A stretch of 64,000 bases of DNA from Catellatospora sp. KI3 (GTDB lineage Bacteria; Actinomycetota; Actinomycetes; Mycobacteriales; Micromonosporaceae), in NCBI RefSeq assembly GCF_029948125.1, contig NZ_JASAMB010000001.1:372001-436000 (forward strand), read 5' to 3'. Made by a program: the position numbers and the translations under genes. The first letter of the stretch is position 1, and each line of letters starts with the position of its first letter. Below the pieces are notes generated by a model. The model searched no databases. It was not told the origin of the DNA and saw nothing but the letters and a program-made list of their open reading frames with translations. Positions 1-64,000 of the stretch are shown here, in pieces.

Positions 1-893
1 CGCAGCACCTTGTCCAGCTTGATCGGGTCGGACAGCACGTCGCCGCTCACGCCCTTGTTGACCATCGCCCGGATCACCTGCTGCTGGTGCCGCTGCCGCC
101 CGTAGTCCCCGTCGGCGATGTAGCGCTGCCGGGCGAAGTCCAGCGCCTGCCAGCCGTTGAGGTGCTGCCGGCCGGGTTCGTACGTCATCTGCGGGCCGAC
201 GTAGCCGTTGGGGCTCCGGCCGGGCTTCCGCTTCTCGCCGTCGGGCTGCATGTGGATCGAGACGACCTGCTCGTCGACGTCGACGTCGATGCCGTCGAGG
301 GCGTCGATGATGTGCCGGAACCCGCTGAAGTTGACGATCGCCCCCGCGTCGAAGCGCGGGATGCCGGTGTACCCGCTGACCGCTGCCGCCAGCAGCTCGA
401 AGCCCTGGGCGTAGTTGGCCCGGCGGTCGCCCGGCACCTGGGCGCCGAAGAACATGGCGTGCGCGAGCTTCTCCGACGCGCTGCCGCCGTAGTTCGACTT
501 CGGGAACGCCGGAATGGGCACCAGCAGGTCGCGCGGCAGCGAGAACAGGTAGCCCCGGTCCAGCCCGGCCGGGATGTGCATGACCAGCACCGAGTCCGCG
601 CGCGGAATCCAGTACGGGTCGCTGTGCCGCGGGTCGATGCCCGCCAGCAGGATGTTCAGCGGGCCCTTCAGGTCCTCGATCGGCTTGGGCTCGACGGTGA
701 CCCGCGCCTTCGCCGGGTCCTTGTCGCCGAACAGGTCCTCGTGGTGCACCGCGCCCTCGTAGCGGGCCACCAGCCGGTCCACGGTCACCAGCGAGGCCCC
801 GCTCAACAGCATCAGCACCGTGCCCGCCAGCACGCTCCAGCGGGCCCACCGCGCCGCCTTGCGCAACTGCCTCGTCGCCGTCTTCGTCGCCAC
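1..893 (-). CDS. LCP (LytR-CpsA-Psr) family wall-polymer transferase, 3' end cut by window
   Basis: Reads right to left and runs off the left edge after about 297 codons, so the C-terminus is missing. One N-terminal membrane helix (about residues 18-36, WSVLAGTVLMLLSGASLVTV) is followed by an extracytoplasmic LCP domain. Visible motifs are FSLPRDLLV and, further on, FARQRY with the Arg-rich stretch GDYGRQRHQQQ, whose arginines bind polyprenyl pyrophosphate in the family. LCP proteins transfer lipid-linked secondary polymers onto peptidoglycan outside the membrane; the polymer here is unknown. The GTG at 893 was chosen; an in-frame GTG at 902 is possible, and neither has a convincing ribosome binding site. 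It lies directly downstream of the atpD terminator, where most actinobacteria carry atpC. Confidence 0.85.
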   Translation of the reverse strand, partial: MATKTATRQLRKAARWARWSVLAGTVLMLLSGASLVTVDRLVARYEGAVHHEDLFGDKDPAKARVTVEPKPIEDLKGPLNILLAGIDPRHSDPYWIPRADSVLVMHIPAGLDRGYLFSLPRDLLVPIPAFPKSNYGGSASEKLAHAMFFGAQVPGDRRANYAQGFELLAAAVSGYTGIPRFDAGAIVNFSGFRHIIDALDGIDVDVDEQVVSIHMQPDGEKRKPGRSPNGYVGPQMTYEPGRQHLNGWQALDFARQRYIADGDYGRQRHQQQVIRAMVNKGVSGDVLSDPIKLDKVL

Positions 894-929
894 GCAGTGC
901 ACAACGAGGTCGAACCCGCCCCAGGTATG

Positions 930-967
930 CCGAAGGCCCCGCTCCCACGAGGGAACGGGGCCTTCGG
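930..967 (-). terminator. Hairpin terminator after atpD
   Basis: An 11-bp GC-rich stem (930-940 with 957-967) closes a 16-nt loop just beyond the atpD stop at 985. It separates the ATP synthase operon from the LCP gene on the same strand. No clear U-tract follows, as is common in high-GC actinomycetes. Confidence 0.75.
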
Positions 968-984
968 GCCGGCTTCGCCGACCG

Positions 985-3341
<2,357 letters not shown>

Positions 3342-3343
3342 GA

Positions 3344-4978
3344 CTACTTCTTCTCAGCCACGATGCGGGTGACGGTCTCGGTGCGCTCGTCGCCCTCGAG
3401 AGCCTCGGCCTCAGCCTCGTTGATCACCAGTTTGTCCTCGGACGGCAGGAAGCCCTCCTTGAACTTGGCGATCAGCCCGTCAAGCTTGGCGGCGACGTCG
3501 TCGCTCCAGGTGTTGCCCGCGATCGTCTTCAGCAGGTCCGAGTGGGAGCTGCGCAGGTGCTGCAGGAACTCCGACTCGAAGCGGCGCACCTGGCCGACCG
3601 GGATGTCGTCCAGCTTGCCCTCGGTGCCGGCCCAGATCGAGACGACCTGCTCCTCGATCGGGTACGGCGTGTAGTTCTGCTGCTTGAGCAGCTCGACCAG
3701 GCGGCCACCGCGCTCCAGCTGGGCGCGCGAGGCCTTGTCCAGGTCCGAGGCGAAAGCGGCGAACGCCTCCAGCTCACGGAACTGGGCCAGGTCGAGGCGC
3801 AGGCGGCCGGAGACCTTCTTCATCGGCTTGCCCTGCGCCGAACCACCGACCCGGGAGACCGACGTACCGACGTTGATGGCCGGACGCACACCCGAGTTGA
3901 ACAGGCCTTCCTCGAGGAAGATCTGGCCGTCGGTGATCGAGATGACGTTGGTCGGGATGAACGCCGAGATGTCGCCGGCCTTCGTCTCGATGATCGGCAG
4001 ACCGGTCATCGAGCCCGCGCCCAGCTCGTCCGACAGCTTCGCGCAGCGCTCCAGCAGGCGGGAGTGCAGGTAGAAGACGTCACCCGGGTACGCCTCACGG
4101 CCCGGCGGGCGGCGCAGCAGCAGCGACACGGCGCGGTACGCCTCGGCCTGCTTGCTCAGGTCGTCGAACACGATCAGGACGTGCTTGCCCGCGTACATCC
4201 AGTGCTGGCCGATGGCCGAACCGGTGTACGGCGCCAGGTACTTGAAGCCGGCCGGGTCCGACGCCGGCGAGTTGACGATGGTGGTGTACTCCATCGCACC
4301 CGCGGCCTCGAGGGTGCCCTTGACCGCCGCGACGGTGGAGGCCTTCTGGCCGATCGCGACGTAGATGCAGCGGACCTGCTTCTTCGGGTCGCCCGACTTC
4401 CAGTTGTCCCGCTGGTTGATGATCGCGTCCAGCGCCACCGACGTCTTGCCGGTCTTGCGGTCACCGATGATCAGCTGCCGCTGGCCGCGGCCGATCGGGG
4501 TCATCGCGTCGATGGCCTTGATGCCGGTCTCGAGCGGCTCGTGCACGCTCTTGCGGACCATCACGTTCGGAGCCTGCAGCTCCAGCTCGCGGAAGCCCTC
4601 GTCGGCGATCTCGCCCAGGCCGTCGATCGGCGCACCCAGCGGGTTCACCACGCGACCCAGGAACTTGTCGCCCACCGGCACGGAGAGAACGCGGCCGGTG
4701 CGCTTGACCGGCTGGCCCTCCTCGATGCCCTCGAAGGCACCCAGGACGACGACACCGATCTCGCGGACGTCGAGGTTCAGCGCGACACCCAGGGTGCCGT
4801 CGGCGAACTCCAGCAGCTCGTTGGCCATGGCGGAGGGGAGACCCTCAACCTTGGCGATGCCGTCACCAGCCTCGGTGACGACGCCGACCTCCTCGCGGGA
4901 GATCTCGGGCGCGTACGAGGAGACGAAACGCTCAAGCGCTCCACGGATCTCCTCGGACGAGATGGTCAGCTCGGCCAT
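3344..4978 (-). CDS. atpA: F1Fo ATP synthase subunit alpha
   Basis: Non-catalytic nucleotide-binding alpha subunit of F1, 544 aa. P-loop GDRKTGKT at residues 172-179, Walker B region [17 protein letters not shown], and the SVSRVGG segment carrying the arginine that reaches into the beta active site. The C-terminus is extended and acidic ([24 protein letters not shown]), as in other actinobacterial alpha subunits. It is preceded by a 65-bp gap from atpH, the longest spacing in the F1 part of the operon, and followed by atpG after 2 bp. Confidence 0.98.
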
Positions 4979-5043
4979 CCTCAGCTTCCTATCGGTGTCG
5001 TGACTGCTAAGTCAGTGAAATGCGTTCTCAGGGCTCGGCCGCG

Positions 5044-5868
5044 TCACTTGCCGACGAGCGCGTTGCGGACCGCGGCCAGGCGCTTGGCGACCGTGCCGTC
5101 GTACAGGTCGCTACCGACCTTCACGCTCAGCCCGCCCAGCACCGTGGGGTCCACGGTCACCTTGACCGAGACCTGACGGCCGTAGATCCCCGACAGCGAG
5201 GTCGCCAGCCGGCTCTCTTCGGCGTCGGTCAGCGGGTGCGCCACCGTGACGTAGGCGATCTGCGCCTCACGCCGCTCGGCGGCCATCTCGACCAGGCGGC
5301 TCAGCGCGTTGCCGAACGACCGGCCGCCGAACCCGCCCACGGCCAGCTCGGCCAGGCGCACGGTCACCGGCTTGGCCTTGTCGGCCAGCAGGCCCCGCAC
5401 CAGCTCCACCCGGCGGGAGACCGGGGTGGAGAAGTCGCCGATCGCGGCGGTCAGCGCCGGGTCACCCGAGGCGATCTGCCCGAACCGGAACAGCTCGTCC
5501 TCGACCTCGGCCAGGTCGCCGGACTGGTCGGCCGATGCCAGCAGCGCGTCCGCGCCCAGGCGCTCGGCACCTTCCAGCAGCTCCGACGCGGCCGACCAGC
5601 GGCCGGACGCCAGCACCGCCAGCAGGTCCAGGCTACCCTGGCCGACCTTGCCCGCCAGCAGGCTGCGCACCAGCTCAGCGCGCTGGTCGCCGGGCCGGGC
5701 CGGGTCCGACAGCGCGCGCCGCAGGCGCGGCTCGCGGCCGAGCAGGTCGGCGAAGGCGAGCAACTCGTCGGCCGTGGCCGCGGTGGCCGCGGCACCCGCA
5801 GCCCGGGCGCTCTCCTCGAGCGCGGTCCGGGCCGCGGTGTACGACTCTCGGCTTGCCGCCTGCATCAA
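5044..5868 (-). CDS. atpH: F1Fo ATP synthase subunit delta
   Basis: Peripheral-stalk delta subunit (OSCP homologue), 274 aa, longer than the roughly 180 aa of E. coli but normal for actinobacteria. The C-terminal OSCP signature is visible as YVTVAHPLTDAEESRLATSL followed by VDPTVLGGLSVKVGSDLYDG. The N-terminal half is Ala/Leu-rich and helical. The start ATG overlaps the atpF stop by 4 bp, indicating coupled translation. Confidence 0.96.
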   Translation of the reverse strand: MMQAASRESYTAARTALEESARAAGAAATAATADELLAFADLLGREPRLRRALSDPARPGDQRAELVRSLLAGKVGQGSLDLLAVLASGRWSAASELLEGAERLGADALLASADQSGDLAEVEDELFRFGQIASGDPALTAAIGDFSTPVSRRVELVRGLLADKAKPVTVRLAELAVGGFGGRSFGNALSRLVEMAAERREAQIAYVTVAHPLTDAEESRLATSLSGIYGRQVSVKVTVDPTVLGGLSVKVGSDLYDGTVAKRLAAVRNALVGK

Positions 5869-6395
5869 CGTGCTCCGGCGGTCTCGAGCTCAGCCATGGC
5901 CCGCTCGACGGTGCCCCGACGGCGCGCCTCGTCCTCCAGCGACTCGCCGACGATCTTGCCGGCGAGGCTGACGGCCAGCGCGCCCATCTCGGTGCGCAGC
6001 TCACGCACGATGCTCGCGCGCTCGCCGGCCAGCTGGTCGCGACCGGCCGCGATGATGCGGTCGGACTCCTCCTTGGCCTTGGCCAGCACGTCGGCACGGA
6101 TGCCCTCGGCGTCGGCGCGGGCCTCGTCGCGGATGCGAGCGGCCTCGGTACGCGCCTCGGCCAGCTGCGCCTTGTACTGCGACAGCAGCGCGGCGGCCTC
6201 GGCCTGAGCCTTCTCCGCCTTGACCAGACCGCCCTCGATGGCCTCGACGCGCTGCTGGAACATGCTCTCCATACGCGGGAACACGTACTTGGTGAGCACG
6301 AACAGCAGCACACCGAAGGCGATGAGGCCGACGATCACCTCAGCGATCGGCACACCGAGCACGTTGTAGCCGTGCCCCTCTGCAGCGATGTTCAT
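5865..6395 (-). CDS. atpF: F1Fo ATP synthase subunit b
   Basis: Peripheral-stalk b subunit, 176 aa. One N-terminal membrane helix (about residues 17-38, IAEVIVGLIAFGVLLFVLTKYV) is followed by a long charged Ala/Glu/Arg helix (QAEAAALLSQYKAQLAEART) that dimerises along the side of F1. Lies 72 bp after atpE and overlaps atpH. Confidence 0.96.
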   Translation of the reverse strand: MNIAAEGHGYNVLGVPIAEVIVGLIAFGVLLFVLTKYVFPRMESMFQQRVEAIEGGLVKAEKAQAEAAALLSQYKAQLAEARTEAARIRDEARADAEGIRADVLAKAKEESDRIIAAGRDQLAGERASIVRELRTEMGALAVSLAGKIVGESLEDEARRRGTVERAMAELETAGAR

Positions 6396-6467
6396 AAGTC
6401 ACTCCCCTTCGGCGGTGACCAGCCGCGCGCGACCGGCCACCGAACGTCTCGGCGCTACGAACTCGGA

Positions 6468-6686
6468 CTAGGCGGGAGTGTTGTCCAGCGCGAACGCGAG
6501 CACCAGGCCCAGCAGCGCCAGCGCCTCGACCACGGCGAAGCCCATGAACATGTAGGCGCGGGTCAGACCGGCGCTCTCGGGCTGACGGGCGGTCGCCTGG
6601 ATGTAGGCCGCGAAGACCAGACCCACGCCGATGCCGGGGCCCAGGGCCGCGATGCCGTAACCAATGACGTTCAGGTTGCCGGTCAT
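6468..6686 (-). CDS. atpE: F1Fo ATP synthase subunit c
   Basis: Ring-forming proteolipid, 72 aa, with two membrane helices joined by the polar loop ARQPESAG. The proton-carrying carboxylate is Glu54 in GFAVVEALAL, and the N-terminal helix has the Gly-rich pattern GPGIGVGLVFAAY. An AGGAGG-type ribosome binding site precedes the ATG (GCAGGAGGAAAACCGAC). It is separated from atpB by 120 bp, which is long for this operon and could hold a processing or pausing site; no strong hairpin was identified there. Confidence 0.97.
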   Translation of the reverse strand: MTGNLNVIGYGIAALGPGIGVGLVFAAYIQATARQPESAGLTRAYMFMGFAVVEALALLGLVLAFALDNTPA

Positions 6687-6806
6687 GTCGGTTTTCCTCC
6701 TGCTTTGGACGCGTGCGAGTCACGCGCACGTTTGTATTTTGGGTAGGTACGAACGATCTTCAGTTGTGGATCGAAAGCAAAGGTGAGGGTCGCGCCGGGC
6801 GCGAGA

Positions 6807-7610
6807 TCAGTGCTCTTCGGAGATCGAGCTCTGGAAGTACGTCGCCGTCAGCAGCGTGAAGACGTACGCCTGCAGGCTCAGGATGAAGAACTCGAACAGC
6901 GTCATCACGATCGCGAACACCCAGCTGCCGATCGCGGCGGGCTTGAGCAGCAGAGCGCCGTTGGTCCACAGCGCGACGCCGCCCAGCGTGAACACCAGCA
7001 GGATCATGTGGCCGGCGAACATGTTGGCGAACAGACGGACCGAGAGCGTGATGGGGCGCAGGATCAGGTTCGAGATGAACTCGATCGGGATCAGGATCGG
7101 CTGCACCCACCACGGGACGCCCGGCTGGATGCAGGCGTGCTTGAGGTAGCCGAACAGGCCGTGCTTGCGGATGCCCAGGGCGATGTAGATCAGCCACGAC
7201 ATGACGGCGAGCACGACGGGGAAGGCCAGGTGCGAGTTCGGGGAGATCTGCGCGAGCGGCACGATGCTCCACAGGTTCGTCACGAAGACGAACACGAACA
7301 GCGTGGCGAGGTACGGCGCGAAGCGGATGCCGTCCTTGACGCCGATGATCTCACCGGCGATGTTGTTGCGCACGATGCCGTAGACCGACTCGGCCAGCCA
7401 CTGCTTCTTGGTCGGCACCAGCGTGGGGTTGCGGTACGTCGCCAGGAAGAACACGATCACGACCGCGACGGCGATCCAGATCAGCAGCGTCAGCTTGGTG
7501 AACGCAGGACCCCAGAAGGTGCCTTCGAGGGACGGGATCAGGCTCTTGAAGTCGAAGGTCTCCACGCTGGGGGGAAAATCCTCAGCAAGGAAACCCGGCT
7601 GCGTAATCAA
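6807..7610 (-). CDS. atpB: F1Fo ATP synthase subunit a
   Basis: Membrane stator subunit that forms the proton half-channels, 267 aa with five to six hydrophobic helices. The essential arginine sits in ITLSVRLFANMFAGHMILL, and the C-terminal helix contains FFILSLQAYVFTLLTATYF. The start is a TTG at 7610, 8 nt after a GGAGG ribosome binding site; an ATG just upstream would hit a stop after three codons, which supports the TTG choice. Confidence 0.95.
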   Translation of the reverse strand: MITQPGFLAEDFPPSVETFDFKSLIPSLEGTFWGPAFTKLTLLIWIAVAVVIVFFLATYRNPTLVPTKKQWLAESVYGIVRNNIAGEIIGVKDGIRFAPYLATLFVFVFVTNLWSIVPLAQISPNSHLAFPVVLAVMSWLIYIALGIRKHGLFGYLKHACIQPGVPWWVQPILIPIEFISNLILRPITLSVRLFANMFAGHMILLVFTLGGVALWTNGALLLKPAAIGSWVFAIVMTLFEFFILSLQAYVFTLLTATYFQSSISEEH

Positions 7611-7638
7611 CCTGTCATCCTCCGTCGATCGGGTACGG

Positions 7639-7854
7639 TCACCCGTCCAGTCTCTTCACGGTCAAGAAGACTCCGGCGGCCGTGCCGCCGATCAATCCGA
7701 TCAACAGCCCGACGTGGGGGAGTCCCAGCCACTTATCGATGAGCCACCCGACCCCTCCCCAGACGAGCATGCCGCCGAGGAGATACCCGATGGCCGCCCA
7801 ACCCGCATCGGCGCCCGCAGGTAGGGGGCGCTTCGGGGGATGTTCATCGGCCAT
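7639..7854 (-). CDS. AtpZ/AtpI-like small membrane protein, first gene of the atp operon
   Basis: A 71-aa protein with two membrane helices (WAAIGYLLGGMLVWGGVGWLI and LPHVGLLIGLIGGTAAGVFL). Together with its place 28 bp before atpB this identifies it as an AtpZ/AtpI-family accessory protein thought to help ion-ring assembly or Mg2+ supply. The frame stays open upstream to 7926, but codons before 7854 lose the strong third-position GC preference (CTA, CGT, CAA, GAT, ATT, GTT), so the ATG at 7854 is taken as the start even though it lacks an obvious ribosome binding site. A second atpI-type gene lies at 12410. Confidence 0.8.
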   Translation of the reverse strand: MADEHPPKRPLPAGADAGWAAIGYLLGGMLVWGGVGWLIDKWLGLPHVGLLIGLIGGTAAGVFLTVKRLDG

Positions 7855-8245
7855 GACGCGGCGAACAATATCAGCCACTTGACGTAGGGAGACAAGCGCC
7901 CCCCGGCCCACCATGGCCAAGCTCACCTTGCCCTTCGTGACCAGTACTTACGTACTGATTACGAGGTTCATCAATGTCTAGTTCGCGTTCTGTACATATT
8001 TCAGATGATTACTGTATCTTTCGCACCGCTTGTCACACCCGACATCGGCCCGCCGATTGTCACATTTCCGCCCACCCGGCGCCAGGGTCAACCGGCGGCG
8101 GGCGGGCGGCGGCGGGCGATGTCCCAGCTTGCGCACAACGTGGCGAAGCACACAGTGAGAACTCGTGTGCCCACAGTCAAAGATGCACATTGCTTTACTT
8201 CCAGGTACCCGGTGAAATAGAGGAAACCCCTCGAACCTCCCGGCG
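7855..8245. promoter_or_regulatory. Divergent intergenic region upstream of the atp operon
   Basis: No gene is supported here. The stretch 7930-8045 is clearly less GC-rich than its surroundings and is the likely place for the atp promoter (leftward); exact -10/-35 boxes could not be fixed with confidence. A Gly/Arg-codon-like GC run at 8085-8120 is simple sequence. The right end serves as upstream region of the rightward gene at 8255. Confidence 0.4.
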
Positions 8246-8254
8246 GTGCTGAAG

Positions 8255-8719
8255 ATGCGCAAGGCGATCGCCCCCATGCTGTTGGTGCTGGTCACGGTGC
8301 TAGGTGCCGGGTGCGAGCCGCGCGGCAACGACGACGCCTCGGCGACCAAGCCGGTGCACTGCACCGTCGTGGCCGACGGCCCCAAGAAGAATGAGGAGAC
8401 CGGCAAGGTCTCCGGCCAGGTCCGCTACCGCTGCGCGACGCCGGGAGCCGAACGGCTGACCCTCAAGATCCGCATCGAGAAGCGCCAGGGCGACAGCGAC
8501 AAGTGGAGCACGGTCGCCACCAAGACTTACACGCTCAAGGGTAAGCAGACCTACGCGCCCGAGCTGAAGTATGAGGCCAGGGACGTGACGATGAGCTGCC
8601 GCGAGGGCAGCTACCGCACGGTCGTGGACTGGAGCCGCACCTCGCGCAAGGACACCGAGGGCGACAACCTGATCAGCGGCGCGGTCAAGGACCCGTGCAA
8701 GCCGAAGATCTTCGACTGA
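8255..8719 (+). CDS. Small exported protein, probable lipoprotein, unknown function
   Basis: 154 aa. An N-terminal signal (MRKAIAPMLLVLVTVLGAGC) ends in a cysteine that could be lipidated, although the residue three before it is Gly, so the lipobox is weak. The mature part is polar and basic with three further cysteines and no recognised family motif. An in-frame GTG at 8246 is an alternative start; neither start has a good ribosome binding site. It stands alone between the atp operon and a convergent ABC operon, in the accessory block. Confidence 0.7.
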   Translation: MRKAIAPMLLVLVTVLGAGCEPRGNDDASATKPVHCTVVADGPKKNEETGKVSGQVRYRCATPGAERLTLKIRIEKRQGDSDKWSTVATKTYTLKGKQTYAPELKYEARDVTMSCREGSYRTVVDWSRTSRKDTEGDNLISGAVKDPCKPKIFD

Positions 8720-8729
8720 CCACCTCCCA

Positions 8730-8778
8730 CCGCAGGCCGGTGCGGTCCGCTCCGAACGCGGACCGCACCGGCCTGCGG
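8730..8778. terminator. Bidirectional terminator, 21-bp perfect stem
   Basis: A perfect 21-bp inverted repeat (8730-8750 with 8758-8778) and a 7-nt loop lie between the convergent stops at 8719 and 8793, so the hairpin can end transcription from both sides. Confidence 0.85.
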
Positions 8779-8792
8779 CCGGGCCCGGAATG

Positions 8793-9518
8793 TCACCGGG
8801 GATAGAGCCGGCGACGGAAACGCAGCGCCACCAGCGCGACCGAGAGCGTCGCGCCCACCACCAGCACGATCCGTGCCACCACGAATCCGGTAGACGGCGC
8901 TACCTCGGCGAACGTCAGGTTCTTCAGCGATGCGCCCCAGATCAGGGCCCGGTTCGCCGCGAGTGATGTCGCCGAGGCGGACAGCGGAAGCCACGGGAGC
9001 TGATTGATCGCGTCCAGGGACACGAGGATCGTCACCACCGCGGTCCGCGCCGCCGCGCCGCCCGCCACGCGCGCCACGGCATAGGCGGCGGCCAGCACGA
9101 TGTACCCGCCCGACAGGGGTCCCACCACCGTGATCGTCAGCAGCGGCAGGGACCACCCGGGGGTGTCCGACAGCCGGAACGCCGCGAAGACCCCCAGGCA
9201 GACGACGAAGCCCGCGTACACCAGGAATCCCGCGCCGAAGTTGCGGTAGGTGTCCTTGACGACCGCGGGTCGATCCGCACCCGACAGCAGCCAATTGCTC
9301 CGCAGATCGTCGTCGTGCCAGAGCCGGGAGAGCACCGCGACCAGGCCCACCAGGACGATCGGCGTCATCACGGCGTAGAGGCGGGCGACCCCCCAGGGCC
9401 CGAACCCGTCGCCGATCTCGGTTCCCCCGGCGGTGAAGCCGAGCTGGACGATTCCCGCCACGAGCAGGGCCGGGACGAGCAGGCGAGGGCGGACCGCGCG
9501 GCGCAGGTGGTATCTCAC
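8793..9518 (-). CDS. ABC transporter membrane subunit
   Basis: 241 aa with about six hydrophobic helices (for example LLVPALLVAGIVQLGFTAGG, FLVYAGFVVCLGVFAAF, LLTITVVGPLSGGYIVLAAA) and a basic C-terminus RFRRRLYPR. The GTG start overlaps the stop of the upstream ATPase gene (GTGA), so the pair is translationally coupled and this is its permease partner. The same frame remains open upstream inside the ATPase gene, but that part is a shadow. The substrate is unknown; it could export or give protection against the small secreted protein encoded at the head of the operon. Confidence 0.85.
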   Translation of the reverse strand: MRYHLRRAVRPRLLVPALLVAGIVQLGFTAGGTEIGDGFGPWGVARLYAVMTPIVLVGLVAVLSRLWHDDDLRSNWLLSGADRPAVVKDTYRNFGAGFLVYAGFVVCLGVFAAFRLSDTPGWSLPLLTITVVGPLSGGYIVLAAAYAVARVAGGAAARTAVVTILVSLDAINQLPWLPLSASATSLAANRALIWGASLKNLTFAEVAPSTGFVVARIVLVVGATLSVALVALRFRRRLYPR

Positions 9519-10372
9519 CGGTCGAGCCCCGACGTGAGCACCAGGTACGCGTCGGTGAGGGTCGGCTCCACCCGGGTCGCCTCGTCGGGCGGGCACTTGG
9601 TGGCGAATCTCGCCCGGTAGCGGTCCGGCCCGAGCCGAGCCAGTCCGGTGACCTGAGCGACGTCGGCGATGTGCGCCATGATCTTCTCGTCGCCCTCGCA
9701 CACGTAGACGTCCGGCGCGGTCGCCGACAGCGCGTGCACCGGGCCGTCGAAGGCGATCCCGGCGTCGTGCAGCACCACCACGCGCGAGGCGGTGGCCTCC
9801 ACGTCGGCGATGAAGTGGGTCGCGTACATCACCGTCCGCCGCGCGGCACGTTCGGCGAGCAGCTCCGCGAAGCGCAGCCGCTCCCACGGGTCCAGCGCCT
9901 GTGTCGGCTCGTCCAGCAGGACCAGCGGGCTGTCGGCGGCGAACGCGTACACCAGTGCGACACGCTGCCGCTCGCCACCGCTCATGGAACCCAGCGGCCG
10001 CCGCACCGCCCACCCGAGCCCGAAGAACTCGAAGAGCTCGGCCGCATCGTCCGCGGGCAGCCCGCGCAGGCCGAGCAGGTGCTTGACGAAGGCCAGCGCC
10101 GACACCTGCGGGTCGAGGCGCAGGTCCTGCGGCAGCCACGTCCCGTTCCGCCGCAGACGGCTCCGGTCCGCGCCGAGCACCGTGCCGTCGAGGCTGACGC
10201 TGCCAGCCGCCTGCCGCGTCATGCCCGCGAGCAGGCTGAGCAGTGTCGACTTGCCCGCGCCGTTGCGCCCGAGCAACGCGACCACGTCGCAGTCCGCGCC
10301 CAGGCTGAGGTCGATGCCCTGCAGCACGTCGATCTCACCGTACGACAGCGTGACGTCGCTGAGCTCAATCAC
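9515..10372 (-). CDS. ABC transporter ATP-binding protein
   Basis: 285 aa nucleotide-binding subunit. Walker A GRNGAGKS at residues 35-42, ABC signature SGGER at 131-135, Walker B LVLLDEP at 150-156 and the switch His in YATHF. The layout (short C-terminal extra domain, single ATPase plus membrane partners) is that of ABC exporters of the drug/peptide type. The start is GTG, overlapping the preceding membrane-protein gene by 8 bp. Confidence 0.93.
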   Translation of the reverse strand: MIELSDVTLSYGEIDVLQGIDLSLGADCDVVALLGRNGAGKSTLLSLLAGMTRQAAGSVSLDGTVLGADRSRLRRNGTWLPQDLRLDPQVSALAFVKHLLGLRGLPADDAAELFEFFGLGWAVRRPLGSMSGGERQRVALVYAFAADSPLVLLDEPTQALDPWERLRFAELLAERAARRTVMYATHFIADVEATASRVVVLHDAGIAFDGPVHALSATAPDVYVCEGDEKIMAHIADVAQVTGLARLGPDRYRARFATKCPPDEATRVEPTLTDAYLVLTSGLDR

Positions 10373-11075
10373 GACCTGACTCCCCCCTTGCGATCCAGCG
10401 CAGACCAGACACGTCCGCAGGCAGCAGGCGCGCCCCGAGCAGCACCGCCGCCGCCAGGCCCAGCCATACGACGGCGCCTGTGGTGACGACGGGCATGCGC
10501 TGCGGGTCGCCGCGCATCCAGTGGAACAGGGTGCCGTCGATGGCCAGCGCCGGCACCGCGAGGCACGGCAGCACCGTCACCACCACGGTGGCCAGCAGCG
10601 CGACCCCTGCGGCCACGCTCGGGCCCATCCCGAACCGCGTGACCACGACATTGACGACGGCCAGGGCCACCGCCGCACCCACCGCGGTCGGCACCAGCAG
10701 CATCGACACGGGCTCACCTGACCATGTGGCCTGCCCGAACACCTGGCAGGCCACGACAAGCGCGGCGAGGATGACGTTGGGCGACTGCGTGCGCCACCAC
10801 GCGGTACGCGGGTCGACGAGCCCGCCGGCCACCACCCGAGGATCCACCCCCATGCCGGCCGTCCCGAATGCCATGGTGATCGCCACGCCTACGGGTACAA
10901 CCCACGAGCACACCCAGTGCGCACCCAGCGCGACACCCGCCACTCCCACGGGTGGACGGCCGTACAGCCCGGTCGTCCAGGCCCCCACGAGCGGGAGCAG
11001 ACCCAGCAGGAGCGCGAGAGCGCTTGCCCGGAAGGTCCCGGGCAGGCGCTCTCGCTCATCGTGTGATGTGCTCAC
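10365..11075 (-). CDS. Polytopic membrane protein of the ABC operon
   Basis: 236 aa, about six to seven hydrophobic segments (LALLLGLLPLVGAWTTGLYG, NVILAALVVACQVFGQ, VAAGVALLATVVVTVLPCLA, TTGAVVWLGLAAAVLLGARL). No recognised family motif. The GTG at 11075 overlaps the TGA of the upstream secreted-protein gene (GTGA), and the stop overlaps the ATPase gene, so it lies in the middle of a tightly coupled operon. Probably a second membrane subunit of the ABC exporter or an immunity-type protein; this rests on context only. Confidence 0.8.
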   Translation of the reverse strand: MSTSHDERERLPGTFRASALALLLGLLPLVGAWTTGLYGRPPVGVAGVALGAHWVCSWVVPVGVAITMAFGTAGMGVDPRVVAGGLVDPRTAWWRTQSPNVILAALVVACQVFGQATWSGEPVSMLLVPTAVGAAVALAVVNVVVTRFGMGPSVAAGVALLATVVVTVLPCLAVPALAIDGTLFHWMRGDPQRMPVVTTGAVVWLGLAAAVLLGARLLPADVSGLRWIARGESGRD

Positions 11076-11467
11076 GTGATGTAGCAGGTGTTGTACTTCC
11101 AGGGACTGCCGTTGACCCACGCGGCGGCGTCAACGTTGTAGTTGCTACCGCCGGTGACCGGCGAGTAGGTGTCCGAGGTGCTGACCAGCGACCAACCCAC
11201 TGCCGAGTTGAACGTGTCGTCCTTCCAGTCCGTGTCGTGGTAGTACAGGATCGCCGACACGTTGGCCTCGCCGGTGCCGCTGCCGGAGGAACTGAAGGTT
11301 CCCGTGGCCCCGAACTCGACGGTGCTGGACAACCAGGCGCGGAAGCAGTTCGCCTTGACAGTGCTCGCCGAGCCGGCATGCGCCATGGCCATCGGAGCCA
11401 CGGCCAACGCCGAGCCGAGCGCGAGCGCCGCGACTACGCGACGCATCGGTCTCATGAACTGGTTCAC
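11072..11467 (-). CDS. Small secreted protein heading an ABC transporter operon
   Basis: 131 aa, GTG start with GGGAG ribosome binding site 5-6 nt away. A Sec-type signal peptide ends near AMAHAGSA (about residue 30). The roughly 100-aa mature part is rich in Ser, Thr, Gly, Tyr and Trp, with two cysteines, one near each end (KANCFRAW and NTCYIT), which could form a disulfide. No known bacteriocin motif was recognised. It is the first gene of a four-gene operon with overlapping stops and starts, and is divergent from a SARP regulator with SARP-type repeats between them. Confidence 0.8.
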   Translation of the reverse strand: MNQFMRPMRRVVAALALGSALAVAPMAMAHAGSASTVKANCFRAWLSSTVEFGATGTFSSSGSGTGEANVSAILYYHDTDWKDDTFNSAVGWSLVSTSDTYSPVTGGSNYNVDAAAWVNGSPWKYNTCYIT

Positions 11468-11519
11468 CTGCTCTCCCTTCTAGAGGTGGGCTTGTGAAAA
11501 CCATCCTGCGAACCGCGGC

Positions 11520-11559
11520 TTCGGGATTCCTTGCGGTCGCCTTGCGGTATTCCTGCGGA
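11520..11559. promoter_or_regulatory. Probable SARP binding site: four heptamers at 11-bp period
   Basis: Four 7-bp units start at 11520 (TTCGGGA), 11531 (TTGCGGT), 11542 (TTGCGGT) and 11553 (CTGCGGA), exactly 11 bp apart. SARP regulators bind heptameric direct repeats with this one-helical-turn spacing. The site lies between the leftward secreted-protein/ABC operon and the rightward SARP gene. A weak leftward -10-like hexamer (CAGGAT, 11508-11503) lies about 11 nt beyond the last unit, a layout close to that of SARP-activated promoters. Confidence 0.6.
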
Positions 11560-11614
11560 CGTCCACTCCGGACGGGGCAGCGGGAAGCAGATCGATCTAC
11601 TACTCTCCAGCGGC

Positions 11615-12424
11615 ATGTACTTTCGCATCTTGGGGACGGTGCAGGGCGAGGCGGCCGGTCGCCAAATCACGTTCGGATGGCGCCAGGAACGGCAGGCGCT
11701 GGGCATTCTGCTGATCGAGGCGGGCCATGCCGTGCCGACAGGTCGACTCATGCAGCTGATGTGGGGGGAGACTATTCCCAGGAACGGCCGGGGTGCATTG
11801 CAATCCGTTCTCTCCCGCCTTAGAAAGAGCCTTTCCGCTTTCGATCACGAAGGGAGCGCCCTCGCCCTGAACCGGCGCGGTGACGGATACGAACTGGCGG
11901 TCCCCCGAGAGCAGGTCGACCTGCACGCGTTCCGCGCCCTGATGGCCGAAGCCCACGGCGCGACCGACCCGGAAACCGGCATAAGCCTCATACGTGCAGG
12001 GCTGGGCCTGTGGCGCGGACCCGCACTGGCGGACGCCACCGACGACAACCTGGACACCGTCGTGACATCCCTGGAAGAGGAGCGGATCTCCGCCCAGGAG
12101 CACCTGATCGAACTCTTGCTGCGGATGGGCCGCAACCACGAGGTGATCCCGGAGCTGATCCGGCTGATCGCGGACAGACCCGAACGGGAACGCCTCCACG
12201 GCCAGCTGCTGCTCGCGCTGCACCGCAGCGGACGCCGCCTGGAAGCGCTGGAGGCCTACCAGCGCCTGCGCCGCACGCTCGCCGACGACTTCGGGCTCAC
12301 GCCCAGCGGCGACCTGCAGCAGCTGCACTGGCAGATCCTGGACTCCGACCGGTCCGACGGCCTGACCACGGAGAGCAGGCAGGCGCAGCCGCGCCGACCC
12401 GAGTACGGCTCAGTTCTGGCTTGA
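11615..12424 (+). CDS. Short SARP-family transcriptional regulator
   Basis: 269 aa. N-terminal winged-helix DNA-binding domain (YFRILGTVQG... QALGILLIEAGHAVPTGRLM... ALQSVLSRLRKSL) followed by a bacterial transcriptional activation domain (about residues 95-245, ending LRRTLADDFGLTPSGDLQQL). It lacks the NB-ARC and TPR parts of AfsR, so it is a small pathway-type SARP. The ATG at 11615 was chosen because the protein family starts at this point; an upstream in-frame extension to 11531 would cover the heptamer repeats. Its 3' end overlaps the convergent atpI-like gene by 15 bp. Confidence 0.9.
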   Translation: MYFRILGTVQGEAAGRQITFGWRQERQALGILLIEAGHAVPTGRLMQLMWGETIPRNGRGALQSVLSRLRKSLSAFDHEGSALALNRRGDGYELAVPREQVDLHAFRALMAEAHGATDPETGISLIRAGLGLWRGPALADATDDNLDTVVTSLEEERISAQEHLIELLLRMGRNHEVIPELIRLIADRPERERLHGQLLLALHRSGRRLEALEAYQRLRRTLADDFGLTPSGDLQQLHWQILDSDRSDGLTTESRQAQPRRPEYGSVLA

Positions 12425-12814
12425 CGGATCCACGTACGGGATCCGGGCGTGCCAGACCCACCAGGCATGGCCGACCGTCCACGCGATCGCGGCCACGCCG
12501 ATCCCGATCGCCATCGGCTTGAGCCCGGCCCAGCCCGTCTGGACCACCACCGCCATGGCCAGGAACAGCACGGTGAACTTGATCGCGTACGTGGCCAGCC
12601 CCAGCGAGAGCACCAGCTTGGGGTTGACCGCATCCGCCCAGGCCAGGATGAAGCTCGTGAACAGGTAGCTGAGGCCGACCAGGGCCACGCCCGCGAGCAC
12701 GCCGAGCGCCGCCGTACCCCCGACGGTCAGCCAGGCGACCGGGGTCGCCGCCGCCGCCACGACAGCGGTGACCCCGAGCAGGAACGGCAGGAACCGCAGC
12801 CGCTTAGCCAACAT
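12410..12814 (-). CDS. ATP synthase protein I-like membrane protein
   Basis: 134 aa with four hydrophobic helices (FLPFLLGVTAVVAAAATPVAW, AALGVLAGVALVGLSYLF, LSLGLATYAIKFTVLFLAMAVVV, PMAIGIGVAAIAWTVGHAWWVW). Size, topology and the place next to LMW-PTP/tsaC/prmC fit the ATP synthase I family that normally precedes the atp operon in this group. Here it is separated from atpB by about 4.5 kb of accessory genes. The ATG at 12814 is 7 nt from a GAGG ribosome binding site; a GTG three bases upstream is possible. Confidence 0.7.
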   Translation of the reverse strand: MLAKRLRFLPFLLGVTAVVAAAATPVAWLTVGGTAALGVLAGVALVGLSYLFTSFILAWADAVNPKLVLSLGLATYAIKFTVLFLAMAVVVQTGWAGLKPMAIGIGVAAIAWTVGHAWWVWHARIPYVDPSSQN

Positions 12815-12832
12815 CACGCCACCTCAAAGTCG

Positions 12833-12887
12833 ATCATGAACCTGTGCCCGGGACACGCCGTCCAACCTTGCCACAAGTTCATGATCA
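12833..12887. repeat. 55-bp palindromic repeat, copy A
   Basis: Begins GATCATGAAC and ends GTTCATGATC, so its ends are a perfect 10-bp inverted repeat. A second 55-bp element of the same length and internal sequence (shared core ACACGCCGTC) lies at 29811-29865. It sits between the atpI-like and LMW-PTP genes of one operon. Confidence 0.75.
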
Positions 12888-12904
12888 ACGAGTAGAGAGG
12901 CTGG

Positions 12905-13519
12905 TCACGGGAGGGGGAGGAGAGTGGCGGTCAACGGGGTCAGGACGTCCTGGATCTCGTCGCCGACGCGGGTGAAGACCTGGTCGCCGCGGCCCCAGGG
13001 GTCGTCCAGGTCGTCCTTGGGCTGGGCGGGTTCGCCGTTGCGGGCCGCCGCGACCGCCGCGACCAGGGCCACGCCGCGGTTGTAGACCGCGTCGGGGGTC
13101 GGGTCGGCGGGGGGCAGCTCCGACACGTCGACGCCGGGCAGCAGGCGGCCGAACTCGCCGAGCACGAAGGTGCGGTCGGCGGCGTCGGGGCGCAGCGCGG
13201 TGACGTAGTCGTACTGGTCGGCGGTGGCCGTCAGGATCAGATCGGCGGCCTCGATGTGCTCGGCGCGCAGCTTGCGCGCGCTGAAGCCGTCGGGCGAGGC
13301 GCCCCGGGCGCGCACCTGGCGGGCCGCGGACGGGTTCATCTCCTCGTCCTCGTGCCAGCCGCCGGTGCCGGCCGAGTGCGACAGCACCAGGTCCGTCCCG
13401 TCCGCGGAGCCGCCCAGCGCCGCCGCCCGCTCAGCCACCGCGCGGGTCAGCAGACGCTCGGCCATCGGCGAGCGGCAGATGTTGCCCATGCACACGTGCA
13501 GCACGGTGAACGGAGCCAT
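12905..13519 (-). CDS. Low-molecular-weight protein tyrosine phosphatase
   Basis: 204 aa. The catalytic P-loop is CMGNICRS: nucleophile Cys10, Arg16, with Ser following, and the late acidic loop DDPWG supplies the general acid. Family members dephosphorylate tyrosine kinases linked to polysaccharide export or secreted signalling; the partner here is unknown. The ATG shares its A with the tsaC stop (TGATG) behind a GGGGAGG ribosome binding site; a GTG three bases upstream is possible. The protein is longer than the roughly 150-aa family norm because of loops in the second half. Confidence 0.92.
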   Translation of the reverse strand: MAPFTVLHVCMGNICRSPMAERLLTRAVAERAAALGGSADGTDLVLSHSAGTGGWHEDEEMNPSAARQVRARGASPDGFSARKLRAEHIEAADLILTATADQYDYVTALRPDAADRTFVLGEFGRLLPGVDVSELPPADPTPDAVYNRGVALVAAVAAARNGEPAQPKDDLDDPWGRGDQVFTRVGDEIQDVLTPLTATLLPLP

Positions 13520-14169
13520 CACGCCTCCCCGGGCCCGGCGATGTCGGGGGCGACCTCGCGCAGCTGGTCGATGTCGATGGCGCCCGCGCGCAGGATCCGC
13601 GGGCGGTCACCGGTCACGTCGACGATGGTCGAGGGCACCGGCTTCGGGCACTCCCCCGCCTCCAGGTACACACTGACCTTGTAGCTGAGCTGCTCGCGGG
13701 CCTCCTCGGCGGTGACCGCGGCGGGGCTGCCGGTGAGGTTGGCCGACGAGACGGCCATCGGGCCGGTCTTGCGCAGCACCTCCAGCGCCACCGGGTGCAG
13801 CGGCATGCGCACGGCGACGGTGCCGCCGGTGTCGCCCAGATCCCACTGCAGGCTGGGCGCCTGCTCGACCACGATGGTCAGCGCGCCCGGCCAGAACGCC
13901 TCGACCAGGTCGCGGGCGACGCCCGGCAGGCGCAGCACCAGCCCGTCGAGGGTGTGCCGGGAACCCACCAGCACCGGCGGGGGCATGTGCCTGCCCCGCC
14001 CCTTGGCGCTGAGCAGGTTGGTCACCGCCCAGGGCTTGAAGGCGTCGGCGCCGATGCCGTACACCGTGTCGGTCGGCAGAACCACAAGGTCGCCACTGGA
14101 TACGGCGTCGATCGCGGCCTGGATGCCCCGATCACGTTCGACGACGTTCCGACAGTCGTAGAGCCTCAC
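13519..14169 (-). CDS. tsaC: L-threonylcarbamoyladenylate synthase (TsaC/Sua5 family)
   Basis: 216 aa YrdC-domain enzyme that makes threonylcarbamoyl-AMP from Thr, bicarbonate and ATP for the t6A modification of tRNA. Motifs: VVLPTDTVYGIGADAF near the N-terminus, the basic AKGRGR/PP loop, and SSANLTGSPAAVT. The frame is open to 14214, but codons before 14169 lose GC-rich third positions, and homologues begin at RLYDCR, so the GTG at 14169 is preferred. Lies between prmC and the phosphatase gene in one leftward operon. Confidence 0.92.
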   Translation of the reverse strand: MRLYDCRNVVERDRGIQAAIDAVSSGDLVVLPTDTVYGIGADAFKPWAVTNLLSAKGRGRHMPPPVLVGSRHTLDGLVLRLPGVARDLVEAFWPGALTIVVEQAPSLQWDLGDTGGTVAVRMPLHPVALEVLRKTGPMAVSSANLTGSPAAVTAEEAREQLSYKVSVYLEAGECPKPVPSTIVDVTGDRPRILRAGAIDIDQLREVAPDIAGPGEA

Positions 14170-14241
14170 GGTGAGCCAGTCTGTCACGAGGTTTTCATGA
14201 GGTGCGAACCGCACCGTTCGGCAGCTGTCACGCGTCGCTGA

Positions 14242-15078
14242 TCAGGCGGTGCCCGCGCGCGCCGCCGTGGTGAACCGGGGCCGCCCGGCGAGGTCGGCAT
14301 GCGTGGTGACCTCGGTGAACTCGGCCGCGAGCAGTTCTCGCATCGCGTCGGTGTGGGTGTCGTCGTGCTCGATGCCGAGCAGCCCGCCCGGCCGCAGCAC
14401 GGCCGCGGCACGGCTGACGATCACCGGGATGAGGTCGAGGCCGTCGGGTCCGGCGAATACCGCGTCCTGCGGGTCGTGCCCGACCTCCGGGGGTACGGCC
14501 ACCGCCTCCGGCACGTACGGCGGGTTGCACAGCACCAGGTCGACCGGGTGCGGCAGCGCCACCTCGCGCACGTCGCCCTCGACCACCACCACGCCGGTGC
14601 CCTCGACGTTGCGCCGCAGCCACGGCAGCGCGTGCTCGCCCCGCTCGACGGCGTAGACGCGGGCGTCGGGGCGGGCGTCGGCGACGGTCACCGCCAGCGC
14701 GCCGGTGCCGCTGCACAGGTCCAGCACGGTCGGCACGCGCACCTCGCGCAGCGCCTCGACCCCCCACCGGGCCAGCAGCTCCGTCTCCGGGCGCGGGATG
14801 AACACCCCCGGCCCGACCAGCAGGTCCCGGCCCAGGAACGGCGCGGTGCCGGTCAGGTGCTGCAGCGGCACGCGCCGCGCCCGCAGCTCCACCAGCCGGT
14901 CCAGCACCTCGGCCTGCTCGTCGCTGATCTCGCCGATGAGCAGCAGCGCCCCGCGCGGCACCCCCAGCACGTACGCCGCCAGCAGCTCGGCGTCGACGCG
15001 CGCGGAGTCCACGCCCGCCTCCGCCAGCCGGGTCGCCGCCCGGCGCAGCCGCATCGACAGGGTGACCGCTCCACTCAT
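14242..15078 (-). CDS. prmC: Release factor glutamine methyltransferase
   Basis: 278 aa. N-terminal helical domain, then a Rossmann methyltransferase fold with SAM motif VLDLCSGTGALAV and the substrate-binding NPPY motif (LVLCNPPYVPEAV). PrmC methylates the Gln of the GGQ motif in release factors; its substrate RF1 is encoded nearby at 17877. The ATG at 15078 was chosen because upstream in-frame sequence is the antisense of the divergent ABC gene. Confidence 0.95.
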   Translation of the reverse strand: MSGAVTLSMRLRRAATRLAEAGVDSARVDAELLAAYVLGVPRGALLLIGEISDEQAEVLDRLVELRARRVPLQHLTGTAPFLGRDLLVGPGVFIPRPETELLARWGVEALREVRVPTVLDLCSGTGALAVTVADARPDARVYAVERGEHALPWLRRNVEGTGVVVVEGDVREVALPHPVDLVLCNPPYVPEAVAVPPEVGHDPQDAVFAGPDGLDLIPVIVSRAAAVLRPGGLLGIEHDDTHTDAMRELLAAEFTEVTTHADLAGRPRFTTAARAGTA

Positions 15079-15145
15079 CCGATCACCGTATCCGCAGACG
15101 GGAAACCGGTTGCCGCCGACGGGGGCTTTTCGCCAGGGTGGCCGC

Positions 15146-16144
15146 ATGGCGTTGGTGGAGGCCCAAGGGCTGACGAAGGTCTTCCGTCGGCCGCAGAAGG
15201 ATCCGGGCCTGCGCGGCTCGCTGAAACACCTGGTGCGGCCCAGATTCCGGGACTTCACCGCCGTGGCCGGGATCGACCTGGCCATCGAGGCGGGCGAGTC
15301 GGTGGCGTACGTCGGACCCAACGGGGCCGGCAAGTCGACCACGATCAAGCTGCTCACCGGCATCCTGGTGCCCACGGCGGGGACGGTCCGGGTGGCGGGC
15401 GCGACCCCGCACGTGGACCGCATGGCCAACGCGCGCAACATCGGCGTGCTGTTCGGCCAGCGCACCCAACTGTGGTGGGACCTGCCGGTCCGCGAGTCGC
15501 TGGCCCTGCTGCGCGACATGTACGACCTCACCCCCGCCGCCTACCGCGAGCGGATCGACCGGCTCGACGCCGTGCTCGACCTGGGCGAGCTGCTGCCCGT
15601 GGTGGCCCGCAAGCTGTCGCTGGGCCAGCGCATGCGCGCCGACCTGGCCGCCGCGCTGCTGCACACCCCGCGCATCGTCTACCTCGACGAGCCGACCATC
15701 GGGCTGGACATCTCGGTGAAGGACAGGGTGCGGCAGTTCCTGAAGGAGCTGCGCGCCGACGGCACCACGCTGATGCTGACCACGCACGACCTGGGCGACA
15801 TCGAGGACGTGTGCGAGCGGATCGTGATCATCGACGAGGGCCGGATCATCTTCGACGGGCCGCTGGCGCAGATGAAGGACCGGTTCGCCCGGACCCGGCG
15901 GATGCGGCTGCAGCTGGCCGAGCCGACGCCGGTGGAGCGGCTGGCGGCGCGGCTGCCCGACGCCGAGGTGCTGCCCGGCGACGGGCCGCAGGAGGTGACG
16001 GTGGTGTTCGACCGGTTCACCCATACCGCGGGGCAGGTGATCGCGGCGGTGCTGGGCGTGGTCGAGGTCGGCGAGCTGCACCTGGACGAGCCCGCGATCG
16101 AGGACGTGGTGCGCAAGGTGTACGCCGGGGAGCTGCTGCGATGA
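15146..16144 (+). CDS. ABC-2 type exporter ATP-binding protein
   Basis: 332 aa. Walker A VGPNGAGKS (residues 56-64), signature LSLGQRMRADLA, Walker B RIVYLDEPTIGLD, switch His in TTHD. The long N-terminal loop (RRPQKDPGLRGSLKHLVRPR) and FGQRTQLWWDLP segment match the subgroup paired with two DUF990/ABC-2 membrane proteins, often annotated as daunorubicin-type or unknown exporters. First gene of a three-gene cluster; the next gene overlaps its stop. Confidence 0.93.
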   Translation: MALVEAQGLTKVFRRPQKDPGLRGSLKHLVRPRFRDFTAVAGIDLAIEAGESVAYVGPNGAGKSTTIKLLTGILVPTAGTVRVAGATPHVDRMANARNIGVLFGQRTQLWWDLPVRESLALLRDMYDLTPAAYRERIDRLDAVLDLGELLPVVARKLSLGQRMRADLAAALLHTPRIVYLDEPTIGLDISVKDRVRQFLKELRADGTTLMLTTHDLGDIEDVCERIVIIDEGRIIFDGPLAQMKDRFARTRRMRLQLAEPTPVERLAARLPDAEVLPGDGPQEVTVVFDRFTHTAGQVIAAVLGVVEVGELHLDEPAIEDVVRKVYAGELLR

Positions 16145-16926
16145 GGCCGTACCTGTCGCTGTGGCGGATGTCGACGCGCCGCATCATGACGTACCGGATG
16201 AATTCCCTGCTCTCCTGGCTCGGCGGCGGCCTGTTCCTGGCCTCGTCGCTGGCGGTGTGGCACGCGCTGCTGGCCGACGGCGAGATCGGCGGCTACGACT
16301 GGCCCCACATGAAGACCTACCTGCTGGTGGGCTGGGCGTCGGCGGCGATCGGCTCGGCGTACGGCGACTGGTGGATGGCCGAGCGGATCCAGACCGGGCA
16401 GGTGGCGATCGACCTGACCAAGCCGATCGACTACCAGTGGGCGCGGTTCAGCGAGCACATGGGCGGGCTGGCGCTGGAGTTCGGGGCGATCGCGGTCGCG
16501 GGCACCGGCATGGTCGTGCTGACCGGCGGCATCCCCGTGCCGACGGCCGAGCAGGCGCTGCTGTTCGCGGCCAGCTTCGCGATGGTGCCGCCGCTGAAGT
16601 TCACCATCGCCTACTTCACCACGATGACCTGCTTCTGGACGCAGAACTTCATGGGCGTCTCGTGGGCCAAGGACGCGCTGGTGACCCTGTTCAGCGGGGC
16701 GCTGATCCCGCTGGCGCTGCTGCCCGGGTGGCTGGGCGGGCTCGCCTCGGCGCTGCCGTTCGCCAGCCTCACCGCCACCCCGGCCGCGCTGCTGCTGGGC
16801 CAGGCCGACGGGCTGGCGGCGCTGCGGCTGCTCGCGGTGCAGGCCGCCTGGGTGCTGGCGCTGTGGTGGGCGGCCCGGCTGGTGTGGCGGCGCGCGCTGC
16901 GCGCCCTGACCGTGCACGGAGGCTGA
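16141..16926 (+). CDS. ABC-2 family membrane protein
   Basis: 261 aa, six hydrophobic helices. The opening RPYLSLWRMSTRRIMTYRMN and the later FMGVSWAKDALVTLFSGALIPLALLP are typical of the first of the two DUF990-like permeases. The ATG overlaps the ATPase stop (ATGA), so they are co-translated. Substrate unknown. Confidence 0.9.
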   Translation: MRPYLSLWRMSTRRIMTYRMNSLLSWLGGGLFLASSLAVWHALLADGEIGGYDWPHMKTYLLVGWASAAIGSAYGDWWMAERIQTGQVAIDLTKPIDYQWARFSEHMGGLALEFGAIAVAGTGMVVLTGGIPVPTAEQALLFAASFAMVPPLKFTIAYFTTMTCFWTQNFMGVSWAKDALVTLFSGALIPLALLPGWLGGLASALPFASLTATPAALLLGQADGLAALRLLAVQAAWVLALWWAARLVWRRALRALTVHGG

Positions 16927-16928
16927 GC

Positions 16929-17717
16929 ATGCTGCGTACGCTGCGGATCTACCGGCGCATGCTGGGCGCCAACCTGCGGGCGGTGCTGGAGTACGAGGCC
17001 GACTTCTGGATCCTGGTCGTCGCCGGAGCCATGTTCCAGGGCCTGAACCTGCTGTTCCTCAAGTCGGTCTTCGCCCACGTGCCGACCCTCAACGGCTGGA
17101 CGTTCCCCGAGGCGCTGCTGCTGGCGGGCATGTTCGGGGTGGTGATCGGCACCGGTCCGCTGTTCTTCGAGGGCACCTGGCGGCTGGCCGGGAAGATCAA
17201 CCACGGCGAGCTCGACTACGCGCTGGTCCGGCCCGCGCCGGTGCCGGTGCAGGTGATCAGTGCGGGGATCGGGCTGCACGGCATCGGCGACATGGTCGCC
17301 GGGGGCGCGATGATCGCCTGGGCGCTGTCCCGGCTCGACCTCGCCTGGTCGCCGGTACGGGTGGTGCTGGCGCTGGTGCTGCTGGCCAGCGCGGTCACGG
17401 TCAACCTGTCGCTGGTGGTGCTGGGCAACTGCGCGTCGTTCTGGATCGCCGGACCGCATCCGTTCTTCGCGGTGACGCTGATGAACATCAACAACCTGGT
17501 GCGGTATCCGATCGGCATCTTCGGCCTGGCGGTGCGGGCGGTGCTGACGCTGGTCGTGCCGTGGGCGTTCATGACGTACTTCCCCGTGGCGTGGCTGCTC
17601 GGCAAGCCGTCCCCGTGGATCGGGCTGCTGACGCCGCTGGCCGCCCTGTACCTGGCGCTGCTGGCCCGCACGGTCTTCCGCGCCGGCCTGCGCCGCTACG
17701 ACAGCGCCGGCCACTGA
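16929..17717 (+). CDS. ABC-2 family membrane protein
   Basis: 262 aa, six hydrophobic helices, the second permease of the exporter. Shows the family features FWILVVAGAMFQGLNLLFL, NHGELDYALVRP and NNLVRYPIGIFG. It starts 2 bp after the preceding stop and ends at a strong bidirectional hairpin. The three genes 15146-17717 form a complete exporter. Confidence 0.9.
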   Translation: MLRTLRIYRRMLGANLRAVLEYEADFWILVVAGAMFQGLNLLFLKSVFAHVPTLNGWTFPEALLLAGMFGVVIGTGPLFFEGTWRLAGKINHGELDYALVRPAPVPVQVISAGIGLHGIGDMVAGGAMIAWALSRLDLAWSPVRVVLALVLLASAVTVNLSLVVLGNCASFWIAGPHPFFAVTLMNINNLVRYPIGIFGLAVRAVLTLVVPWAFMTYFPVAWLLGKPSPWIGLLTPLAALYLALLARTVFRAGLRRYDSAGH

Positions 17718-17786
17718 CCCCGGTCCCGGCCACTGACCCGGTTCCGGTCCCGGTCCCCGGTCCCCGGTCCGGCTTGAAATCGACAG

Positions 17787-17835
17787 TGGCCTATCCAGAG
17801 GACGAATCTTGGAAATTCGTCCTCTGGATAGGCCA
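17787..17835. terminator. Bidirectional terminator, 21-bp perfect stem
   Basis: Perfect inverted repeat 17787-17807 / 17815-17835 with a 7-nt loop, between the convergent stops of the ABC-2 exporter (17717) and prfA (17877). The arms are much less GC-rich than the flanks. Just before it, 17718-17772 is a run of short CCGGTC-type repeats. Confidence 0.85.
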
Positions 17836-17876
17836 GCGTCAATGCCAAGGGGGCGGGGTGCCGCCTCCCGGCTCGG

Positions 17877-18965
17877 TCACTGGCGGGACAGCTCCGTCTC
17901 GCCCGCGAGGCGGGCGGTGCGGTCGGCGGTGGTCAGCGCGTCGAGGACGGCGTCGATCTCCCCGCCGAGCGCGATGTCGAGGTTGTACGCCGTGTAGCCG
18001 ATCCGGTGGTCGGTGATCCGGTTCTGCGGGAAGTTGTACGTCCGGATCCGCTCCGACCGGTCCACCGTGCGGATCTGCGCCTTGCGCGCGTCGGCGGCCG
18101 CGGCCAGCGCCTGCTCCTCGGCGTGCTGGGCGAGCTTGGCGCGCAGCATGCGCATCGCCTTGTCCTTGTTCTGCAGCTGCGAGCGCTCGTTCTGGCAGGT
18201 CACCACGGTGCCGGTCGGGATGTGCGTGATGCGCACCGCCGAGTCGGTGGTGTTGACCGACTGGCCGCCCGCGCCCTGCGACCGGTACACGTCGATGCGC
18301 AGGTCGCCGAGGTCGATCTCGACCTCGGCCTCCTCCGCCTCCGGCATGACCAGCACGCCCGCGGCCGAGGTGTGGATGCGGCCCTGCGACTCGGTGGCGG
18401 GCACCCGCTGCACCCGGTGCACGCCGCCCTCCCATTTCAGCCGCGACCAGACGCCGTTGCCGCCCTCGGGCACGCCGCGGGTCTTGATGGCGACCGAGAC
18501 GTCCTTGACGCCGCCCAGGTCGGACTCCTGCGAGTCGAGCACCTCGGTCAGCCAGCCGTGCTTCTCGGCGTAGCGCAGGTACATGCGCAGCAGGTCCCCG
18601 GCGAACAGGGCCGACTCCTCGCCGCCCTCACCGGACTTGATCTCCAGGATCACGTCCTTGCCGTCGTTGGGGTCGCGCGGGGCGAGCAGCTCGGCGAGCT
18701 TCTCCTCCAGCTCGGGCAGCCGCTGCTCCAGCGCGACGGCCTCGGCGGCGAAGTCGGGGTCGACCGCGGCCAGCTCGCGCGCGGCCTCCAGGTCGGCGCG
18801 GGCGGAGGCCAGCTCGCCCGCGGTCTTGTGGATGGGGGTCAGCTCGGCGAAGCGGCGCCCCACCTTGCGCGCCGCGGCCTGGTCGGCGTGGATCGACGGG
18901 TCCGCCAGCCTCGCCTCCAGGTCCGAGTACTCGGCCAGCAGGGCGTCGAGCCGTTCGTTGCTCAT
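17877..18965 (-). CDS. prfA: Peptide chain release factor 1
   Basis: 362 aa. Recognises UAA/UAG and triggers peptide release. GGQ motif at residues 233-235 ([14 protein letters not shown]) and the RF1 anticodon-like tripeptide PAT at 189-191 ([10 protein letters not shown]). The ATG at 18965 has GGGAGG 8 nt upstream. It is followed by no close partner; rpmE lies 85 bp upstream on the same strand. Confidence 0.97.
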
Positions 18966-19050
18966 GTCCGAATCCTCCCTAGAAACGATACTTGCTGGCA
19001 ACACGACGACGCCCGCCCCGTGAGACACGGAGCGGGCGCCGGAAAGACAG

Positions 19051-19275
19051 CTACTTGGCGTCCTTCTTCTGGACCTTGGCGTACTTGGCCTGGAACTTGG
19101 CGACCCGGCCGGCGGTGTCCATGACGCGCTGCTTGCCCGTGTAGAACGGGTGGCAGGCGCTGCAGGTCTCAGCGTGGATGGCGCCACCCTTGGCGGTGCT
19201 GCGGGTGGTGAAGGTGTTGCCGCACGAGCAGGTGACAGTCGTCTCCTGGTACTGCGGGTGGATACCGGACTTCAT
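19051..19275 (-). CDS. rpmE: 50S ribosomal protein L31, zinc-binding form
   Basis: 74 aa. Begins MKSGIHPQY and has four cysteines (16, 18, 38, 41), so this is the zinc-containing C+ paralogue. The C-terminal tail is Lys-rich ([11 protein letters not shown]). The ATG at 19275 lies behind AAAGGACCGAGGCT; the longer open frame is a shadow. It precedes prfA on the same strand, a common actinobacterial order. Confidence 0.97.
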
Positions 19276-19435
19276 AGCCTCGGTCCTTTCAAGTCGTGGG
19301 CGCTGGGTCGCCGTCAGCACGTGCCGCGCGCAAGCGGTCCGCTCGGGCGTGAACCAGTCCCGGTCTGGCCGACTGACCAGTATGCCACCTATCTCGGATG
19401 CGCCCTGCGGCGGTCTCTCGGTAGCGTCACCGGCC

Positions 19436-20527
19436 ATGTCCCCCCTCGCAACAACGACACTGGACGCTCTGTTCCCGGCCGCCGCGCTCGAGCGCGCCCT
19501 GACCGAGGGGCTGGTCCGCAGGCAGCGGCACCCGCACCTGCCGTTGACGATCTTCAACTACACCGAGAAGTGCGTGTACGCGAACACGTGGGACGAAGTG
19601 ACCCTCTCCTGCCGCGGCCTGATCACCGACGACACCGGTGCCGTGGTGGCGCGCCCGCTGGCCAAGTTCTTCAACCACGGCCAGCCGGGCGCGCCCGAGA
19701 TCGCCCTGGACGAGCCGGTCCTGGTCACGGACAAGGTCGACGGTTCGCTGGGTGTGATCTACCCGACCCCGGACGGCCCGGCGGTGGCCACTCGGGGCTC
19801 GTTCAGCTCCGACCAGGCGCGGCACGCGACCGAGCTGCTGCGCCGACGGTACCCGCACTGGGCGCCGCCGACCGGCCGGACCGTGCTCGTGGAGATCATC
19901 TACCCGGCGAACCGGATCGTGGTCGACTACGGCGGCCTGAACGACCTGATGCTGCTCGGCGCGGTCGACATCACCACCGGCCGCTCGTACGGCCCCGAGG
20001 GCGTGCCCGACTGGCCCGGCCCGGTCGTCGAGGTCTTCGGGTACGCCACGTTCGCCGAGGCGCTGGCGGCACCGTCCCGCCCCGGGCGGGAGGGGCTGGT
20101 GGTGCACGCGACCGGCCCCGACACCCGCGTGAAGATCAAGTACGAGGACTACCTGCACCTGCACCGGATCATCTACGGGCTGCACGCCCGGGGCATCTGG
20201 GAGGCGCTGGGCGCGGGCGCGACGGTCGAGCAGATCGCCGAGCCGCTGCCCGACGAGTTCCACGGCTGGGTCACCTCGGTCGCCGACCGGCTGCGCACCG
20301 AGACGGCGACCCGGTCGGCCGCCATCGAGCAGGCGTACGCGGACATCCTGGCGGGCCTGCCCGACGGCTGGACCCGCAAGGACTTCGCGCTCGTCGCCGG
20401 GCGCCACGAGCTGCGGGCCTACCTGTTCGCGCGGCTCGACAGCCGGGACTACCGGCCCGCCCTGTGGCAGGCGGTGCGGCCGGAGGCGAACGAGACACCG
20501 CACGGCCGTACCTTCGACGACGAGTAG
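19436..20527 (+). CDS. T4 Rnl1-type RNA ligase
   Basis: 363 aa nucleotidyltransferase. Motif [11 protein letters not shown] places the AMP-accepting lysine at residue 100; motif III is [12 protein letters not shown], motif IV EGLVV (219-223), and motif [14 protein letters not shown] (Lys233 and Lys235). The N-terminal segment [24 protein letters not shown] is also typical of Rnl1-like ligases. It would seal 5'-phosphate to 3'-OH RNA ends through an adenylated enzyme. It is followed 19 bp later by a kinase/phosphatase that prepares such ends. The ATG at 19436 was chosen by family start; its ribosome binding site is weak. Confidence 0.88.
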
Positions 20528-20546
20528 CCCGAGACCGGAGAGCGAC

Positions 20547-21449
20547 ATGCCCACCCTGACCACCACGCCGACCCTCACCATCACGAGGGGCCTGCCCGGC
20601 TCCGGCAAGACGACCTGGGCGAAGACTCAGCCGAACGTCGTCCGGGTCAACCGCGACGACCTGCGGCGCATGCTGCACGGCGGCAACCTCGGCGAGGGGT
20701 GGGCCGAGGTCCAGGTGACCGTCGCCCAGCGCGCCCAGGTCGAGGCGCTGCTGCGCGCCGGGGTCGACGTGGTCTGCGACGACACCAACCTGCGCGCCAA
20801 GGTGGTGCGCGAGCTGGCCGAGCTCGCCGCCGCCTGCGGAGCGCGTACGGTGCTGCGCGACTTCACCGACGTGCCGCTGCAGACCTGCCTGGAGCGCGAC
20901 GCGGCCCGGCCGGAGGCCGAGCGGGTCGGCCCCGAGGTGATCATGCGCATGCACGAGCGCTACCTGACCGGCAAGCGGGAGCAGCTCACGCTGCCCGAGC
21001 CCGCCGTGCACCGCACGTACACGCCGCCCGTCGGGATGCCCCGGGCGATCCTGGTGGACCTGGACGGCACGGTGGCGCTGATGGGGGCGCGCAGCCCGTA
21101 CGACCACACCCGGGTCCACCTGGACCTGCCCAACCAGCCGGTGATCGACGCGGTCCGTGCCCTGCACGCGGCGGGCCACACGGTGGTCTACTGCTCCGGC
21201 CGGGTCGACGCCTGCCGCGAGGCGACCGCCGCCTGGCTGGACGAGCACGTCGGCGTCCCGTACGCCGCGCTGCACATGCGCCGGACCGGTGACCAGCGCA
21301 AGGACTCCGTGGTCAAGCAGGAGATCTTCGAGCGGGAGCTGCGCGACAATTGGCACGTCGTGGCGGTGCTGGACGACCGGAACCAGGTCGTGCGGATGTG
21401 GCGCGAACTGGGCCTGACCGTGTTCCAGGTCGCCGACGGCGCTTTCTGA
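20547..21449 (+). CDS. Polynucleotide 5'-kinase / 3'-phosphatase, T4 Pnkp-like
   Basis: 300 aa, two domains in T4 order. The N-terminal kinase has a P-loop at residues 15-22 (GLPGSGKT) and NRDDLRR with Asp37/38 as the likely catalytic base. The C-terminal HAD phosphatase has DLDGT at 171-175 followed by MGARSPYDHTRV, closely like the T4 enzyme. It phosphorylates 5'-OH and removes 3'-phosphate or 2',3'-cyclic phosphate, making ends for the ligase just upstream. GGAGAG lies 4 nt before the ATG. Confidence 0.92.
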   Translation: MPTLTTTPTLTITRGLPGSGKTTWAKTQPNVVRVNRDDLRRMLHGGNLGEGWAEVQVTVAQRAQVEALLRAGVDVVCDDTNLRAKVVRELAELAAACGARTVLRDFTDVPLQTCLERDAARPEAERVGPEVIMRMHERYLTGKREQLTLPEPAVHRTYTPPVGMPRAILVDLDGTVALMGARSPYDHTRVHLDLPNQPVIDAVRALHAAGHTVVYCSGRVDACREATAAWLDEHVGVPYAALHMRRTGDQRKDSVVKQEIFERELRDNWHVVAVLDDRNQVVRMWRELGLTVFQVADGAF

Positions 21450-21458
21450 CCCGCAGGG

Positions 21459-21486
21459 TAAGGAAGGGCACCCTCCCGGCGTCTTA
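21459..21486 (+). terminator. Possible terminator, short relative of the TAAGGAAGGG repeat family
   Basis: Starts TAAGGAAGGG 9 bp after the kinase stop and ends in an inverted TCTTA; the outer arms GTAAG/CTTAC and inner GGG/CCC can pair. The first ten bases match the 50-bp repeats at 52124 and 55677. Confidence 0.4.
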
Positions 21487-21539
21487 CGCGGCGGCGGTTG
21501 CCCTACTTAGCATGGGTTGACAGACGTCAGTACAAGGGG

Positions 21540-22133
21540 ATGCCTACGGTGACCAAGCTGTCGCAGAAGCTCACCCGGACCGGGGCGGTCGCGCTGCCCG
21601 CCGCGGTGACCGTCACGCCGGACGAGTACGACACGCTGCCCCCCGACAGCCGCATCGAGCTCCTGGACGGAGTCCTGCGCCCCATGACGCCCCCGACGGC
21701 GCGGCACCAGATCGTCATGATGAAGCTGGTCACCGCGCTGCTGCGCCGCTGCCCGCCCGCGCTGGCCGCGCTGCACGAGCAGGAGGTGCGGCTCGCCGAC
21801 GACCTGCGCCGCAACCCCGACGTGCTGGTGGTGCGGGCCGCGGCGGTCAACCTGGACTGGTTCAGCTTCCCGCCGCGCGAGGTCGTTCTGGCCGTGGAGA
21901 TCGTCAGCCCGGGTACGCAGACCGCCGACCGCAAGCACAAGCCGGCCGAGTACGCCGACGCCGGCATCCCCTACTACTGGCGCGTCGAGCCCACCCCGGT
22001 CTTCGCGGTGCACACGTTCCACCTGGCCGAGACCGACGCCTACGAGTCGACCGGGGTCTTCGGCGCGGGCGAGTTCATCACCGTGCCGGGCCTGGAGTGG
22101 GCGGCCATCCCCATCGCCGAGCTGGTCCCGTAG
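21540..22133 (+). CDS. Uma2 family (DUF820) putative nuclease-fold protein
   Basis: 197 aa. PD-(D/E)XK-type fold signature: IELLDG early, RRNPDVLVV, and LAVEIVSPGTQTADRKHKPAEYADAGIPYYWRV. Uma2 proteins are abundant in actinobacteria and cyanobacteria; nuclease activity is predicted from the fold, and the cellular role is unknown. ATG 21540 and GTG 21549 are both possible starts; AAGGGG directly upstream suits the GTG better. Confidence 0.88.
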   Translation: MPTVTKLSQKLTRTGAVALPAAVTVTPDEYDTLPPDSRIELLDGVLRPMTPPTARHQIVMMKLVTALLRRCPPALAALHEQEVRLADDLRRNPDVLVVRAAAVNLDWFSFPPREVVLAVEIVSPGTQTADRKHKPAEYADAGIPYYWRVEPTPVFAVHTFHLAETDAYESTGVFGAGEFITVPGLEWAAIPIAELVP

Positions 22134-22144
22134 CCGTACACGCG

Positions 22145-22178
22145 AAGAGGGCCGACCCCCTGCGGGGTCGGCCCTCTT
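22145..22178. terminator. Bidirectional rho-independent terminator
   Basis: A 15-bp stem (22145-22159 with 22164-22178), tetraloop CTGC and short T-run on the right. It lies between the convergent Uma2 and rho stops. Confidence 0.88.
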
Positions 22179-22190
22179 TCAGCGCTGACG

Positions 22191-24104
22191 TCACTCGCCG
22201 GGAGTGGTCTTCGCGATCTGCATCAGGAACTCGATGTTGGTGCGGGTCTGCTTGAGCTTGTCGAGCAGCAGGTCCAGCGCCGCCTGCGAGTCCAGCGAGT
22301 GCAGGACCTTGCGCAGCTTGTGCACGATCACCAGCTCCTCCGGCGCCAGCAGGATCTCCTCCTTGCGGGTGCCGGACGGGTCGATGTCGATCGCCGGGAA
22401 GATGCGCTTGTCGGCGATCTTGCGGTCGAGCTTGAGCTCGGCGTTACCCGTGCCCTTGAACTCCTCGAAGATGACCGTGTCCATCATCGAACCGGTCTCG
22501 ACCAGCGCCGTGGCGAGAATGGTCAGCGAGCCGCCGTTCTCGATGTTGCGGGCCGCGCCGAGGAAGCGCTTGGGCGGGTAGAGCGCGGTCGAGTCGATAC
22601 CGCCGGACAGGATGCGGCCGGAGGCCGGCGCGGCCAGGTTGTAGGCCCGGCCCAGACGCGTGATCGAGTCCAGCAGCACCACCACGTCGTGACCCAGCTC
22701 GACCAGGCGCTTGGCCCGCTCGATCGCCAGCTCGGCGACGGTGGTGTGGTCCATCGGCGGCCGGTCGAAGGTCGAGGCGATGACCTCGCCCTTCACCGAG
22801 CGCTGCATGTCGGTGACCTCTTCGGGACGCTCGTCCACCAGCACCACCATCAGGTGGCACTCGGGGTTGTTCGTCGTGATCGCGTTGGCCAGCGACTGCA
22901 GGACCATGGTCTTACCGGCCTTGGGCGGCGACACGATGAGCGCGCGCTGCCCCTTGCCGATCGGCATCACCAGGTCGATGACGCGCGTGGTCAGGATCTG
23001 CGGCTCGGTCTCCAGGCGCAGGCGCTCCTGCGGGTACAGCGGAGTGAGCTTGTAGAACTCGGGGCGGCGGCGGGCCTCCTCGGGCTCCATGCCGTTGACC
23101 GTGTCCAGCCGGACCAGCGGGTTGTACTTGTCGCGGCGCTGCTCGCCGTCGCGGGCCGACCGCACGGCGCCGGTGATCGCGTCACCGCGGCGCAGACCGT
23201 ACTTCTTGACCTGCGACATCGACACGTAGACGTCGTTGGGGCCGGCCAGGTAGCCGGTGGTGCGCACGAACGCGTAGTTGTCGAGCACGTCGACGATGCC
23301 GGCGACCGGCACCAGCACGTCGTCCTCGCTGACCTGCGGCTCGGCACCCCCGCCAGCGGCACCGACGGTCTCGCGGTCGCGGCCGCGGCGGCGGTCGCGG
23401 AACCGGCTGCGCCGGCCGCGGCGGTCCCCGCCGTCGTCGTCGCCGTCGAAGTCCCGCTCGCGCTGCTCGCGCGGCGCGCGGTCGGCGTTGCGCTCACCGC
23501 GGTCGGCGTTGCGCTCGGCGCGCTCGCCCCGCTCGGAGTCGCGCGAGCCGCGCTCGCCCCGCTCGCCCCGCTCGGGGCGGTCGCCCCGGTCGGCACGCTC
23601 GCCCCGGTCGGCACGCTCACCGCGCTCGGCGCGGTCACCACGCTCGCCCCGCTCGCCGTTGCGCTCCCGGCGCGACTCGCGTCGGCCTTCGCCCCGCTCG
23701 CGGCCCTCGGGTGCGCCGGCGGACGCCTCAGCCTCACCACGCGGCTCCGGCGCCCCGCGGCGGCCCCGACGCTCGCCACGCGGCTCGGCACCCTCCGCGC
23801 TCGCGGGCTCGGCAGCGGACTCGCGGACCTCGGCCCGCACCTCCTCGCGCGCCGGCGCGGCGGCCGCGGCCACGTCAGCGCGGGGGCGCGGAGCGCCGCC
23901 GCCCTGGCTGGCCGTGATCGCGGCGATCAGCTCGCCCTTACGCATGCGTGCGGTGCCCGTGATGCCCAACCCCGCCGCGAGAGTCTGCAGCTCAGGCAGC
24001 AGCTTCGCGGAGAGACCGCTGCCGGCGGTACGGCGGCGCCGGCCGGTGGAGGCGTCGTCAGCGACGTGGGAGACATCCGACGTCATGTCGGTGGTGTCGC
24101 TCAA
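22191..24104 (-). CDS. rho: Transcription termination factor Rho with long Arg/Glu/Gly-rich insertion
   Basis: 637 aa from a TTG at 24104 (AAGGA a few bases upstream); an ATG at 24086 is an alternative. Rho_N helical domain about residues 31-70, then a low-complexity insertion of about 180 residues (75-255) made of repeats such as [21 protein letters not shown]. Next a cold-shock RNA-binding domain (about 262-335) and the RecA-type ATPase with Walker A SPPKAGKT (392-399). Hexameric helicase that ends transcription at unstructured C-rich RNA. Such insertions are an actinobacterial feature and add RNA affinity; this one is unusually long and repetitive. Confidence 0.97.
23470..23720. repeat. 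Degenerate tandem repeat inside rho
   Basis: Near-repeats of a CGCTCGCCCCGCTCGG-like unit in multiples of 3 bp encode the Arg-Gly-Glu-Arg repeats of the Rho insertion. The array can expand or contract without breaking the frame. Confidence 0.7.
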
Positions 24105-24493
24105 TGGATTCCTTCCCTCGATTGGCCGGGGCAGCCCGGGTCTTCTTTCGACAGTGGCGGCCGGGCGGCCTCGGATACCCGCGGGTGCTCTCGTCCGAGC
24201 CCAACGGGGGTTTTTGCGCAGTCTCGACGGTGTTCCCGAGCCCGTCCAAAGGCGACGGTGGGACACCAGGAGCGTGCGATCAGGCTGCGGCAGGCGTAGA
24301 CAGGGGGTGGACGGCCGTGTTGTCAGGCAAACGTGTCCGTCTGAACCGAGCTCCGGCTGCGCCGCCCCGCACAAGATCGGGCGCTTCGCGGCTGTGCTGC
24401 CCTAGAGCGTAATCAACGACTTAGACCAGCGGCAACACCGGGCTACTCGGCGTGTCTGAACTGCTGCAAAACGAAGGTGATACGCCCCGGTTT
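24105..24493 (-). promoter_or_regulatory. Leader and promoter region of rho
   Basis: 389 bp without a supported gene between thrB and rho. On the minus strand a TTGCCG (24435-24430) and TACGCT (24411-24406) pair with an 18-bp spacer is a plausible sigma-70-type promoter, giving a leader of about 290 nt. A long leader fits the autogenous control known for rho in other bacteria; the leader structure was not resolved. Confidence 0.4.
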
Positions 24494-25396
24494 CTAACTC
24501 CGGATCCTACCTTCGCGTACGACCGCCCCGCCAGCGTTCACCGAAAGACTGTGGGCCAGCCAACTACCAGCCGGTACGAAACCGGACGGCAGGGCCGAGA
24601 GCACCAGCACGCTGGGCCCCGCACCGCTGACCACGGCGGCGGCCCCCGCCGCCCGCAGCTGCGCGACCAGCTCGGCCGTCTCCGGCATCCCCGGCGCGCG
24701 GTAGCCCTGGTGCAGCCGGTCCTCGGTAGCCTCGAACAGCAGGCCGGGCTCGGTGGTCAGCGCGTGCACCAGCAGCGCCGAGCGCCCCGCGTTGAACGCC
24801 GCGTCCGCGTGCGGCACCTGCGACGGCAGCGCCGCGCGCGCCTGCGCGGTGAAGCCCCGGACCGCGGGCACGAAGACGGTCGGGTGCACCCCGGCCGCCA
24901 CCGGCAGCGAGACCGCCCGGGCGCCGGCCGCGCCGCCCCAGGCGACGGTGAAGCCGCCCAGCAGGCAGGGTGCGATGTTGTCGGGGTGGCCCTCGATCCG
25001 ACCGGCCAGCCGCACCTCGTCGGCCCGGCTGAGGCGGCCGCCCGCCAGCGCGTTGGCCAGGGTCACCCCGGCGACGATCGCGGCGCTGGACGAACCCATG
25101 CCGCGGGCCTGCGGGATCCGGTTGAGGCAGTGCAGGCCCAGGCCGGACGGCTGGGCGCCCAGCTCGGCGAAAGTCTCCCGCATGGCGCGTACGACCAGGT
25201 GCGTGTCGTCGTCCGGCAGCTCCCCCGCACCCTCGCCCTCGACCGTCACCCGGGTCTTGCCGTCCTCGGTCACCCAGGCGGTGACCTCGTCGCACAGGTC
25301 CAGCGCCAGCCCGAGCGCGTCGAACCCGGGCCCCAGATTCGCGCTGGTCGCCGGGGCGAGCACGGTGCGGGCGCCCGCTTCGAAGGTGATCGTCAC
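24494..25396 (-). CDS. thrB: Homoserine kinase
   Basis: 300 aa GHMP-family kinase that phosphorylates homoserine, the step before threonine synthase. N-terminal APATSANLGPGFDALGLAL, ATP loop GMGSSSAAIVAG, and the C-terminal motif AAVVSGAGPSVLVLS. GTG start at 25396; the nearby ATG runs into a stop. It is detached from thrC by about 3.1 kb of unrelated genes, unlike the usual hom-thrC-thrB order. Confidence 0.96.
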   Translation of the reverse strand: MTITFEAGARTVLAPATSANLGPGFDALGLALDLCDEVTAWVTEDGKTRVTVEGEGAGELPDDDTHLVVRAMRETFAELGAQPSGLGLHCLNRIPQARGMGSSSAAIVAGVTLANALAGGRLSRADEVRLAGRIEGHPDNIAPCLLGGFTVAWGGAAGARAVSLPVAAGVHPTVFVPAVRGFTAQARAALPSQVPHADAAFNAGRSALLVHALTTEPGLLFEATEDRLHQGYRAPGMPETAELVAQLRAAGAAAVVSGAGPSVLVLSALPSGFVPAGSWLAHSLSVNAGGAVVREGRIRS

Positions 25397-25470
25397 GTCG
25401 TCATTATGCGACTGCGCGGGGTGCGGGCAGCCGGTACGGTGTGCCGGTTGTCCACCCCTCGGGAGATCAT

Positions 25471-25890
25471 ATGAACTTCGACGACCCCACCGAACTCGCC
25501 TGGGCCATCCCCACCCTGCTCATCCCCGTGGCGCTGCTGGCGGGCCTGGTGCTGGCGCTGGTGCTGCGCAAACGACTCGGGGCCGCGGCCACCACCCTGC
25601 TGGTCCTCGGCTGCCTGCTGGGCGTCGTGCAGCTCGGTTTCACCGTCTGGTGGTCGGGCTGGGGCTACCGCATGATGGTGGAGTCGTTCTATGAGAGCGG
25701 CGACTTCGAGAACCGGATCACGCTGCTGCGCATCGTCAGCGCCCTCGTCGGCGCCAGCCAGCTGATCTGGATATCGCTGCTGCTGGCGGGCGGGATCGTG
25801 GGCCGCAAGCGGCCGCAGCCCGCGCAGGTCGACCCGGCACTGCTCGTGTCGAGGCCCGGTGAGTCGGAGTGGACGGTGCCGTCGGTCTGA
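25471..25890 (+). CDS. Small membrane protein, unknown function
   Basis: 139 aa with three to four hydrophobic helices (AIPTLLIPVALLAGLVLALV, LVLGCLLGVVQLGFTVWW, LVGASQLIWISLLLAGGIVG). Good ribosome binding site GGGAG 5 nt before the ATG. Divergent from thrB, convergent with the RHH gene. No family recognised. Confidence 0.75.
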   Translation: MNFDDPTELAWAIPTLLIPVALLAGLVLALVLRKRLGAAATTLLVLGCLLGVVQLGFTVWWSGWGYRMMVESFYESGDFENRITLLRIVSALVGASQLIWISLLLAGGIVGRKRPQPAQVDPALLVSRPGESEWTVPSV

Positions 25891-25910
25891 CGGCACTCCA
25901 GCGTGGACGG

Positions 25911-26102
25911 TCAGTCCTCGGACTCGTCGTCCTCGACCGGCGCGGTGGGGCGCTCGACCGGCCGCCCCACCGCCTTCAGCGCGTTGCGCAGCGCGTACTC
26001 GATCTGCGCGTTGACGCTGCGCAGGTCGTCGGCGGCCCAGCGGGCGATCGCGTCGTACACCGCCGGATCGAGCCGCAGCAGCAGCTTCTTGCGCTCAGCC
26101 AC
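25911..26102 (-). CDS. Ribbon-helix-helix DNA-binding protein
   Basis: 63 aa. KKLLLRLDPAVYDAIARWAADDLRSVNAQIEYALRNAL is the Arc/CopG-type strand-helix-helix fold, followed by an acidic tail. Starts at GTG 9 bp after the SPFH gene stop, so the two form an operon. RHH proteins often repress their own operon; AT-containing repeats near the SPFH start (26985-27010) could be its operator. No toxin gene accompanies it. Confidence 0.85.
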   Translation of the reverse strand: MAERKKLLLRLDPAVYDAIARWAADDLRSVNAQIEYALRNALKAVGRPVERPTAPVEDDESED

Positions 26103-26111
26103 ACATCGTCC

Positions 26112-26975
26112 TCAGTAGAGGGTGCCCGTGTTGACGACCGGCTGCGCGGCGCGGTCGCCGCACAGCACCACCAGCAGGTTGGACACCATCTGCGCCTTGC
26201 GCTCCTCGTCCAGCTCGATCACGCCCTGCTCGCGCAGCGACTCCAGGGCACCGGAGACCATGCCCACGGCTCCTTCCACGATGGTCGCACGCGCGGCCAC
26301 GATCGCCTGCGCCTGCTGGCGCGCGAGCATCGCCTGCGCGATCTCCGCAGCATAGGCGAGATGGGTGATCCGCGACTCGACCACCTCGACGCCGGCCAGC
26401 GCCACCCGCTCGCGCAGCTCGGCGGTCAGCTCGTCGCTGACGGCGGCGCTGTCGCGCAGGCTGGTGCGGTCGGTGCCGTGCGCCTCGTACGGGTAGCTGG
26501 TGGCCAGGTGCCGCACCGCCGTCTCGGCCTGCACCTCGACGAAGTTCACGAAGTCGTCGACGGCGAACTTCGCCGCGTACGTGTCCACCACGCGCCACAC
26601 CACCACGGCGGCGATCTCGACCGGGTTGCCGTCGGCGTCGGACACCTTGAGCCGGTTGGACTCGAAGTTGCGCACCCGCTTGGAGATCTTCGTCTTCTCC
26701 GTCAGCGGCCAGGTCCAGTGGAACCCGGGCGAGTCGATCGTCCCCGCGTACGACCCGAAGAACTGGATCAGCCGGGCGTCGTTCGGGCTGATCACGATGA
26801 ACCCGGTGCAGATCAGGGTGATCAGCAGCGCGGCGGCCGCGACGGTGATCCCGATGACCGTGCCTCCTCCCGGCGTGTCGGCCCGCGCCGCGATGACCGC
26901 GATCGTCGCCGCCAGCACCGCCAGCGCCACGAGCACCAGCAGGAACCCGGAGACCCGGAACGCCCGCTTCTGCAT
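26112..26975 (-). CDS. SPFH/Band 7 (stomatin-like) membrane protein
   Basis: 287 aa. Two N-terminal membrane helices ([22 protein letters not shown] and [24 protein letters not shown]), then the Band 7 domain ([14 protein letters not shown]... [20 protein letters not shown]) and a helical [20 protein letters not shown] segment that oligomerises in the family. Thought to form membrane scaffolds. GGGGAGG lies 5 nt before the ATG at 26975; the open frame upstream is a shadow running through a repeat. The operon partner is an RHH protein, a recurrent pairing in actinobacteria. Confidence 0.9.
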
Positions 26976-27012
26976 GACACCCTCCCCATATCGAAGTGAT
27001 ATCACCACGCTA
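26976..27012 (-). promoter_or_regulatory. Possible promoter/operator of the SPFH-RHH operon
   Basis: On the minus strand two TGATA units (TGATAGCGTGGTGATATCA) are followed by CGATAT just before the ribosome binding site. This short AT-rich patch in GC-rich DNA could be a -10 region overlapped by an operator for the RHH protein. Confidence 0.3.
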
Positions 27013-27066
27013 TCAGGGGAGGACAAGGGTGCGTCGTGGGCGGGGTGGGTGGTGGCGGCGGTGGCA

Positions 27067-27126
27067 GCAGTTTCGGGGAAAGTGCTGGAATCTTGGGCCG
27101 GATTCCTGCAGTTTCCCCGAGACTGC
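27067..27126. repeat. 60-bp double-palindrome repeat, copy 1
   Basis: Two 19-bp near-palindromic arms of GCAGTTTC...GAAACTGC type flank an inner stem (GGAATC/GATTCC). Same length and design as copies at 49032 and 59781. It lies between the MFS stop and the SPFH start. Confidence 0.8.
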
Positions 27127-27182
27127 ACTCGCCACGCCCCGCTCCACGGGCGCGGCGCGGGCGCGGTGGGCGCGGTGGCGGG

Positions 27183-28421
27183 TCAGTCCGCAGTGGCCAG
27201 GGCGGGCGTGCTGCCGTGGCGGGGCAGGCGGCGGGTGACCAGGCGCCAGCCGACGGCGTACAGGAGGGTCGTGGTGGCGCAGCACGCGATCAGCAGCCGC
27301 ACGTCGACCGAGTCCACGAAGAAGCCGACAGTCAGCTGCGACACGGTCACCGCCAGCATGGCGATCATCTGGTCGCTGGCGCCGACCCGGCCGCGCAGCT
27401 CGTCGGGCACCTCCTGGGCCAGCGCGTAGTTCGACATGACCCAGTTGCCGCCACCGGCCGCGTGCGCCACGAAGATCCCGGCGAGCACCAGCGGGAACCA
27501 GGTCGCCACCGAGACGCCGAGGTAGACGATGCCGTAGGTCGACATGGAGATGGCCAGCGCCGGGAACAGCCAGTGCGGGCGGGCCAGCGCCGCCCGGAAC
27601 ACGAACGGGCCGACGAGGCTGCCCAGGCCGCGTACCGCGAACATCAGGCCGAGGCCGCGCGGGCCGACCCCGAACGCCGTGGCCATCAGCGGGAACGTCG
27701 CCAGCAGGCCGTTGCCGACACCCACCGCCGACTTGACCGTCACCAGGGCCAGCAGCCGCGGCTCGCGGCGCAGGAAGCGGTTGGCCTCGGCGATCGCGGC
27801 GAACGCGGGCCGCGGCTCGACCAAGCCCTGCTCCTGCGTCGGGCGGCGGATGCCCGAGGTGAGCAGGGCCGCGCCGACCAGGCCGAAGGCGACCAGCCCG
27901 AAGCAGGCGTACGGGCTCAGCCAGGCGCTGACCACGCCGCCCAGCGACGAGGCGACCACGGTGACCGTGCCCCAGGCCGAGCCGTGCACGGCCATCGCGG
28001 GCGACAGGTCGCTGCGGTCGACGAGGTTCGGCATGGCCGCGTTGGCGGCCGGGGTGTAGAACGCCTTCGCGCCGGACAGCGCCGCGACCGACACGAGCGC
28101 GATCGGGCCGGCCCACGGGCCGTGCACCAGCAGCAGGCCGACCACGGCGACGAGGGCGGACAGGTTGGAGGTGATCAGGATGCGCTTGCGGTCGAACCGG
28201 TCCGCGATCGTCCCGGCGTACGGCAGCAGCAGCGCGACCGTGCCGGTCTCCGCCGCCAGGGCCAGACCGCCCCACAGCCCCTGCCCGGTCTTCTCGTTGA
28301 GCAGCAGCAACAGGGGGACCATGACGAACCAGTCCGCACCGAACACGATCAGTTCGGCCAGGAACAGGCGGCGGAAGTCACGGTTGGAGGTAAGGACCCG
28401 AAACACAGAGGCACCGTACAC
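27183..28421 (-). CDS. MFS transporter
   Basis: 412 aa with about 12 hydrophobic helices. The loop after helix 2 is AGTIADRFDRKRI, the family's conserved charged loop. Similar proteins are annotated as macrolide-efflux or enterobactin-exporter-like permeases; the substrate cannot be assigned. GTG start at 28421; GTG 28406 is an alternative. Lies between thrC and the SPFH pair. Confidence 0.9.
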   Translation of the reverse strand: MYGASVFRVLTSNRDFRRLFLAELIVFGADWFVMVPLLLLLNEKTGQGLWGGLALAAETGTVALLLPYAGTIADRFDRKRILITSNLSALVAVVGLLLVHGPWAGPIALVSVAALSGAKAFYTPAANAAMPNLVDRSDLSPAMAVHGSAWGTVTVVASSLGGVVSAWLSPYACFGLVAFGLVGAALLTSGIRRPTQEQGLVEPRPAFAAIAEANRFLRREPRLLALVTVKSAVGVGNGLLATFPLMATAFGVGPRGLGLMFAVRGLGSLVGPFVFRAALARPHWLFPALAISMSTYGIVYLGVSVATWFPLVLAGIFVAHAAGGGNWVMSNYALAQEVPDELRGRVGASDQMIAMLAVTVSQLTVGFFVDSVDVRLLIACCATTTLLYAVGWRLVTRRLPRHGSTPALATAD

Positions 28422-28474
28422 CTGGGATGGTCGGAGGCCTCGCCCGCCACCCCCTGCTCCCGCCGGATACGCGA

Positions 28475-28507
28475 GCCGCCGCCGACCCGTGGCGGGTGGG
28501 CGGCGGC
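28475..28507 (-). terminator. Hairpin terminator after thrC
   Basis: A 15-bp stem with one mismatch (28475-28489 with 28493-28507) lies 15 bp beyond the thrC stop, separating it from the MFS gene on the same strand. Confidence 0.7.
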
Positions 28508-28521
28508 GTGCGCGGCGCGGA

Positions 28522-29571
28522 TCAGGCGAGGTTGAGCTCGCGGGCCGCGGCCAGCGGGTCGTTGCCGATCGTGGTCGGGGCCGGGGCGGTCGAGATGGCC
28601 CACTCCGGGTCCTTGAGCCCGTGGCCGGTCACCGTGCAGACGATGCGCGAGCCCGCCGGGAGCCTGCCCGCGGCGGCGCTCTGCAGCAGCCCCGCGACGC
28701 TGGCCGCCGAGCCGAGCTCCACGAACACGCCGACCTCGCGGGCGAGCAGCCGGTACGCCGAGAGGATCTCGCGGTCGGTGACCGCCTCGATCAGGCCGCC
28801 GGACTGGTCGCGGGCGTCGAGGGCCTTGGTCCAGGAGGCCGGGTTGCCGATGCGGATCGCGGTCGCAATCGTGGACGGGTTGGCCACCACGGCGCCGTCG
28901 ACGATCGGGGCGGAGCCGGCGGCCTGGAAGCCGAACATCTTCGGGGTGCGGGTGGCGTTGCCGGCGGCGACGTCCTCCTGATACCCCATCCAGTACGCGC
29001 TGATGTTGCCCGCGTTGCCGACCGGCAGGCAGTGGATGTCCGGGGCGTCGCCCAGCGCCTCCACGATCTCGAACGCGGCGGTCTTCTGGCCGTGCAGCCG
29101 GTCGATGTTGACCGAGTTGACCAGCGCCACCGGGTAGTCCTGGGCCAGCTTGGCGGCCATGCTCAGGCAGTCGTCGAAGTTGCCGCTGACCTGCAGCAGC
29201 TTCGCGCCGTGCACCAGCGCCTGGGCCAGCTTGCCCAGCGCGATCTTGCCCTGCGGCACGAGCACGGCGCAGGTGATCCCGGCGCGGGCGGCGTACGCCG
29301 CGGCGCTGGCCGAGGTGTTGCCGGTGGAGGCGCAGATGATCGCCTTCGCGCCCTCCTCGACGGCCTTGGACACGGCCACGGTCATGCCGCGGTCCTTGAA
29401 CGAGCCGGTCGGGTTGGCGCCCTCGACCTTCAGGTAGACGTCACAGCCGGTGCGGTCCGACAGCACCGGCGCCGGGACCAGGGGCGTGTTGCCCTCGTGC
29501 AGCGTGATCACCGGCGTCTTCTCCGACACCGGCAACCGGTCGCGATACTGCTCGATCAATCCACGCCACAT
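28522..29571 (-). CDS. thrC: Threonine synthase
   Basis: 349 aa PLP enzyme that converts O-phosphohomoserine to threonine. Schiff-base lysine is Lys59 in [11 protein letters not shown]; the phosphate-binding loop is [15 protein letters not shown]. The ATG at 29571 was chosen over a frame start at 29595 because AAGGGGG sits 5 nt upstream. It follows hom after 332 bp of non-coding DNA and precedes an MFS gene rather than thrB. Confidence 0.96.
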
Positions 29572-29903
29572 GCTGGCCCCCTTACCGATTGTCATCGGCT
29601 ACCTTGCCCGTTCAACGCCCCAGCCACCACCAGGGTTCCACCCAGCGGGACATCCGTCCCACCGGCGGTACGGGCGGATGCCGTCGTCATGGTACGAGCC
29701 CCCGCCGGCAACCTCATCCTCGCACCGCCCACCTCCTGGGCCGTACTCACAACCCAGGAGGTGTGGCCGCGCGAGCCCATCCTGCGGCCGCGGCCGGGGC
29801 GGACCCGGTCGATCAGGAAGCCGTGCCGCCGACACGCCGTCAAGCCGTGCCATAGGTTCATGATCGACCCGTGGCGTGCGGTCGGCGGCGCGGGGGCGGG
29901 GGG
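29572..29903 (-). promoter_or_regulatory. Leader region of thrC
   Basis: 332 bp without a supported gene. Contains a 55-bp repeat at 29811-29865 and, nearer thrC, a small hairpin (GGGACGGATGTCCC on the minus strand) followed by GGGTGGAACCC. The spacing suggests that thrC has its own promoter or a regulated leader; no known riboswitch could be matched. Confidence 0.35.
29811..29865. repeat. 55-bp palindromic repeat, copy B
   Basis: Same length as the element at 12833-12887, with the same central ACACGCCGTC and the same right end GTTCATGATC; the left end (GATCAGGAAG) has decayed at two positions. Lies in the hom-thrC gap. Confidence 0.7.
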
Positions 29904-31190
29904 TTAGAACTCGACGCGGAGGAGGCTGGCTACTGCGCGGACGAAGTCGAGGGTGCGGAGTTCGGCGACGGTGGCGGCCAGGGCGGCGTCGGGGGCGGAG
30001 TGGGTGACGATGACCAGGATGGCCTCGTCGCCGCGGCCGGACTGGTTGACCGTGGCGATGGAGACGTCGTGCTTGGCGAAGACCCCGGCCACCGCGGCGA
30101 GGACACCGGCGCGGTCGGCGACGTCCAGCGACACGTGGTAGCGGGTGCGCACCTCGCCCATCGGGCGCACCGGCAGGTCGGCGTAGGCGGACTCGCTCGG
30201 GCTGCGTACGCCCGCGAGCCGGTTGCGGCCCACGGCGACCAGGTCGCCCAGCACCGCGCTGGCGGTCGGCGCGCCGCCCGCGCCCCGGCCGTAGAACATG
30301 AGCTGCCCGGCGGCGTCGGCCTCGACGAAGACGGCGTTGAACGACTCGTTGACCCCGGCCAGCGGGTGGGTGCGGGGGATCATCGCCGGGTGCACGCGCA
30401 CGCTGACGCCGCCGTCGGCGGTGCGGGTGGCGATGCACAGCAGCTTGATGACGCAGCCCATCGCCTTGGCGCTGGCCACGTCGGCGGCGCTGACCTCGGT
30501 GATGCCCTCGCGGTAGACGTCGGCGGCCGTGACGCGGGTGTGGAAGGCGAGGCTGGCCAGGATCGCGGCCTTGGCGGCGGCGTCGAAGCCCTCGACGTCG
30601 GCGGTGGGGTCGGCCTCGGCGTACCCGAGGGCGGTGGCCTCTTCGAGGGCCTCGTTGAACCCGGCGCCGGTGCTGTCCATCGCGGAGAGGATGAAGTTGG
30701 TGGTGCCGTTCACGATGCCGGTGACCTGCATGATGCGGTCGCCGTGCAGGGACTCGCGCAGCGGGCGCAGCAGCGGGATGGCCCCGGCGACGGCGGCCTC
30801 GTAGTAGAGGTCGGCGCCGCCCTCGGCCGCGGCGTCGTGCAGGCTGCCGCCGTCCTCGGCCAGCAGCGCCTTGTTGCCGGTGATGACGCTCTTGCCCGCG
30901 CGCAGCGCCTCGACCAGCCAGGTGCGCGCGGGCTCGATGCCGCCGACGACCTCGATCACCACGTCGACGTCGTCGCGCTTGACCAGCCCGAGGGCGTCCG
31001 TGGTGAACAGGGACGGGTCGACCGGCAGGTTGCCGCGGTCGCGCCCGGCCCTGCGCACGGCGATGCCGACCAGCTCGATCGGCGCGCCGATGCGCGCCGT
31101 GAGGTCGTCGGCCTGCTCCTGCAGAAGCCTGACGACCTCCGAGCCGACCGCGCCGCACCCCAGCAACGCCACCTTGAGCGAGTCAGCCAC
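29904..31190 (-). CDS. hom: Homoserine dehydrogenase
   Basis: 428 aa. N-terminal nucleotide-binding motif LLGCGAVGSEVVRLL, the substrate domain with EGFDAAAKAAILASLAFHT, and a C-terminal ACT domain (about residues 345-428, TRYHVSLDVADRAGVLAAV) that gives threonine feedback control in the family. Catalyses aspartate semialdehyde to homoserine. Starts 38 bp after lysA on the same strand. Confidence 0.96.
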   Translation of the reverse strand: MADSLKVALLGCGAVGSEVVRLLQEQADDLTARIGAPIELVGIAVRRAGRDRGNLPVDPSLFTTDALGLVKRDDVDVVIEVVGGIEPARTWLVEALRAGKSVITGNKALLAEDGGSLHDAAAEGGADLYYEAAVAGAIPLLRPLRESLHGDRIMQVTGIVNGTTNFILSAMDSTGAGFNEALEEATALGYAEADPTADVEGFDAAAKAAILASLAFHTRVTAADVYREGITEVSAADVASAKAMGCVIKLLCIATRTADGGVSVRVHPAMIPRTHPLAGVNESFNAVFVEADAAGQLMFYGRGAGGAPTASAVLGDLVAVGRNRLAGVRSPSESAYADLPVRPMGEVRTRYHVSLDVADRAGVLAAVAGVFAKHDVSIATVNQSGRGDEAILVIVTHSAPDAALAATVAELRTLDFVRAVASLLRVEF

Positions 31191-31228
31191 TTGTCTCTCC
31201 GATGCGATCCGGCGGGGGCGAACGCCCC

Positions 31229-32614
31229 CTACCCCACGTCCAACGCCAGGAGATCGTCCTCGGTCTCCCGGCGCACGATCACCCGTGCCTGCCCGTCCCG
31301 TACGGCCACCACCGGCGGCCGCGGCACCTGGTTGTAATTGCTCGCCATGCTCCGGCAGTACGCACCGGTACCCGGCACGGCGATAAGATCTCCTGGTTTC
31401 ACGTCGGCAGGCAGGAATTCATCCTTCACCACCACGTCCCCGGCTTCACAATGTTTTCCCACCACGCGGGCGAGAATCGGCTCCGCCTGTGACGTGCGTG
31501 ACGCCAGCGTCGCGGAGTACGACGCGTCGTACAGCGCGGTGCGGATGTTGTCGCTCATGCCGCCGTCGACGCTGACGTAGGTGCGCAGGCCGTCGAGCTG
31601 CTTGACGGTGCCCACCTCGTACAGCGTGAAGGTGGACGGGCCGACGATGGCGCGGCCGGGCTCGATGGACAGGTGCGGCTGGGCGATGCCCAGGCCCCGG
31701 CACTCGCCCTCGACGATCTTGAACATGCGCTCGGCCAGGTCGGCCGCGGGCTGCGGGTCGTCCTGGCTGGTGTACGCGATGCCGAAGCCGCCGCCGAGGT
31801 CCAGCTCGGGCAGCTCGACACCCAGCTCCTCGATGATCCGGTGCTGCAGCTGCAGCACCCGGCGCGCGCTGACCTCGAACCCGGAGGTGTCGAAGATCTG
31901 CGAGCCGATGTGCGAGTGCAGCCCGCGCAGTTCGAGGCTGCCGTCGGCCAGGATGCGCCGGGCCGCCTCGAACGCCTTGCCGCCGGCCAGCGAGAAGCCG
32001 AACTTCTGGTCCTCGTGCGCGGTGGCGATAAACTCGTGCGTGTGCGCCTCGACGCCGACCGTGACCCGGATCATCACCTTGGGCCGTACGCCCAGCTCGC
32101 GCGCCAGCGCGCCCAGCCGGTCGATCTCGTCGAAGGAGTCGACCACGATCCGGCCCACCCCGGCGCGCAGCGCCCGGGTCAGCTCGGCGACCGACTTGTT
32201 GTTGCCGTGCAGCCCGATGCGCGCCGGGTCCATGCCGCCCGACAGCGCCATGGCCAGCTCGCCGCCGCTGCACACGTCCAGGCTCAGGCCCTCCTCGACC
32301 AGGATGCGCACGATCGCCCGGCACAGGAACGCCTTGCCCGCGTAGTACACCTCCGCGCCGTCGAAGCCCTGCTTGAACGCGCGGCAGCGGGCCCGGAAGT
32401 CCTCCTCGTCGAGCAGGTACGCCGGGGTGCCGTACTGCTCGGCCAGGTCGGCCACGCTCAGGCCGCCGACCTGGAGCACCCCGTCGCCGTCCTTGCGCGC
32501 GGTGCGCGGCCACAGCGGCTCCAGCAGCGCGTTCACGTCGACGGGGGTACGCAGCCAGGTGGGGCCGGTCTGCCCGATCTCTCCGTGCAGGGCACCGGCC
32601 TCGTGAGCTCTCAT
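31229..32614 (-). CDS. lysA: Diaminopimelate decarboxylase
   Basis: 461 aa fold-type III PLP enzyme making lysine from meso-diaminopimelate. PLP lysine is Lys94 in VYYAGKAFLCRA; glycine loop ELDLGGGFGIAY; C-terminal CEAGDVV with the active-site Cys from the partner subunit. Begins 10 bp after argS, so argS-lysA-hom are probably co-transcribed. Confidence 0.96.
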   Translation of the reverse strand: MRAHEAGALHGEIGQTGPTWLRTPVDVNALLEPLWPRTARKDGDGVLQVGGLSVADLAEQYGTPAYLLDEEDFRARCRAFKQGFDGAEVYYAGKAFLCRAIVRILVEEGLSLDVCSGGELAMALSGGMDPARIGLHGNNKSVAELTRALRAGVGRIVVDSFDEIDRLGALARELGVRPKVMIRVTVGVEAHTHEFIATAHEDQKFGFSLAGGKAFEAARRILADGSLELRGLHSHIGSQIFDTSGFEVSARRVLQLQHRIIEELGVELPELDLGGGFGIAYTSQDDPQPAADLAERMFKIVEGECRGLGIAQPHLSIEPGRAIVGPSTFTLYEVGTVKQLDGLRTYVSVDGGMSDNIRTALYDASYSATLASRTSQAEPILARVVGKHCEAGDVVVKDEFLPADVKPGDLIAVPGTGAYCRSMASNYNQVPRPPVVAVRDGQARVIVRRETEDDLLALDVG

Positions 32615-32624
32615 GGTCTTGCCG

Positions 32625-34271
32625 TCACATCCGTTCGGGGGCGGTCACGCCGAGCAGCCCGAGGCCGTTGGCGATGACGGTGCGGGTGGCGTCGTTGAGC
32701 CAGAGCCGGGCCACGTTGACAGGCTCGATGGGCGCGTCCCCCATCGGGGTGACGCGGCAGTCGTCGTAGAAGCGGTGGTACGCCCGCGCCACGTTCTTCT
32801 CGAGGTAGTGCGCGATGTGGTGCGGTTCGCGCCGCTCGGCGGCGTGGGCGACCACGCCCGGGAAGTCGCCGAGCGCCTTGATCAGCTCCAGCTCCTTCGG
32901 GTGCGCCAGCAGCGCCGCGTCGAACTCGGCCGAGTCGCGGGTCAGCCCCAGCTCCGCCGACTGCCGGGCCACCCCGGCGGTACGCGCGGCGACGTACTGC
33001 ACGTAGTAGATCGGGTTCTCGTTCGACGCCCGGGTCCACAGGTCCACGTCGATGTCGATGGGCGAGTCGATGCTGTAGCGGCCCAGCGCGTACCGCGAGG
33101 CGTCCACGCCGATCGCCTCGACCAGGTCCTCCATCGTCACCACGGTGCCGGCGCGCTTGCTCATCCGCACCGGGGCGCCGTCCTTGACCAGGTTCACCAG
33201 CTGGCCGATCAGGATCTCCAGGTTGCGGTCCGGGTCGTCGCCGAAGCAGGCCGACATGGCCCGCATCCGGCCCACGTAGCCGTGGTGGTCGGCGCCCAGC
33301 ATCATCACGACCAGGTCCGCGCCGCGCTCGCGCTTGTCCAGGTAGTAGGCGCAGTCGGCGGCGAAGTAGGTCCAGTCGCCGTCGCTCTTGCGCAGCACCC
33401 GGTCCTTGTCGTCGCCGAAGTCGGTGGTGCGCAGCCAGGTCGCGCCCTCGGACTCGTACACGTGGCCCTGCTCGCGCAGCCGGGCCAGCGCCAGGTCCAG
33501 CTCGCCCTTGTCGTGCAGGTCCTTCTCGTTGAAGTACACGTCGAAAGTCGTGCCGAACTCGGCCAGCGACGACTTGATCTGCGCGAACATCAGCTCGACG
33601 CCCTCGACCCGGAACGTCTCCACGTCGTCGGCGGCCGGGTTCTTCGCCCGCACCGCCGCCGCGATCTCGGCGATGTACGCGCCGCCGTACCCGTCCTCGG
33701 GGGTGGCCTCGCCCCGGGCCGCGGCCAGCAGCGACCGGGCGAACCGGTCGATCTGCGCCCCGGCGTCGTTGAAGTAATACTCCGTGGTGACCTGGGCGCC
33801 GGCCGCCTTCAGCAGCCGGGCCAGCGCGTCGCCGACCGCGGCCCAGCGCACCCCGCCGAGGTGGATCGGGCCGGTCGGGTTCGCCGACACGAACTCCAGG
33901 TTCAGCTTCTGCCCGGCCAGCGCGGTGCCCCGCCCGTACTCACCCCCCTGGGTGACCACCAGCCGGGCCAGCTCACCGGCGGCCGCGGCGTCGACCCGGA
34001 TGTTCAGGAAGCCCGGCCCGGCGATCTCCACCGAAGCGATGCCTGTGACTTTGCTGAGTTCCTCGGCGAGGGCCCCCGCCAGCTCGCGGGGGTTCGCGCC
34101 GACCTTCTTGGCGACCTGAAGTGCCAGGTTGGTGGCGTAGTCTCCGTGCTCCGGATTGCGCGGGCGCTCCACCGTCGCCACCGTCGGCAGCGCCGACAGA
34201 TCGAGCTCACGGGCCGTGAAAACGGCCCTGGCGGCGGCGAGAACAGCGTCGGCAAGATTCGCGGGAGTCAC
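32625..34271 (-). CDS. argS: Arginyl-tRNA synthetase
   Basis: 548 aa class I synthetase. HIGH-type signature [10 protein letters not shown] at residues 131-140 and the KMSKS equivalent RMSKRAGT; the C-terminal DALR anticodon-binding domain ends [12 protein letters not shown]. Its cognate tRNA-Arg(CCG) gene lies 2.1 kb away at 36372. First gene of the argS-lysA-hom run; divergent from the DUF3105 gene. Confidence 0.97.
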
Positions 34272-34357
34272 CCGGCCATGCTAACCGGGTAGACTTCGGC
34301 CCTCTGCGTCCCACCACATGGCGGGCGCGCCCACCCCTCGATGTGACGGACACCACG

Positions 34358-35146
34358 ATGAGCATCAGCACGCAGGGCGGCGAGCAGCACCGCCCCAACG
34401 TTGTGAAGGTCGGCGGCAAGCCCGGCGCCAAGCCCGGCGAGAAGACCCCGGCCGGTGCGAAGACCCCGCCCAAGGGCCCGAAGGGCAAGCCGATCACGCC
34501 CATCAAGGTCAACCAGGGCCGCAACTGGGGCCCGATCGCCATGTTCACCGCCGTCGGCGTGCTCGCCGCGGGCATCATCGGCTACGGCGCCTGGCAGGCC
34601 TTCAAGCCCCCGTTCGACTGGGAGGGCGCCGCCAAGGCGATCCCGGGCATCGTCGACTACCGCGAGACCAACGCGGCCGACCTGACCCGCACCCACGCGT
34701 ACGGCACGCAGACCTACAAGCAGAGCCCGCCCGTCGGCGGCAACCACAACGAGGTCTGGCAGCAGTGCATGGGCAACGTCTACGACGCGCCCATCCCGAA
34801 CGAGCACGCCGTGCACGCGCTGGAGCACGGGGCCGTGTGGGTCGCGTACCGCAGTGACCTGCCCGCCGACCAGGTGGCCAAGCTCGCCGCCAAGGTCACG
34901 GGCAAGGAGTACATGCTCATGAGCCCGATCGAGAAGCTCGACAAGCCGATCTCGCTCCAGGCGTGGGGCTTCCAGCTGAAGCTCGACAGCGCCGACGACA
35001 AGCGCATCGACGACTTCATCACCGACCTGCGCATCAACGCCACGCAGGAGCCCGGCGCGGTCTGCTCCAACGGCAACACCGCCACCGGTGTCACGCCGCT
35101 GACACAGGAGCAGGTGCAGCAGATGATGCAGGGCGCGAACGGCTGA
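34358..35146 (+). CDS. DUF3105 membrane-anchored protein
   Basis: 262 aa. A basic Lys/Pro/Gly-rich cytoplasmic N-terminus (GGKPGAKPGEKTPAGAKTPP), one membrane helix (WGPIAMFTAVGVLAAGIIGYGAW), then an outside DUF3105 domain with the conserved HAVHALEHGAVWVAYR and VGGNHNEVWQQC. Function unknown. An in-frame GTG at 34343 is a possible start. Its stop shares one base with the DUF305 start, so the two are translated together. Confidence 0.9.
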   Translation: MSISTQGGEQHRPNVVKVGGKPGAKPGEKTPAGAKTPPKGPKGKPITPIKVNQGRNWGPIAMFTAVGVLAAGIIGYGAWQAFKPPFDWEGAAKAIPGIVDYRETNAADLTRTHAYGTQTYKQSPPVGGNHNEVWQQCMGNVYDAPIPNEHAVHALEHGAVWVAYRSDLPADQVAKLAAKVTGKEYMLMSPIEKLDKPISLQAWGFQLKLDSADDKRIDDFITDLRINATQEPGAVCSNGNTATGVTPLTQEQVQQMMQGANG

Positions 35147-35772
35147 TGACCGAGGAGACGACCAGCCCGAGCCGCTGGCGGCAGGTCGGCATCGCCGGGC
35201 TGGTCGCCCTCCTGCTCGGCGTCGCCATCGGCTTCGTCGGCACCCACCTGGTGCAGCGCTCCGGCCTGCCCGCCGACGACTCGGCTGCGGCCGGGTTCGC
35301 CCGCGACATGTCCTCCCATCACGCCCAGGCCGTGGCCATGGGCATGATCGCGGCGGACCGGGCGGCCTCGCCGGCGGTGCGCTCGCTCGGCGGCGACATC
35401 GCGATGACCCAGCAGGCGCAGATCGGCATGATGCGCCAGTGGCTGCGGGACTGGAAGCTCAACGTCAACTCGCCCGCCAAGCCGATGGCCTGGATGCCCG
35501 ACGGCGACAGCGCCGTCCAGGGCAACCTGATGCCCGGCATGGCCACGCCGGAGGAGATGACGGCGCTGGAGAAGGCGACCGGGCCCGAGGTCGACCGGCT
35601 GTTCCTCCAGATGATGATCAAGCATCATCTGGGCGGGATTCACATGGTCGACGCGGTGCTCTCGGAGACCGACCAGGGCGATGTCACGTGGCTGGCCGGG
35701 ACGATGAAGAGCGGGCAGCAGGGCGAGATCGCCGCCATGCAGTCACTGCAGAAGACGCTCGGCTTCAGCTGA
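35146..35772 (+). CDS. DUF305 family exported protein
   Basis: 208 aa. One N-terminal membrane anchor (VGIAGLVALLLGVAIGFVGTHLV) and an outside helical domain with paired His/Met patterns: MSSHHAQAVAMGMIA and MMIKHHLGGIHMV. DUF305 is a ferritin-like, possibly metal-binding fold seen in copper-related loci. Co-translated with the DUF3105 protein, a recurrent pair in actinobacteria. Confidence 0.9.
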   Translation: MTEETTSPSRWRQVGIAGLVALLLGVAIGFVGTHLVQRSGLPADDSAAAGFARDMSSHHAQAVAMGMIAADRAASPAVRSLGGDIAMTQQAQIGMMRQWLRDWKLNVNSPAKPMAWMPDGDSAVQGNLMPGMATPEEMTALEKATGPEVDRLFLQMMIKHHLGGIHMVDAVLSETDQGDVTWLAGTMKSGQQGEIAAMQSLQKTLGFS

Positions 35773-35785
35773 GCGGATCTTTCGA

Positions 35786-35820
35786 GAAGCCCCGCCGGGC
35801 CTGGTTCGGTGGGGCTTCTT
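35786..35820 (+). terminator. Terminator after the DUF3105-DUF305 pair
   Basis: An 11-bp stem with one G-T pair (35786-35796 with 35808-35818) follows the stop by 14 bp and ends in a short T-rich tail. Confidence 0.75.
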
Positions 35821-35945
35821 CAGCGGTATGGCCGGAGTCGGGCTTCCGGATACGGGCGGGCGACGCCCGCTGCCGCCCGGGTGGCGCTCGGCGTGCTGGG
35901 CGTCGCACGCTTGACGCGATGGTCGTGCGGCTGGCGGCTGGCGGA

Positions 35946-36178
35946 GATCGCCGTCTGCGGTCACTAACTCGGCTGTCCCCTTCTTGATCGCCGTCTGCGG
36001 TCACAACCCGGGCCGATAGCCGACGCGTCGACCGCCAATGCCGATCAAGGAGCTGAACCCGGTCGAAGATCGCCACTGGCGGTCGAACTCCTGCACAGGA
36101 TCTCGACCGAACCCAACTTCCGACCGGAGACGGCGATCACCGACAACGGCAGGTGCCGAAGATCGCCGCGAACGGTCA
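35946..36178. repeat. Cluster of six GATCGCCGTCTGCGGTC-like units in both orientations
   Basis: Two identical 19-bp direct copies start at 35946 and 35986 (40 bp apart). Variant units lie at 36030-36047 (inverted), 36068-36085 (direct), 36124-36140 (inverted) and 36161-36178 (direct); the 36030 and 36068 units form an inverted repeat. No gene is supported in 35821-36371, so this 550-bp stretch before the tRNA is filled mainly by these units. Confidence 0.65.
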
Positions 36179-36371
36179 GAACACTGCACAACCCCCAGAG
36201 CTCTTGGCCGCCTCCGCGCAGCTGCCCGGGAAGGTGCACGTACCTGCGGCCGCGAACCGGCCTTGGGCGGGGTGCGGGCGCTAAGGAGGGTGGGTTGGCG
36301 TGACCGCGACACGGGCCGGATACCGATTCGGCACCGGCCGGTCGGCCCTGCTACTCTTTGTCGGTCGCTGA

Positions 36372-36443
36372 GCCCCCGTAGCTCAGGGGATAGAGCACCG
36401 CCCTCCGGAGGCGGGGGCGCAGGTTCGAATCCTGCCGGGGGCA
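36372..36443 (+). tRNA. tRNA-Arg (anticodon CCG)
   Basis: 72-nt cloverleaf: acceptor GCCCCCG pairs with CGGGGGC, D-arm GCTC/GAGC, anticodon stem CCGCC/GGCGG with loop CTCCGGA and anticodon CCG at 36405-36407, TPsiC loop TTCGAAT. The discriminator is A, and CCA is not encoded. Reads CGG codons, which are very common in this DNA. Accessory-looking DNA begins just downstream. Confidence 0.95.
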
Positions 36444-36759
36444 CTTCTAACCTATGATTTCACCCCTAATCCGTGCTGCTAGCAGGCTGTTTATCGGCCC
36501 GGGCGCACGTTCCCCAGCGAAATGGTCGGGGTTCCCGGCGAAGAGGAAAAGCGCTCGCTCGGGTTCAGCGAGCCGCCGTCCTCGATGCGCTCATGTAGGC
36601 CGCAGCTGATCACGGGCGGTTCTGCCAGGCGAAGTGGGACGTTATCCGGGTCTTCGAATCCACGAAATCGACAGCTTCGCCACAGGGCGGGCCGGCATCG
36701 GCGAGCGTGACGATGCCTGACCCTGCGATACGGGTCGCGGGCCAGGCATCGTCGATCCG
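36444..36759. other. Gene-free stretch downstream of tRNA-Arg
   Basis: No convincing ORF, and no second copy of the tRNA 3' end was found by eye. The only structure seen is the hairpin at 36711-36751. Confidence 0.5.
36711..36751 (-). terminator. Terminator of the three-repeat secreted protein gene
   Basis: A 13-bp stem with one mismatch (36711-36723 with 36739-36751) starts 9 bp beyond the stop at 36760. Confidence 0.7.
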
Positions 36760-37617
36760 TCAGCTTCCGCAGATGCCATAGGCGGTGAGACTCCAGTCGC
36801 CGGCGTACCCGCCGATGATCTCATCGGCCCAGGCTGCGACCTGGTCATTGCCGATGGTGTTGATGCCGCTGAGCAGCACGTTGCCGTTGCCGGCGTTCAC
36901 CGCCACACCAGTGCCGTAGAGCGCTTTGCCGGCCGGGCAGCTGGCGGACGCCGTCTTGTGCGAGTCGCTGTCGCTCAGCGTCGAAAACGCGACCCGCTGC
37001 AGCCCTGCCGGGGTGTCGGCGCAGACCGCGTAGGCGGTGACGTTCCAGTCGTCGTCGTTCGATCCGGTGATCTCCACCCCGCGTACCGTGACGGTCTTCA
37101 GGTCAGCGGAGGGGATGACATCCTCCAGGACGACGTTGGAATCTCCCTTGTTGGTCCGGCCGCCCGCCCCGATGACGCTCCGGCCGGTGCCGCAGGTCGG
37201 CGTGGTGACGTACTCCTGCTGAACGCCGCCCAGCTGGGAAACGATCTCCCAGCCGGTCGGTTTCGGGACGCAGATGGCGACCGCCGTGTGCAGCCAGGAC
37301 GGCTCGGAGTCGTCGATCCGGTGGGTTCTCACCCAGTACTTGTTTTCGAAGGTGGGTTGCAGCCGGTCCAGCGCCACGTGACCGAGGGGTGCGCCCGGGG
37401 CGGTGAGGTATCCGCCGCCGCCGGCCACTGCGGTGCCGGCGGGACATGTGGCGGGCATTTCCAGGCGGTCTCCGAAGCTCGGGTTGGAGGTCAATTTGAC
37501 GATCACCTGCCCGGCCGGATCCGCCGCGGCGGGTGAGGCCGCGGTGAGCAAAACGAACGATGCGGACACGACGACCGCCGTGGCGGCTGCGATACGAGTC
37601 CGTAGGCGCAGGGTCAT
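36760..37617 (-). CDS. Secreted protein built of three tandem cysteine-bounded repeats
   Basis: 285 aa. Sec signal peptide with cleavage near PAAA (about residue 32). The mature part has three similar units of about 84 residues, each bounded by a Cys pair: C58/C116, C142/C199, C227/C283. Each unit opens TCPAG(T/K)-like, has a Gly-rich turn (GAGG, GGGG, GTGV), an NVVLEDV/NVLLSGI strand and a closing W(N/S)(V/L)TAY(A/G)(V/I)C. The pattern suggests repeated beta domains each closed by one disulfide. Function unknown; no enzyme motif. Confidence 0.8.
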   Translation of the reverse strand: MTLRLRTRIAAATAVVVSASFVLLTAASPAAADPAGQVIVKLTSNPSFGDRLEMPATCPAGTAVAGGGGYLTAPGAPLGHVALDRLQPTFENKYWVRTHRIDDSEPSWLHTAVAICVPKPTGWEIVSQLGGVQQEYVTTPTCGTGRSVIGAGGRTNKGDSNVVLEDVIPSADLKTVTVRGVEITGSNDDDWNVTAYAVCADTPAGLQRVAFSTLSDSDSHKTASASCPAGKALYGTGVAVNAGNGNVLLSGINTIGNDQVAAWADEIIGGYAGDWSLTAYGICGS

Positions 37618-37869
37618 GTTTTTCTCCGTCCTGTTTGGGCCTTCCAGGATTCGGTGGCGACGAGCCGAGAGGCGAGAAACCTGAACGCCGGTGAACGGCG
37701 CGATTGAACGTCGTTGAACACGCCCGCTGAGGGCTGCGGCGCCGAAGATCCAGCCACCTACCGCGCATACTCAAGTAGCCGAATGTGTCCAGAACAGGCT
37801 TCGCTGGAATTGGCCCGCCTGCTGCGCGAGCTGCGCCGACGCGAGGCACGGCGCGGTTCGAGCCGTCGA
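37618..37869. other. Intergenic DNA with a possible XRE-type fragment
   Basis: Upstream region of the leftward secreted gene. Around 37804-37854 the plus strand reads LELARLLRELRRREARR, like the N-terminus of XRE regulators common in this group, but the frame does not continue into a helix-turn-helix domain, so it is at most a remnant. Confidence 0.3.
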
Positions 37870-38135
37870 GGTGCCAGCCCAACTGCGCCGCCGAGATCCC
37901 GGCGGATGTCGTCGCCATGCTCGGCCTGTACCGGTCGGCTCCGCACCCGTCGCCGGCCGCACCCGGGCGACGCTCTCACGCTGTCGCGTCGGGTGCTGGG
38001 AGCGGACCGGGTCGCCGCCGAGCCGATCGCCGCGACATCGGCTCACCGAGCTGTGCGACGAGATGCCGCTGGCCTTGCGGATTGCTGAAGCAAAGCTTGC
38101 CGGCCCGCCCGCGTGGCCGGATCGCCGCCTTCAAC
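37870..38135 (+). pseudogene. Decayed fragment of an AfsR/SARP-type regulator (NB-ARC part)
   Basis: Pieces in the right order but in different frames: PAQL then AEIPADV after a 1-base shift (near 37873), RVLGADRVAAEP (37990-38025), and LTELCDEMPLALRIAEAKLAG followed by PPAWPDRRL (38042-38127). In intact NB-ARC regulators these are the linker before the P-loop and the segments around the GxP motif; the P-loop region between the first two is deleted. Compare IVPRQLPVGCAAFVGR in the intact protein at 45117. No open frame links them, so it is not functional. Confidence 0.5.
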
Positions 38136-38152
38136 GTGGCGGTCTCCGGACT

Positions 38153-38656
38153 TCAAGCGCAGTCGGTGGGCTGCGGAGAGCACACTCTCAGGCCGTGCGG
38201 CGCCGTGGCGCGATACTCGCGGCCCTCGGTTTCGTAGACCAGGTCATACGACGGCATGGTCCAGCGGCCCTGCTTCACGACCTCCACCATGAACATCACC
38301 TGATACCAGGTGTTGGCTCGCAGCGTGGCCCCGTCGACCGGCGTGAAGGTGTCGCCCGCCTGGTTGGGCGGAGGGAATCCGGTCGCGAGGCCTGAGGTCT
38401 CCTGCACGTCGGTCAGGTCCACCACGTAGATCGCCTTCACGACGAGCCCATCGGGCGGATCAGCGATGACGTCGACGAGCCGGATCGGGCTGTCCGTCGG
38501 GTTGCGGATCTTCGAGCTGCCGAACGACAGGACACTGCCGACGTCCCAGCTCCCGTATGACGTCGTGCGGTCCTGCCCCGTCATGAGCGGACCGTCGGTG
38601 GCGAGCATCTGGCAGCCCGCGATCCACAGGATGACGGCGGCCAGGGCCGCCGCCAT
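38153..38656 (-). CDS. Small lipoprotein, unknown function
   Basis: 167 aa from the ATG at 38656, 13 bp after the preceding stop. Signal AAALAAVILWIAGC ends in a lipobox (IAGC), so it is probably membrane-anchored outside the cell. The mature part is beta-rich with one more Cys pair near the end (RVCSPQPTDCA). A longer frame start at 38719 would overlap the upstream gene by about 50 bp and is less likely. Forms a two-gene unit with the secreted protein upstream. Confidence 0.75.
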   Translation of the reverse strand: MAAALAAVILWIAGCQMLATDGPLMTGQDRTTSYGSWDVGSVLSFGSSKIRNPTDSPIRLVDVIADPPDGLVVKAIYVVDLTDVQETSGLATGFPPPNQAGDTFTPVDGATLRANTWYQVMFMVEVVKQGRWTMPSYDLVYETEGREYRATAPHGLRVCSPQPTDCA

Positions 38657-38669
38657 CGTCGATCTCAGC

Positions 38670-39938
38670 CTAGTAGGTGTAGATGACACTGGCGTAGGCC
38701 GGATACGCGTTTCCGCCACAGATGTAAATCCAGTTCCGCTTTGCCTCCCACGTCATGTCGACGCGGCTGGAATAGCCGCTCGTCACACCGAGATTGACGA
38801 AGGGGAAGCTGACGCCGATGCCGAACTTGGCAGCTCGTGCCGAGTTCTTCGTGAACCCTTGGCCGATCTGATATCTCTCCCGGTAGTTTATCTGCGGCGA
38901 ATCGTTGCAGTCGTACTGCGACACGTCGTGGTTAGTCTGGATTCCGCTGCCCTCCCACCTGCTGGCCTTGACGAAGGAGTCACCGGCGTAGTCGCAGAAT
39001 CCGACTCCCGCGTCTGCCAGATAACCGTGGTCGTAACGGAAGTTCGTCGAGATGTACTTGCCGTAGTTCGTGCTGACGTTCCCGAATATCGAGCTGCCGT
39101 AGGACGTGCCTATGTGCGCAGTGCCGCCGATCGACCAGCTGCTGCCGCTGTAATTGACGCCGATCTCCACATCACTGTCGGCGGTGCCGCCGTAGTCCCA
39201 GCGCGAGTCGGCGTCTGCGGTGTTGTGGAACTCCAGCACGTTCGTGTACTTGTAGTCGTAGTACTGATGCACGTACAGGCAGCTGGACAGTGATGCGGCG
39301 ACGGTGTTCGCGTCGTGCTTCCGTTCGAGCAGCCTTGGGTTCGTGCCGTACTTCTCCTGCCCGGTCGACACGTCCTTGGCGAAGACGGTCCGGTGCACAT
39401 CCTTCGGCGACATGCCCGGCCGCTCGTCCCCGTGGTCGACCCACCTGCGCCCGTCCCAGCGCCGGGAGACGCCTTCGAGGAGGTAGTGCGCGCCGTGCGA
39501 CGTGGCGGCCAGGAAATTGACCCAGCCGTCGTTGCGAGCCGCGTCGTCCAGCATCGCCGTGCTCGGTGCGGCCCCGATCGCGTATCGCCCGTCCCGGTCG
39601 GCCAGCGCCGCGCCCACCGCGGTCAGCGATCGCGGCTCGCCGGGTTTGACGCCCCTGGGATCGCCCTCGTCGTAGGCATCGGACGGCCACCACATCAGCT
39701 CGACGTAGGCACCCCCGAGCTTCTTCACGCTCGAAAGCGTCGAGGGATCCATGTTCCTGCTGATGGTCTGGTAGCTGGCGGTGGCGCTGACCACCTGACC
39801 GGTGATGACGACGTCGTCCACCCCGGCGGCGCCGCTCGCCGCGGGAATGCCGACGAGCAGTCCGGCGGCCATCGTCAGGCCGGTCAGGCTGCTGAGACCG
39901 TATCGTCGCTGCGGCGCTAGCATGTTCCTTGTTCTCAC
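38670..39938 (-). CDS. Large secreted protein, unknown function
   Basis: 422 aa. GTG start 5 nt from GAGGAG. Sec signal peptide (SLTGLTMAAGLLVGIPAASGAAG). The mature part is rich in Tyr, Ser, Gly and Asp, strongly beta-like, with Cys residues in SSCLYVHQYYDYKY, VGFCDYAG, QYDCNDSP and YICGG. No recognised catalytic motif. It may be a surface or spore-associated protein. Co-transcribed with the lipoprotein gene after a 13-bp gap. Confidence 0.8.
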   Translation of the reverse strand: MRTRNMLAPQRRYGLSSLTGLTMAAGLLVGIPAASGAAGVDDVVITGQVVSATASYQTISRNMDPSTLSSVKKLGGAYVELMWWPSDAYDEGDPRGVKPGEPRSLTAVGAALADRDGRYAIGAAPSTAMLDDAARNDGWVNFLAATSHGAHYLLEGVSRRWDGRRWVDHGDERPGMSPKDVHRTVFAKDVSTGQEKYGTNPRLLERKHDANTVAASLSSCLYVHQYYDYKYTNVLEFHNTADADSRWDYGGTADSDVEIGVNYSGSSWSIGGTAHIGTSYGSSIFGNVSTNYGKYISTNFRYDHGYLADAGVGFCDYAGDSFVKASRWEGSGIQTNHDVSQYDCNDSPQINYRERYQIGQGFTKNSARAAKFGIGVSFPFVNLGVTSGYSSRVDMTWEAKRNWIYICGGNAYPAYASVIYTY

Positions 39939-40719
39939 CTGTTCTCCTCTGACGGGGCATTAGTGGGAACACGCTGCCCGCGGTTGCACCCGCGGGCCGC
40001 CCCCATTCAGCGACCGTAACCGACCGGCGCTCGCGCTCCATACCGTTTGATCAGCGCAGAAATCACAACGTTTCCAGATCGCTACCCTGAGTGAAGAGTG
40101 TCCACAAACATCGACTTTGACAAATACTCCAGTCGTGCATCGATCGCCGCGCCCAAATCAGAAGCAGGTCACTGTATGTAAGTATAACGATTTTATAACG
40201 TAATGTGACTGGTAAACCACAGGTCCTGACCATGGCCGCCGCAGGAGGAGCCTGCCCAGGCAGGCCGCCGCGACAGCAGGCCAACGCATCGCCCGCCATA
40301 CAGTCGACTAAGTCTATCCGATCAATGATGTGATTCGAAATTTCGCCGCACGCCGACCCCGCGCCCCTGGGTCCCGTCTCGCGGATCATGTCCGTCGGGT
40401 ACGGCGTGTAGCCAGTCCAAGGCCCGCGGTACGCGGCGCAGTCGAAGTTCGATGGTGCCCAGAAAAGACCAGTTCAATAGATAGATGCTGATTTACTGTC
40501 GGGCTCGGGCGATGGCGACCGACTCATCGCACGACGGTGCCACCGCCCGAAACCTCTGCCGAAATCCGTCGTTGAGTCGATATCAGCCGATCTTGGAATC
40601 GGGTTGAAGGCCACCGAGGAAATGCGCGCATGGTTATTGATTGCGCAGGCGCTGGAGAAGCCGAATCCCGTTTCTGCCGTCGGTGACATGCCACTTCACC
40701 GGAAGAGGGGATCACGACA
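39939..40719. other. 781-bp gene-poor region of lower GC
   Basis: No ORF with coding-type codon use. The stretch 40040-40200 is distinctly AT-richer than the rest of the window (for example TATAACGATTTTATAACGTAATG) and may hold promoters or be foreign or decayed DNA. The right end supplies the ribosome binding site of the 40720 gene. Confidence 0.5.
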
Positions 40720-41271
40720 TTGTCTCGTCAAGACACGACTGCGCTGAAACAGAACATCTCTTACAACGGCTCCGCACCGACCTACGCCGAGGCCCGGCGC
40801 ATCAGTGCGCTGACGGCCACGACCGTCACGCTGAAGGTCGTGCCACTCGATCCGCCGCAGGACGTGCCGTCTGGGCTGGAGGGCTGTCGGCCGGTGCTGC
40901 AGTACGGCGGCTCGGACGGCAAGTCGGGCCGGCCCGGGCAGATCCTGTGGGTAAGGGACGCGGATATCGTCGATGACATGCCGGCCGCCGCGGAGGACAC
41001 CGCAGGGCGACAGGTACACGAGTACCGGCTTCGCCCGGAAGCGACGATCGTCGTCGAGTCGCTTGTCCGCGTCAAGGCCTCCGCACTCGGCAACAACAAT
41101 CTCGTTCTCGTCCCGATCAGCTCCCCGGACGGCGGAGTCTTCCGTGAGGCCGCGGTCTCCGGGGTCTATCTCGGCCAGACCTGCTCTGGCGGTGTCACCT
41201 ACGACCGGTACAAGTGTGTTGACGAGACCGGCTTCGAGTACGAGGTCCAGGTCGCTGTGGGCAGCTGCTGA
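40720..41271 (+). CDS. Hypothetical protein
   Basis: 183 aa, TTG start with AGAGGGG about 9 nt upstream. No signal peptide, no membrane helix and no recognised motif. Features seen: a polar N-terminus (RQDTTALKQNISYNGSAPTYAEARR), strand-rich middle, and cysteines in EGCRP, QTCSGG, YKCVDE and at the final residue. It has coding-type GC3 and is followed by a terminator, which supports a real gene. Confidence 0.65.
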   Translation: MSRQDTTALKQNISYNGSAPTYAEARRISALTATTVTLKVVPLDPPQDVPSGLEGCRPVLQYGGSDGKSGRPGQILWVRDADIVDDMPAAAEDTAGRQVHEYRLRPEATIVVESLVRVKASALGNNNLVLVPISSPDGGVFREAAVSGVYLGQTCSGGVTYDRYKCVDETGFEYEVQVAVGSC

Positions 41272-41434
41272 CCGAGCGGACTCCCTGCATAGCCGACTGC
41301 CCGCACCCTTTCCGCCGCGAGAAGCCGCCGACCTGGCCCACCCAGGCCGGCGGCTTCTCGCGATTCCTGGGGCCGACGCCATGAGGTGCACAGGCCGACC
41401 TGATCCATGCCTCAGACTTCAGTCTCGCGTCATC
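41272..41434. other. Spacer holding a terminator
   Basis: Non-coding DNA between the 40720 gene and the EamA remnant; the only structure seen is the hairpin 41316-41362. The remainder up to 41815 is covered by the remnant and its flank. Confidence 0.5.
41316..41362 (+). terminator. Strong hairpin terminator
   Basis: A 15-bp perfect stem (41316-41330 with 41348-41362) about 45 bp beyond the stop of the hypothetical gene. Confidence 0.8.
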
Positions 41435-41700
41435 GATGTCGTCCGGGCGATGGCGTTCGCGACCAGCGCCGCGACGCGAGATGCCCCCAGACGGCCGCCT
41501 TCCGCGGAAATCGCAGGCCCTTGGCGAGCACGATCGGCGCCAGCACCGCGAACCCCGGCGCCAGACGTACGAAGACCAGCTGAACCGGGCTGAAGCCGCG
41601 CCGCCCGACCTTGATCCAAAGAAAACCGGATCCCTAGATCAACGCCAGGGTCAACAGCCGGACTGCACTGGCGCGAGGCAGCAGTAGATCCTCGCTTCGG
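41435..41700 (-). pseudogene. N-terminal remnant of an EamA/DMT family transporter
   Basis: Reading leftward, LLTLALI is followed by a TAG (41636-41634) where the family has Trp, then GSGFLWIKVGRRGFSPVQLV, VRLAPGFAVLAPIVLAKGLR and FPRKAAVWGHLAS, then a frameshift to VAALVANAI. This is the opening of an EamA permease (first two helices). The rest of the gene is absent; a hypothetical gene stands where the C-terminus should be. The in-frame stop, frameshift and truncation show decay. Confidence 0.65.
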
Positions 41701-41815
41701 CGATGGCGGTCCGCAAGCGCGCCTCACACCCGGCAGCAGCCGATGCGGAGGAATGGCCTTGCCCGGTGCGGTCCCGATCACTAGCGTCCACTGGTCGTCG
41801 ACACCGGGGGTACAC

Positions 41816-42415
41816 ATGACCGACCTTCCCACCAGACCCGTCGTGCTCGCGTCGAGGCTGATCCTCGCCCTGGCCGCGGTCGCCCTCACCGACCTCGCCG
41901 TCTCAGCGTTCAGCGCGGCCTGGATCGCCGACGAGGGCCCACGCTTCCTCGCCTCCCCGCTCGCGCGCGAGTTCTACGAGCCGGAGCTGCTGGTCGAGAA
42001 CGTCACCCGTAACCTGCACTGGCACGCCGTGACCGGCGCGGTCCTAGCGGCGGTCTTCGGTGCACTGGGCATCCTCGTACGCCGCGAGCAGACGACCTTC
42101 CGCAACCTCATCTGGGCGGGCGGCTTCGCGGCCGTCTACTGGCTGTCCTGCGGCGTCGGCGTGAGCACCGACTACGCGAGCCCCAAGGACAGTCTCGCCC
42201 CGCAGTGGTCGACCACCGACCTCGGCCTCATACCCCCGTGGTACACCGACCTGCGCAGCGTGCTGACCTCCGCCGAGCTGGCCCTGCTGCTCCTCGGCTG
42301 CCTGCAGCTGCTGCGGCACGGCGCCTGGGAGTACTACCGGAGGCAGACGTCCGAGGTCAGCCTGGGCGAGCTGTACCGCCGGCGGCAGGAGCGGCTGAAA
42401 CGGGAGCAGGCCTGA
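41816..42415 (+). CDS. Membrane protein, unknown function
   Basis: 199 aa. Four hydrophobic helices (LILALAAVALTDLAVSAFSAAW, HAVTGAVLAAVFGALGILV, IWAGGFAAVYWLSCGVGVS, LTSAELALLLLGCLQLL) and a basic cytoplasmic tail (ELYRRRQERLKREQA). No family recognised. Convergent with another small membrane protein gene. Confidence 0.75.
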   Translation: MTDLPTRPVVLASRLILALAAVALTDLAVSAFSAAWIADEGPRFLASPLAREFYEPELLVENVTRNLHWHAVTGAVLAAVFGALGILVRREQTTFRNLIWAGGFAAVYWLSCGVGVSTDYASPKDSLAPQWSTTDLGLIPPWYTDLRSVLTSAELALLLLGCLQLLRHGAWEYYRRQTSEVSLGELYRRRQERLKREQA

Positions 42416-42448
42416 CCCGCACGCCGCGGTCGAACCGGATCCGGCGGC

Positions 42449-42829
42449 TCACTCCCCTGCCGCCGCGCTCTGGCCTTGGGAACGCTCGTACTGCTCGGCG
42501 GTCGCCTGGCGTTGGGCCAGTACTGCCTGGTATTCGGACTGGCGGGGGTCCTCGGCCGCGGCGCGCGCCACGGCGAGTACGGCGGCCCGCTCCGGAGCAC
42601 CTGTCCGCCGCCAGATCTCGTGCTCCCGCAGGATCCATCCGAAGATCCCGGCCGCACACGTGATCAGGAACAGCGCGAACGAGAGGACGCTCAGCCACTG
42701 CAGGGCCGGTGCCAGCGCCTGCGAGTCGCGGTCGAGGTTCCCCGTCGCGACCAGCGCGAGAATGCCGGTGACCAGCGAACCGGCGGCGAGTCCGTACAGC
42801 CGGACCGTCTGGGTGGGGTGAGGCGCCAT
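42449..42829 (-). CDS. Small membrane protein, unknown function
   Basis: 126 aa from the ATG at 42829. Two membrane helices (LAAGSLVTGILALVATGNL and LSVLSFALFLITCAAGIFGWIL) and a Gln/Ala/Glu-rich helical tail (AVLAQRQATAEQYERSQGQS). Divergent from the TagF-like gene. Confidence 0.7.
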   Translation of the reverse strand: MAPHPTQTVRLYGLAAGSLVTGILALVATGNLDRDSQALAPALQWLSVLSFALFLITCAAGIFGWILREHEIWRRTGAPERAAVLAVARAAAEDPRQSEYQAVLAQRQATAEQYERSQGQSAAAGE

Positions 42830-42953
42830 CACAAGCACCGGAGCCTGCCACACCCGGTCCAGCTTCGCAGGGGCACCACCTGGAAAACCTGGCCTTCTCG
42901 CGTACGGCGACGAGCTGATACCTTCTGTTCACTCTGGTGCGTTAGGGGTCGGC

Positions 42954-44201
42954 ATGTCGGGGGTCAGTCCGTTGCGAAGCGTCCTTCCGAAGCTGCGCCG
43001 ACTGGTCCGCCAGGCGTTCCGCGCGGTCAAGTACCTCTGCTACCGGCTCTTCCTGCTGCTGCCGATCGACCCGTACCTGGCCGTCTACACGGCGTACTGG
43101 GGTCGGGGCTACCGGTGCAACCCGGCCGCGATCTACGAGAAGGCCCGGGACGTGGCGCCGCGTGTGCGCGGGGTCTGGGTCGTCACGAAGGAGGCGGCCG
43201 CGACGATGCCGCCCGACGTGTCGTACGTCGTGGAGGAGACGCTCCAGTACTTCTGGATCATGGCCCGGGGCGCCTTCTTCATCGGGAACGTCAACTTCGC
43301 CGACTACGTGGTCAAGCGGCGCGGCAGCGTGCACGTGCAGACCCACCACGGCACCCCGCTCAAGCTCATGGGCGTGGACAGTTTCGTGCACGCCGGCCGC
43401 AAGGGCGAGGGCGGCGACGAGCTGCTGCGCCGGGTGAGCCGCTGGGACTTCAGCATCGCCGCCAACCGGCACTCGACCGAGGCGTGGAGCACGGCCTACC
43501 CGGGGACCTTCGAGTCGCTCGAAGTGGGGTATCCGCGCAATGACATCCTGGTCAACGCCGCGCCCGAGCACGGCGAGCGGGTCCGCGCCGCGCTCGGCGT
43601 CGCGCCCGGCCAGCGGGTGCTCCTCTACACCCCGACCCACCGGGGCAGCACCGCCAACCGCTTCGCGGGCCACCTCGACGTCGCCGCCCTGGCCGAGGCG
43701 CTGGGCCCGGAGACCACGATCCTGCTGCGTACGCACTACTTCTACGAGCCTGCGGCCCAGCGGTCGGGCACCGGCTCCGCCCAGGTCGTCGACGTCACCG
43801 CGTACCCGGTGGTGGAGGACCTGTACCTGGCCGCCGACGTCCTGATCACCGACTACTCCTCGACGATGTTCGACTACGCGATCCTGGACCGGCCCATCGT
43901 CGTGTTCGCCTCGGACTGGGAGCAGTACCGCACCAAGCGGGGCGTGTACTTCGACGTCTTCGACCAGTCCCCCGGCGTCGTGGTGACCACCCAGGCCGAG
44001 CTGGTCGAGCGCTTCCTGGCCGGTACGGTCGACGACGAGGCGGCCCGGCGGGCCCGCACCTCGTTCCGCAACCGGTTCTGCGCGCTGGAGGACGGCCGCG
44101 CCAGCGAGCGGGTCGTGCGCCGGGTGCTGCTGGGCGAGCGGACCGCCCCCGCCGCGCAGCCCGTCCCGGCGGCCGTCGCACCGCTCGCCGCCCGGCGCTG
44201 A
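42954..44201 (+). CDS. CDP-glycerol glycerophosphotransferase family protein (TagF-like)
   Basis: 415 aa. Motifs of the Glyphos_transf family: QTHHGTPLK (residues 129-137), LLYTPTHRGS (223-232) and LITDYSSTMFDYAI (297-310), which hold the catalytic His and the donor phosphate-binding Ser residues. Family members polymerise glycerol-phosphate or similar units of teichoic-acid-like wall polymers from CDP-activated donors at the inner membrane face. No other wall-polymer genes lie beside it, but LCP (1) and epimerase (52808) genes occur in the window. AGGGG precedes the ATG. Confidence 0.88.
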   Translation: MSGVSPLRSVLPKLRRLVRQAFRAVKYLCYRLFLLLPIDPYLAVYTAYWGRGYRCNPAAIYEKARDVAPRVRGVWVVTKEAAATMPPDVSYVVEETLQYFWIMARGAFFIGNVNFADYVVKRRGSVHVQTHHGTPLKLMGVDSFVHAGRKGEGGDELLRRVSRWDFSIAANRHSTEAWSTAYPGTFESLEVGYPRNDILVNAAPEHGERVRAALGVAPGQRVLLYTPTHRGSTANRFAGHLDVAALAEALGPETTILLRTHYFYEPAAQRSGTGSAQVVDVTAYPVVEDLYLAADVLITDYSSTMFDYAILDRPIVVFASDWEQYRTKRGVYFDVFDQSPGVVVTTQAELVERFLAGTVDDEAARRARTSFRNRFCALEDGRASERVVRRVLLGERTAPAAQPVPAAVAPLAARR

Positions 44202-44207
44202 CCGGCG

Positions 44208-44552
44208 TCAGGTCCGCGGCGCGGCCGTGGCCATCAGCCGGTATGCCAACAGGGACAGCACGCCGGGAAGCACCCCGACCAGGCCGACTATGCCCGCGGC
44301 CAGCAGCGCGGGGGCGGCCCGGCGACCGCGCAGGAACCTGATCGTGCCCACCAGTGCGAGCACCCCCGAGATGAGCATGGCGGCGGCGAGCACGAAGCCG
44401 AGCGGCTCGGTGGTGGAGTCCACTAGCGTCTCCACACCGTCGACCACGTTCAGGACCTCGGTGCCGGTGGGGAAGCGCCCGATCGAGTAGAACGCGGTGA
44501 AGCTGGCGAGGAAGCCCAGGGTGATGGTCACCTTGCGGCGATCGAAGGTCAT
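44208..44552 (-). CDS. Small membrane protein, unknown function
   Basis: 114 aa with three hydrophobic helices (VTITLGFLASFTAFYSIG, LGFVLAAAMLISGVLALVGTI, ALLAAGIVGLVGVLPGVLSLL). The stop lies 7 bp from the convergent TagF-like gene. No family recognised. Confidence 0.7.
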   Translation of the reverse strand: MTFDRRKVTITLGFLASFTAFYSIGRFPTGTEVLNVVDGVETLVDSTTEPLGFVLAAAMLISGVLALVGTIRFLRGRRAAPALLAAGIVGLVGVLPGVLSLLAYRLMATAAPRT

Positions 44553-44584
44553 ACCCGTCGATGATGGCAGGGTGTGACAACCGT

Positions 44585-44640
44585 CTGGAATCCGCCGGGG
44601 CCCGCCCTCCGGTCGGAAGGCGGGCCCCGGCGGATTCCAG
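44585..44640 (-). terminator. Very stable 22-bp hairpin terminator
   Basis: Perfect 22-bp stem (44585-44606 with 44619-44640), 12-nt loop, only 5 bp beyond the stop of the SH3-like secreted gene. Confidence 0.85.
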
Positions 44641-44645
44641 GTGGA

Positions 44646-44990
44646 TCAGCAGCGGACGTAGCTGCCGTGGTCGTTCATGTGGTCGTCGAAGACCCAGCCG
44701 TACGTCTCCGTGCCGGCGATGCGCACGTGCGTCCAGGTGTTGCCGGACTCGTTGGTGACGAAGCAGTGGTAGTACAGCAGCACGCTGGCACCGACGGTCC
44801 GCACCGTGCCGCACGACTCGTGCGGGCCGCTGCGGATGGGCGAGGAGTCGAGCGTGTAGCCGGACTGATCGTCCTTGTTGGACCAGGAGTGGCTGCCGCA
44901 GTTGGCCGAGGCCGGTGCCGCCACCGAGGCGACCACACCAGCTGCCACCAGCGGAATCGTCGCCACGGCGGAGAGAAGTCGACGCTTCAT
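44646..44990 (-). CDS. Small secreted SH3-like domain protein
   Basis: 114 aa. Sec signal peptide cleaved near ASA-N (about residue 29). The mature protein of about 85 residues has the layout of a bacterial SH3 domain: PIRSGPHESCGTV, LLYYHCFVTNESGNTWTHVR and YGWVFDDHM, with four Cys (two likely disulfides) and a C-terminal Cys. Such domains bind wall peptides or act as small exported ligands. GGGAGG is well placed before the ATG. Divergent from a large SARP regulator, as is the secreted protein at 11072. Confidence 0.8.
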   Translation of the reverse strand: MKRRLLSAVATIPLVAAGVVASVAAPASANCGSHSWSNKDDQSGYTLDSSPIRSGPHESCGTVRTVGASVLLYYHCFVTNESGNTWTHVRIAGTETYGWVFDDHMNDHGSYVRC

Positions 44991-45116
44991 GGAACCTCCC
45001 GAGTTCGAGGACCGTCTCTGTCGCGATCGATGCTGCCGGTCGGCCGTGTGCGTAACATGTAGATATTCTTTGGTACTGCTGTATTGCCTGGTGATAAGCG
45101 ACTGCATGGGGGCTTG

Positions 45117-47906
45117 GTGAGGTTTCGCGTCCTCGGGCCGGTGGAGGTCAACGACGGTGGGGCATGGCTGTCGGCGGGACCGGCCAAGGCGCGGGCGCTG
45201 CTGGCGGCGCTGCTGGTCGACGCGGGCCGGATCGTCCCGGTCGAGCAGCTCTCCGACCGCCTGTGGGGATCGGCGCCGCCCAGGACCGCCGCGAACCAGA
45301 TCCACGGGTACGTGGCGAGGCTGCGTCGCTGCCTGGCCGACCCCGACGGCAGCGTCCTGATCACCCGGCCGCCCGGTTACCTGCTGGCGCTCGGCCCGGC
45401 GGAGCTGGACGCCGACGTTTTCGCGGCCGCCGCCGCGGCGGGCGTGGCGGCGCTGCGCTCCGGCGACCCGTCCCAGGCCTCGGTGCTGCTGGCGCAGGCC
45501 CTGTCCCAGTGGCGCGGCGACGCGTACGCCGACGTGCCGCCGATGGCGGCGGTCGCGGCCGAGGCGGGGCGGCTGGCGGAGGAGCGGCTGGCCGCGCTGG
45601 AGGCCCGGATCGAGGCGGACCTCATGTGCCACCGCCACGCCGCGCTCATCGGCGAGCTGCAGCAGCTGGTCGAGGAGCACCCGTTCCGGGAACGGCTGTG
45701 GCACCACCAGATGCTGGCCCTGTACCGGTGCGGGCGGCAGGCCGACGCGCTCGGCACGTACCAGCGGCTGTGGGCCCTGCTCGACAAGGAGCTCGGGGTG
45801 CTGCCCAGCGGGCCGCTGCGCGAGCTGCACCAGCGGATGCTCGCCACCGACCCGGCGCTGGAGGCCTCGGCGCCGCCCCAGGCCGGGCCGGGCACCGCCG
45901 CCGTGCCGGGCACCGCTCCGCCGACGATCGTCCCGCGCCAGCTTCCCGTCGGCTGCGCCGCCTTCGTCGGCCGCGACGCGCAGCTGGCGGAGCTGGACGC
46001 GCTGGCCGGTCGCGGCGGCGTGCTGGCCGTCATCAGCGGCACCGCCGGGGTGGGCAAGACGACGCTGACGATGCACTGGGCCCACCGCAACGCCGACCGC
46101 TTCCCCGACGGCCAGCTGTACGTGAACCTGCGCGGCCACGACCCGGCCCGCCCGGCGACGAGCCCGACCAGCGCCCTATACGGCTTCCTGCAGGCCCTCC
46201 TGCCCGCCGGTGCGCGCATCCCGGTCGAGGAGGAGGCGCAGGCCGCCCTCTACCGCAGCCTCACCGCCGGGCGCCGCCTGCTGGTGGTGCTCGACAACGC
46301 CCGCGACGCCGGCCAGGTGCGCCCGCTGCTGCCCGCTTCGCCCGGCTGCGTGGTGCTGGTGACCAGCCGCGACCGGATGAACAGCCTGGTGGCGCGGGAG
46401 GCGGCGTACGCGCTGAACCTCGACGTGTTCCCCGGCGACGAGGCGCACCGGCTGCTCGTCCACCGGCTCGGGCGGCAGCGGGTGGCGGCCGAGCCGAGCG
46501 CCGTGGACAGCCTGGTGCAGCGGTGCGCGGGACTGCCGCTGGCGCTGGCGGTGGTGGTGGCGCACGCGGCCGCCTACCCGTCGTTCTCGCTGGCGGAGCT
46601 GGCCGCCGAGCTGGACGGCGACGCCCGCCTGAGCGCGCTGGACGGCGGCGATCCGGCCACCGACGTACGCGCCGCGTTCGCCTGCTCGGTGCGCACGCTG
46701 AGCCCGGCCGCCGGGGAGCTGTTCCGGCGGCTGTCGCTGCATCCGGGGCCGGACATCTCGCTGGCCGCGGCGGCCGCCGTCGCCGACCTGCCGCCCGCGG
46801 CGGCCCGCGCCCTGCTCGACGAGCTGACCCGGGCGCACCTGCTGGAGCAGCACGCCCCGGGCCGCTTCCTCTACCACGACCTGCTGCGGGACTACGCCGG
46901 CGAGCTGGTGCGCGAGCACGACCCGGCGCCGCTGCGGGGTGCGGCGGCGACCCGGTTCCTGGACCACTACCTGGACACGGCGCTGCTCGGGGTGCGGCTG
47001 CTCGCGCCGCGGCGGCGACCGCCGGCCCCACGCGACCCCGGTCGGCCGGAGGAGCTGGCCGACGCGGCGCAGGCGCACGCCTGGTTCGCCGCGGAGTACG
47101 AGGTGCTGTGCGCGACCCTGCCCGCCGCCGCGGCGTCCGGGCAGGACGGCCATGTCTGGCAGCTCGCCTGGGCCCTCGCGACCTTCCAGGACCGGCAGGG
47201 GTACTGGCACGACTGGGTCACGGCGCAGCGGCTGGCGGTCGACGCCGCCGAACGCTCCGGCGCCACGGGCGACCGCGCGCACGCCCGCCGGGGCCTGGGC
47301 CGGGCGCTGGCCTGCGCGGGCCGCCACCACGAGGCGATCGAGGCGCTGGAGCACGCGATCGTGCTGCTGGACGGCGACCCGGCCGGGAAGGGCCAGGCCC
47401 ATCTGGACATCGCGCTGGCGCTGGAGTCGCTGAACCGCTGCGACGAGGCGCTCGGCTGGGCGCTGCGCAGCATCCCGCTGTTCGAGCAGACCGACGACGT
47501 CGCCCTGCTCGGCAACGCCCTCAACTGCGCGGGCTGGTACCACGCCCAGGCGGGTGACTACGAGAGCTGCGTGGCCTGCTGCCTGCGCGCGCTGACCCTG
47601 CTGCACGGCTCCGACGACCGGCGCGGGCGGGCGGCGACGCTGGACAGCCTCGGCTACGCGTACCTGCGGCTGGAGCGCTTCGAGCTGGCCGCCGAGCGGC
47701 TGCGGGAGGCGGTGGAGCTGTTCGGCCAGATCGACGACCGGCACGGCACCGCCGACGCCCTGGACCATCTGGGCGAGTGCCTGGCCGCGACCGGCGAGCA
47801 GTCCCGGGCGGCGGACGCGTGGCAGCGGGCGCTGGCCATCCTGGAGGAGCTCGGCCACGAGGACGCGGAGCTGGTCCGCGGCAGGCTGTCCGGCCTGCCG
47901 CGGTGA
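45117..47906 (+). CDS. AfsR/SARP-type regulator with NB-ARC and TPR domains
   Basis: 929 aa. Winged helix and BTAD about residues 1-245 (RFRVLGPVEVNDGG... LDKELGVLPSGPLRELHQRML), linker IVPRQLP, NB-ARC ATPase from about 283 (Walker A GTAGVGKT at 308-315; GLPLALAVV), then C-terminal TPR-like helices (GNALNCAGWYHAQAGDYESC, DSLGYAYLRLERFELAAERL). These regulators activate secondary metabolism or development on ATP-dependent signals. The GTG at 45117 follows GGGGGC; a TTG at 45084 is possible. No SARP-like 11-bp repeats were found upstream. Confidence 0.92.
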   Translation: MRFRVLGPVEVNDGGAWLSAGPAKARALLAALLVDAGRIVPVEQLSDRLWGSAPPRTAANQIHGYVARLRRCLADPDGSVLITRPPGYLLALGPAELDADVFAAAAAAGVAALRSGDPSQASVLLAQALSQWRGDAYADVPPMAAVAAEAGRLAEERLAALEARIEADLMCHRHAALIGELQQLVEEHPFRERLWHHQMLALYRCGRQADALGTYQRLWALLDKELGVLPSGPLRELHQRMLATDPALEASAPPQAGPGTAAVPGTAPPTIVPRQLPVGCAAFVGRDAQLAELDALAGRGGVLAVISGTAGVGKTTLTMHWAHRNADRFPDGQLYVNLRGHDPARPATSPTSALYGFLQALLPAGARIPVEEEAQAALYRSLTAGRRLLVVLDNARDAGQVRPLLPASPGCVVLVTSRDRMNSLVAREAAYALNLDVFPGDEAHRLLVHRLGRQRVAAEPSAVDSLVQRCAGLPLALAVVVAHAAAYPSFSLAELAAELDGDARLSALDGGDPATDVRAAFACSVRTLSPAAGELFRRLSLHPGPDISLAAAAAVADLPPAAARALLDELTRAHLLEQHAPGRFLYHDLLRDYAGELVREHDPAPLRGAAATRFLDHYLDTALLGVRLLAPRRRPPAPRDPGRPEELADAAQAHAWFAAEYEVLCATLPAAAASGQDGHVWQLAWALATFQDRQGYWHDWVTAQRLAVDAAERSGATGDRAHARRGLGRALACAGRHHEAIEALEHAIVLLDGDPAGKGQAHLDIALALESLNRCDEALGWALRSIPLFEQTDDVALLGNALNCAGWYHAQAGDYESCVACCLRALTLLHGSDDRRGRAATLDSLGYAYLRLERFELAAERLREAVELFGQIDDRHGTADALDHLGECLAATGEQSRAADAWQRALAILEELGHEDAELVRGRLSGLPR

Positions 47907-47909
47907 CGG

Positions 47910-48989
47910 TCAGGGGTTGCGCGGGTGGACCTCGCCGGTCGGGTCCGGGTCGATGAAGATGCCGCCCTGGGCGCCGATGAAGTGGTAGCTGACCTGCCGC
48001 AGCGGCCACAGGACCCAGTTGCGCTCCGCGGTGGCGATCGGGTGCCCGTCGGCGTGGGCGGCGCTGCCCAGCAGCACCCAGGGGCCGTTCGTCGAGAAGA
48101 TCGTGGTCGCGTCGCCGCTGGTATCGGCGAGGTCGAGGCCCCGGGGCAGTGCCGCGCGTACGGCGTCGGCGGTCTCGTCGTCGCCGTAGAGGACCGCCCG
48201 GAACACGACCACCGCGTCGCTGTCGTCGGTGGTGAACGACGCCCGCACGGTCAGGAAGCAGTTCTCGCTGTTGAGCAGCGCGTCGTCGGGCAGTACGCCG
48301 TCGCAGCCGCGCTGGTCGGCCGCGGAGGTCCGGGTGAGCGTGTCGCCGTTCATGGTCAGCACGTCGGGGAATATCTCGGCGGCGTGGACGTAGGTCGGGT
48401 AGGTGTTCGCGACGGCCACCGGCAGTGCCGCGGCCATCAGCACCGCGGCCGCGACCCCGGCGAAAAGGTTGAACCGCCGGTTGACCAGTGGAACCTTCGC
48501 CGACACCGCCGCGAACGCCAGCAGCACCAGGATGGTGGCGCCGATGCCGCCCAGGGCCCACATGAAGCCGCTGCCGAACTGGTCGGAGCCGGGGCCGGAG
48601 ATCATGTCGGACATGCTGCGGCGGCGTCCCGGCAGGAACAGCATCGGCAGCGCGCTGGCGACGGCGGCGAGCGCGCCCAGGGCCCGGCGCTCGATCCGCC
48701 CGGCCGTCTTCCAGATCAGGGTGACGGTGACCAGCAGCGCCATGGGCAGCGCGATGATCAGCCAGCCCGCCGTGGTCATCCCGACCATGGAGCAGGCGGT
48801 CGCCTCGCAGGCGAAGCCGAGCAGCGCCGCGCGGGCAGCGCCCCCGAAGAAGCCGTAGGCGGCGATCACGCCGAGGATGCCCACGATGGCGAGCAGCCCG
48901 CCGACCCACCCGGACCGGTTGCCCGGCTTGGCCCTGTCACGGGGCTCCCGCTCGCCGACGTACTCGATCGGGCTGTCCTTCTTCGCCAT
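47910..48989 (-). CDS. Membrane protein with large extracytoplasmic C-terminal part
   Basis: 359 aa from the ATG at 48989. Four membrane helices in the first half (GLLAIVGILGVIAAYGFF, LIIALPMALLVTVTLIW, FMWALGGIGATILVLLAFAAV, AGVAAAVLMAAALPVAVA), then about 170 residues likely outside, with a Cys pair (RGCDGVLPDD, SENCFLTV). No family recognised. Convergent with the AfsR-like gene, 3 bp between stops. Confidence 0.75.
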   Translation of the reverse strand: MAKKDSPIEYVGEREPRDRAKPGNRSGWVGGLLAIVGILGVIAAYGFFGGAARAALLGFACEATACSMVGMTTAGWLIIALPMALLVTVTLIWKTAGRIERRALGALAAVASALPMLFLPGRRRSMSDMISGPGSDQFGSGFMWALGGIGATILVLLAFAAVSAKVPLVNRRFNLFAGVAAAVLMAAALPVAVANTYPTYVHAAEIFPDVLTMNGDTLTRTSAADQRGCDGVLPDDALLNSENCFLTVRASFTTDDSDAVVVFRAVLYGDDETADAVRAALPRGLDLADTSGDATTIFSTNGPWVLLGSAAHADGHPIATAERNWVLWPLRQVSYHFIGAQGGIFIDPDPTGEVHPRNP

Positions 48990-49031
48990 GATCCGCACCC
49001 TACCCAACCCCCGCACCCCTGTCGCGAGGCA

Positions 49032-49091
49032 GCAGTTTCCGGGAAAGTGTGCGAATAGTGCCCAAGATTCGCGCAGTTTCCCCGAAACTGC
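49032..49091. repeat. 60-bp double-palindrome repeat, copy 2
   Basis: Same length as copies at 27067 and 59781; inner stem GCGAAT/ATTCGC, arms of GCAGTTTC...GAAACTGC type. It lies between two divergent genes. Confidence 0.8.
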
Positions 49092-49206
49092 ACGCCGCCC
49101 GCGCCGGCGCGGCCCGGCGCGCGGTCGACAAAAGAAAGGGGGCGGGGTGTAATGGCGGGCGCTGTGGCGGGACCTACTGGCATCACCGCTCTACCAGGAG
49201 GCTGTC

Positions 49207-50592
49207 ATGCGGTCGGACACATCGCTGGCCCGGGGCGCGATCGCGGGCGACCGGGACGCCTTCGACCGGCTCTACCGGCAGTACCGGCCGGGGCTGCTCG
49301 GCTTCGTCGTCCGCCAGGTCGGCGACGTGCACCTGGCCGAGGACGTGGTGCAGGAGACGTTCCTGGTCGCCTGGCGCGACCTGGACAAGCTGCGCGACCC
49401 GGCCGCGTTGAAGACGTGGCTGTTCTCCATCGCGTACCGGCGGGCGATGTCGGCGGCGGGGCGGGTGTCGCCGGGGCCGCTGCCGGAGGAGCTGCTCGCC
49501 GACGACGACCGGGGCCGGCGGCCGGAGGCCGCGGCCGAGCAGCGCGAGGCGTACGAGCTGGTCTGGAACGCCGCGCACGCGCTGGAGCCGCGCCAGCGCG
49601 CGGTGCTGGAGCTGACGCTGCGCTGGGACCTGTCCAGCCGCGAGGTCGGCGAGGTGCTGGGCGTCGGCCCGACGCACGCGGCGGTGCTGGTGCACCGCTC
49701 GCGCAAGGCGCTGGGCAGCGCGGTGCGCACCATGCTGGTGGCGCGGCAGCACGGGCGCTGCGCGGGGCTGGACGCGATCGCGCCGGGTCACCGGCGGTTG
49801 AACGCCCGCGAGCGCGGCCGGGTGGACCGGCACATCAACCAGTGCGAGCACTGCCGCCGCCTGCGCACCAAGGTCAGCGCGTACGCGGTGCTGGGGCTGC
49901 TGTTCACCGCGGGCATGGCCCGGTCCGGGGGTGGCGCCGGGCGCCGGTGGGCGCTGCGGCTGGCCGGCGTGGTCACGGCCGTGTCGGTGCTGGCCACCGG
50001 GGTGTACGCGCTGATGCCGCCGGGCGGCGGCGAGCTGGACGGCGTGGGGGCGCGGCCGCGGGGCGGCGTGGCGGCGTCGCCCGACCCGTCGGCGACGGCC
50101 CCGACCGGCGCGTCTCCGTCGAGCTCGGCGGTGCCCTCGGGCTCGCCCTCGGCCGGGCCGTCGGTGTCCGCGTCGGCCTCGGCGTCGCCCAGACCGACGG
50201 CGCGGGCGCCGCAGACGCTGGAGGAGCAGATCCTCGTCCTGGTCAACGCCGAGCGCAAGAAGGTCGGCTGCGGCCCGGTGCACGCCGACGCGCGGCTGGC
50301 CAAGGCGGCGCGGCTGCACAGCGAGGACATGGCGAAGCGGGACTACTTCTCGCACGACACCCCGGAAGGGGTATCGCCGTGGGACCGGGCCAAGGCGCAG
50401 GGGTACACCACGCCGTCGGCGGAGAACATCGCGGCGGGCAACGCGACCGCCAAGGCGACGATGCAGCAGTGGATGAACTCCAAGGGGCACCGCGCCAACA
50501 TCCTGAACTGCTCGTCGAAGGCGATGGGCGTGGGCCGGGGCACCGGCGGGACATACCGCTACTACTGGACGCAGATGTTCGGCTACCGCTGA
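49207..50592 (+). CDS. ECF sigma factor fused to zinc-finger, transmembrane helix and extracellular CAP domain
   Basis: 461 aa in one frame. Sigma region 2 about residues 15-80 (DRLYRQYRPGLLGFVV, HLAEDVVQETFLVAW); sigma region 4 about 120-172 (LEPRQRAVLELTLRWDLSSR... THAAVLVHRSRKAL). Then an anti-sigma-like zinc motif HINQCEHC (H209, C213, C216), one membrane helix (about 248-269) and a Ser/Pro/Ala linker (285-335). The C-terminal CAP/SCP domain (337-461) has the motifs HSEDMAKRDYFSH, SAENIA and WMNSKGHRANIL. It appears to be a membrane-held sigma factor with an outside sensor. AGGAGG lies 5 nt before the ATG. A secreted GH76 gene follows. Confidence 0.9.
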   Translation: MRSDTSLARGAIAGDRDAFDRLYRQYRPGLLGFVVRQVGDVHLAEDVVQETFLVAWRDLDKLRDPAALKTWLFSIAYRRAMSAAGRVSPGPLPEELLADDDRGRRPEAAAEQREAYELVWNAAHALEPRQRAVLELTLRWDLSSREVGEVLGVGPTHAAVLVHRSRKALGSAVRTMLVARQHGRCAGLDAIAPGHRRLNARERGRVDRHINQCEHCRRLRTKVSAYAVLGLLFTAGMARSGGGAGRRWALRLAGVVTAVSVLATGVYALMPPGGGELDGVGARPRGGVAASPDPSATAPTGASPSSSAVPSGSPSAGPSVSASASASPRPTARAPQTLEEQILVLVNAERKKVGCGPVHADARLAKAARLHSEDMAKRDYFSHDTPEGVSPWDRAKAQGYTTPSAENIAAGNATAKATMQQWMNSKGHRANILNCSSKAMGVGRGTGGTYRYYWTQMFGYR

Positions 50593-50644
50593 TCTGGCAT
50601 ATCGAAAACCTTGTATAGCGATGCCGACCGTCTCTACCGTATCC

Positions 50645-50660
50645 GAGAGAGCGCTCTTTC
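50645..50660. promoter_or_regulatory. LacI-type palindromic operator upstream of GH76
   Basis: GAGAGAGCGCTCTTTC: a perfect 10-bp core AGAGCGCTCT extended on both sides with one mismatch. It resembles the GAGCGCTC-centred operators that LacI-family repressors use at actinomycete sugar-hydrolase genes. 28 bp before the GH76 start. Confidence 0.5.
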
Positions 50661-50687
50661 CCTGATCCGTCCCTTCAGGAGAGAGTC

Positions 50688-52118
50688 ATGCGAAGATTTC
50701 GGACCGCCCTGGTGGCGGGGCTGCTGGCGGCCGTGGCGGTGCTCGGCGCGCCGGGTGCGGCGTGGGCCGCGACGATCTGCAACAGGTACTGCGACGCCCG
50801 TGACCCCGGCCTGTCGCCGGGCGACCGGCAACCGGTGAGCGCGAGCGTCTGGGGTCGCTCCGTCGTGCTCCACTTCGACGACGCCGACGCCATGGGCTGG
50901 GCGAGCATCGCCAACGGCAACCCCGGCGACCAGGTGTGGCTGGACCGTTCCATGAACGGCGGCCGCACCACGGCGGACAGCAGGCTCGGCGACACCGCGA
51001 TCCCGACCGGCCAGCGCTCCTGGCGGACGCTGATGTACAACGTGGACGACTGGGCCAACCAGGGCGTCGGCGCCCTGCGGGCCTGCGGCAAGGCGGGCGA
51101 CCGCCCCGAGGTGGCGTGCACGCCCTGGGCGCGTACCACCTGGAACGCGGGCAACCGGGCCACCGCCGCCGCGACGGCGCTGATGATGTCCTACAACCGG
51201 GGCACCGGCCTGTTCGACACCACGGGCTGGTGGAACAGCGCCAACGCGCTCACCGCCGTCATCGACGGCATCCGGGTGACCGGCATGCCCAGCTACCGGT
51301 ACGCCATCGCGAACACCTACGACAAGAACCTCGGGAAGAACCGGGGCAACTTCACCAACGACTACCTCGACGACACCGGGTGGTGGGGGCTGGCCTGGGT
51401 CGCCGCGTACGACGCGACCGGCGACAGCCGCTACCTCAACACCGCCCGCTTCGACGCCGACTTCATGAACTCCTACTGGGACGGCACCTGCGGGGGCGGC
51501 ATCTGGTGGAGCACCGCGCGCACTTACAAGGCCGCCATCGCCAACAGCCTGTTCCTGCAGCTCAACGCCGCGCTGCACAACCGCGTCCCGGGCGACACGG
51601 TGTACCTCCAGCGGGCCCGCAGCACCTGGACCTGGATCCAGAACACCGGCCTGGTCAACTCGTCCGGGCTGGTCAACGACGGGATCAGCCTGTCGACCTG
51701 CCGCAACAACGGGTCGACGGCGTGGTCGTACAACCAGGGGGTCCTGATCGCGGGGCTGACCGAGCTGAACCGGGCCACCGGGGACGCCGCCCTGCTCACC
51801 GCCGCCCGCCGCACCGCCGACGCGGCGACCACGTCCTCGTCACTCAACGTCAACGGCATCCTGCGCGAACCGTGCGAACCCAACTGCGGCGCCGACGGCC
51901 CGACCTTCAAGGGCGTCTTCGCGCGGGGCCTGGTCAAGCTGGACCTCGCCCTGCCGGGCCGCCCCTACCTGCCCTACCTGCGCCGCAACGCCGACACCGC
52001 GTACGCCGCCGACCGCAACCCGCTCGACGCGTACGGCCTGCGCTGGGCCGGCCCGCTCGACAGCACCGACGCCGCCCGCCAGCAGTCCGCCACCGACCTC
52101 CTCAACGCCGCCTGGTGA
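50688..52118 (+). CDS. Secreted glycoside hydrolase family 76 protein
   Basis: 476 aa. Signal peptide about residues 1-27 (ending AAWA). An N-terminal region of about 120 residues with an unassigned fold is followed by a GH76 alpha/alpha-barrel. The catalytic Asp pair is D228-D229 in [14 protein letters not shown]; other family motifs are GGIWWST and [14 protein letters not shown]76 enzymes cleave alpha-1,6-mannan. AGGAGAGAG precedes the ATG. It lies 95 bp after the sigma-CAP gene and ends at a palindromic terminator repeat. Confidence 0.92.
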
Positions 52119-52123
52119 CGGCG

Positions 52124-52173
52124 TAAGGAAGGGGCCCTTCCCATCGCTTTCCGTAGTGGAAGGGCCCCTTCCC
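52124..52173. repeat. 50-bp GGAAGGGGCCC palindromic repeat / terminator, copy 1
   Basis: TAAGGAAGGGGCCCTTCC, a conserved centre ATCGCTTTCCGTAGT, then GGAAGGGCCCCTTCCC, so the two arms form a long hairpin. The same 50-bp element lies in inverse orientation at 55677-55726. It falls between the convergent GH76 and methyltransferase stops and probably terminates both. Confidence 0.8.
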
Positions 52174-52184
52174 AACCGGTCGGG

Positions 52185-52787
52185 TCAGGCACGGCGGCAG
52201 TGCAGGGACAGCCAGGAGCGGTGGGTCTGGCCGCGCCGGGTCCAGAGCACCTCGAAGTCGACCGACTCCAGCCAGCCGAGCAGCTCCCGCTCGCTGTAGT
52301 AGCTGAACCAGCGCGGCGCGCGGCTGTCGTCGTAGTGCGACGGCTCGAAGCCCTCGCCCTCGCCCTCGGCCACCGTCAGCCACATCTGCCCATCCGAGTT
52401 CAGCACCCGGGCGAACTCCGCGATCGCGCGCGGGGCCGCCTCGCGCGGCAGGTGCAGCAGCGACGCGATGGCCCAGATCCCGTCCACCGCGCCGTCGGCG
52501 AACGGCAGCTCCAGCATGTCGGCCTGGACCAGCCCCGGCACGCCGCCGGAGGCGCGCAGCTGCCCTTCGGACAGGTCCAGCCCGACCACGCGCAGGCCCA
52601 GCTCGCGCAGCGCGCGGACGTGGTGCGCGGGGCCGCAGCCGATGTCGGCGACCAGCGCCCCGGGGCGCAGCGCGGCGGCGAAGCGCTCCCGGTCGGGCGC
52701 CATGCCGTCGACGCCGCCCAGCTGCTGGGCGTACGCGGAGGCGATGTGGTCGTAGGTGGCGCGGGTGACGGCCTGGGGGTCGGGCAT
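52185..52787 (-). CDS. Class I SAM-dependent methyltransferase
   Basis: 200 aa from the ATG at 52787. SAM-binding loop VADIGCGPAHHVRAL, then VVGLDLSEGQL, DMLELPFADGAVDGIWAIASLLHL and RVLNSDGQMWLTV, the UbiE/methyltransf_11 pattern. The substrate is unknown. It starts 21 bp after the epimerase stop on the same strand. Confidence 0.9.
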   Translation of the reverse strand: MPDPQAVTRATYDHIASAYAQQLGGVDGMAPDRERFAAALRPGALVADIGCGPAHHVRALRELGLRVVGLDLSEGQLRASGGVPGLVQADMLELPFADGAVDGIWAIASLLHLPREAAPRAIAEFARVLNSDGQMWLTVAEGEGEGFEPSHYDDSRAPRWFSYYSERELLGWLESVDFEVLWTRRGQTHRSWLSLHCRRA

Positions 52788-52807
52788 GGCCCTACGGTAG
52801 CCGCCGA

Positions 52808-53701
52808 TCAGGCGCGCGGGTGCCGGGCGACGAAGTCGGCGATGTACTCGCTGAGCACGACCTTCGGCTCCCAGCCGAGGCCGCGGGCCTTGGCGTTGTC
52901 GGCGCGGCCCTTGGTGCGCTCGCCGGGCAGGGCCGGGATCAGCTCGACCTCGGTGCCGAACAGGTTCGCGACCTCGAGGATCGGCCACTCGCGGCCGGTG
53001 CCCAGCAGGTAGCCGTCGCCCTTGCCGCCCTCGGCGGCGGCGAGCACGCCGGCGACGATGTCGGAGATGTGGGTGAAGTCACGGGTCTGGGTGCCGGGCG
53101 AGACCACGGTCAGCGGCTTGCCCTCCAGGTACTGGCGCTCGAAGATGCCGATCACGGTGGCGTAGGTGCCGTGGGTGATCTGGCCGGGGCCGTACGCGTT
53201 GTAGAAGTACGTGATGACGTAGTCGAGGCCGTACCAGTCGCCGTAGTTCTTGATCAGCTCGACGTTCTTGGCCTTGGTCCACGCGTACGGGTTGAGGTGC
53301 TCGTCCTTGCCCTCGTTGCCGAACTTCGAGCTGGACGCGGAGTAGACCAGGCGCGCGCCGTGCTCGGCGCAGAACATGATCACTTCCTTGGTGCCGCGGC
53401 TGTTGTACTCCCAGGTGCGGTCGAACTCGGCGAACGACTGCACGATCCGGGCGTACTCACCGAGGTGGAAGACCTGCCGGGGCGAGGCGAAGCCGTGCTC
53501 GGCCCAGATCTTGGCGACGTCGATCGTGTTGCCCTCGATGTACGTCACCCGGGCGTCGGCGACCTCGTTGGCCTTGGCGCCGGTGAAGTAGTTGTCGATC
53601 GAGACGATGTGGGCGTCCGGGCGGGTGGCCAGCAGTTCGCGGATGAGGTGGCTGCCCACGAAGCCGGCACCGCCGGTCACCAGAAGGATCTCGTTCGACA
53701 T
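52808..53701 (-). CDS. NAD-dependent sugar-nucleotide epimerase/dehydratase
   Basis: 297 aa extended SDR. Nucleotide loop GGAGFVGSH (residues 10-18), SASSSKFG in the active site, YAWTK with Tyr139 and Lys143, and RDFTHISDIV near the end, typical of UDP-glucose 4-epimerase-like enzymes. Probably supplies a sugar nucleotide for surface polysaccharide; substrate unproven. Confidence 0.9.
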   Translation of the reverse strand: MSNEILLVTGGAGFVGSHLIRELLATRPDAHIVSIDNYFTGAKANEVADARVTYIEGNTIDVAKIWAEHGFASPRQVFHLGEYARIVQSFAEFDRTWEYNSRGTKEVIMFCAEHGARLVYSASSSKFGNEGKDEHLNPYAWTKAKNVELIKNYGDWYGLDYVITYFYNAYGPGQITHGTYATVIGIFERQYLEGKPLTVVSPGTQTRDFTHISDIVAGVLAAAEGGKGDGYLLGTGREWPILEVANLFGTEVELIPALPGERTKGRADNAKARGLGWEPKVVLSEYIADFVARHPRA

Positions 53702-53837
53702 GGTTCTCAGGCTCCCGCACCGCTCGGCTGCATCAGCTGTCCGCGCCGGCCGCACCGTCAGCCGATCATGAACCGATCTCGCGAGGTGCCTGCCAGGCGC
53801 CTTGCAGCATACAGGCTGTCCGGCGCGGCCCGTCCGG

Positions 53838-54989
53838 TCACCGAATCACCGTCGGCGGGCGGGCACCGAGGAAGAAGATGCCCGGGAAACCCCGGGTCTC
53901 GAACCCGTCGCTGGGGTTGCGGCGCAGCGTCGAGTGCTCGATGCGCAGCGTGCCGGTACGGTCGTTGCTGACGAAGAAGATCGCGCCGCCGCCCTCGCGG
54001 GCGTGGTTGTCCTCGATGACCGTCCCCGCCACCCGGATGGTGAACAGGTTCCCGTCGGCGTAGATCGCGCCGCCGCTGCCGCCGCCCGGGGTGCCCGAGC
54101 GGGCCGGATTGGCGCCGCGGCCGATCGCCGAGTTGTGGCTGAAGACGCTGTTCAGCACGGTCCACGAGACGCCGATGCTGCTCAGCGCGCCGCCGTTGGC
54201 GCAGCTGCCGCCCAGGCCCTTGGCCCCGCCGAAGGTGCTGTTCACGACGTACACGGGCTGGTTGTGGAACTGGCTGAGCACCCGCACCGCGGCGCCGCCG
54301 AGGTCCGGGCCGGTGCCGTCGCAGCGGTTGCGGACGAACCGCGAGTTAACGATCTTGAACCGTCCGCCGCGTACGAAGATGGCGCCACCGCCGCCGCCCT
54401 CGGCCGTCTCGCCGGTGGAGTCGCCGTCGGCGAAGGTCAGGTTCTGCACCGTGAGCTGCGGGTGGTCCTGGTCCTGGCAGTGCGAGGTGGTCCAGCCCTG
54501 CGCCTGGTCGCAGGTGTTCATGTACAGGATCCGCCGTTTGCCGCCGCCGCTCAGGGTGACCAGGCCGCCGCCGTCGAGCACGATGCGCGGACCGTGGCCG
54601 TTGCGGATCTTCGCGGTGGCGGTCATCGTGATCGTCACCGGCGCCGGGCCGCAGTCGAACGTGATCACGCCCCCGGCCGCGACCGCCTTCACCACGGCCT
54701 GCGAGGTGCAGCTGGCCGGGGTCCCGGTGCCGACGACCCGGTTCGGACGCGAGGTGTCGACCGCCCGCGCCTCGGCCGGCACCGGCGCCCCGCCCTTCGG
54801 GTTGCCCGGCGCGAACGGGGGCCGGGACGGGGAAGGGCTCACCGCGGCGGCGGACGGCGCGGCGCTCGGGACGGCGGCGCCCGGCGCGGGCACCCAGCCC
54901 GGGGCGGCTTCGGGCGCGGAATCGCATCCGGCCAGGGCGGACGCCGTGGCGAGGACGAGCAGCAGACGCGGCAGAGGGCGAGGCGGCAC
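53838..54989 (-). CDS. Right-handed beta-helix lipoprotein
   Basis: 383 aa. Lipobox ALAGC at about residues 18-22, a Pro/Ala/Ser-rich linker to about 75, then repeating coils of a parallel beta-helix (VQNLTFADGDS, FKIVNSRFVRNRC, VYVVNSTFGGAKG, TVLNSVFSHNSAIG, LRIEHSTLRRNP). Such folds bind or cleave polysaccharides such as pectin; no catalytic residues could be assigned. Confidence 0.85.
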   Translation of the reverse strand: MPPRPLPRLLLVLATASALAGCDSAPEAAPGWVPAPGAAVPSAAPSAAAVSPSPSRPPFAPGNPKGGAPVPAEARAVDTSRPNRVVGTGTPASCTSQAVVKAVAAGGVITFDCGPAPVTITMTATAKIRNGHGPRIVLDGGGLVTLSGGGKRRILYMNTCDQAQGWTTSHCQDQDHPQLTVQNLTFADGDSTGETAEGGGGGAIFVRGGRFKIVNSRFVRNRCDGTGPDLGGAAVRVLSQFHNQPVYVVNSTFGGAKGLGGSCANGGALSSIGVSWTVLNSVFSHNSAIGRGANPARSGTPGGGSGGAIYADGNLFTIRVAGTVIEDNHAREGGGAIFFVSNDRTGTLRIEHSTLRRNPSDGFETRGFPGIFFLGARPPTVIR

Positions 54990-55041
54990 GCGACGATGCT
55001 AGAGCGGTACCGCGTGCGGCACGACTCGGGCGGTGGGACGG

Positions 55042-55518
55042 TCAGGAGGTGCGCGCGGGCGTCGGCGTGGCCAGGGCGCCGCAGATGGCGATCATCTGGT
55101 CGGACAGCTCGTCGATGCGAGAGACGTCCAGCTCCTGCAGGTCCTTGAGCGTGTCGAGCTGCTTGCCCTGGGTCTCGAACTCGTCGGCGAGCTCGCCCAG
55201 CGTCTTGCGTACGTCGGCGGCGTCGGCGCCGGCCGCGTCCTTGCGCAGGTCCTCGGCGAGCGCGACCAGCGCGTCACCGGCCTTGCGCACGGACTTCTCC
55301 GCACCGCTGAGGTCACCGGAGTCGGCGGCCTGGGTGACGTCGGACAGCTCCGCGGCGAAGTCGGTCAGGCCGTCCTCCACCGTCTTGGCCGTCTTCACGC
55401 AGACTGCCGGGGTGGGCTCAGCGCTGCCCGGGACGGCGGCGGCCGGGGCGGCGGCCAGGGTCGCGGCCGCCAGGGCGGTGGTGGCGAGGATGGCGGCTCT
55501 ACTGCAGAGGCGTCGCAT
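55042..55518 (-). CDS. Secreted helical protein, unknown function
   Basis: 158 aa. Signal peptide (AAILATTALAAATLAAAPAAA); the mature part is almost all amphipathic helix (FAAELSDVTQAADSGDLSGA, LVALAEDLRKDAAG, LGELADEFETQGKQLDTLKD), bounded by two cysteines (AVCVK, AICGA) that may close a helical bundle. Strong ribosome binding site GAGGAGG. Confidence 0.8.
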   Translation of the reverse strand: MRRLCSRAAILATTALAAATLAAAPAAAVPGSAEPTPAVCVKTAKTVEDGLTDFAAELSDVTQAADSGDLSGAEKSVRKAGDALVALAEDLRKDAAGADAADVRKTLGELADEFETQGKQLDTLKDLQELDVSRIDELSDQMIAICGALATPTPARTS

Positions 55519-55676
55519 GACGTCCTCCTCACGGGGCCAGGGCGCCGGCTGGGAGAGCCAGCCCCAAGACGTCCATTCTGCGCGCCGCCCGGCTGAACAC
55601 CACGAACTACCGCAAATCCCGCTCACCCGGCCGCCACCTCCGGTAACCTCCGCCCGCCGCGCATTGGACGGCGGTT

Positions 55677-55726
55677 GGGAAGGGGCCCCTCTACTACGGA
55701 AAGCGATAAGAAGGGGCCCTTCCTTA
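55677..55726. repeat. 50-bp GGAAGGGGCCC palindromic repeat / terminator, copy 2
   Basis: Inverse of the element at 52124. Its TAA, read on the minus strand, is the stop codon of the amidohydrolase gene, so the gene ends inside the repeat, which then forms the terminator hairpin. Confidence 0.8.
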
Positions 55727-56974
55727 CCTCGGGAACTGGGGGGTGAGGGCGTCCGGGGCGACCAGCGGGACGTTGAGCAGCTCCCGGACCGCCCGCTCAC
55801 GTGCGGTAAGCGCAGCCCGCTGCGCGTCGGTGAGCGGGATCCACGGCGCCGGGGCGGCGGGCAGGGCCGGGGGCAGCAGCCGTCCGCCCAGGTAGGTCGC
55901 CTCGTTGCGCAGCCGCAGCGGGGCGGTGCGCCGCTGGTCGTGTACGTCGGCCAGCTCGAACGCGCCCTGCTCGACGGTGAAGACGGCGACGTCGGCGGGC
56001 GCGCCGGGGCGCAGGGTGCCGGTGCCCGGCGGCAGCGCGAGGGCGCGCGCCGGGGCGATCGTGGTCGCCTCGACCACCTGCTCCAGGCTCATCCCGACGG
56101 CGAGCAGCTTGGCCATCGTGGTCGGCAGGTCGAACACCGGTCCATGCTGCGAGCGCCCGTGCAGGTCGGTGGAGATGGTGTGCGGCGGCATCCCGGCCGC
56201 GAGCTGCGCCTCCACTACGTCGAAGGCGAACCCGCCGGCCCCGTGCCCGACGTCGAACAGCACGCCCCGGTCGTACGCGGCGCGCAGGGCGGGGTCCAGG
56301 GCGGCGGCGTCGTTGGCGAAACCGCTGGCGCAGTGGGTGACGATGTCGCCGGGGCGCAGCAGCGGCAGCAGCTCGCCGACGGTGGGCGGGGGCACGCCGA
56401 TGTGCACCATCACCGGTACGCCGCAGGCCCTGCCGACGGCCAGCGCGCGGCGCAGCGGTTCGAGTCCGCTCGGGCCGACGGCGTTGTGGTCGATGCGCGC
56501 CTTGATGCCGACGACCAGGTCGCGGTTGGCCTCGACCGTGCGGACGGCCAGGTCGGGGTCGCAGTTGTCGAGGTCGCGGGCCTCGCCGGTGGCGGCGGCC
56601 AGGCCCGGCCCGGCGATGTTGAGCAGGACCGGCACGCGTACCCGGTGGGCGGCGACGGCGGTGCGCAGCGCGTCGAGCGTGTAGGCGCCCGCCGAACCGG
56701 CGTCGACCCAGGTGGTGACCCCGGAGCACCAGGCGGTCGGGGCGGGGTCGATGCCCCAGTACGTGGCGCCGCCGAAGACGTGCGTGTGCAGGTCGACCAG
56801 GCCCGGGGTGACCAGGCGGCCGGCCGCGTCGACGACCTCGCGGGCCGCCTCGCGGGGCAGGCCGGGGCCGACCTCGGCGATCAGCCCGGCGCGGATGCCG
56901 ACGTCGAGGACACCGGCGTGGCCGCCGCCGGGGTCGAGCACGCGTCCGCCGGCCAGCAACAGGTCGTACCGCAT
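55724..56974 (-). CDS. Amidohydrolase/deacetylase family metallohydrolase
   Basis: 416 aa. Metal-binding HxH in VDLHTHVFGG (His63 and His65), likely carboxylated Lys in VVGIKARIDHNAVG, metal His in VMVHIGVPPP and THCASGF, and Asp in TISTDLHG. This matches the EF_0837-like deacetylases related to N-acyl-amino-acid or dihydroorotase-type enzymes; the substrate is unknown. It starts 9 bp after the HAD gene stop, so sulfatase, HAD and amidohydrolase form one leftward operon. Confidence 0.88.
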   Translation of the reverse strand: MRYDLLLAGGRVLDPGGGHAGVLDVGIRAGLIAEVGPGLPREAAREVVDAAGRLVTPGLVDLHTHVFGGATYWGIDPAPTAWCSGVTTWVDAGSAGAYTLDALRTAVAAHRVRVPVLLNIAGPGLAAATGEARDLDNCDPDLAVRTVEANRDLVVGIKARIDHNAVGPSGLEPLRRALAVGRACGVPVMVHIGVPPPTVGELLPLLRPGDIVTHCASGFANDAAALDPALRAAYDRGVLFDVGHGAGGFAFDVVEAQLAAGMPPHTISTDLHGRSQHGPVFDLPTTMAKLLAVGMSLEQVVEATTIAPARALALPPGTGTLRPGAPADVAVFTVEQGAFELADVHDQRRTAPLRLRNEATYLGGRLLPPALPAAPAPWIPLTDAQRAALTARERAVRELLNVPLVAPDALTPQFPR

Positions 56975-56983
56975 GGGGCGAGG

Positions 56984-57892
56984 TTAGCGGTCAGGGGCGA
57001 AGATCTGCGTCCAGTCGGCGCGCATGCTGACCACCGTCCAGCCCTCGCGCCGGGCCACGTCGGTGATCGGCTCGTCCTCGGCGAAGGAGACGGCTTTCGA
57101 GGTGTACGCGTACTCGCGCTCGGCGTCGTCGTGGTCGAGCAGCAGCGCCAGGCTGGGCGGGCCCGCCGCGGCGGCGTACTCCAGCATCTGCCGGTCGCCG
57201 CCGGAGTTGCCCGCGGCGAACACCGGCCGCCGCCCGAGCTGGGTCTGGATGTGCTCGACCTTGGCCGGACCCTCGTTGACCTCGCCGTACGCCTCGGCGG
57301 TGCGCTCCAGCGCGGGGTGCCCGTCGTGCTCGGCGTAGTGGTACTCCACCAGCGTGCCGACCACGTCGTCGGGCGCGACGCCGTAGAGCTGCGCGCTGAC
57401 CGCCCGAACGAACTCGGTGCCGCCGCCGGTGACCACGAACACGGAGAACTCGTGCGCCCGCAGCGCGCCGAGCAGCTCCCGCATCGGCTGGTAGACCAGC
57501 TTCGGGTAGCGCACGCCCCGCGGGTGCGTCGCCGTGGCCATGAACCGGTGCACCCGGTCGGTGAACTCCTCCGGGGTCAGGCCCGCGCACAGTTCGAGCA
57601 GCGCCATCGCCACCCGCTGCAGGCCCAGTTCACCCAGCGCCGTCTTGTCGTCGTTCAGCAGCGCCCGGTATTCGGGACGGTCCGCCCTGGCCGGGTCGGC
57701 GGCCACGGCGTCGTGCAGCTGGGCGACGAGGAAGTCGTACTGGACGTAGCCCGGTTTCTCGCACCAGAGCGTGCCGTCGTTGTCGAGCACGGCGACGCGC
57801 TGGGCTACGGGCAGGTCCCGCGACGCGGCGAGGAATGCCTCGATCGCGTCGCGGGTCGGCCCGGGCCGCCACGACGGCAGCAGATCGATCAT
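56984..57892 (-). CDS. HAD-superfamily phosphatase
   Basis: 302 aa. HAD motif I DNDGT (Asp37, Asp39) in VAVLDNDGTLWCEKP, motif II VVTGGGTEF, motif III/IV FAAGNSGGDRQML, as in phosphoserine-phosphatase-like proteins. Its ATG shares one base with the sulfatase stop (TGATG), so the two are translated together, which suggests a joint function. Confidence 0.88.
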   Translation of the reverse strand: MIDLLPSWRPGPTRDAIEAFLAASRDLPVAQRVAVLDNDGTLWCEKPGYVQYDFLVAQLHDAVAADPARADRPEYRALLNDDKTALGELGLQRVAMALLELCAGLTPEEFTDRVHRFMATATHPRGVRYPKLVYQPMRELLGALRAHEFSVFVVTGGGTEFVRAVSAQLYGVAPDDVVGTLVEYHYAEHDGHPALERTAEAYGEVNEGPAKVEHIQTQLGRRPVFAAGNSGGDRQMLEYAAAAGPPSLALLLDHDDAEREYAYTSKAVSFAEDEPITDVARREGWTVVSMRADWTQIFAPDR

Positions 57893-59757
57893 CAGTGGCT
57901 CCCGATGCCTTCCAGCATCTTCTTCATGACCTGGTCGACGGTGAAGCTCGCCGCCTCCTGCCGCGGCGGGAACTCGCGGAACGAGGCGAGGAACTCGGCC
58001 ACGATCTTCTGCGACGCCGCCACCATGTACGCCCGGTCCAGCAGCCAGGTGTAGTAGCTGTTGGAGGTGATGTCGGCCCGTTCGAACGGGTCGGTACGCA
58101 GGTTGAATATCTTCGGCACCCGCAGCGCGACGAACGGCTCGGCCCAGATCCGCAGCGTGCCCTGGGCTCGCTGCTCCATGAAGACCAGCTTCCAGTTGTC
58201 GAACCGCACGGCGGTCAGGTCGCCGTCGTCGGAGAAGTAGAAGAAGCCGTCGCGGGGCGACTCCTCCTCTTCCCCGGTCAGGTACGGCAGCGCGTTGTAA
58301 CCGTCCAGGTGGACCTTGAACGGCTTGCCCGCGAACTCCGTGCCCGCCTTCAGCCGCTCGACCACGTCCGGGTCACCTGCGGCGGCCAGCAGGGTCGGGA
58401 ACATGTCCAGGTGGGCGACGATGTCGTTGGCCACCCAGCCGGGGCGGATGCGGCCGGGCCAGCGCAGGATCGACGGCACCCGGTAGGCGCCCTCCCAGTT
58501 GGAGTTCTTCTCGTTGCGGAACGGCGTCATGCCGCCGTCCGGCCAGGTGTTCATGTGCGGACCGTTGTCGGTGCTGTACATGACGATCGTGTCGTCGGTG
58601 AGGCCCAGCCGGTCCAGCACCGCCAGCAGCTCGCCGACCAGCCGGTCGTGGTCGACCATGACGTCGTGGTAGTCCGACTGCCACCGGCCCGCCTGCCCCT
58701 TGATCTCCCGGCGCGGATGGGTCTTGAAGTGCATGTGCGTGGTGTTGAACCACATGAAGAACGGCGTGTCGGCGGCCGCCTGCCGCTCGATGAAGTCGGT
58801 GGCGTGGGCCAGCACCTCGTCGTCGATGGTCTCCATCCGCTTGCGGGTGAGCGGGCCGGTGTCCTCGATCCGCTGGGTGCCGTCCGGGTTCGCCCAGCAG
58901 TGCAGCACGCCGCGCGGGCCGAAGTTGCGCCGGAAGTTCGGGAAGTCGTTCGGGTTCGGGTAGTCGTCCTGCTCCGGCTCCTCCTCGGCGTTGAGGTGGT
59001 ACAGGTTGCCGAAGAACTCGTCGAAGCCGTGCAGGGTCGGCAGGAACTCGTCCTTGTCGCCGAAGTGGTTCTTGCCGAACTGGCCGGTGGCGTACCCGAG
59101 CGGCTTGAGCGCCTCCGCGATGGTCGGGTCCTCCTTGCGGATGCCCAGGTCCGCACCTGGTACGCCGACCTTGGACAGGCCGGTGCGGAACACGGACTGG
59201 CCGGTGATGAACGCGGCCCGGCCCGCGGTGCAGCTCTGCTCGCCGTAGTAGTCGGTGAAGCGGACGCCCTCGTCGGCGAGGCGGTCGATGTTGGGCGTGC
59301 GGTAGCCCATCAGCCCGTCGCTGTAGCAGCTCAGGTTGGTGATGCCGATGTCGTCGCCCCAGATGACCAGGATGTTCGGCTGGCTCGCGGACGTGCCCCG
59401 GTCGCCGGCCGCCTCGCGTGGCGCGGTCTTGGCCGCTTTGACCGCCTTGGCCGCGCCCTTCTTCGCCGGGGCGCTCGGGGCGGGGCCTGACGCGGCCCTC
59501 TTCCGGGGCGCCGGGGCGGAGCCCGCCGCGGCGGCCGCCTTCTTGGCCGCGACCTTCCTGGTCGCGGCCCGCTCCGCGGCCACGGGTGGCTCGAACACCA
59601 CCGCCGTGGCGGGGGCCTTCTTCGTCGCGGACGCCTTCTTCACGGCCGTGGCGTTCTTCGCCGCCGGGGCCTTCTGGGCCGCCGACGTCTTCCTGGCGGT
59701 CGCCTTCGCGGCGGGCGCCCGGCCAGCCGCGGCCCCAGCCGCCTGCTTGCGCGCCAT
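57892..59757 (-). CDS. Formylglycine-dependent sulfatase with Ala/Lys-rich N-terminal tail
   Basis: 621 aa. Sulfatase core from about residue 126: metal Asp135-Asp136 (IWGDDIGI), activation site Cys176 in CTAGR, which fits the C-x-(P/A)-x-R motif for conversion to formylglycine, and TDNGPHMNTW. The first 120 residues are Ala/Lys/Pro-rich, like a histone-H1 tail (KKASATKKAPA, KKGAAKAVKAAK), with no signal peptide. A GGAGGTGAT ribosome binding site precedes the ATG at 59757. The activating enzyme is encoded at 61421. Confidence 0.93.
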   Translation of the reverse strand: MARKQAAGAAAGRAPAAKATARKTSAAQKAPAAKNATAVKKASATKKAPATAVVFEPPVAAERAATRKVAAKKAAAAAGSAPAPRKRAASGPAPSAPAKKGAAKAVKAAKTAPREAAGDRGTSASQPNILVIWGDDIGITNLSCYSDGLMGYRTPNIDRLADEGVRFTDYYGEQSCTAGRAAFITGQSVFRTGLSKVGVPGADLGIRKEDPTIAEALKPLGYATGQFGKNHFGDKDEFLPTLHGFDEFFGNLYHLNAEEEPEQDDYPNPNDFPNFRRNFGPRGVLHCWANPDGTQRIEDTGPLTRKRMETIDDEVLAHATDFIERQAAADTPFFMWFNTTHMHFKTHPRREIKGQAGRWQSDYHDVMVDHDRLVGELLAVLDRLGLTDDTIVMYSTDNGPHMNTWPDGGMTPFRNEKNSNWEGAYRVPSILRWPGRIRPGWVANDIVAHLDMFPTLLAAAGDPDVVERLKAGTEFAGKPFKVHLDGYNALPYLTGEEEESPRDGFFYFSDDGDLTAVRFDNWKLVFMEQRAQGTLRIWAEPFVALRVPKIFNLRTDPFERADITSNSYYTWLLDRAYMVAASQKIVAEFLASFREFPPRQEAASFTVDQVMKKMLEGIGSH

Positions 59758-59780
59758 GATCACCTCCGGTTGGGGACGCT

Positions 59781-59840
59781 GCACTTTCGCCGAAACTGCA
59801 TGAATGACCGGGCCGATTGCCGCACTTTCCCCGAAAGTGC
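59781..59840. repeat. 60-bp double-palindrome repeat, copy 3
   Basis: Arms of GCACTTTC...GAAAGTGC type: position 4 is C and its partner G, the reverse of copies 1 and 2, so pairing is kept. The inner stem is weaker. It lies 23 bp before the sulfatase start, probably in its 5' leader. Confidence 0.75.
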
Positions 59841-59956
59841 AGCAGGAGCAAGGCACTCGTTCGCCCAGTATTGCGGGATGAAAATCACTTGATCTCATGT
59901 TTCGGGCAAATTGGGCAGAGCCGCAGCCGGAGTGGCGGTGGGCGCGTTGACGCTGC

Positions 59957-60661
59957 GTGGGGGCACTGGAGGCGGCGGCGTGGGGTGCGTTCGGAGCGTC
60001 GTCGCTACTCATCGGAGCGTGGCTGGCGCTGCACTGGCGGGCGCCGCGCGGCACGGTCGGCATGGTCATGGGCTTCGGCGCCGGGGCACTGCTCGCCGCC
60101 ATCGCGTACGAGCTGATCCCGAGCGGCTTCGGCGCCGACGCCTGGCTGTTCGCCGCCTTCGGCCTGGGCGCGGTCGTCTTCTACCGGCTCGACCGGGCCG
60201 TCACCAGGCGCGTCAGCCCCGGCGCGGGCTCGGCCCAGCGGTCGATCGCGCTCGGCGCGCTGCTGGACGGCATTCCGGAGTCGATGGTGCTGGGCATGAG
60301 CGTGGCGCAGGGCGGCACGGTCGGGGTGGCGTTCCTGGCCGCCGTGTTCCTGTCCAACCTGCCCGAGTCGCTGGGCGCGACCAGCACCATGGGCGCGACC
60401 GGGGGCGGCCCGCACCGGCCGTACCGGATCTGGTGGCTCATCGTCGGGCTGTCCGCCCTGGCCGCCGCCGTCGGGTACACGGTGGTCACGCTGCTGCCGA
60501 GTGCGGACGGGACCTACGCCGAGGCGTTCGCGGCCGGGGCGGTGCTGACCATGCTCGCCGATTCGATGATCCCGGAGGCGTACGCGCAGGGCGGCAAGGC
60601 GACGGGGCTGCTCACGGTGCTCGGCTTCGCGGTGGCCGGTGCGCTGTCCGCGATGGCGTAG
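59957..60661 (+). CDS. ZIP-like metal transporter
   Basis: 234 aa, seven to eight helices. GALLDGIPESMVLG and FLSNLPESLGA resemble the metal-site helices of ZIP family permeases (HxxxE-type positions are D/N-P-E here). GTG start at 59957; the ribosome binding site is weak. Moves divalent metals; sulfatases need Ca2+ or Mg2+, but no link is proven. Confidence 0.8.
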   Translation: MGALEAAAWGAFGASSLLIGAWLALHWRAPRGTVGMVMGFGAGALLAAIAYELIPSGFGADAWLFAAFGLGAVVFYRLDRAVTRRVSPGAGSAQRSIALGALLDGIPESMVLGMSVAQGGTVGVAFLAAVFLSNLPESLGATSTMGATGGGPHRPYRIWWLIVGLSALAAAVGYTVVTLLPSADGTYAEAFAAGAVLTMLADSMIPEAYAQGGKATGLLTVLGFAVAGALSAMA

Positions 60662-60794
60662 CGCTGTCGCGGTGAGTGGCGCCGTCGCGATGGCCTAGCG
60701 GCGGTCGATGATCGCACTAATTCAGGAAAAGACGTCTAACTACGCATACCGTGCATAGTCTGTGGTTCGAACGACTCTGCGCAGGGAGGTCCGG

Positions 60795-61424
60795 ATGAGC
60801 ACCACCACGGGCAACACCGGCATCGACGGGCCCCGGCCCGGCGAGACGCTCTACGGGCAGGAGCTGGCCCAGCTCACCAAGGTGCCCTGGTGGCTGTTCC
60901 TGATCACCGGCGTGTGCTGGATCATCATCAGCTGGTGGGTGCTGGCGTTCAACACCCGCAGCATCAACACCATCGCCACGCTGACCGGCATCGTCATCCT
61001 GGTCGCCGCCGTCGCCGAGCTGTTCCAGGCGTTCTACGCGCCCGGCTGGCGCTGGCTGCACGCCGTGCTGGGCATCCTGTTCCTGTTCACCGGCTTCATC
61101 TGCTGGATCAACCCGGGCAAGACCGTGTTCTGGCTGGCCGCCTTCATCGGCTGGTACCTGCTGTTCAAGGGCGCCGCCGACATCGTGCTGGCGTTCATGA
61201 CCAAACGCGAGCACGACGGCTGGTGGCTCGGCCTGATCATCGGCATCATCGAGATGATCCTGGGCTTCTGGGCGGCGGGCCGCTTCGCCCGGTCGTTCGG
61301 CCTGCTCATCGTGCTGGTCGGCGTCATCGCGCTGACCCGCGCCATCACCGACTTCATCATGGCCTTCCGCATCCGGGAGCTGAACCACCGGGCCCGGGAG
61401 CTGACCGGAACGGCGCCCAGGTGA
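60795..61424 (+). CDS. HdeD/DUF308 family membrane protein
   Basis: 209 aa, six helices (WWLFLITGVCWIIISWWVLAF, TLTGIVILVAAVAELFQAF, AVLGILFLFTGFICWINP, IIGIIEMILGFWAAG). Ribosome binding site GGGAGG 5 nt before the ATG. Its stop overlaps the start of the FGE gene (GTGA), so it is co-translated with it; the role beside FGE is unknown. Confidence 0.88.
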   Translation: MSTTTGNTGIDGPRPGETLYGQELAQLTKVPWWLFLITGVCWIIISWWVLAFNTRSINTIATLTGIVILVAAVAELFQAFYAPGWRWLHAVLGILFLFTGFICWINPGKTVFWLAAFIGWYLLFKGAADIVLAFMTKREHDGWWLGLIIGIIEMILGFWAAGRFARSFGLLIVLVGVIALTRAITDFIMAFRIRELNHRARELTGTAPR

Positions 61425-62479
61425 CCCGCACGGCCGCCGACAAGCCCGTCAACGGCGTCGCCCCCGGCGACGCCGCTGCCCTGCCCGAGCCCGACGACCC
61501 GACGCTGACCATCCCGGCCGTCCCGGCCGACCAGCAGGCCGGCTACCGCGAACCGCCCCGGCCGGGCATGGCGTGGATCCCCGGCGGCACCTTCCGGATG
61601 GGCTCCGACCGGCACTACCCGGAGGAGGCGCCCGCGCATCCGGTGACGGTCGCGGGGTTCTGGATGGACCGGTGCACGGTGACCAACGCCGAGTTCGCCC
61701 GGTTCGTACGCGAGACGGGGCACGTCACGCTCGCCGAGACCGCCCCGGACGCCGCCGACTACCCCGGCGCCGACCCGGCGCTGCTGGTGCCCGCCTCGGT
61801 GGTGTTCGTCAAGCCGTCACGCCGCGTCGACCTGCGCGACATCGGCAACTGGTGGCACTTCGTACCGGGCGCGGACTGGCGCCACCCGTACGGCCCCACC
61901 TCCTCGATCGACGGGCTCGACGACCACCCCGTGGTGCATGTGGCCTGGGCCGACGTCGCCGCGTACGCCCGCTGGGCCGGGGGCGACCTGCCGACCGAGG
62001 CCGAGTGGGAGTTCGCCGCGTGCGGCGGGCGCGCCGAGCCTCCCGAGTACGCCTGGGGCGACGAGCTGACCCCGGGCGGCGTGCACCTGGCCAACGTGTG
62101 GCAGGGCGAGTTCCCGGTGCTCAACCTGTGCGCCGACGGGTACGAGCACACCGCGCCCGTCGGCTCGTTCCCGCCGAACCTGTACGGGCTGTCCGACATG
62201 ATCGGCAACGTGTGGGAGTGGACCTCGGACTGGTTCGGGCCGTACCAGCAGGCTGCCCAGGCGTGCTGCGCCCCGGCCGACCCGCGCGGCGCCCGCGAGC
62301 AGGACAGCTACGACCCGGCCCTGCCCGGGGTGCGCATCCCGCGGCGGGTGCTCAAGGGCGGCTCGTTCCTGTGCGCGCCGAACTACTGCCGCCGCTACCG
62401 TCCCGCCGCCCGGATGCCGCAGGCCGTCGACACCTCCACCTGCCATCTGGGCTTCCGGCTGGTGGTGCGCCCCGGCTGA
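61421..62479 (+). CDS. Formylglycine-generating enzyme (SUMF1 family)
   Basis: 352 aa. WIPGGTFRMGSDRHYPEEAP, WMDRCTVTNAEFARFV, LPTEAEWEFAACGG, IGNVWEWTSDWF and the copper-binding active-site Cys pair C318/C323 in KGGSFLCAPNYCRRYRPAAR match SUMF1-type FGE. It oxidises the sulfatase Cys in C-x-(P/A)-x-R to formylglycine. The sulfatase with such a site is encoded at 57892. The GTG start overlaps the HdeD stop by 4 bp. Confidence 0.94.
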   Translation: MTRTAADKPVNGVAPGDAAALPEPDDPTLTIPAVPADQQAGYREPPRPGMAWIPGGTFRMGSDRHYPEEAPAHPVTVAGFWMDRCTVTNAEFARFVRETGHVTLAETAPDAADYPGADPALLVPASVVFVKPSRRVDLRDIGNWWHFVPGADWRHPYGPTSSIDGLDDHPVVHVAWADVAAYARWAGGDLPTEAEWEFAACGGRAEPPEYAWGDELTPGGVHLANVWQGEFPVLNLCADGYEHTAPVGSFPPNLYGLSDMIGNVWEWTSDWFGPYQQAAQACCAPADPRGAREQDSYDPALPGVRIPRRVLKGGSFLCAPNYCRRYRPAARMPQAVDTSTCHLGFRLVVRPG

Positions 62480-62530
62480 GCGCGCACCCCGGGACCACGC
62501 AGGTGGCGCGGGTTGGGGAGGATGGTCGCC

Positions 62531-63790
62531 ATGTCCGCCCCCACCCCCGTCGTCACCAGCTCCGGCGTACCCGCCGACACCGAAGCGCCGAACCGGCGGC
62601 GGCAGTGGCGGGCACGCGCCTGGGCGGTGCTGCCGCCGGTGGTGTCGTACCTGGTCGGGCACCTGCTCTACACGGTCGCCGGGTGGCTGGTGGGCGAGCC
62701 GTACCTGCCGGTGGACGGGCGGGTGCGCGCCGACTCCGGGCTGTACGCCCTGATCGCCTCGCGCGGCTACGACCTGTTCCCCTGCCGCGACGACCCGGGC
62801 CTGGCCCCGCTGTTCTCGCCCGACGCCTGGTGCGGCTCGGCGGGCTGGTTCCCGCTCTACCCCGGCCTGATCAAGGTGATCACCACGATCACGAGCTTCG
62901 GCGAGTACGAGGCGGGCCTGCTGATCACCGAAGTGTGCCTGCTTGCCACCGCGGCGCTGCTGTGGCTGCTGCTGCGGCGCGCCGCCGTGGCGCGCGGGAC
63001 GGCGCTGGCGGTGCTGGCCCTGGCCACGGTGCTGCCCAGCGGGGTCTACCTGCACGCGGTGTTCCCGATGTCGCTGGCCGCCGCGCTGCTGCTGTGCTGC
63101 GTCGTCGCGCTGCACGCGCGGCGGTGGGCGGTGGCGGGCCTGCTCGGGGCGGTGGTCGCGGCGGCGTACCCGGTGGGGATCCTGGTCGCGGCGCTCGGCC
63201 TCGGCCCGGTCGCGGTGCTGCGGCACCGGCGCGAGCTGACCTGGCCGCAGGCGGTGCGCGCGGCGCTGCTGGCGTGCGGGCTGCCGCTGCTCGGCCTGGC
63301 CGCGGTGTTCGCGGTGTACCAGCTGGCGGTCGGGCACTGGGACGCGTACCTGATGATCCAGCGGCACTACGGCAACGGGTTCCACAACCCGCTGACCTCG
63401 CTGTGGCAGCTGGCCACGCAGCCCGCGGTGATCCCGGTGCCGGAGCCGCGGCAGGAGCTGCTGTGGGTGCTGTACGTGTTCACCGACGCGGAGCTGTACT
63501 GGTCACTGGGCCTGGTCCTGCTGTGCGCGGCGGCCGCCGCCCTCGCGGCACGGCGCGGCACCCTCACCCCCGTCGACGTCGGCCTGGCCCTGTACGCCCT
63601 GGCCATGTTCGTCGGGCCGCTGGTCGCCGGGCCGGGCGTGTCCCAGTACCGCTCGCACACCCTCCTGCTGCCCGCCGTCCTCCTCCTGCGCCACCTCTCC
63701 CCCCGCCTCATCCTCTGGCCCTACACCGCCACCGCCCTGGCCATCGCCCTCCCCATGGGCACCCTCTTCTCCACCTGGCTCCTCTTCTAA
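62531..63790 (+). CDS. PIG-V-like membrane mannosyltransferase
   Basis: 419 aa with about ten helices. RADSGLYALIASRGYD and CGSAGWFPLYPGLIKVI match the luminal DxxxY and FPLYP motifs of the PIG-V/GPI mannosyltransferase-like GT-C family in actinobacteria. Probably adds mannose from a polyprenyl donor on the outer membrane face. The ATG at 62531 is 9 nt from GGGGAGG; ATG 62522 is too close to it. Confidence 0.75.
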   Translation: MSAPTPVVTSSGVPADTEAPNRRRQWRARAWAVLPPVVSYLVGHLLYTVAGWLVGEPYLPVDGRVRADSGLYALIASRGYDLFPCRDDPGLAPLFSPDAWCGSAGWFPLYPGLIKVITTITSFGEYEAGLLITEVCLLATAALLWLLLRRAAVARGTALAVLALATVLPSGVYLHAVFPMSLAAALLLCCVVALHARRWAVAGLLGAVVAAAYPVGILVAALGLGPVAVLRHRRELTWPQAVRAALLACGLPLLGLAAVFAVYQLAVGHWDAYLMIQRHYGNGFHNPLTSLWQLATQPAVIPVPEPRQELLWVLYVFTDAELYWSLGLVLLCAAAAALAARRGTLTPVDVGLALYALAMFVGPLVAGPGVSQYRSHTLLLPAVLLLRHLSPRLILWPYTATALAIALPMGTLFSTWLLF

Positions 63791-63810
63791 CCCCCCGCCC
63801 CCGGCCCACC

Positions 63811-63829
63811 CCCACCTCGTTGAGGTGGG
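63811..63829 (+). terminator. Short hairpin terminator
   Basis: An 8-bp stem CCCACCTC/GAGGTGGG with a 3-nt loop, 21 bp beyond the mannosyltransferase stop, within pyrimidine/purine-biased sequence. Confidence 0.6.
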
Positions 63830-63899
63830 CGGGGGGTGGAGGTGGTAACGGGGCGGGGGTAACGTGCGGGGCTTCCGGGTGGCTAGGAGGTTGGTGCGG

Positions 63900-64000
63900 A
63901 TGGTGCCGGAGGGTGTGGATCTGGCGGTACGGACGCTGGGTGACTGCCGGGTGGACTCGCCACTGGCGTCGCTGCTGGACGGCGCGCCGTCCACCGAGCA
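63900..64000 (+). CDS. Start of an unrecognised gene, cut by the window
   Basis: 33 codons visible: MVPEGVDLAVRTLGDCRVDS and PLASLLDGAPSTE. AGGAGG at 63885-63890 supports the ATG at 63900; a GTG at 63894 is an alternative. Too short to assign a family. Confidence 0.6.
   Translation, partial: MVPEGVDLAVRTLGDCRVDSPLASLLDGAPSTE

What the first reader, a model, noticed from the sequence alone, without database searches (positions are those of the whole stretch)
49207..50592. One-polypeptide signalling device: ECF sigma factor, zinc motif, membrane helix and outside CAP domain
A single 461-residue frame joins sigma regions 2 and 4 to an anti-sigma-like HxxxCxxC motif, a transmembrane helix, a Ser/Pro linker and a complete CAP/SCP domain. 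Known ECF groups with C-terminal extensions exist, but a CAP domain as the outside part would make a sigma factor that senses wall or secreted molecules directly, perhaps released by proteolysis. The adjacent secreted GH76 gene is a likely target.
Basis: partly seen in the sequence, partly recalled or inferred. Interest (0 to 1): 0.75.

Follow-up and report, generated by a model that had tools for sequence, protein, structure and literature searches.

The report
Membrane-tethered sigma factor with CAP sensor
A soil actinobacterium encodes, as a single protein, a gene-switching sigma factor, the clamp that would hold it silent, a membrane anchor and an outward-facing CAP domain; this layout is conserved, appears to have evolved at least twice, and in a parallel lineage seems tied to genes for secreted CAP proteins.

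Summary
Window 49207-50592 is one intact 461-aa frame: sigma regions 2 and 4, an Hx3Cx2C anti-sigma-type motif, a membrane helix, a Ser/Pro linker and a CAP domain. It is no frameshift artefact: 11 of 11 genomes of the genus (Catellatospora) and one of another genus encode the whole fusion without internal stops. The layout (sigma + fused anti-sigma + membrane helix + outside domain) is known from groups ECF48/52/53; no listing or passage seen here reports CAP as the outside domain. A second, distant sigma lineage ('type II') carries CAP in Streptomycetaceae and two genomes of the window's family; trees of both domains reject one origin. Type II loci share GTTATC-N16/17-GTCTCC with neighbouring secreted CAP genes, and their beta-helix relatives with pectinesterase genes, so the outside domain may match the target. 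The window's lineage has its own promoter-like element, TGTAAT-N17-GACYTA, 30-32 bp before the ATG, exactly once per genome in 11 of 11, pointing to self-activation. The GH76 neighbour follows the fusion in only 3 of 11 and is probably not a core target. Sensing, cis inhibition and proteolytic release remain inferred.

The parts
49148..49176 (+). promoter-like element TGTAAT-N17-GACYTA, probable self-recognised ECF promoter
   Evidence: exact match at 49148-49176; exactly 1 match per genome in 11 of 11 genus genomes, reversed-pattern control 0; core GTAATG...ACYTA kept in 12 of 12 upstream regions including G026
49196..49201 (+). AGGAGG, likely ribosome binding site
   Evidence: sequence shows directly; GGAGG kept in 12 of 12
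49207..50592 (+). sigma-ZAS-TM-CAP fusion gene, 461 aa
49270..49452 (+). sigma region 2 (residues 22-82)
   Evidence: Pfam PF04542 E 1.1e-13
49558..49713 (+). sigma region 4 (residues 118-169)
   Evidence: Pfam PF08281 E 1.9e-5, slightly under its cut-off; TIGR02937 above cut-off
49750..49854 (+). zinc anti-sigma-like segment, H182/C185 to H209-x3-C213-x2-C216
   Evidence: C185, H209, C213, C216 invariant in 12 of 12, H182 nearly so; Hx3Cx2C is the signature used for zinc-binding class I anti-sigma domains (PMC7406223, passages)
49960..50016 (+). transmembrane helix (residues 252-270)
   Evidence: hydropathy maximum 1.96; low-confidence model gives a helix 244-268
50020..50214 (+). Ser/Pro/Ala-rich linker (residues 272-336)
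   Evidence: translation; pLDDT under 50 over residues 234-331
50239..50580 (+). CAP/SCP domain (residues 345-458), outside the membrane by inference; C355 and C435 invariant
   Evidence: Pfam PF00188 E 5.9e-26; PDB relatives 4ifa E 8.3e-15 and 4d53 E 0.0015; invariant residues

Best explanation
A one-protein transmembrane signalling device. Regions 2 and 4 form an ECF sigma factor. The fused Hx3Cx2C helical segment acts in cis as an anti-sigma clamp and, with the membrane helix, keeps the sigma part at the membrane and idle. The CAP domain lies outside and responds to a wall, lipid or secreted ligand. The signal lets proteases cut the extension and free the sigma part (inferred from ECF52 and IutY). 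The freed sigma part activates its own gene from the TGTAAT-N17-GACYTA element. In the parallel type II lineage the equivalent factors also seem to drive genes for exported proteins that match the outside domain, CAP proteins in the case of sigma-CAP. Shown by sequence: the fusion, its conservation, the promoter-like elements and their sharing with CAP genes. Supported by trees: two origins. Inferred: inhibition in cis, outward topology, ligand, proteolysis, and actual promoter recognition.
For: Intact fusion in 11 of 11 genus genomes and G026, with sigma, zinc-motif and CAP residues invariant. The element occurs once per genome, only before this gene, control 0; allowing 1 mismatch adds none in the window's genome, and 10 sites over the 11 genomes against 22 for the reversed control. 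Its core is kept in another genus. Neighbours differ while fusion and element stay. Type II: 12 of 13 sigma-CAP genes and 4 of 4 nearby stand-alone CAP genes have GTTATC-N16/17-GTCTCC upstream with at most 2 mismatches, against 0 of 3000 reversed 300-bp pieces. In 9 genomes or plasmids 16 exact sites, control 0: 8 precede sigma-CAP(-like) genes, 4 CAP genes, 4 others; 9 were known before, and of the 7 new ones 3 are CAP-related, one a CAP lipoprotein gene about 106 kb from the sigma-CAP gene. ECF52 SCO4117 precedent (passages).
Against: zf-HC2 does not match the window protein and is weak in its relatives, so the clamp rests on motif and position. Structure model poor (mean pLDDT 59, pTM 0.39). 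No second site of the type I element in its genome, so a wider regulon is unsupported for the window's own lineage. The type II motif is not special to CAP: in two Catellatospora loci it stands between a beta-helix sigma gene and a pectinesterase-like gene, and 4 of 16 sites are before other genes. One of 13 type II sigma-CAP genes lacks it (L151). No expression, localisation or cleavage data.
Confidence: 0.7

Rival explanations
1. The CAP part is the working product, not a sensor: a membrane-anchored CAP protein whose fused sigma part merely sets its own dose (feedback loop), shed or kept according to proteolysis.
For: The only exact promoter-like site in each of 11 genomes is before the gene itself. 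CAP residues are as conserved as the sigma part. A stand-alone membrane-anchored CAP (L111, G022) was nearest to the CAP part in the first tree (92/88), though its place is unresolved in the larger one.
Against: Anti-sigma-type motif and published ECF52 precedent favour sensing; type II relatives carry AbfB or beta-helix outside domains (6 of 6 scanned), as exchangeable sensors would.
Confidence: 0.3
2. It controls secreted hydrolases including GH76 next door, sensing wall mannan or other glycans.
For: GH76 starts 95 bp after the stop on the same strand and is next in 3 of 11 genomes; no terminator-like site found in 49000-52300, so read-through is possible. In type II, neighbours of such sigma genes do look like targets.
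Against: GH76 not seen there in 8 of 11 genus genomes nor beside the G026 homologue; GH76 has its own leader, its last 44 bases identical in 3 of 3; no second copy of the element in the genome.
Confidence: 0.1
3. The element before the gene is read by another sigma factor, and the fused sigma acts on unrelated, undetected promoters.
For: Promoter recognition was not measured; the exact element has one site only. The type II motif is not confined to CAP-bearing sigma factors.
Against: Element and fusion gene stay together in two genera while neighbours change; autoregulation is called common among ECF factors in PMC5826349 (passage).
Confidence: 0.25
4. Sequencing or assembly artefact joining two genes.
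For: None found.
Against: Full-length open homologues in 11 of 11 genus genomes and in a second genus.
Confidence: 0.005

Closest known systems
ECF52 (SCO4117 of Streptomyces coelicolor)
   Same: ECF sigma + zinc finger + transmembrane region + Pro-rich linker + outside domain in one protein; proposed proteolytic release; suggested autoregulation (PMC5826349, PMC8999054; passages)
   Different: Outside domain is a carbohydrate-binding module, not CAP; the published SCO4117 motif CSGYN-17bp-SRHA differs from TGTAAT-N17-GACYTA; the SCO4117 sequence was not compared here
ECF53 and ECF48 groups
   Same: Anti-sigma and transmembrane part fused C-terminally; some ECF52/53 proteins predicted to carry glycosyl hydrolase or carbohydrate-binding domains (PMC8999054, PMC10766802; passages)
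   Different: No CAP member described in the passages seen; group profiles were not on hand, so assignment of type I or type II is open
IutY of Pseudomonas putida (ECF243)
   Same: Sigma and membrane anti-sigma in one polypeptide, freed by regulated proteolysis (PMC8999054, passage)
   Different: Iron-siderophore cell-surface signalling in a Gram-negative; CAP not mentioned in the passage
SigI/RsgI systems of Clostridium thermocellum
   Same: Membrane anti-sigma factors sense different substrates; RseP cleaves the membrane helix (PMC12203970, start of abstract in search listings)
   Different: Sigma and anti-sigma are separate proteins; matching of outside domain to target genes is recalled, not read here
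Bacterial stand-alone CAP/SCP proteins (YkwD family, PDB 4ifa, 4d53)
   Same: CAP domain
   Different: Named as extracellular or surface proteins and the YkwD model (window protein below that model's cut-off); no sigma factor in those names

Membership tests
ECF sigma factors | sigma regions 2 and 4 as the only sigma regions | tested here: met
   Sigma70_r2 and r4_2 only (r4_2 slightly under its cut-off), TIGR02937 68.9 bits against cut-off 42.9; PDB profile hits to sigma-H/AlgU, SigW and sigma-E within residues 4-178
ECF48/52/53-type sigma with fused membrane anti-sigma | zinc-binding anti-sigma segment C-terminal to region 4 | tested here: inconclusive
   Hx3Cx2C plus C185 invariant in 12 of 12, but zf-HC2 profile not matched by the window protein
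ECF48/52/53-type sigma with fused membrane anti-sigma | one or two transmembrane helices and a long outside region | tested here: met
   hydropathy peak at 252-270, linker and CAP domain after it; topology itself not measured
ECF52 | carbohydrate-binding domain at the C-terminus | tested here: not met
   CAP domain instead
ECF52 / ECF53 / ECF48 group assignment | best match to the group's sigma-core profile | not testable with these tools
   group profiles not on hand; two classification papers looked up are not held
CAP/SCP superfamily | CAP profile over its full length | tested here: met
   PF00188 profile positions 3-117 of 117, E 5.9e-26, above cut-off
CAP/SCP superfamily | conserved His/Glu cavity residues | tested here: inconclusive
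   H371, H383, E406, H428 invariant in 12 of 12; that these are the CAP cavity residues is recalled, not tested
Type II sigma-CAP lineage (named here) | same sigma clade, CAP clade and promoter | tested here: not met
   AU test rejects one sigma clade (p 0.00065) and one CAP clade (p 0.014); different promoter element, and no type II motif in the window

The most novel reading that the evidence does not exclude
Type I is a closed one-gene circuit: a sigma factor whose only strong promoter in the genome is its own, so that the CAP domain is at once sensor and product and each signalling event replaces the receptor it consumes. In parallel, another sigma lineage exchanges its outside domain (CAP, beta helix, AbfB) and controls exported proteins that match it. 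Together they would be a convergent, so far unrecognised class of CAP-sensing sigma factors.
Probability: 0.3. Interest if true: 0.75.

Novelty: new variant of a known kind. Interest (0 to 1): 0.6.

Why it matters
CAP domains occur across life but their bacterial role is largely unknown (recalled). A sigma factor with a CAP domain outside, and a promoter motif linking such factors to secreted CAP genes, gives a direct way to ask what bacterial CAP proteins sense or bind: use the native promoter as a reporter and screen signals. It also extends the known ECF52/53 layout beyond sugar-related outside domains and suggests a rule (outside domain matches exported target) for predicting the signals of many unassigned sigma factors.

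Tried and rejected
Frameshift or assembly artefact: rejected. GH76 as conserved partner: rejected. The palindrome in the GH76 leader is weak evidence by itself: 33 of 100 shuffles of the window hold such a match. Sigma-70-type promoter or terminator in 49000-52300: none by consensus scan. Type I element near the genome's stand-alone CAP gene: none with up to 3 mismatches in L128. Near matches in the window: 4 more, all with 3 mismatches, fewer than chance. Fold search: sigma part matches SigW, AlgU and sigma-E structures, CAP part weakly (4d53 E 0.15); low-confidence model, not relied on. One origin of sigma-CAP: rejected by AU tests, with the caveat that the two groups had been seen in earlier trees. 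Type II CAP parts alone: one clade not rejected (p 0.096), and L159/L160 fall elsewhere, so the CAP part may have been exchanged within type II.

Rows dropped or corrected: five long-branch plain ECF rows were left out of the second sigma tree (present). The first upstream alignment took a wrong site for G007 and had no G026 row; redone. Plasmid hits: of 103 records matching P0003, 40 were listed and 11 of these matched both the sigma and CAP ends (H11-H21); 10 were read, H21 being a second record of the strain of H20. Sigma region 2 and CAP are confirmed by Pfam in 10 of 10; L163 has the weakest CAP match (E 1.3e-12). In one search the start codons of L159 and L160 were not settled, and a further CAP frame in L161 (1 mismatch) was not counted.

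Full report
What is there. The frame at 49207-50592 (+) is open and codes for 461 residues. Its domains are sigma region 2, sigma region 4 (profile slightly under its cut-off) and a full CAP domain; the ECF superfamily model is passed above its cut-off. Between them lie H182/C185...H209-x3-C213-x2-C216, one strongly hydrophobic stretch at 252-270 and a Ser/Pro linker. The only other cysteines, C355 and C435, are in the CAP domain and invariant in 12 of 12, which would suit a disulphide outside the cell (inference).

Is it real? The window lies in a genome of 8.2 Mb. Named full-length relatives are in Catellatospora sichuanensis and C. vulcania; contig lengths of G006 and G010 equal those records, so the genus is Catellatospora (inference). 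All 11 genomes of the genus searched, own included, have the full-length fusion with no internal stop, at 67-90% identity to the window protein. A further one is in G026, another genus of the family, at 59%. In the family sample of 31 genomes only G000, G001 and G026 have it full-length, and none of 29 genomes of other families in the class has. The fusion is conserved, but this lineage ('type I') seems confined to one family as sampled.

Setting. In 3 of 11 genus genomes (own, G008, G009) the next gene is GH76. In the other 8 a TauE-like permease gene lies downstream on the same strand: the next listed frame in 6, with one short frame between in 2 (G002, G005) (Pfam TauE confirmed in the 2 scanned). 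Beside the G026 homologue are a secreted-protein gene upstream and an opposing gene that overlaps its end by a few bases, by my reading a ligase; neither GH76 nor TauE was seen. The last 44 bases of the GH76 leader are identical in 3 of 3 and hold GAGAGCGCTCTT, which resembles LacI-type operators (recalled), though such a match is not rare by chance. GH76 is therefore a poor candidate for a core target.

Promoter element. The upstream regions of 12 homologues are alike mainly in GTAATG...ACYTA and the ribosome binding site. TGTAAT-N17-GACYTA occurs exactly once in each of 11 genomes, 30-32 bp before this gene, with 0 control matches. With one mismatch the own genome still has only this one; over the 11 genomes 10 further sites appear, against 22 for the reversed control. 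By the usual logic for ECF factors this is probably the factor's own promoter (inference), and the sequence gives no sign of further strong targets.

A second lineage. The family search also found two proteins with the same order of parts but a distant sigma factor (L118 of G017, L123 of G035). The same lineage is in 10 plasmid records read here (Streptomyces, Kitasatospora, Embleya, Streptantibioticus), Pfam confirming sigma region 2 and CAP in 10 of 10, and in chromosome G057, the only full-length one among 29 other families. I call it type II. In Catellatospora itself, type II relatives carry AbfB or beta-helix outside domains instead (6 of 6 scanned): outside domains are swapped on this chassis. 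A tree of sigma domains separates types I and II (100/100), and a common clade is rejected (AU p 0.00065). A tree of CAP domains also rejects a common clade (p 0.014). The groups had been noticed in earlier trees, which weakens the p-values somewhat. CAP was thus probably joined to such a chassis at least twice.

Targets in type II. GTTATC-N16/17-GTCTCC lies upstream of 12 of 13 type II sigma-CAP genes with at most 2 mismatches (8 perfect) and of 4 of 4 stand-alone CAP genes beside them (2 perfect), against 0 of 3000 reversed 300-bp pieces. The motif was read from some of these sequences. The wider test is the search of 3 genomes and 6 plasmids: 16 exact GTTATC-N16/17-GTCTC sites, 0 control. 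Eight precede sigma-CAP genes (one, L181, with a disturbed middle), four precede CAP genes, and four others precede an alginate-lyase-like gene, a PATR-repeat protein gene, an IspD-like gene (my reading) and an unclear frame. Nine of the 16 were known before; of the 7 new ones, 3 are CAP-related: L181 and two CAP lipoprotein genes confirmed by Pfam, one 1.7 kb from L181 and one about 106 kb from the Kitasatospora sigma-CAP gene. The stand-alone CAP domains group with 8 of 10 type II CAP domains (98/96).

A result that limits this. The motif is not special to CAP. The 6 type II relatives with other outside domains lack it before their own genes (4 or 5 mismatches), but in two Catellatospora loci (L137, L147) a site stands just after a beta-helix sigma gene and before a secreted gene with ricin-lectin and pectinesterase domains (domains scanned in L137). 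In the window's own genome another beta-helix sigma gene lies beside a pectinesterase gene (L126), without the exact motif in that locus. So the promoter belongs to the type II group at large, and what seems to follow the outside domain is the kind of neighbouring exported target: CAP with CAP, beta helix (pectate-lyase-like by Pfam name) with pectinesterase. Which factor reads which site where several are present is open.

How it probably works. The fused helical segment clamps the sigma part in cis; the CAP domain outside receives the signal; cleavage frees the sigma part, which switches on its own gene and, in type II, genes for matching exported proteins. A fused extension released by proteolysis is the published model for ECF52 SCO4117 (PMC5826349, passages; PMC8999054, passages) and was characterised by experiment for IutY (PMC8999054, passage). 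None of these steps was tested for the present protein. The structure model was poor.

Known or new. The chassis is known. CAP as the outside part appeared in none of the listings of eight full-text searches bearing on it; I read passages of four papers only, and two classification papers looked up are not held, so prior mention cannot be excluded. The five annotated plasmid records name the proteins only 'sigma-70 family RNA polymerase sigma factor'. I rate it a new variant of a known kind.

Noticed in passing
L118, L123, L149-L151, L156-L163: A type II sigma-ZAS-TM-CAP lineage on Streptomycetaceae plasmids, in chromosome G057 and in two genomes of the window's family, with GTTATC-N16/17-GTCTCC shared with secreted CAP genes.
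   Followed up: yes
L126, L127, L129, L130, L136, L137 and others: Type II relatives in Catellatospora carry AbfB or right-handed beta-helix outside domains: a chassis with exchangeable outside domains.
   Followed up: partly
L137 3609-3636 (+), L147 241-268 (-), L126 3-1535: The type II promoter motif stands between a beta-helix sigma gene and a ricin-lectin/pectinesterase-like gene; in the window's genome another beta-helix sigma gene lies beside a pectinesterase gene. Outside domain and neighbouring target seem to match.
   Followed up: partly
window 50593-50687: Leader of the GH76 gene: last 44 bases identical in 3 of 3 genomes, with a GAGAGCGCTCTT palindrome like a LacI-type operator (recalled; such a match is in 33 of 100 shuffles).
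   Followed up: partly
L181 (Embleya plasmid NZ_CP108777.1 near 987916): A second sigma-CAP-like gene with an apparently disturbed zinc-motif region but the type II promoter, 1.7 kb before a CAP lipoprotein gene with the same motif.
   Followed up: no
L125 1061-2470 (G026:C1:175060-176469): Another sigma factor with a zf-HC2 match (E 0.00039), hydrophobic stretch, Ser/Pro linker and an unnamed C-terminal part.
   Followed up: no
window 45084-47906: Large BTAD/NB-ARC/TPR regulator (940 aa) upstream of the fusion in the window.
   Followed up: no
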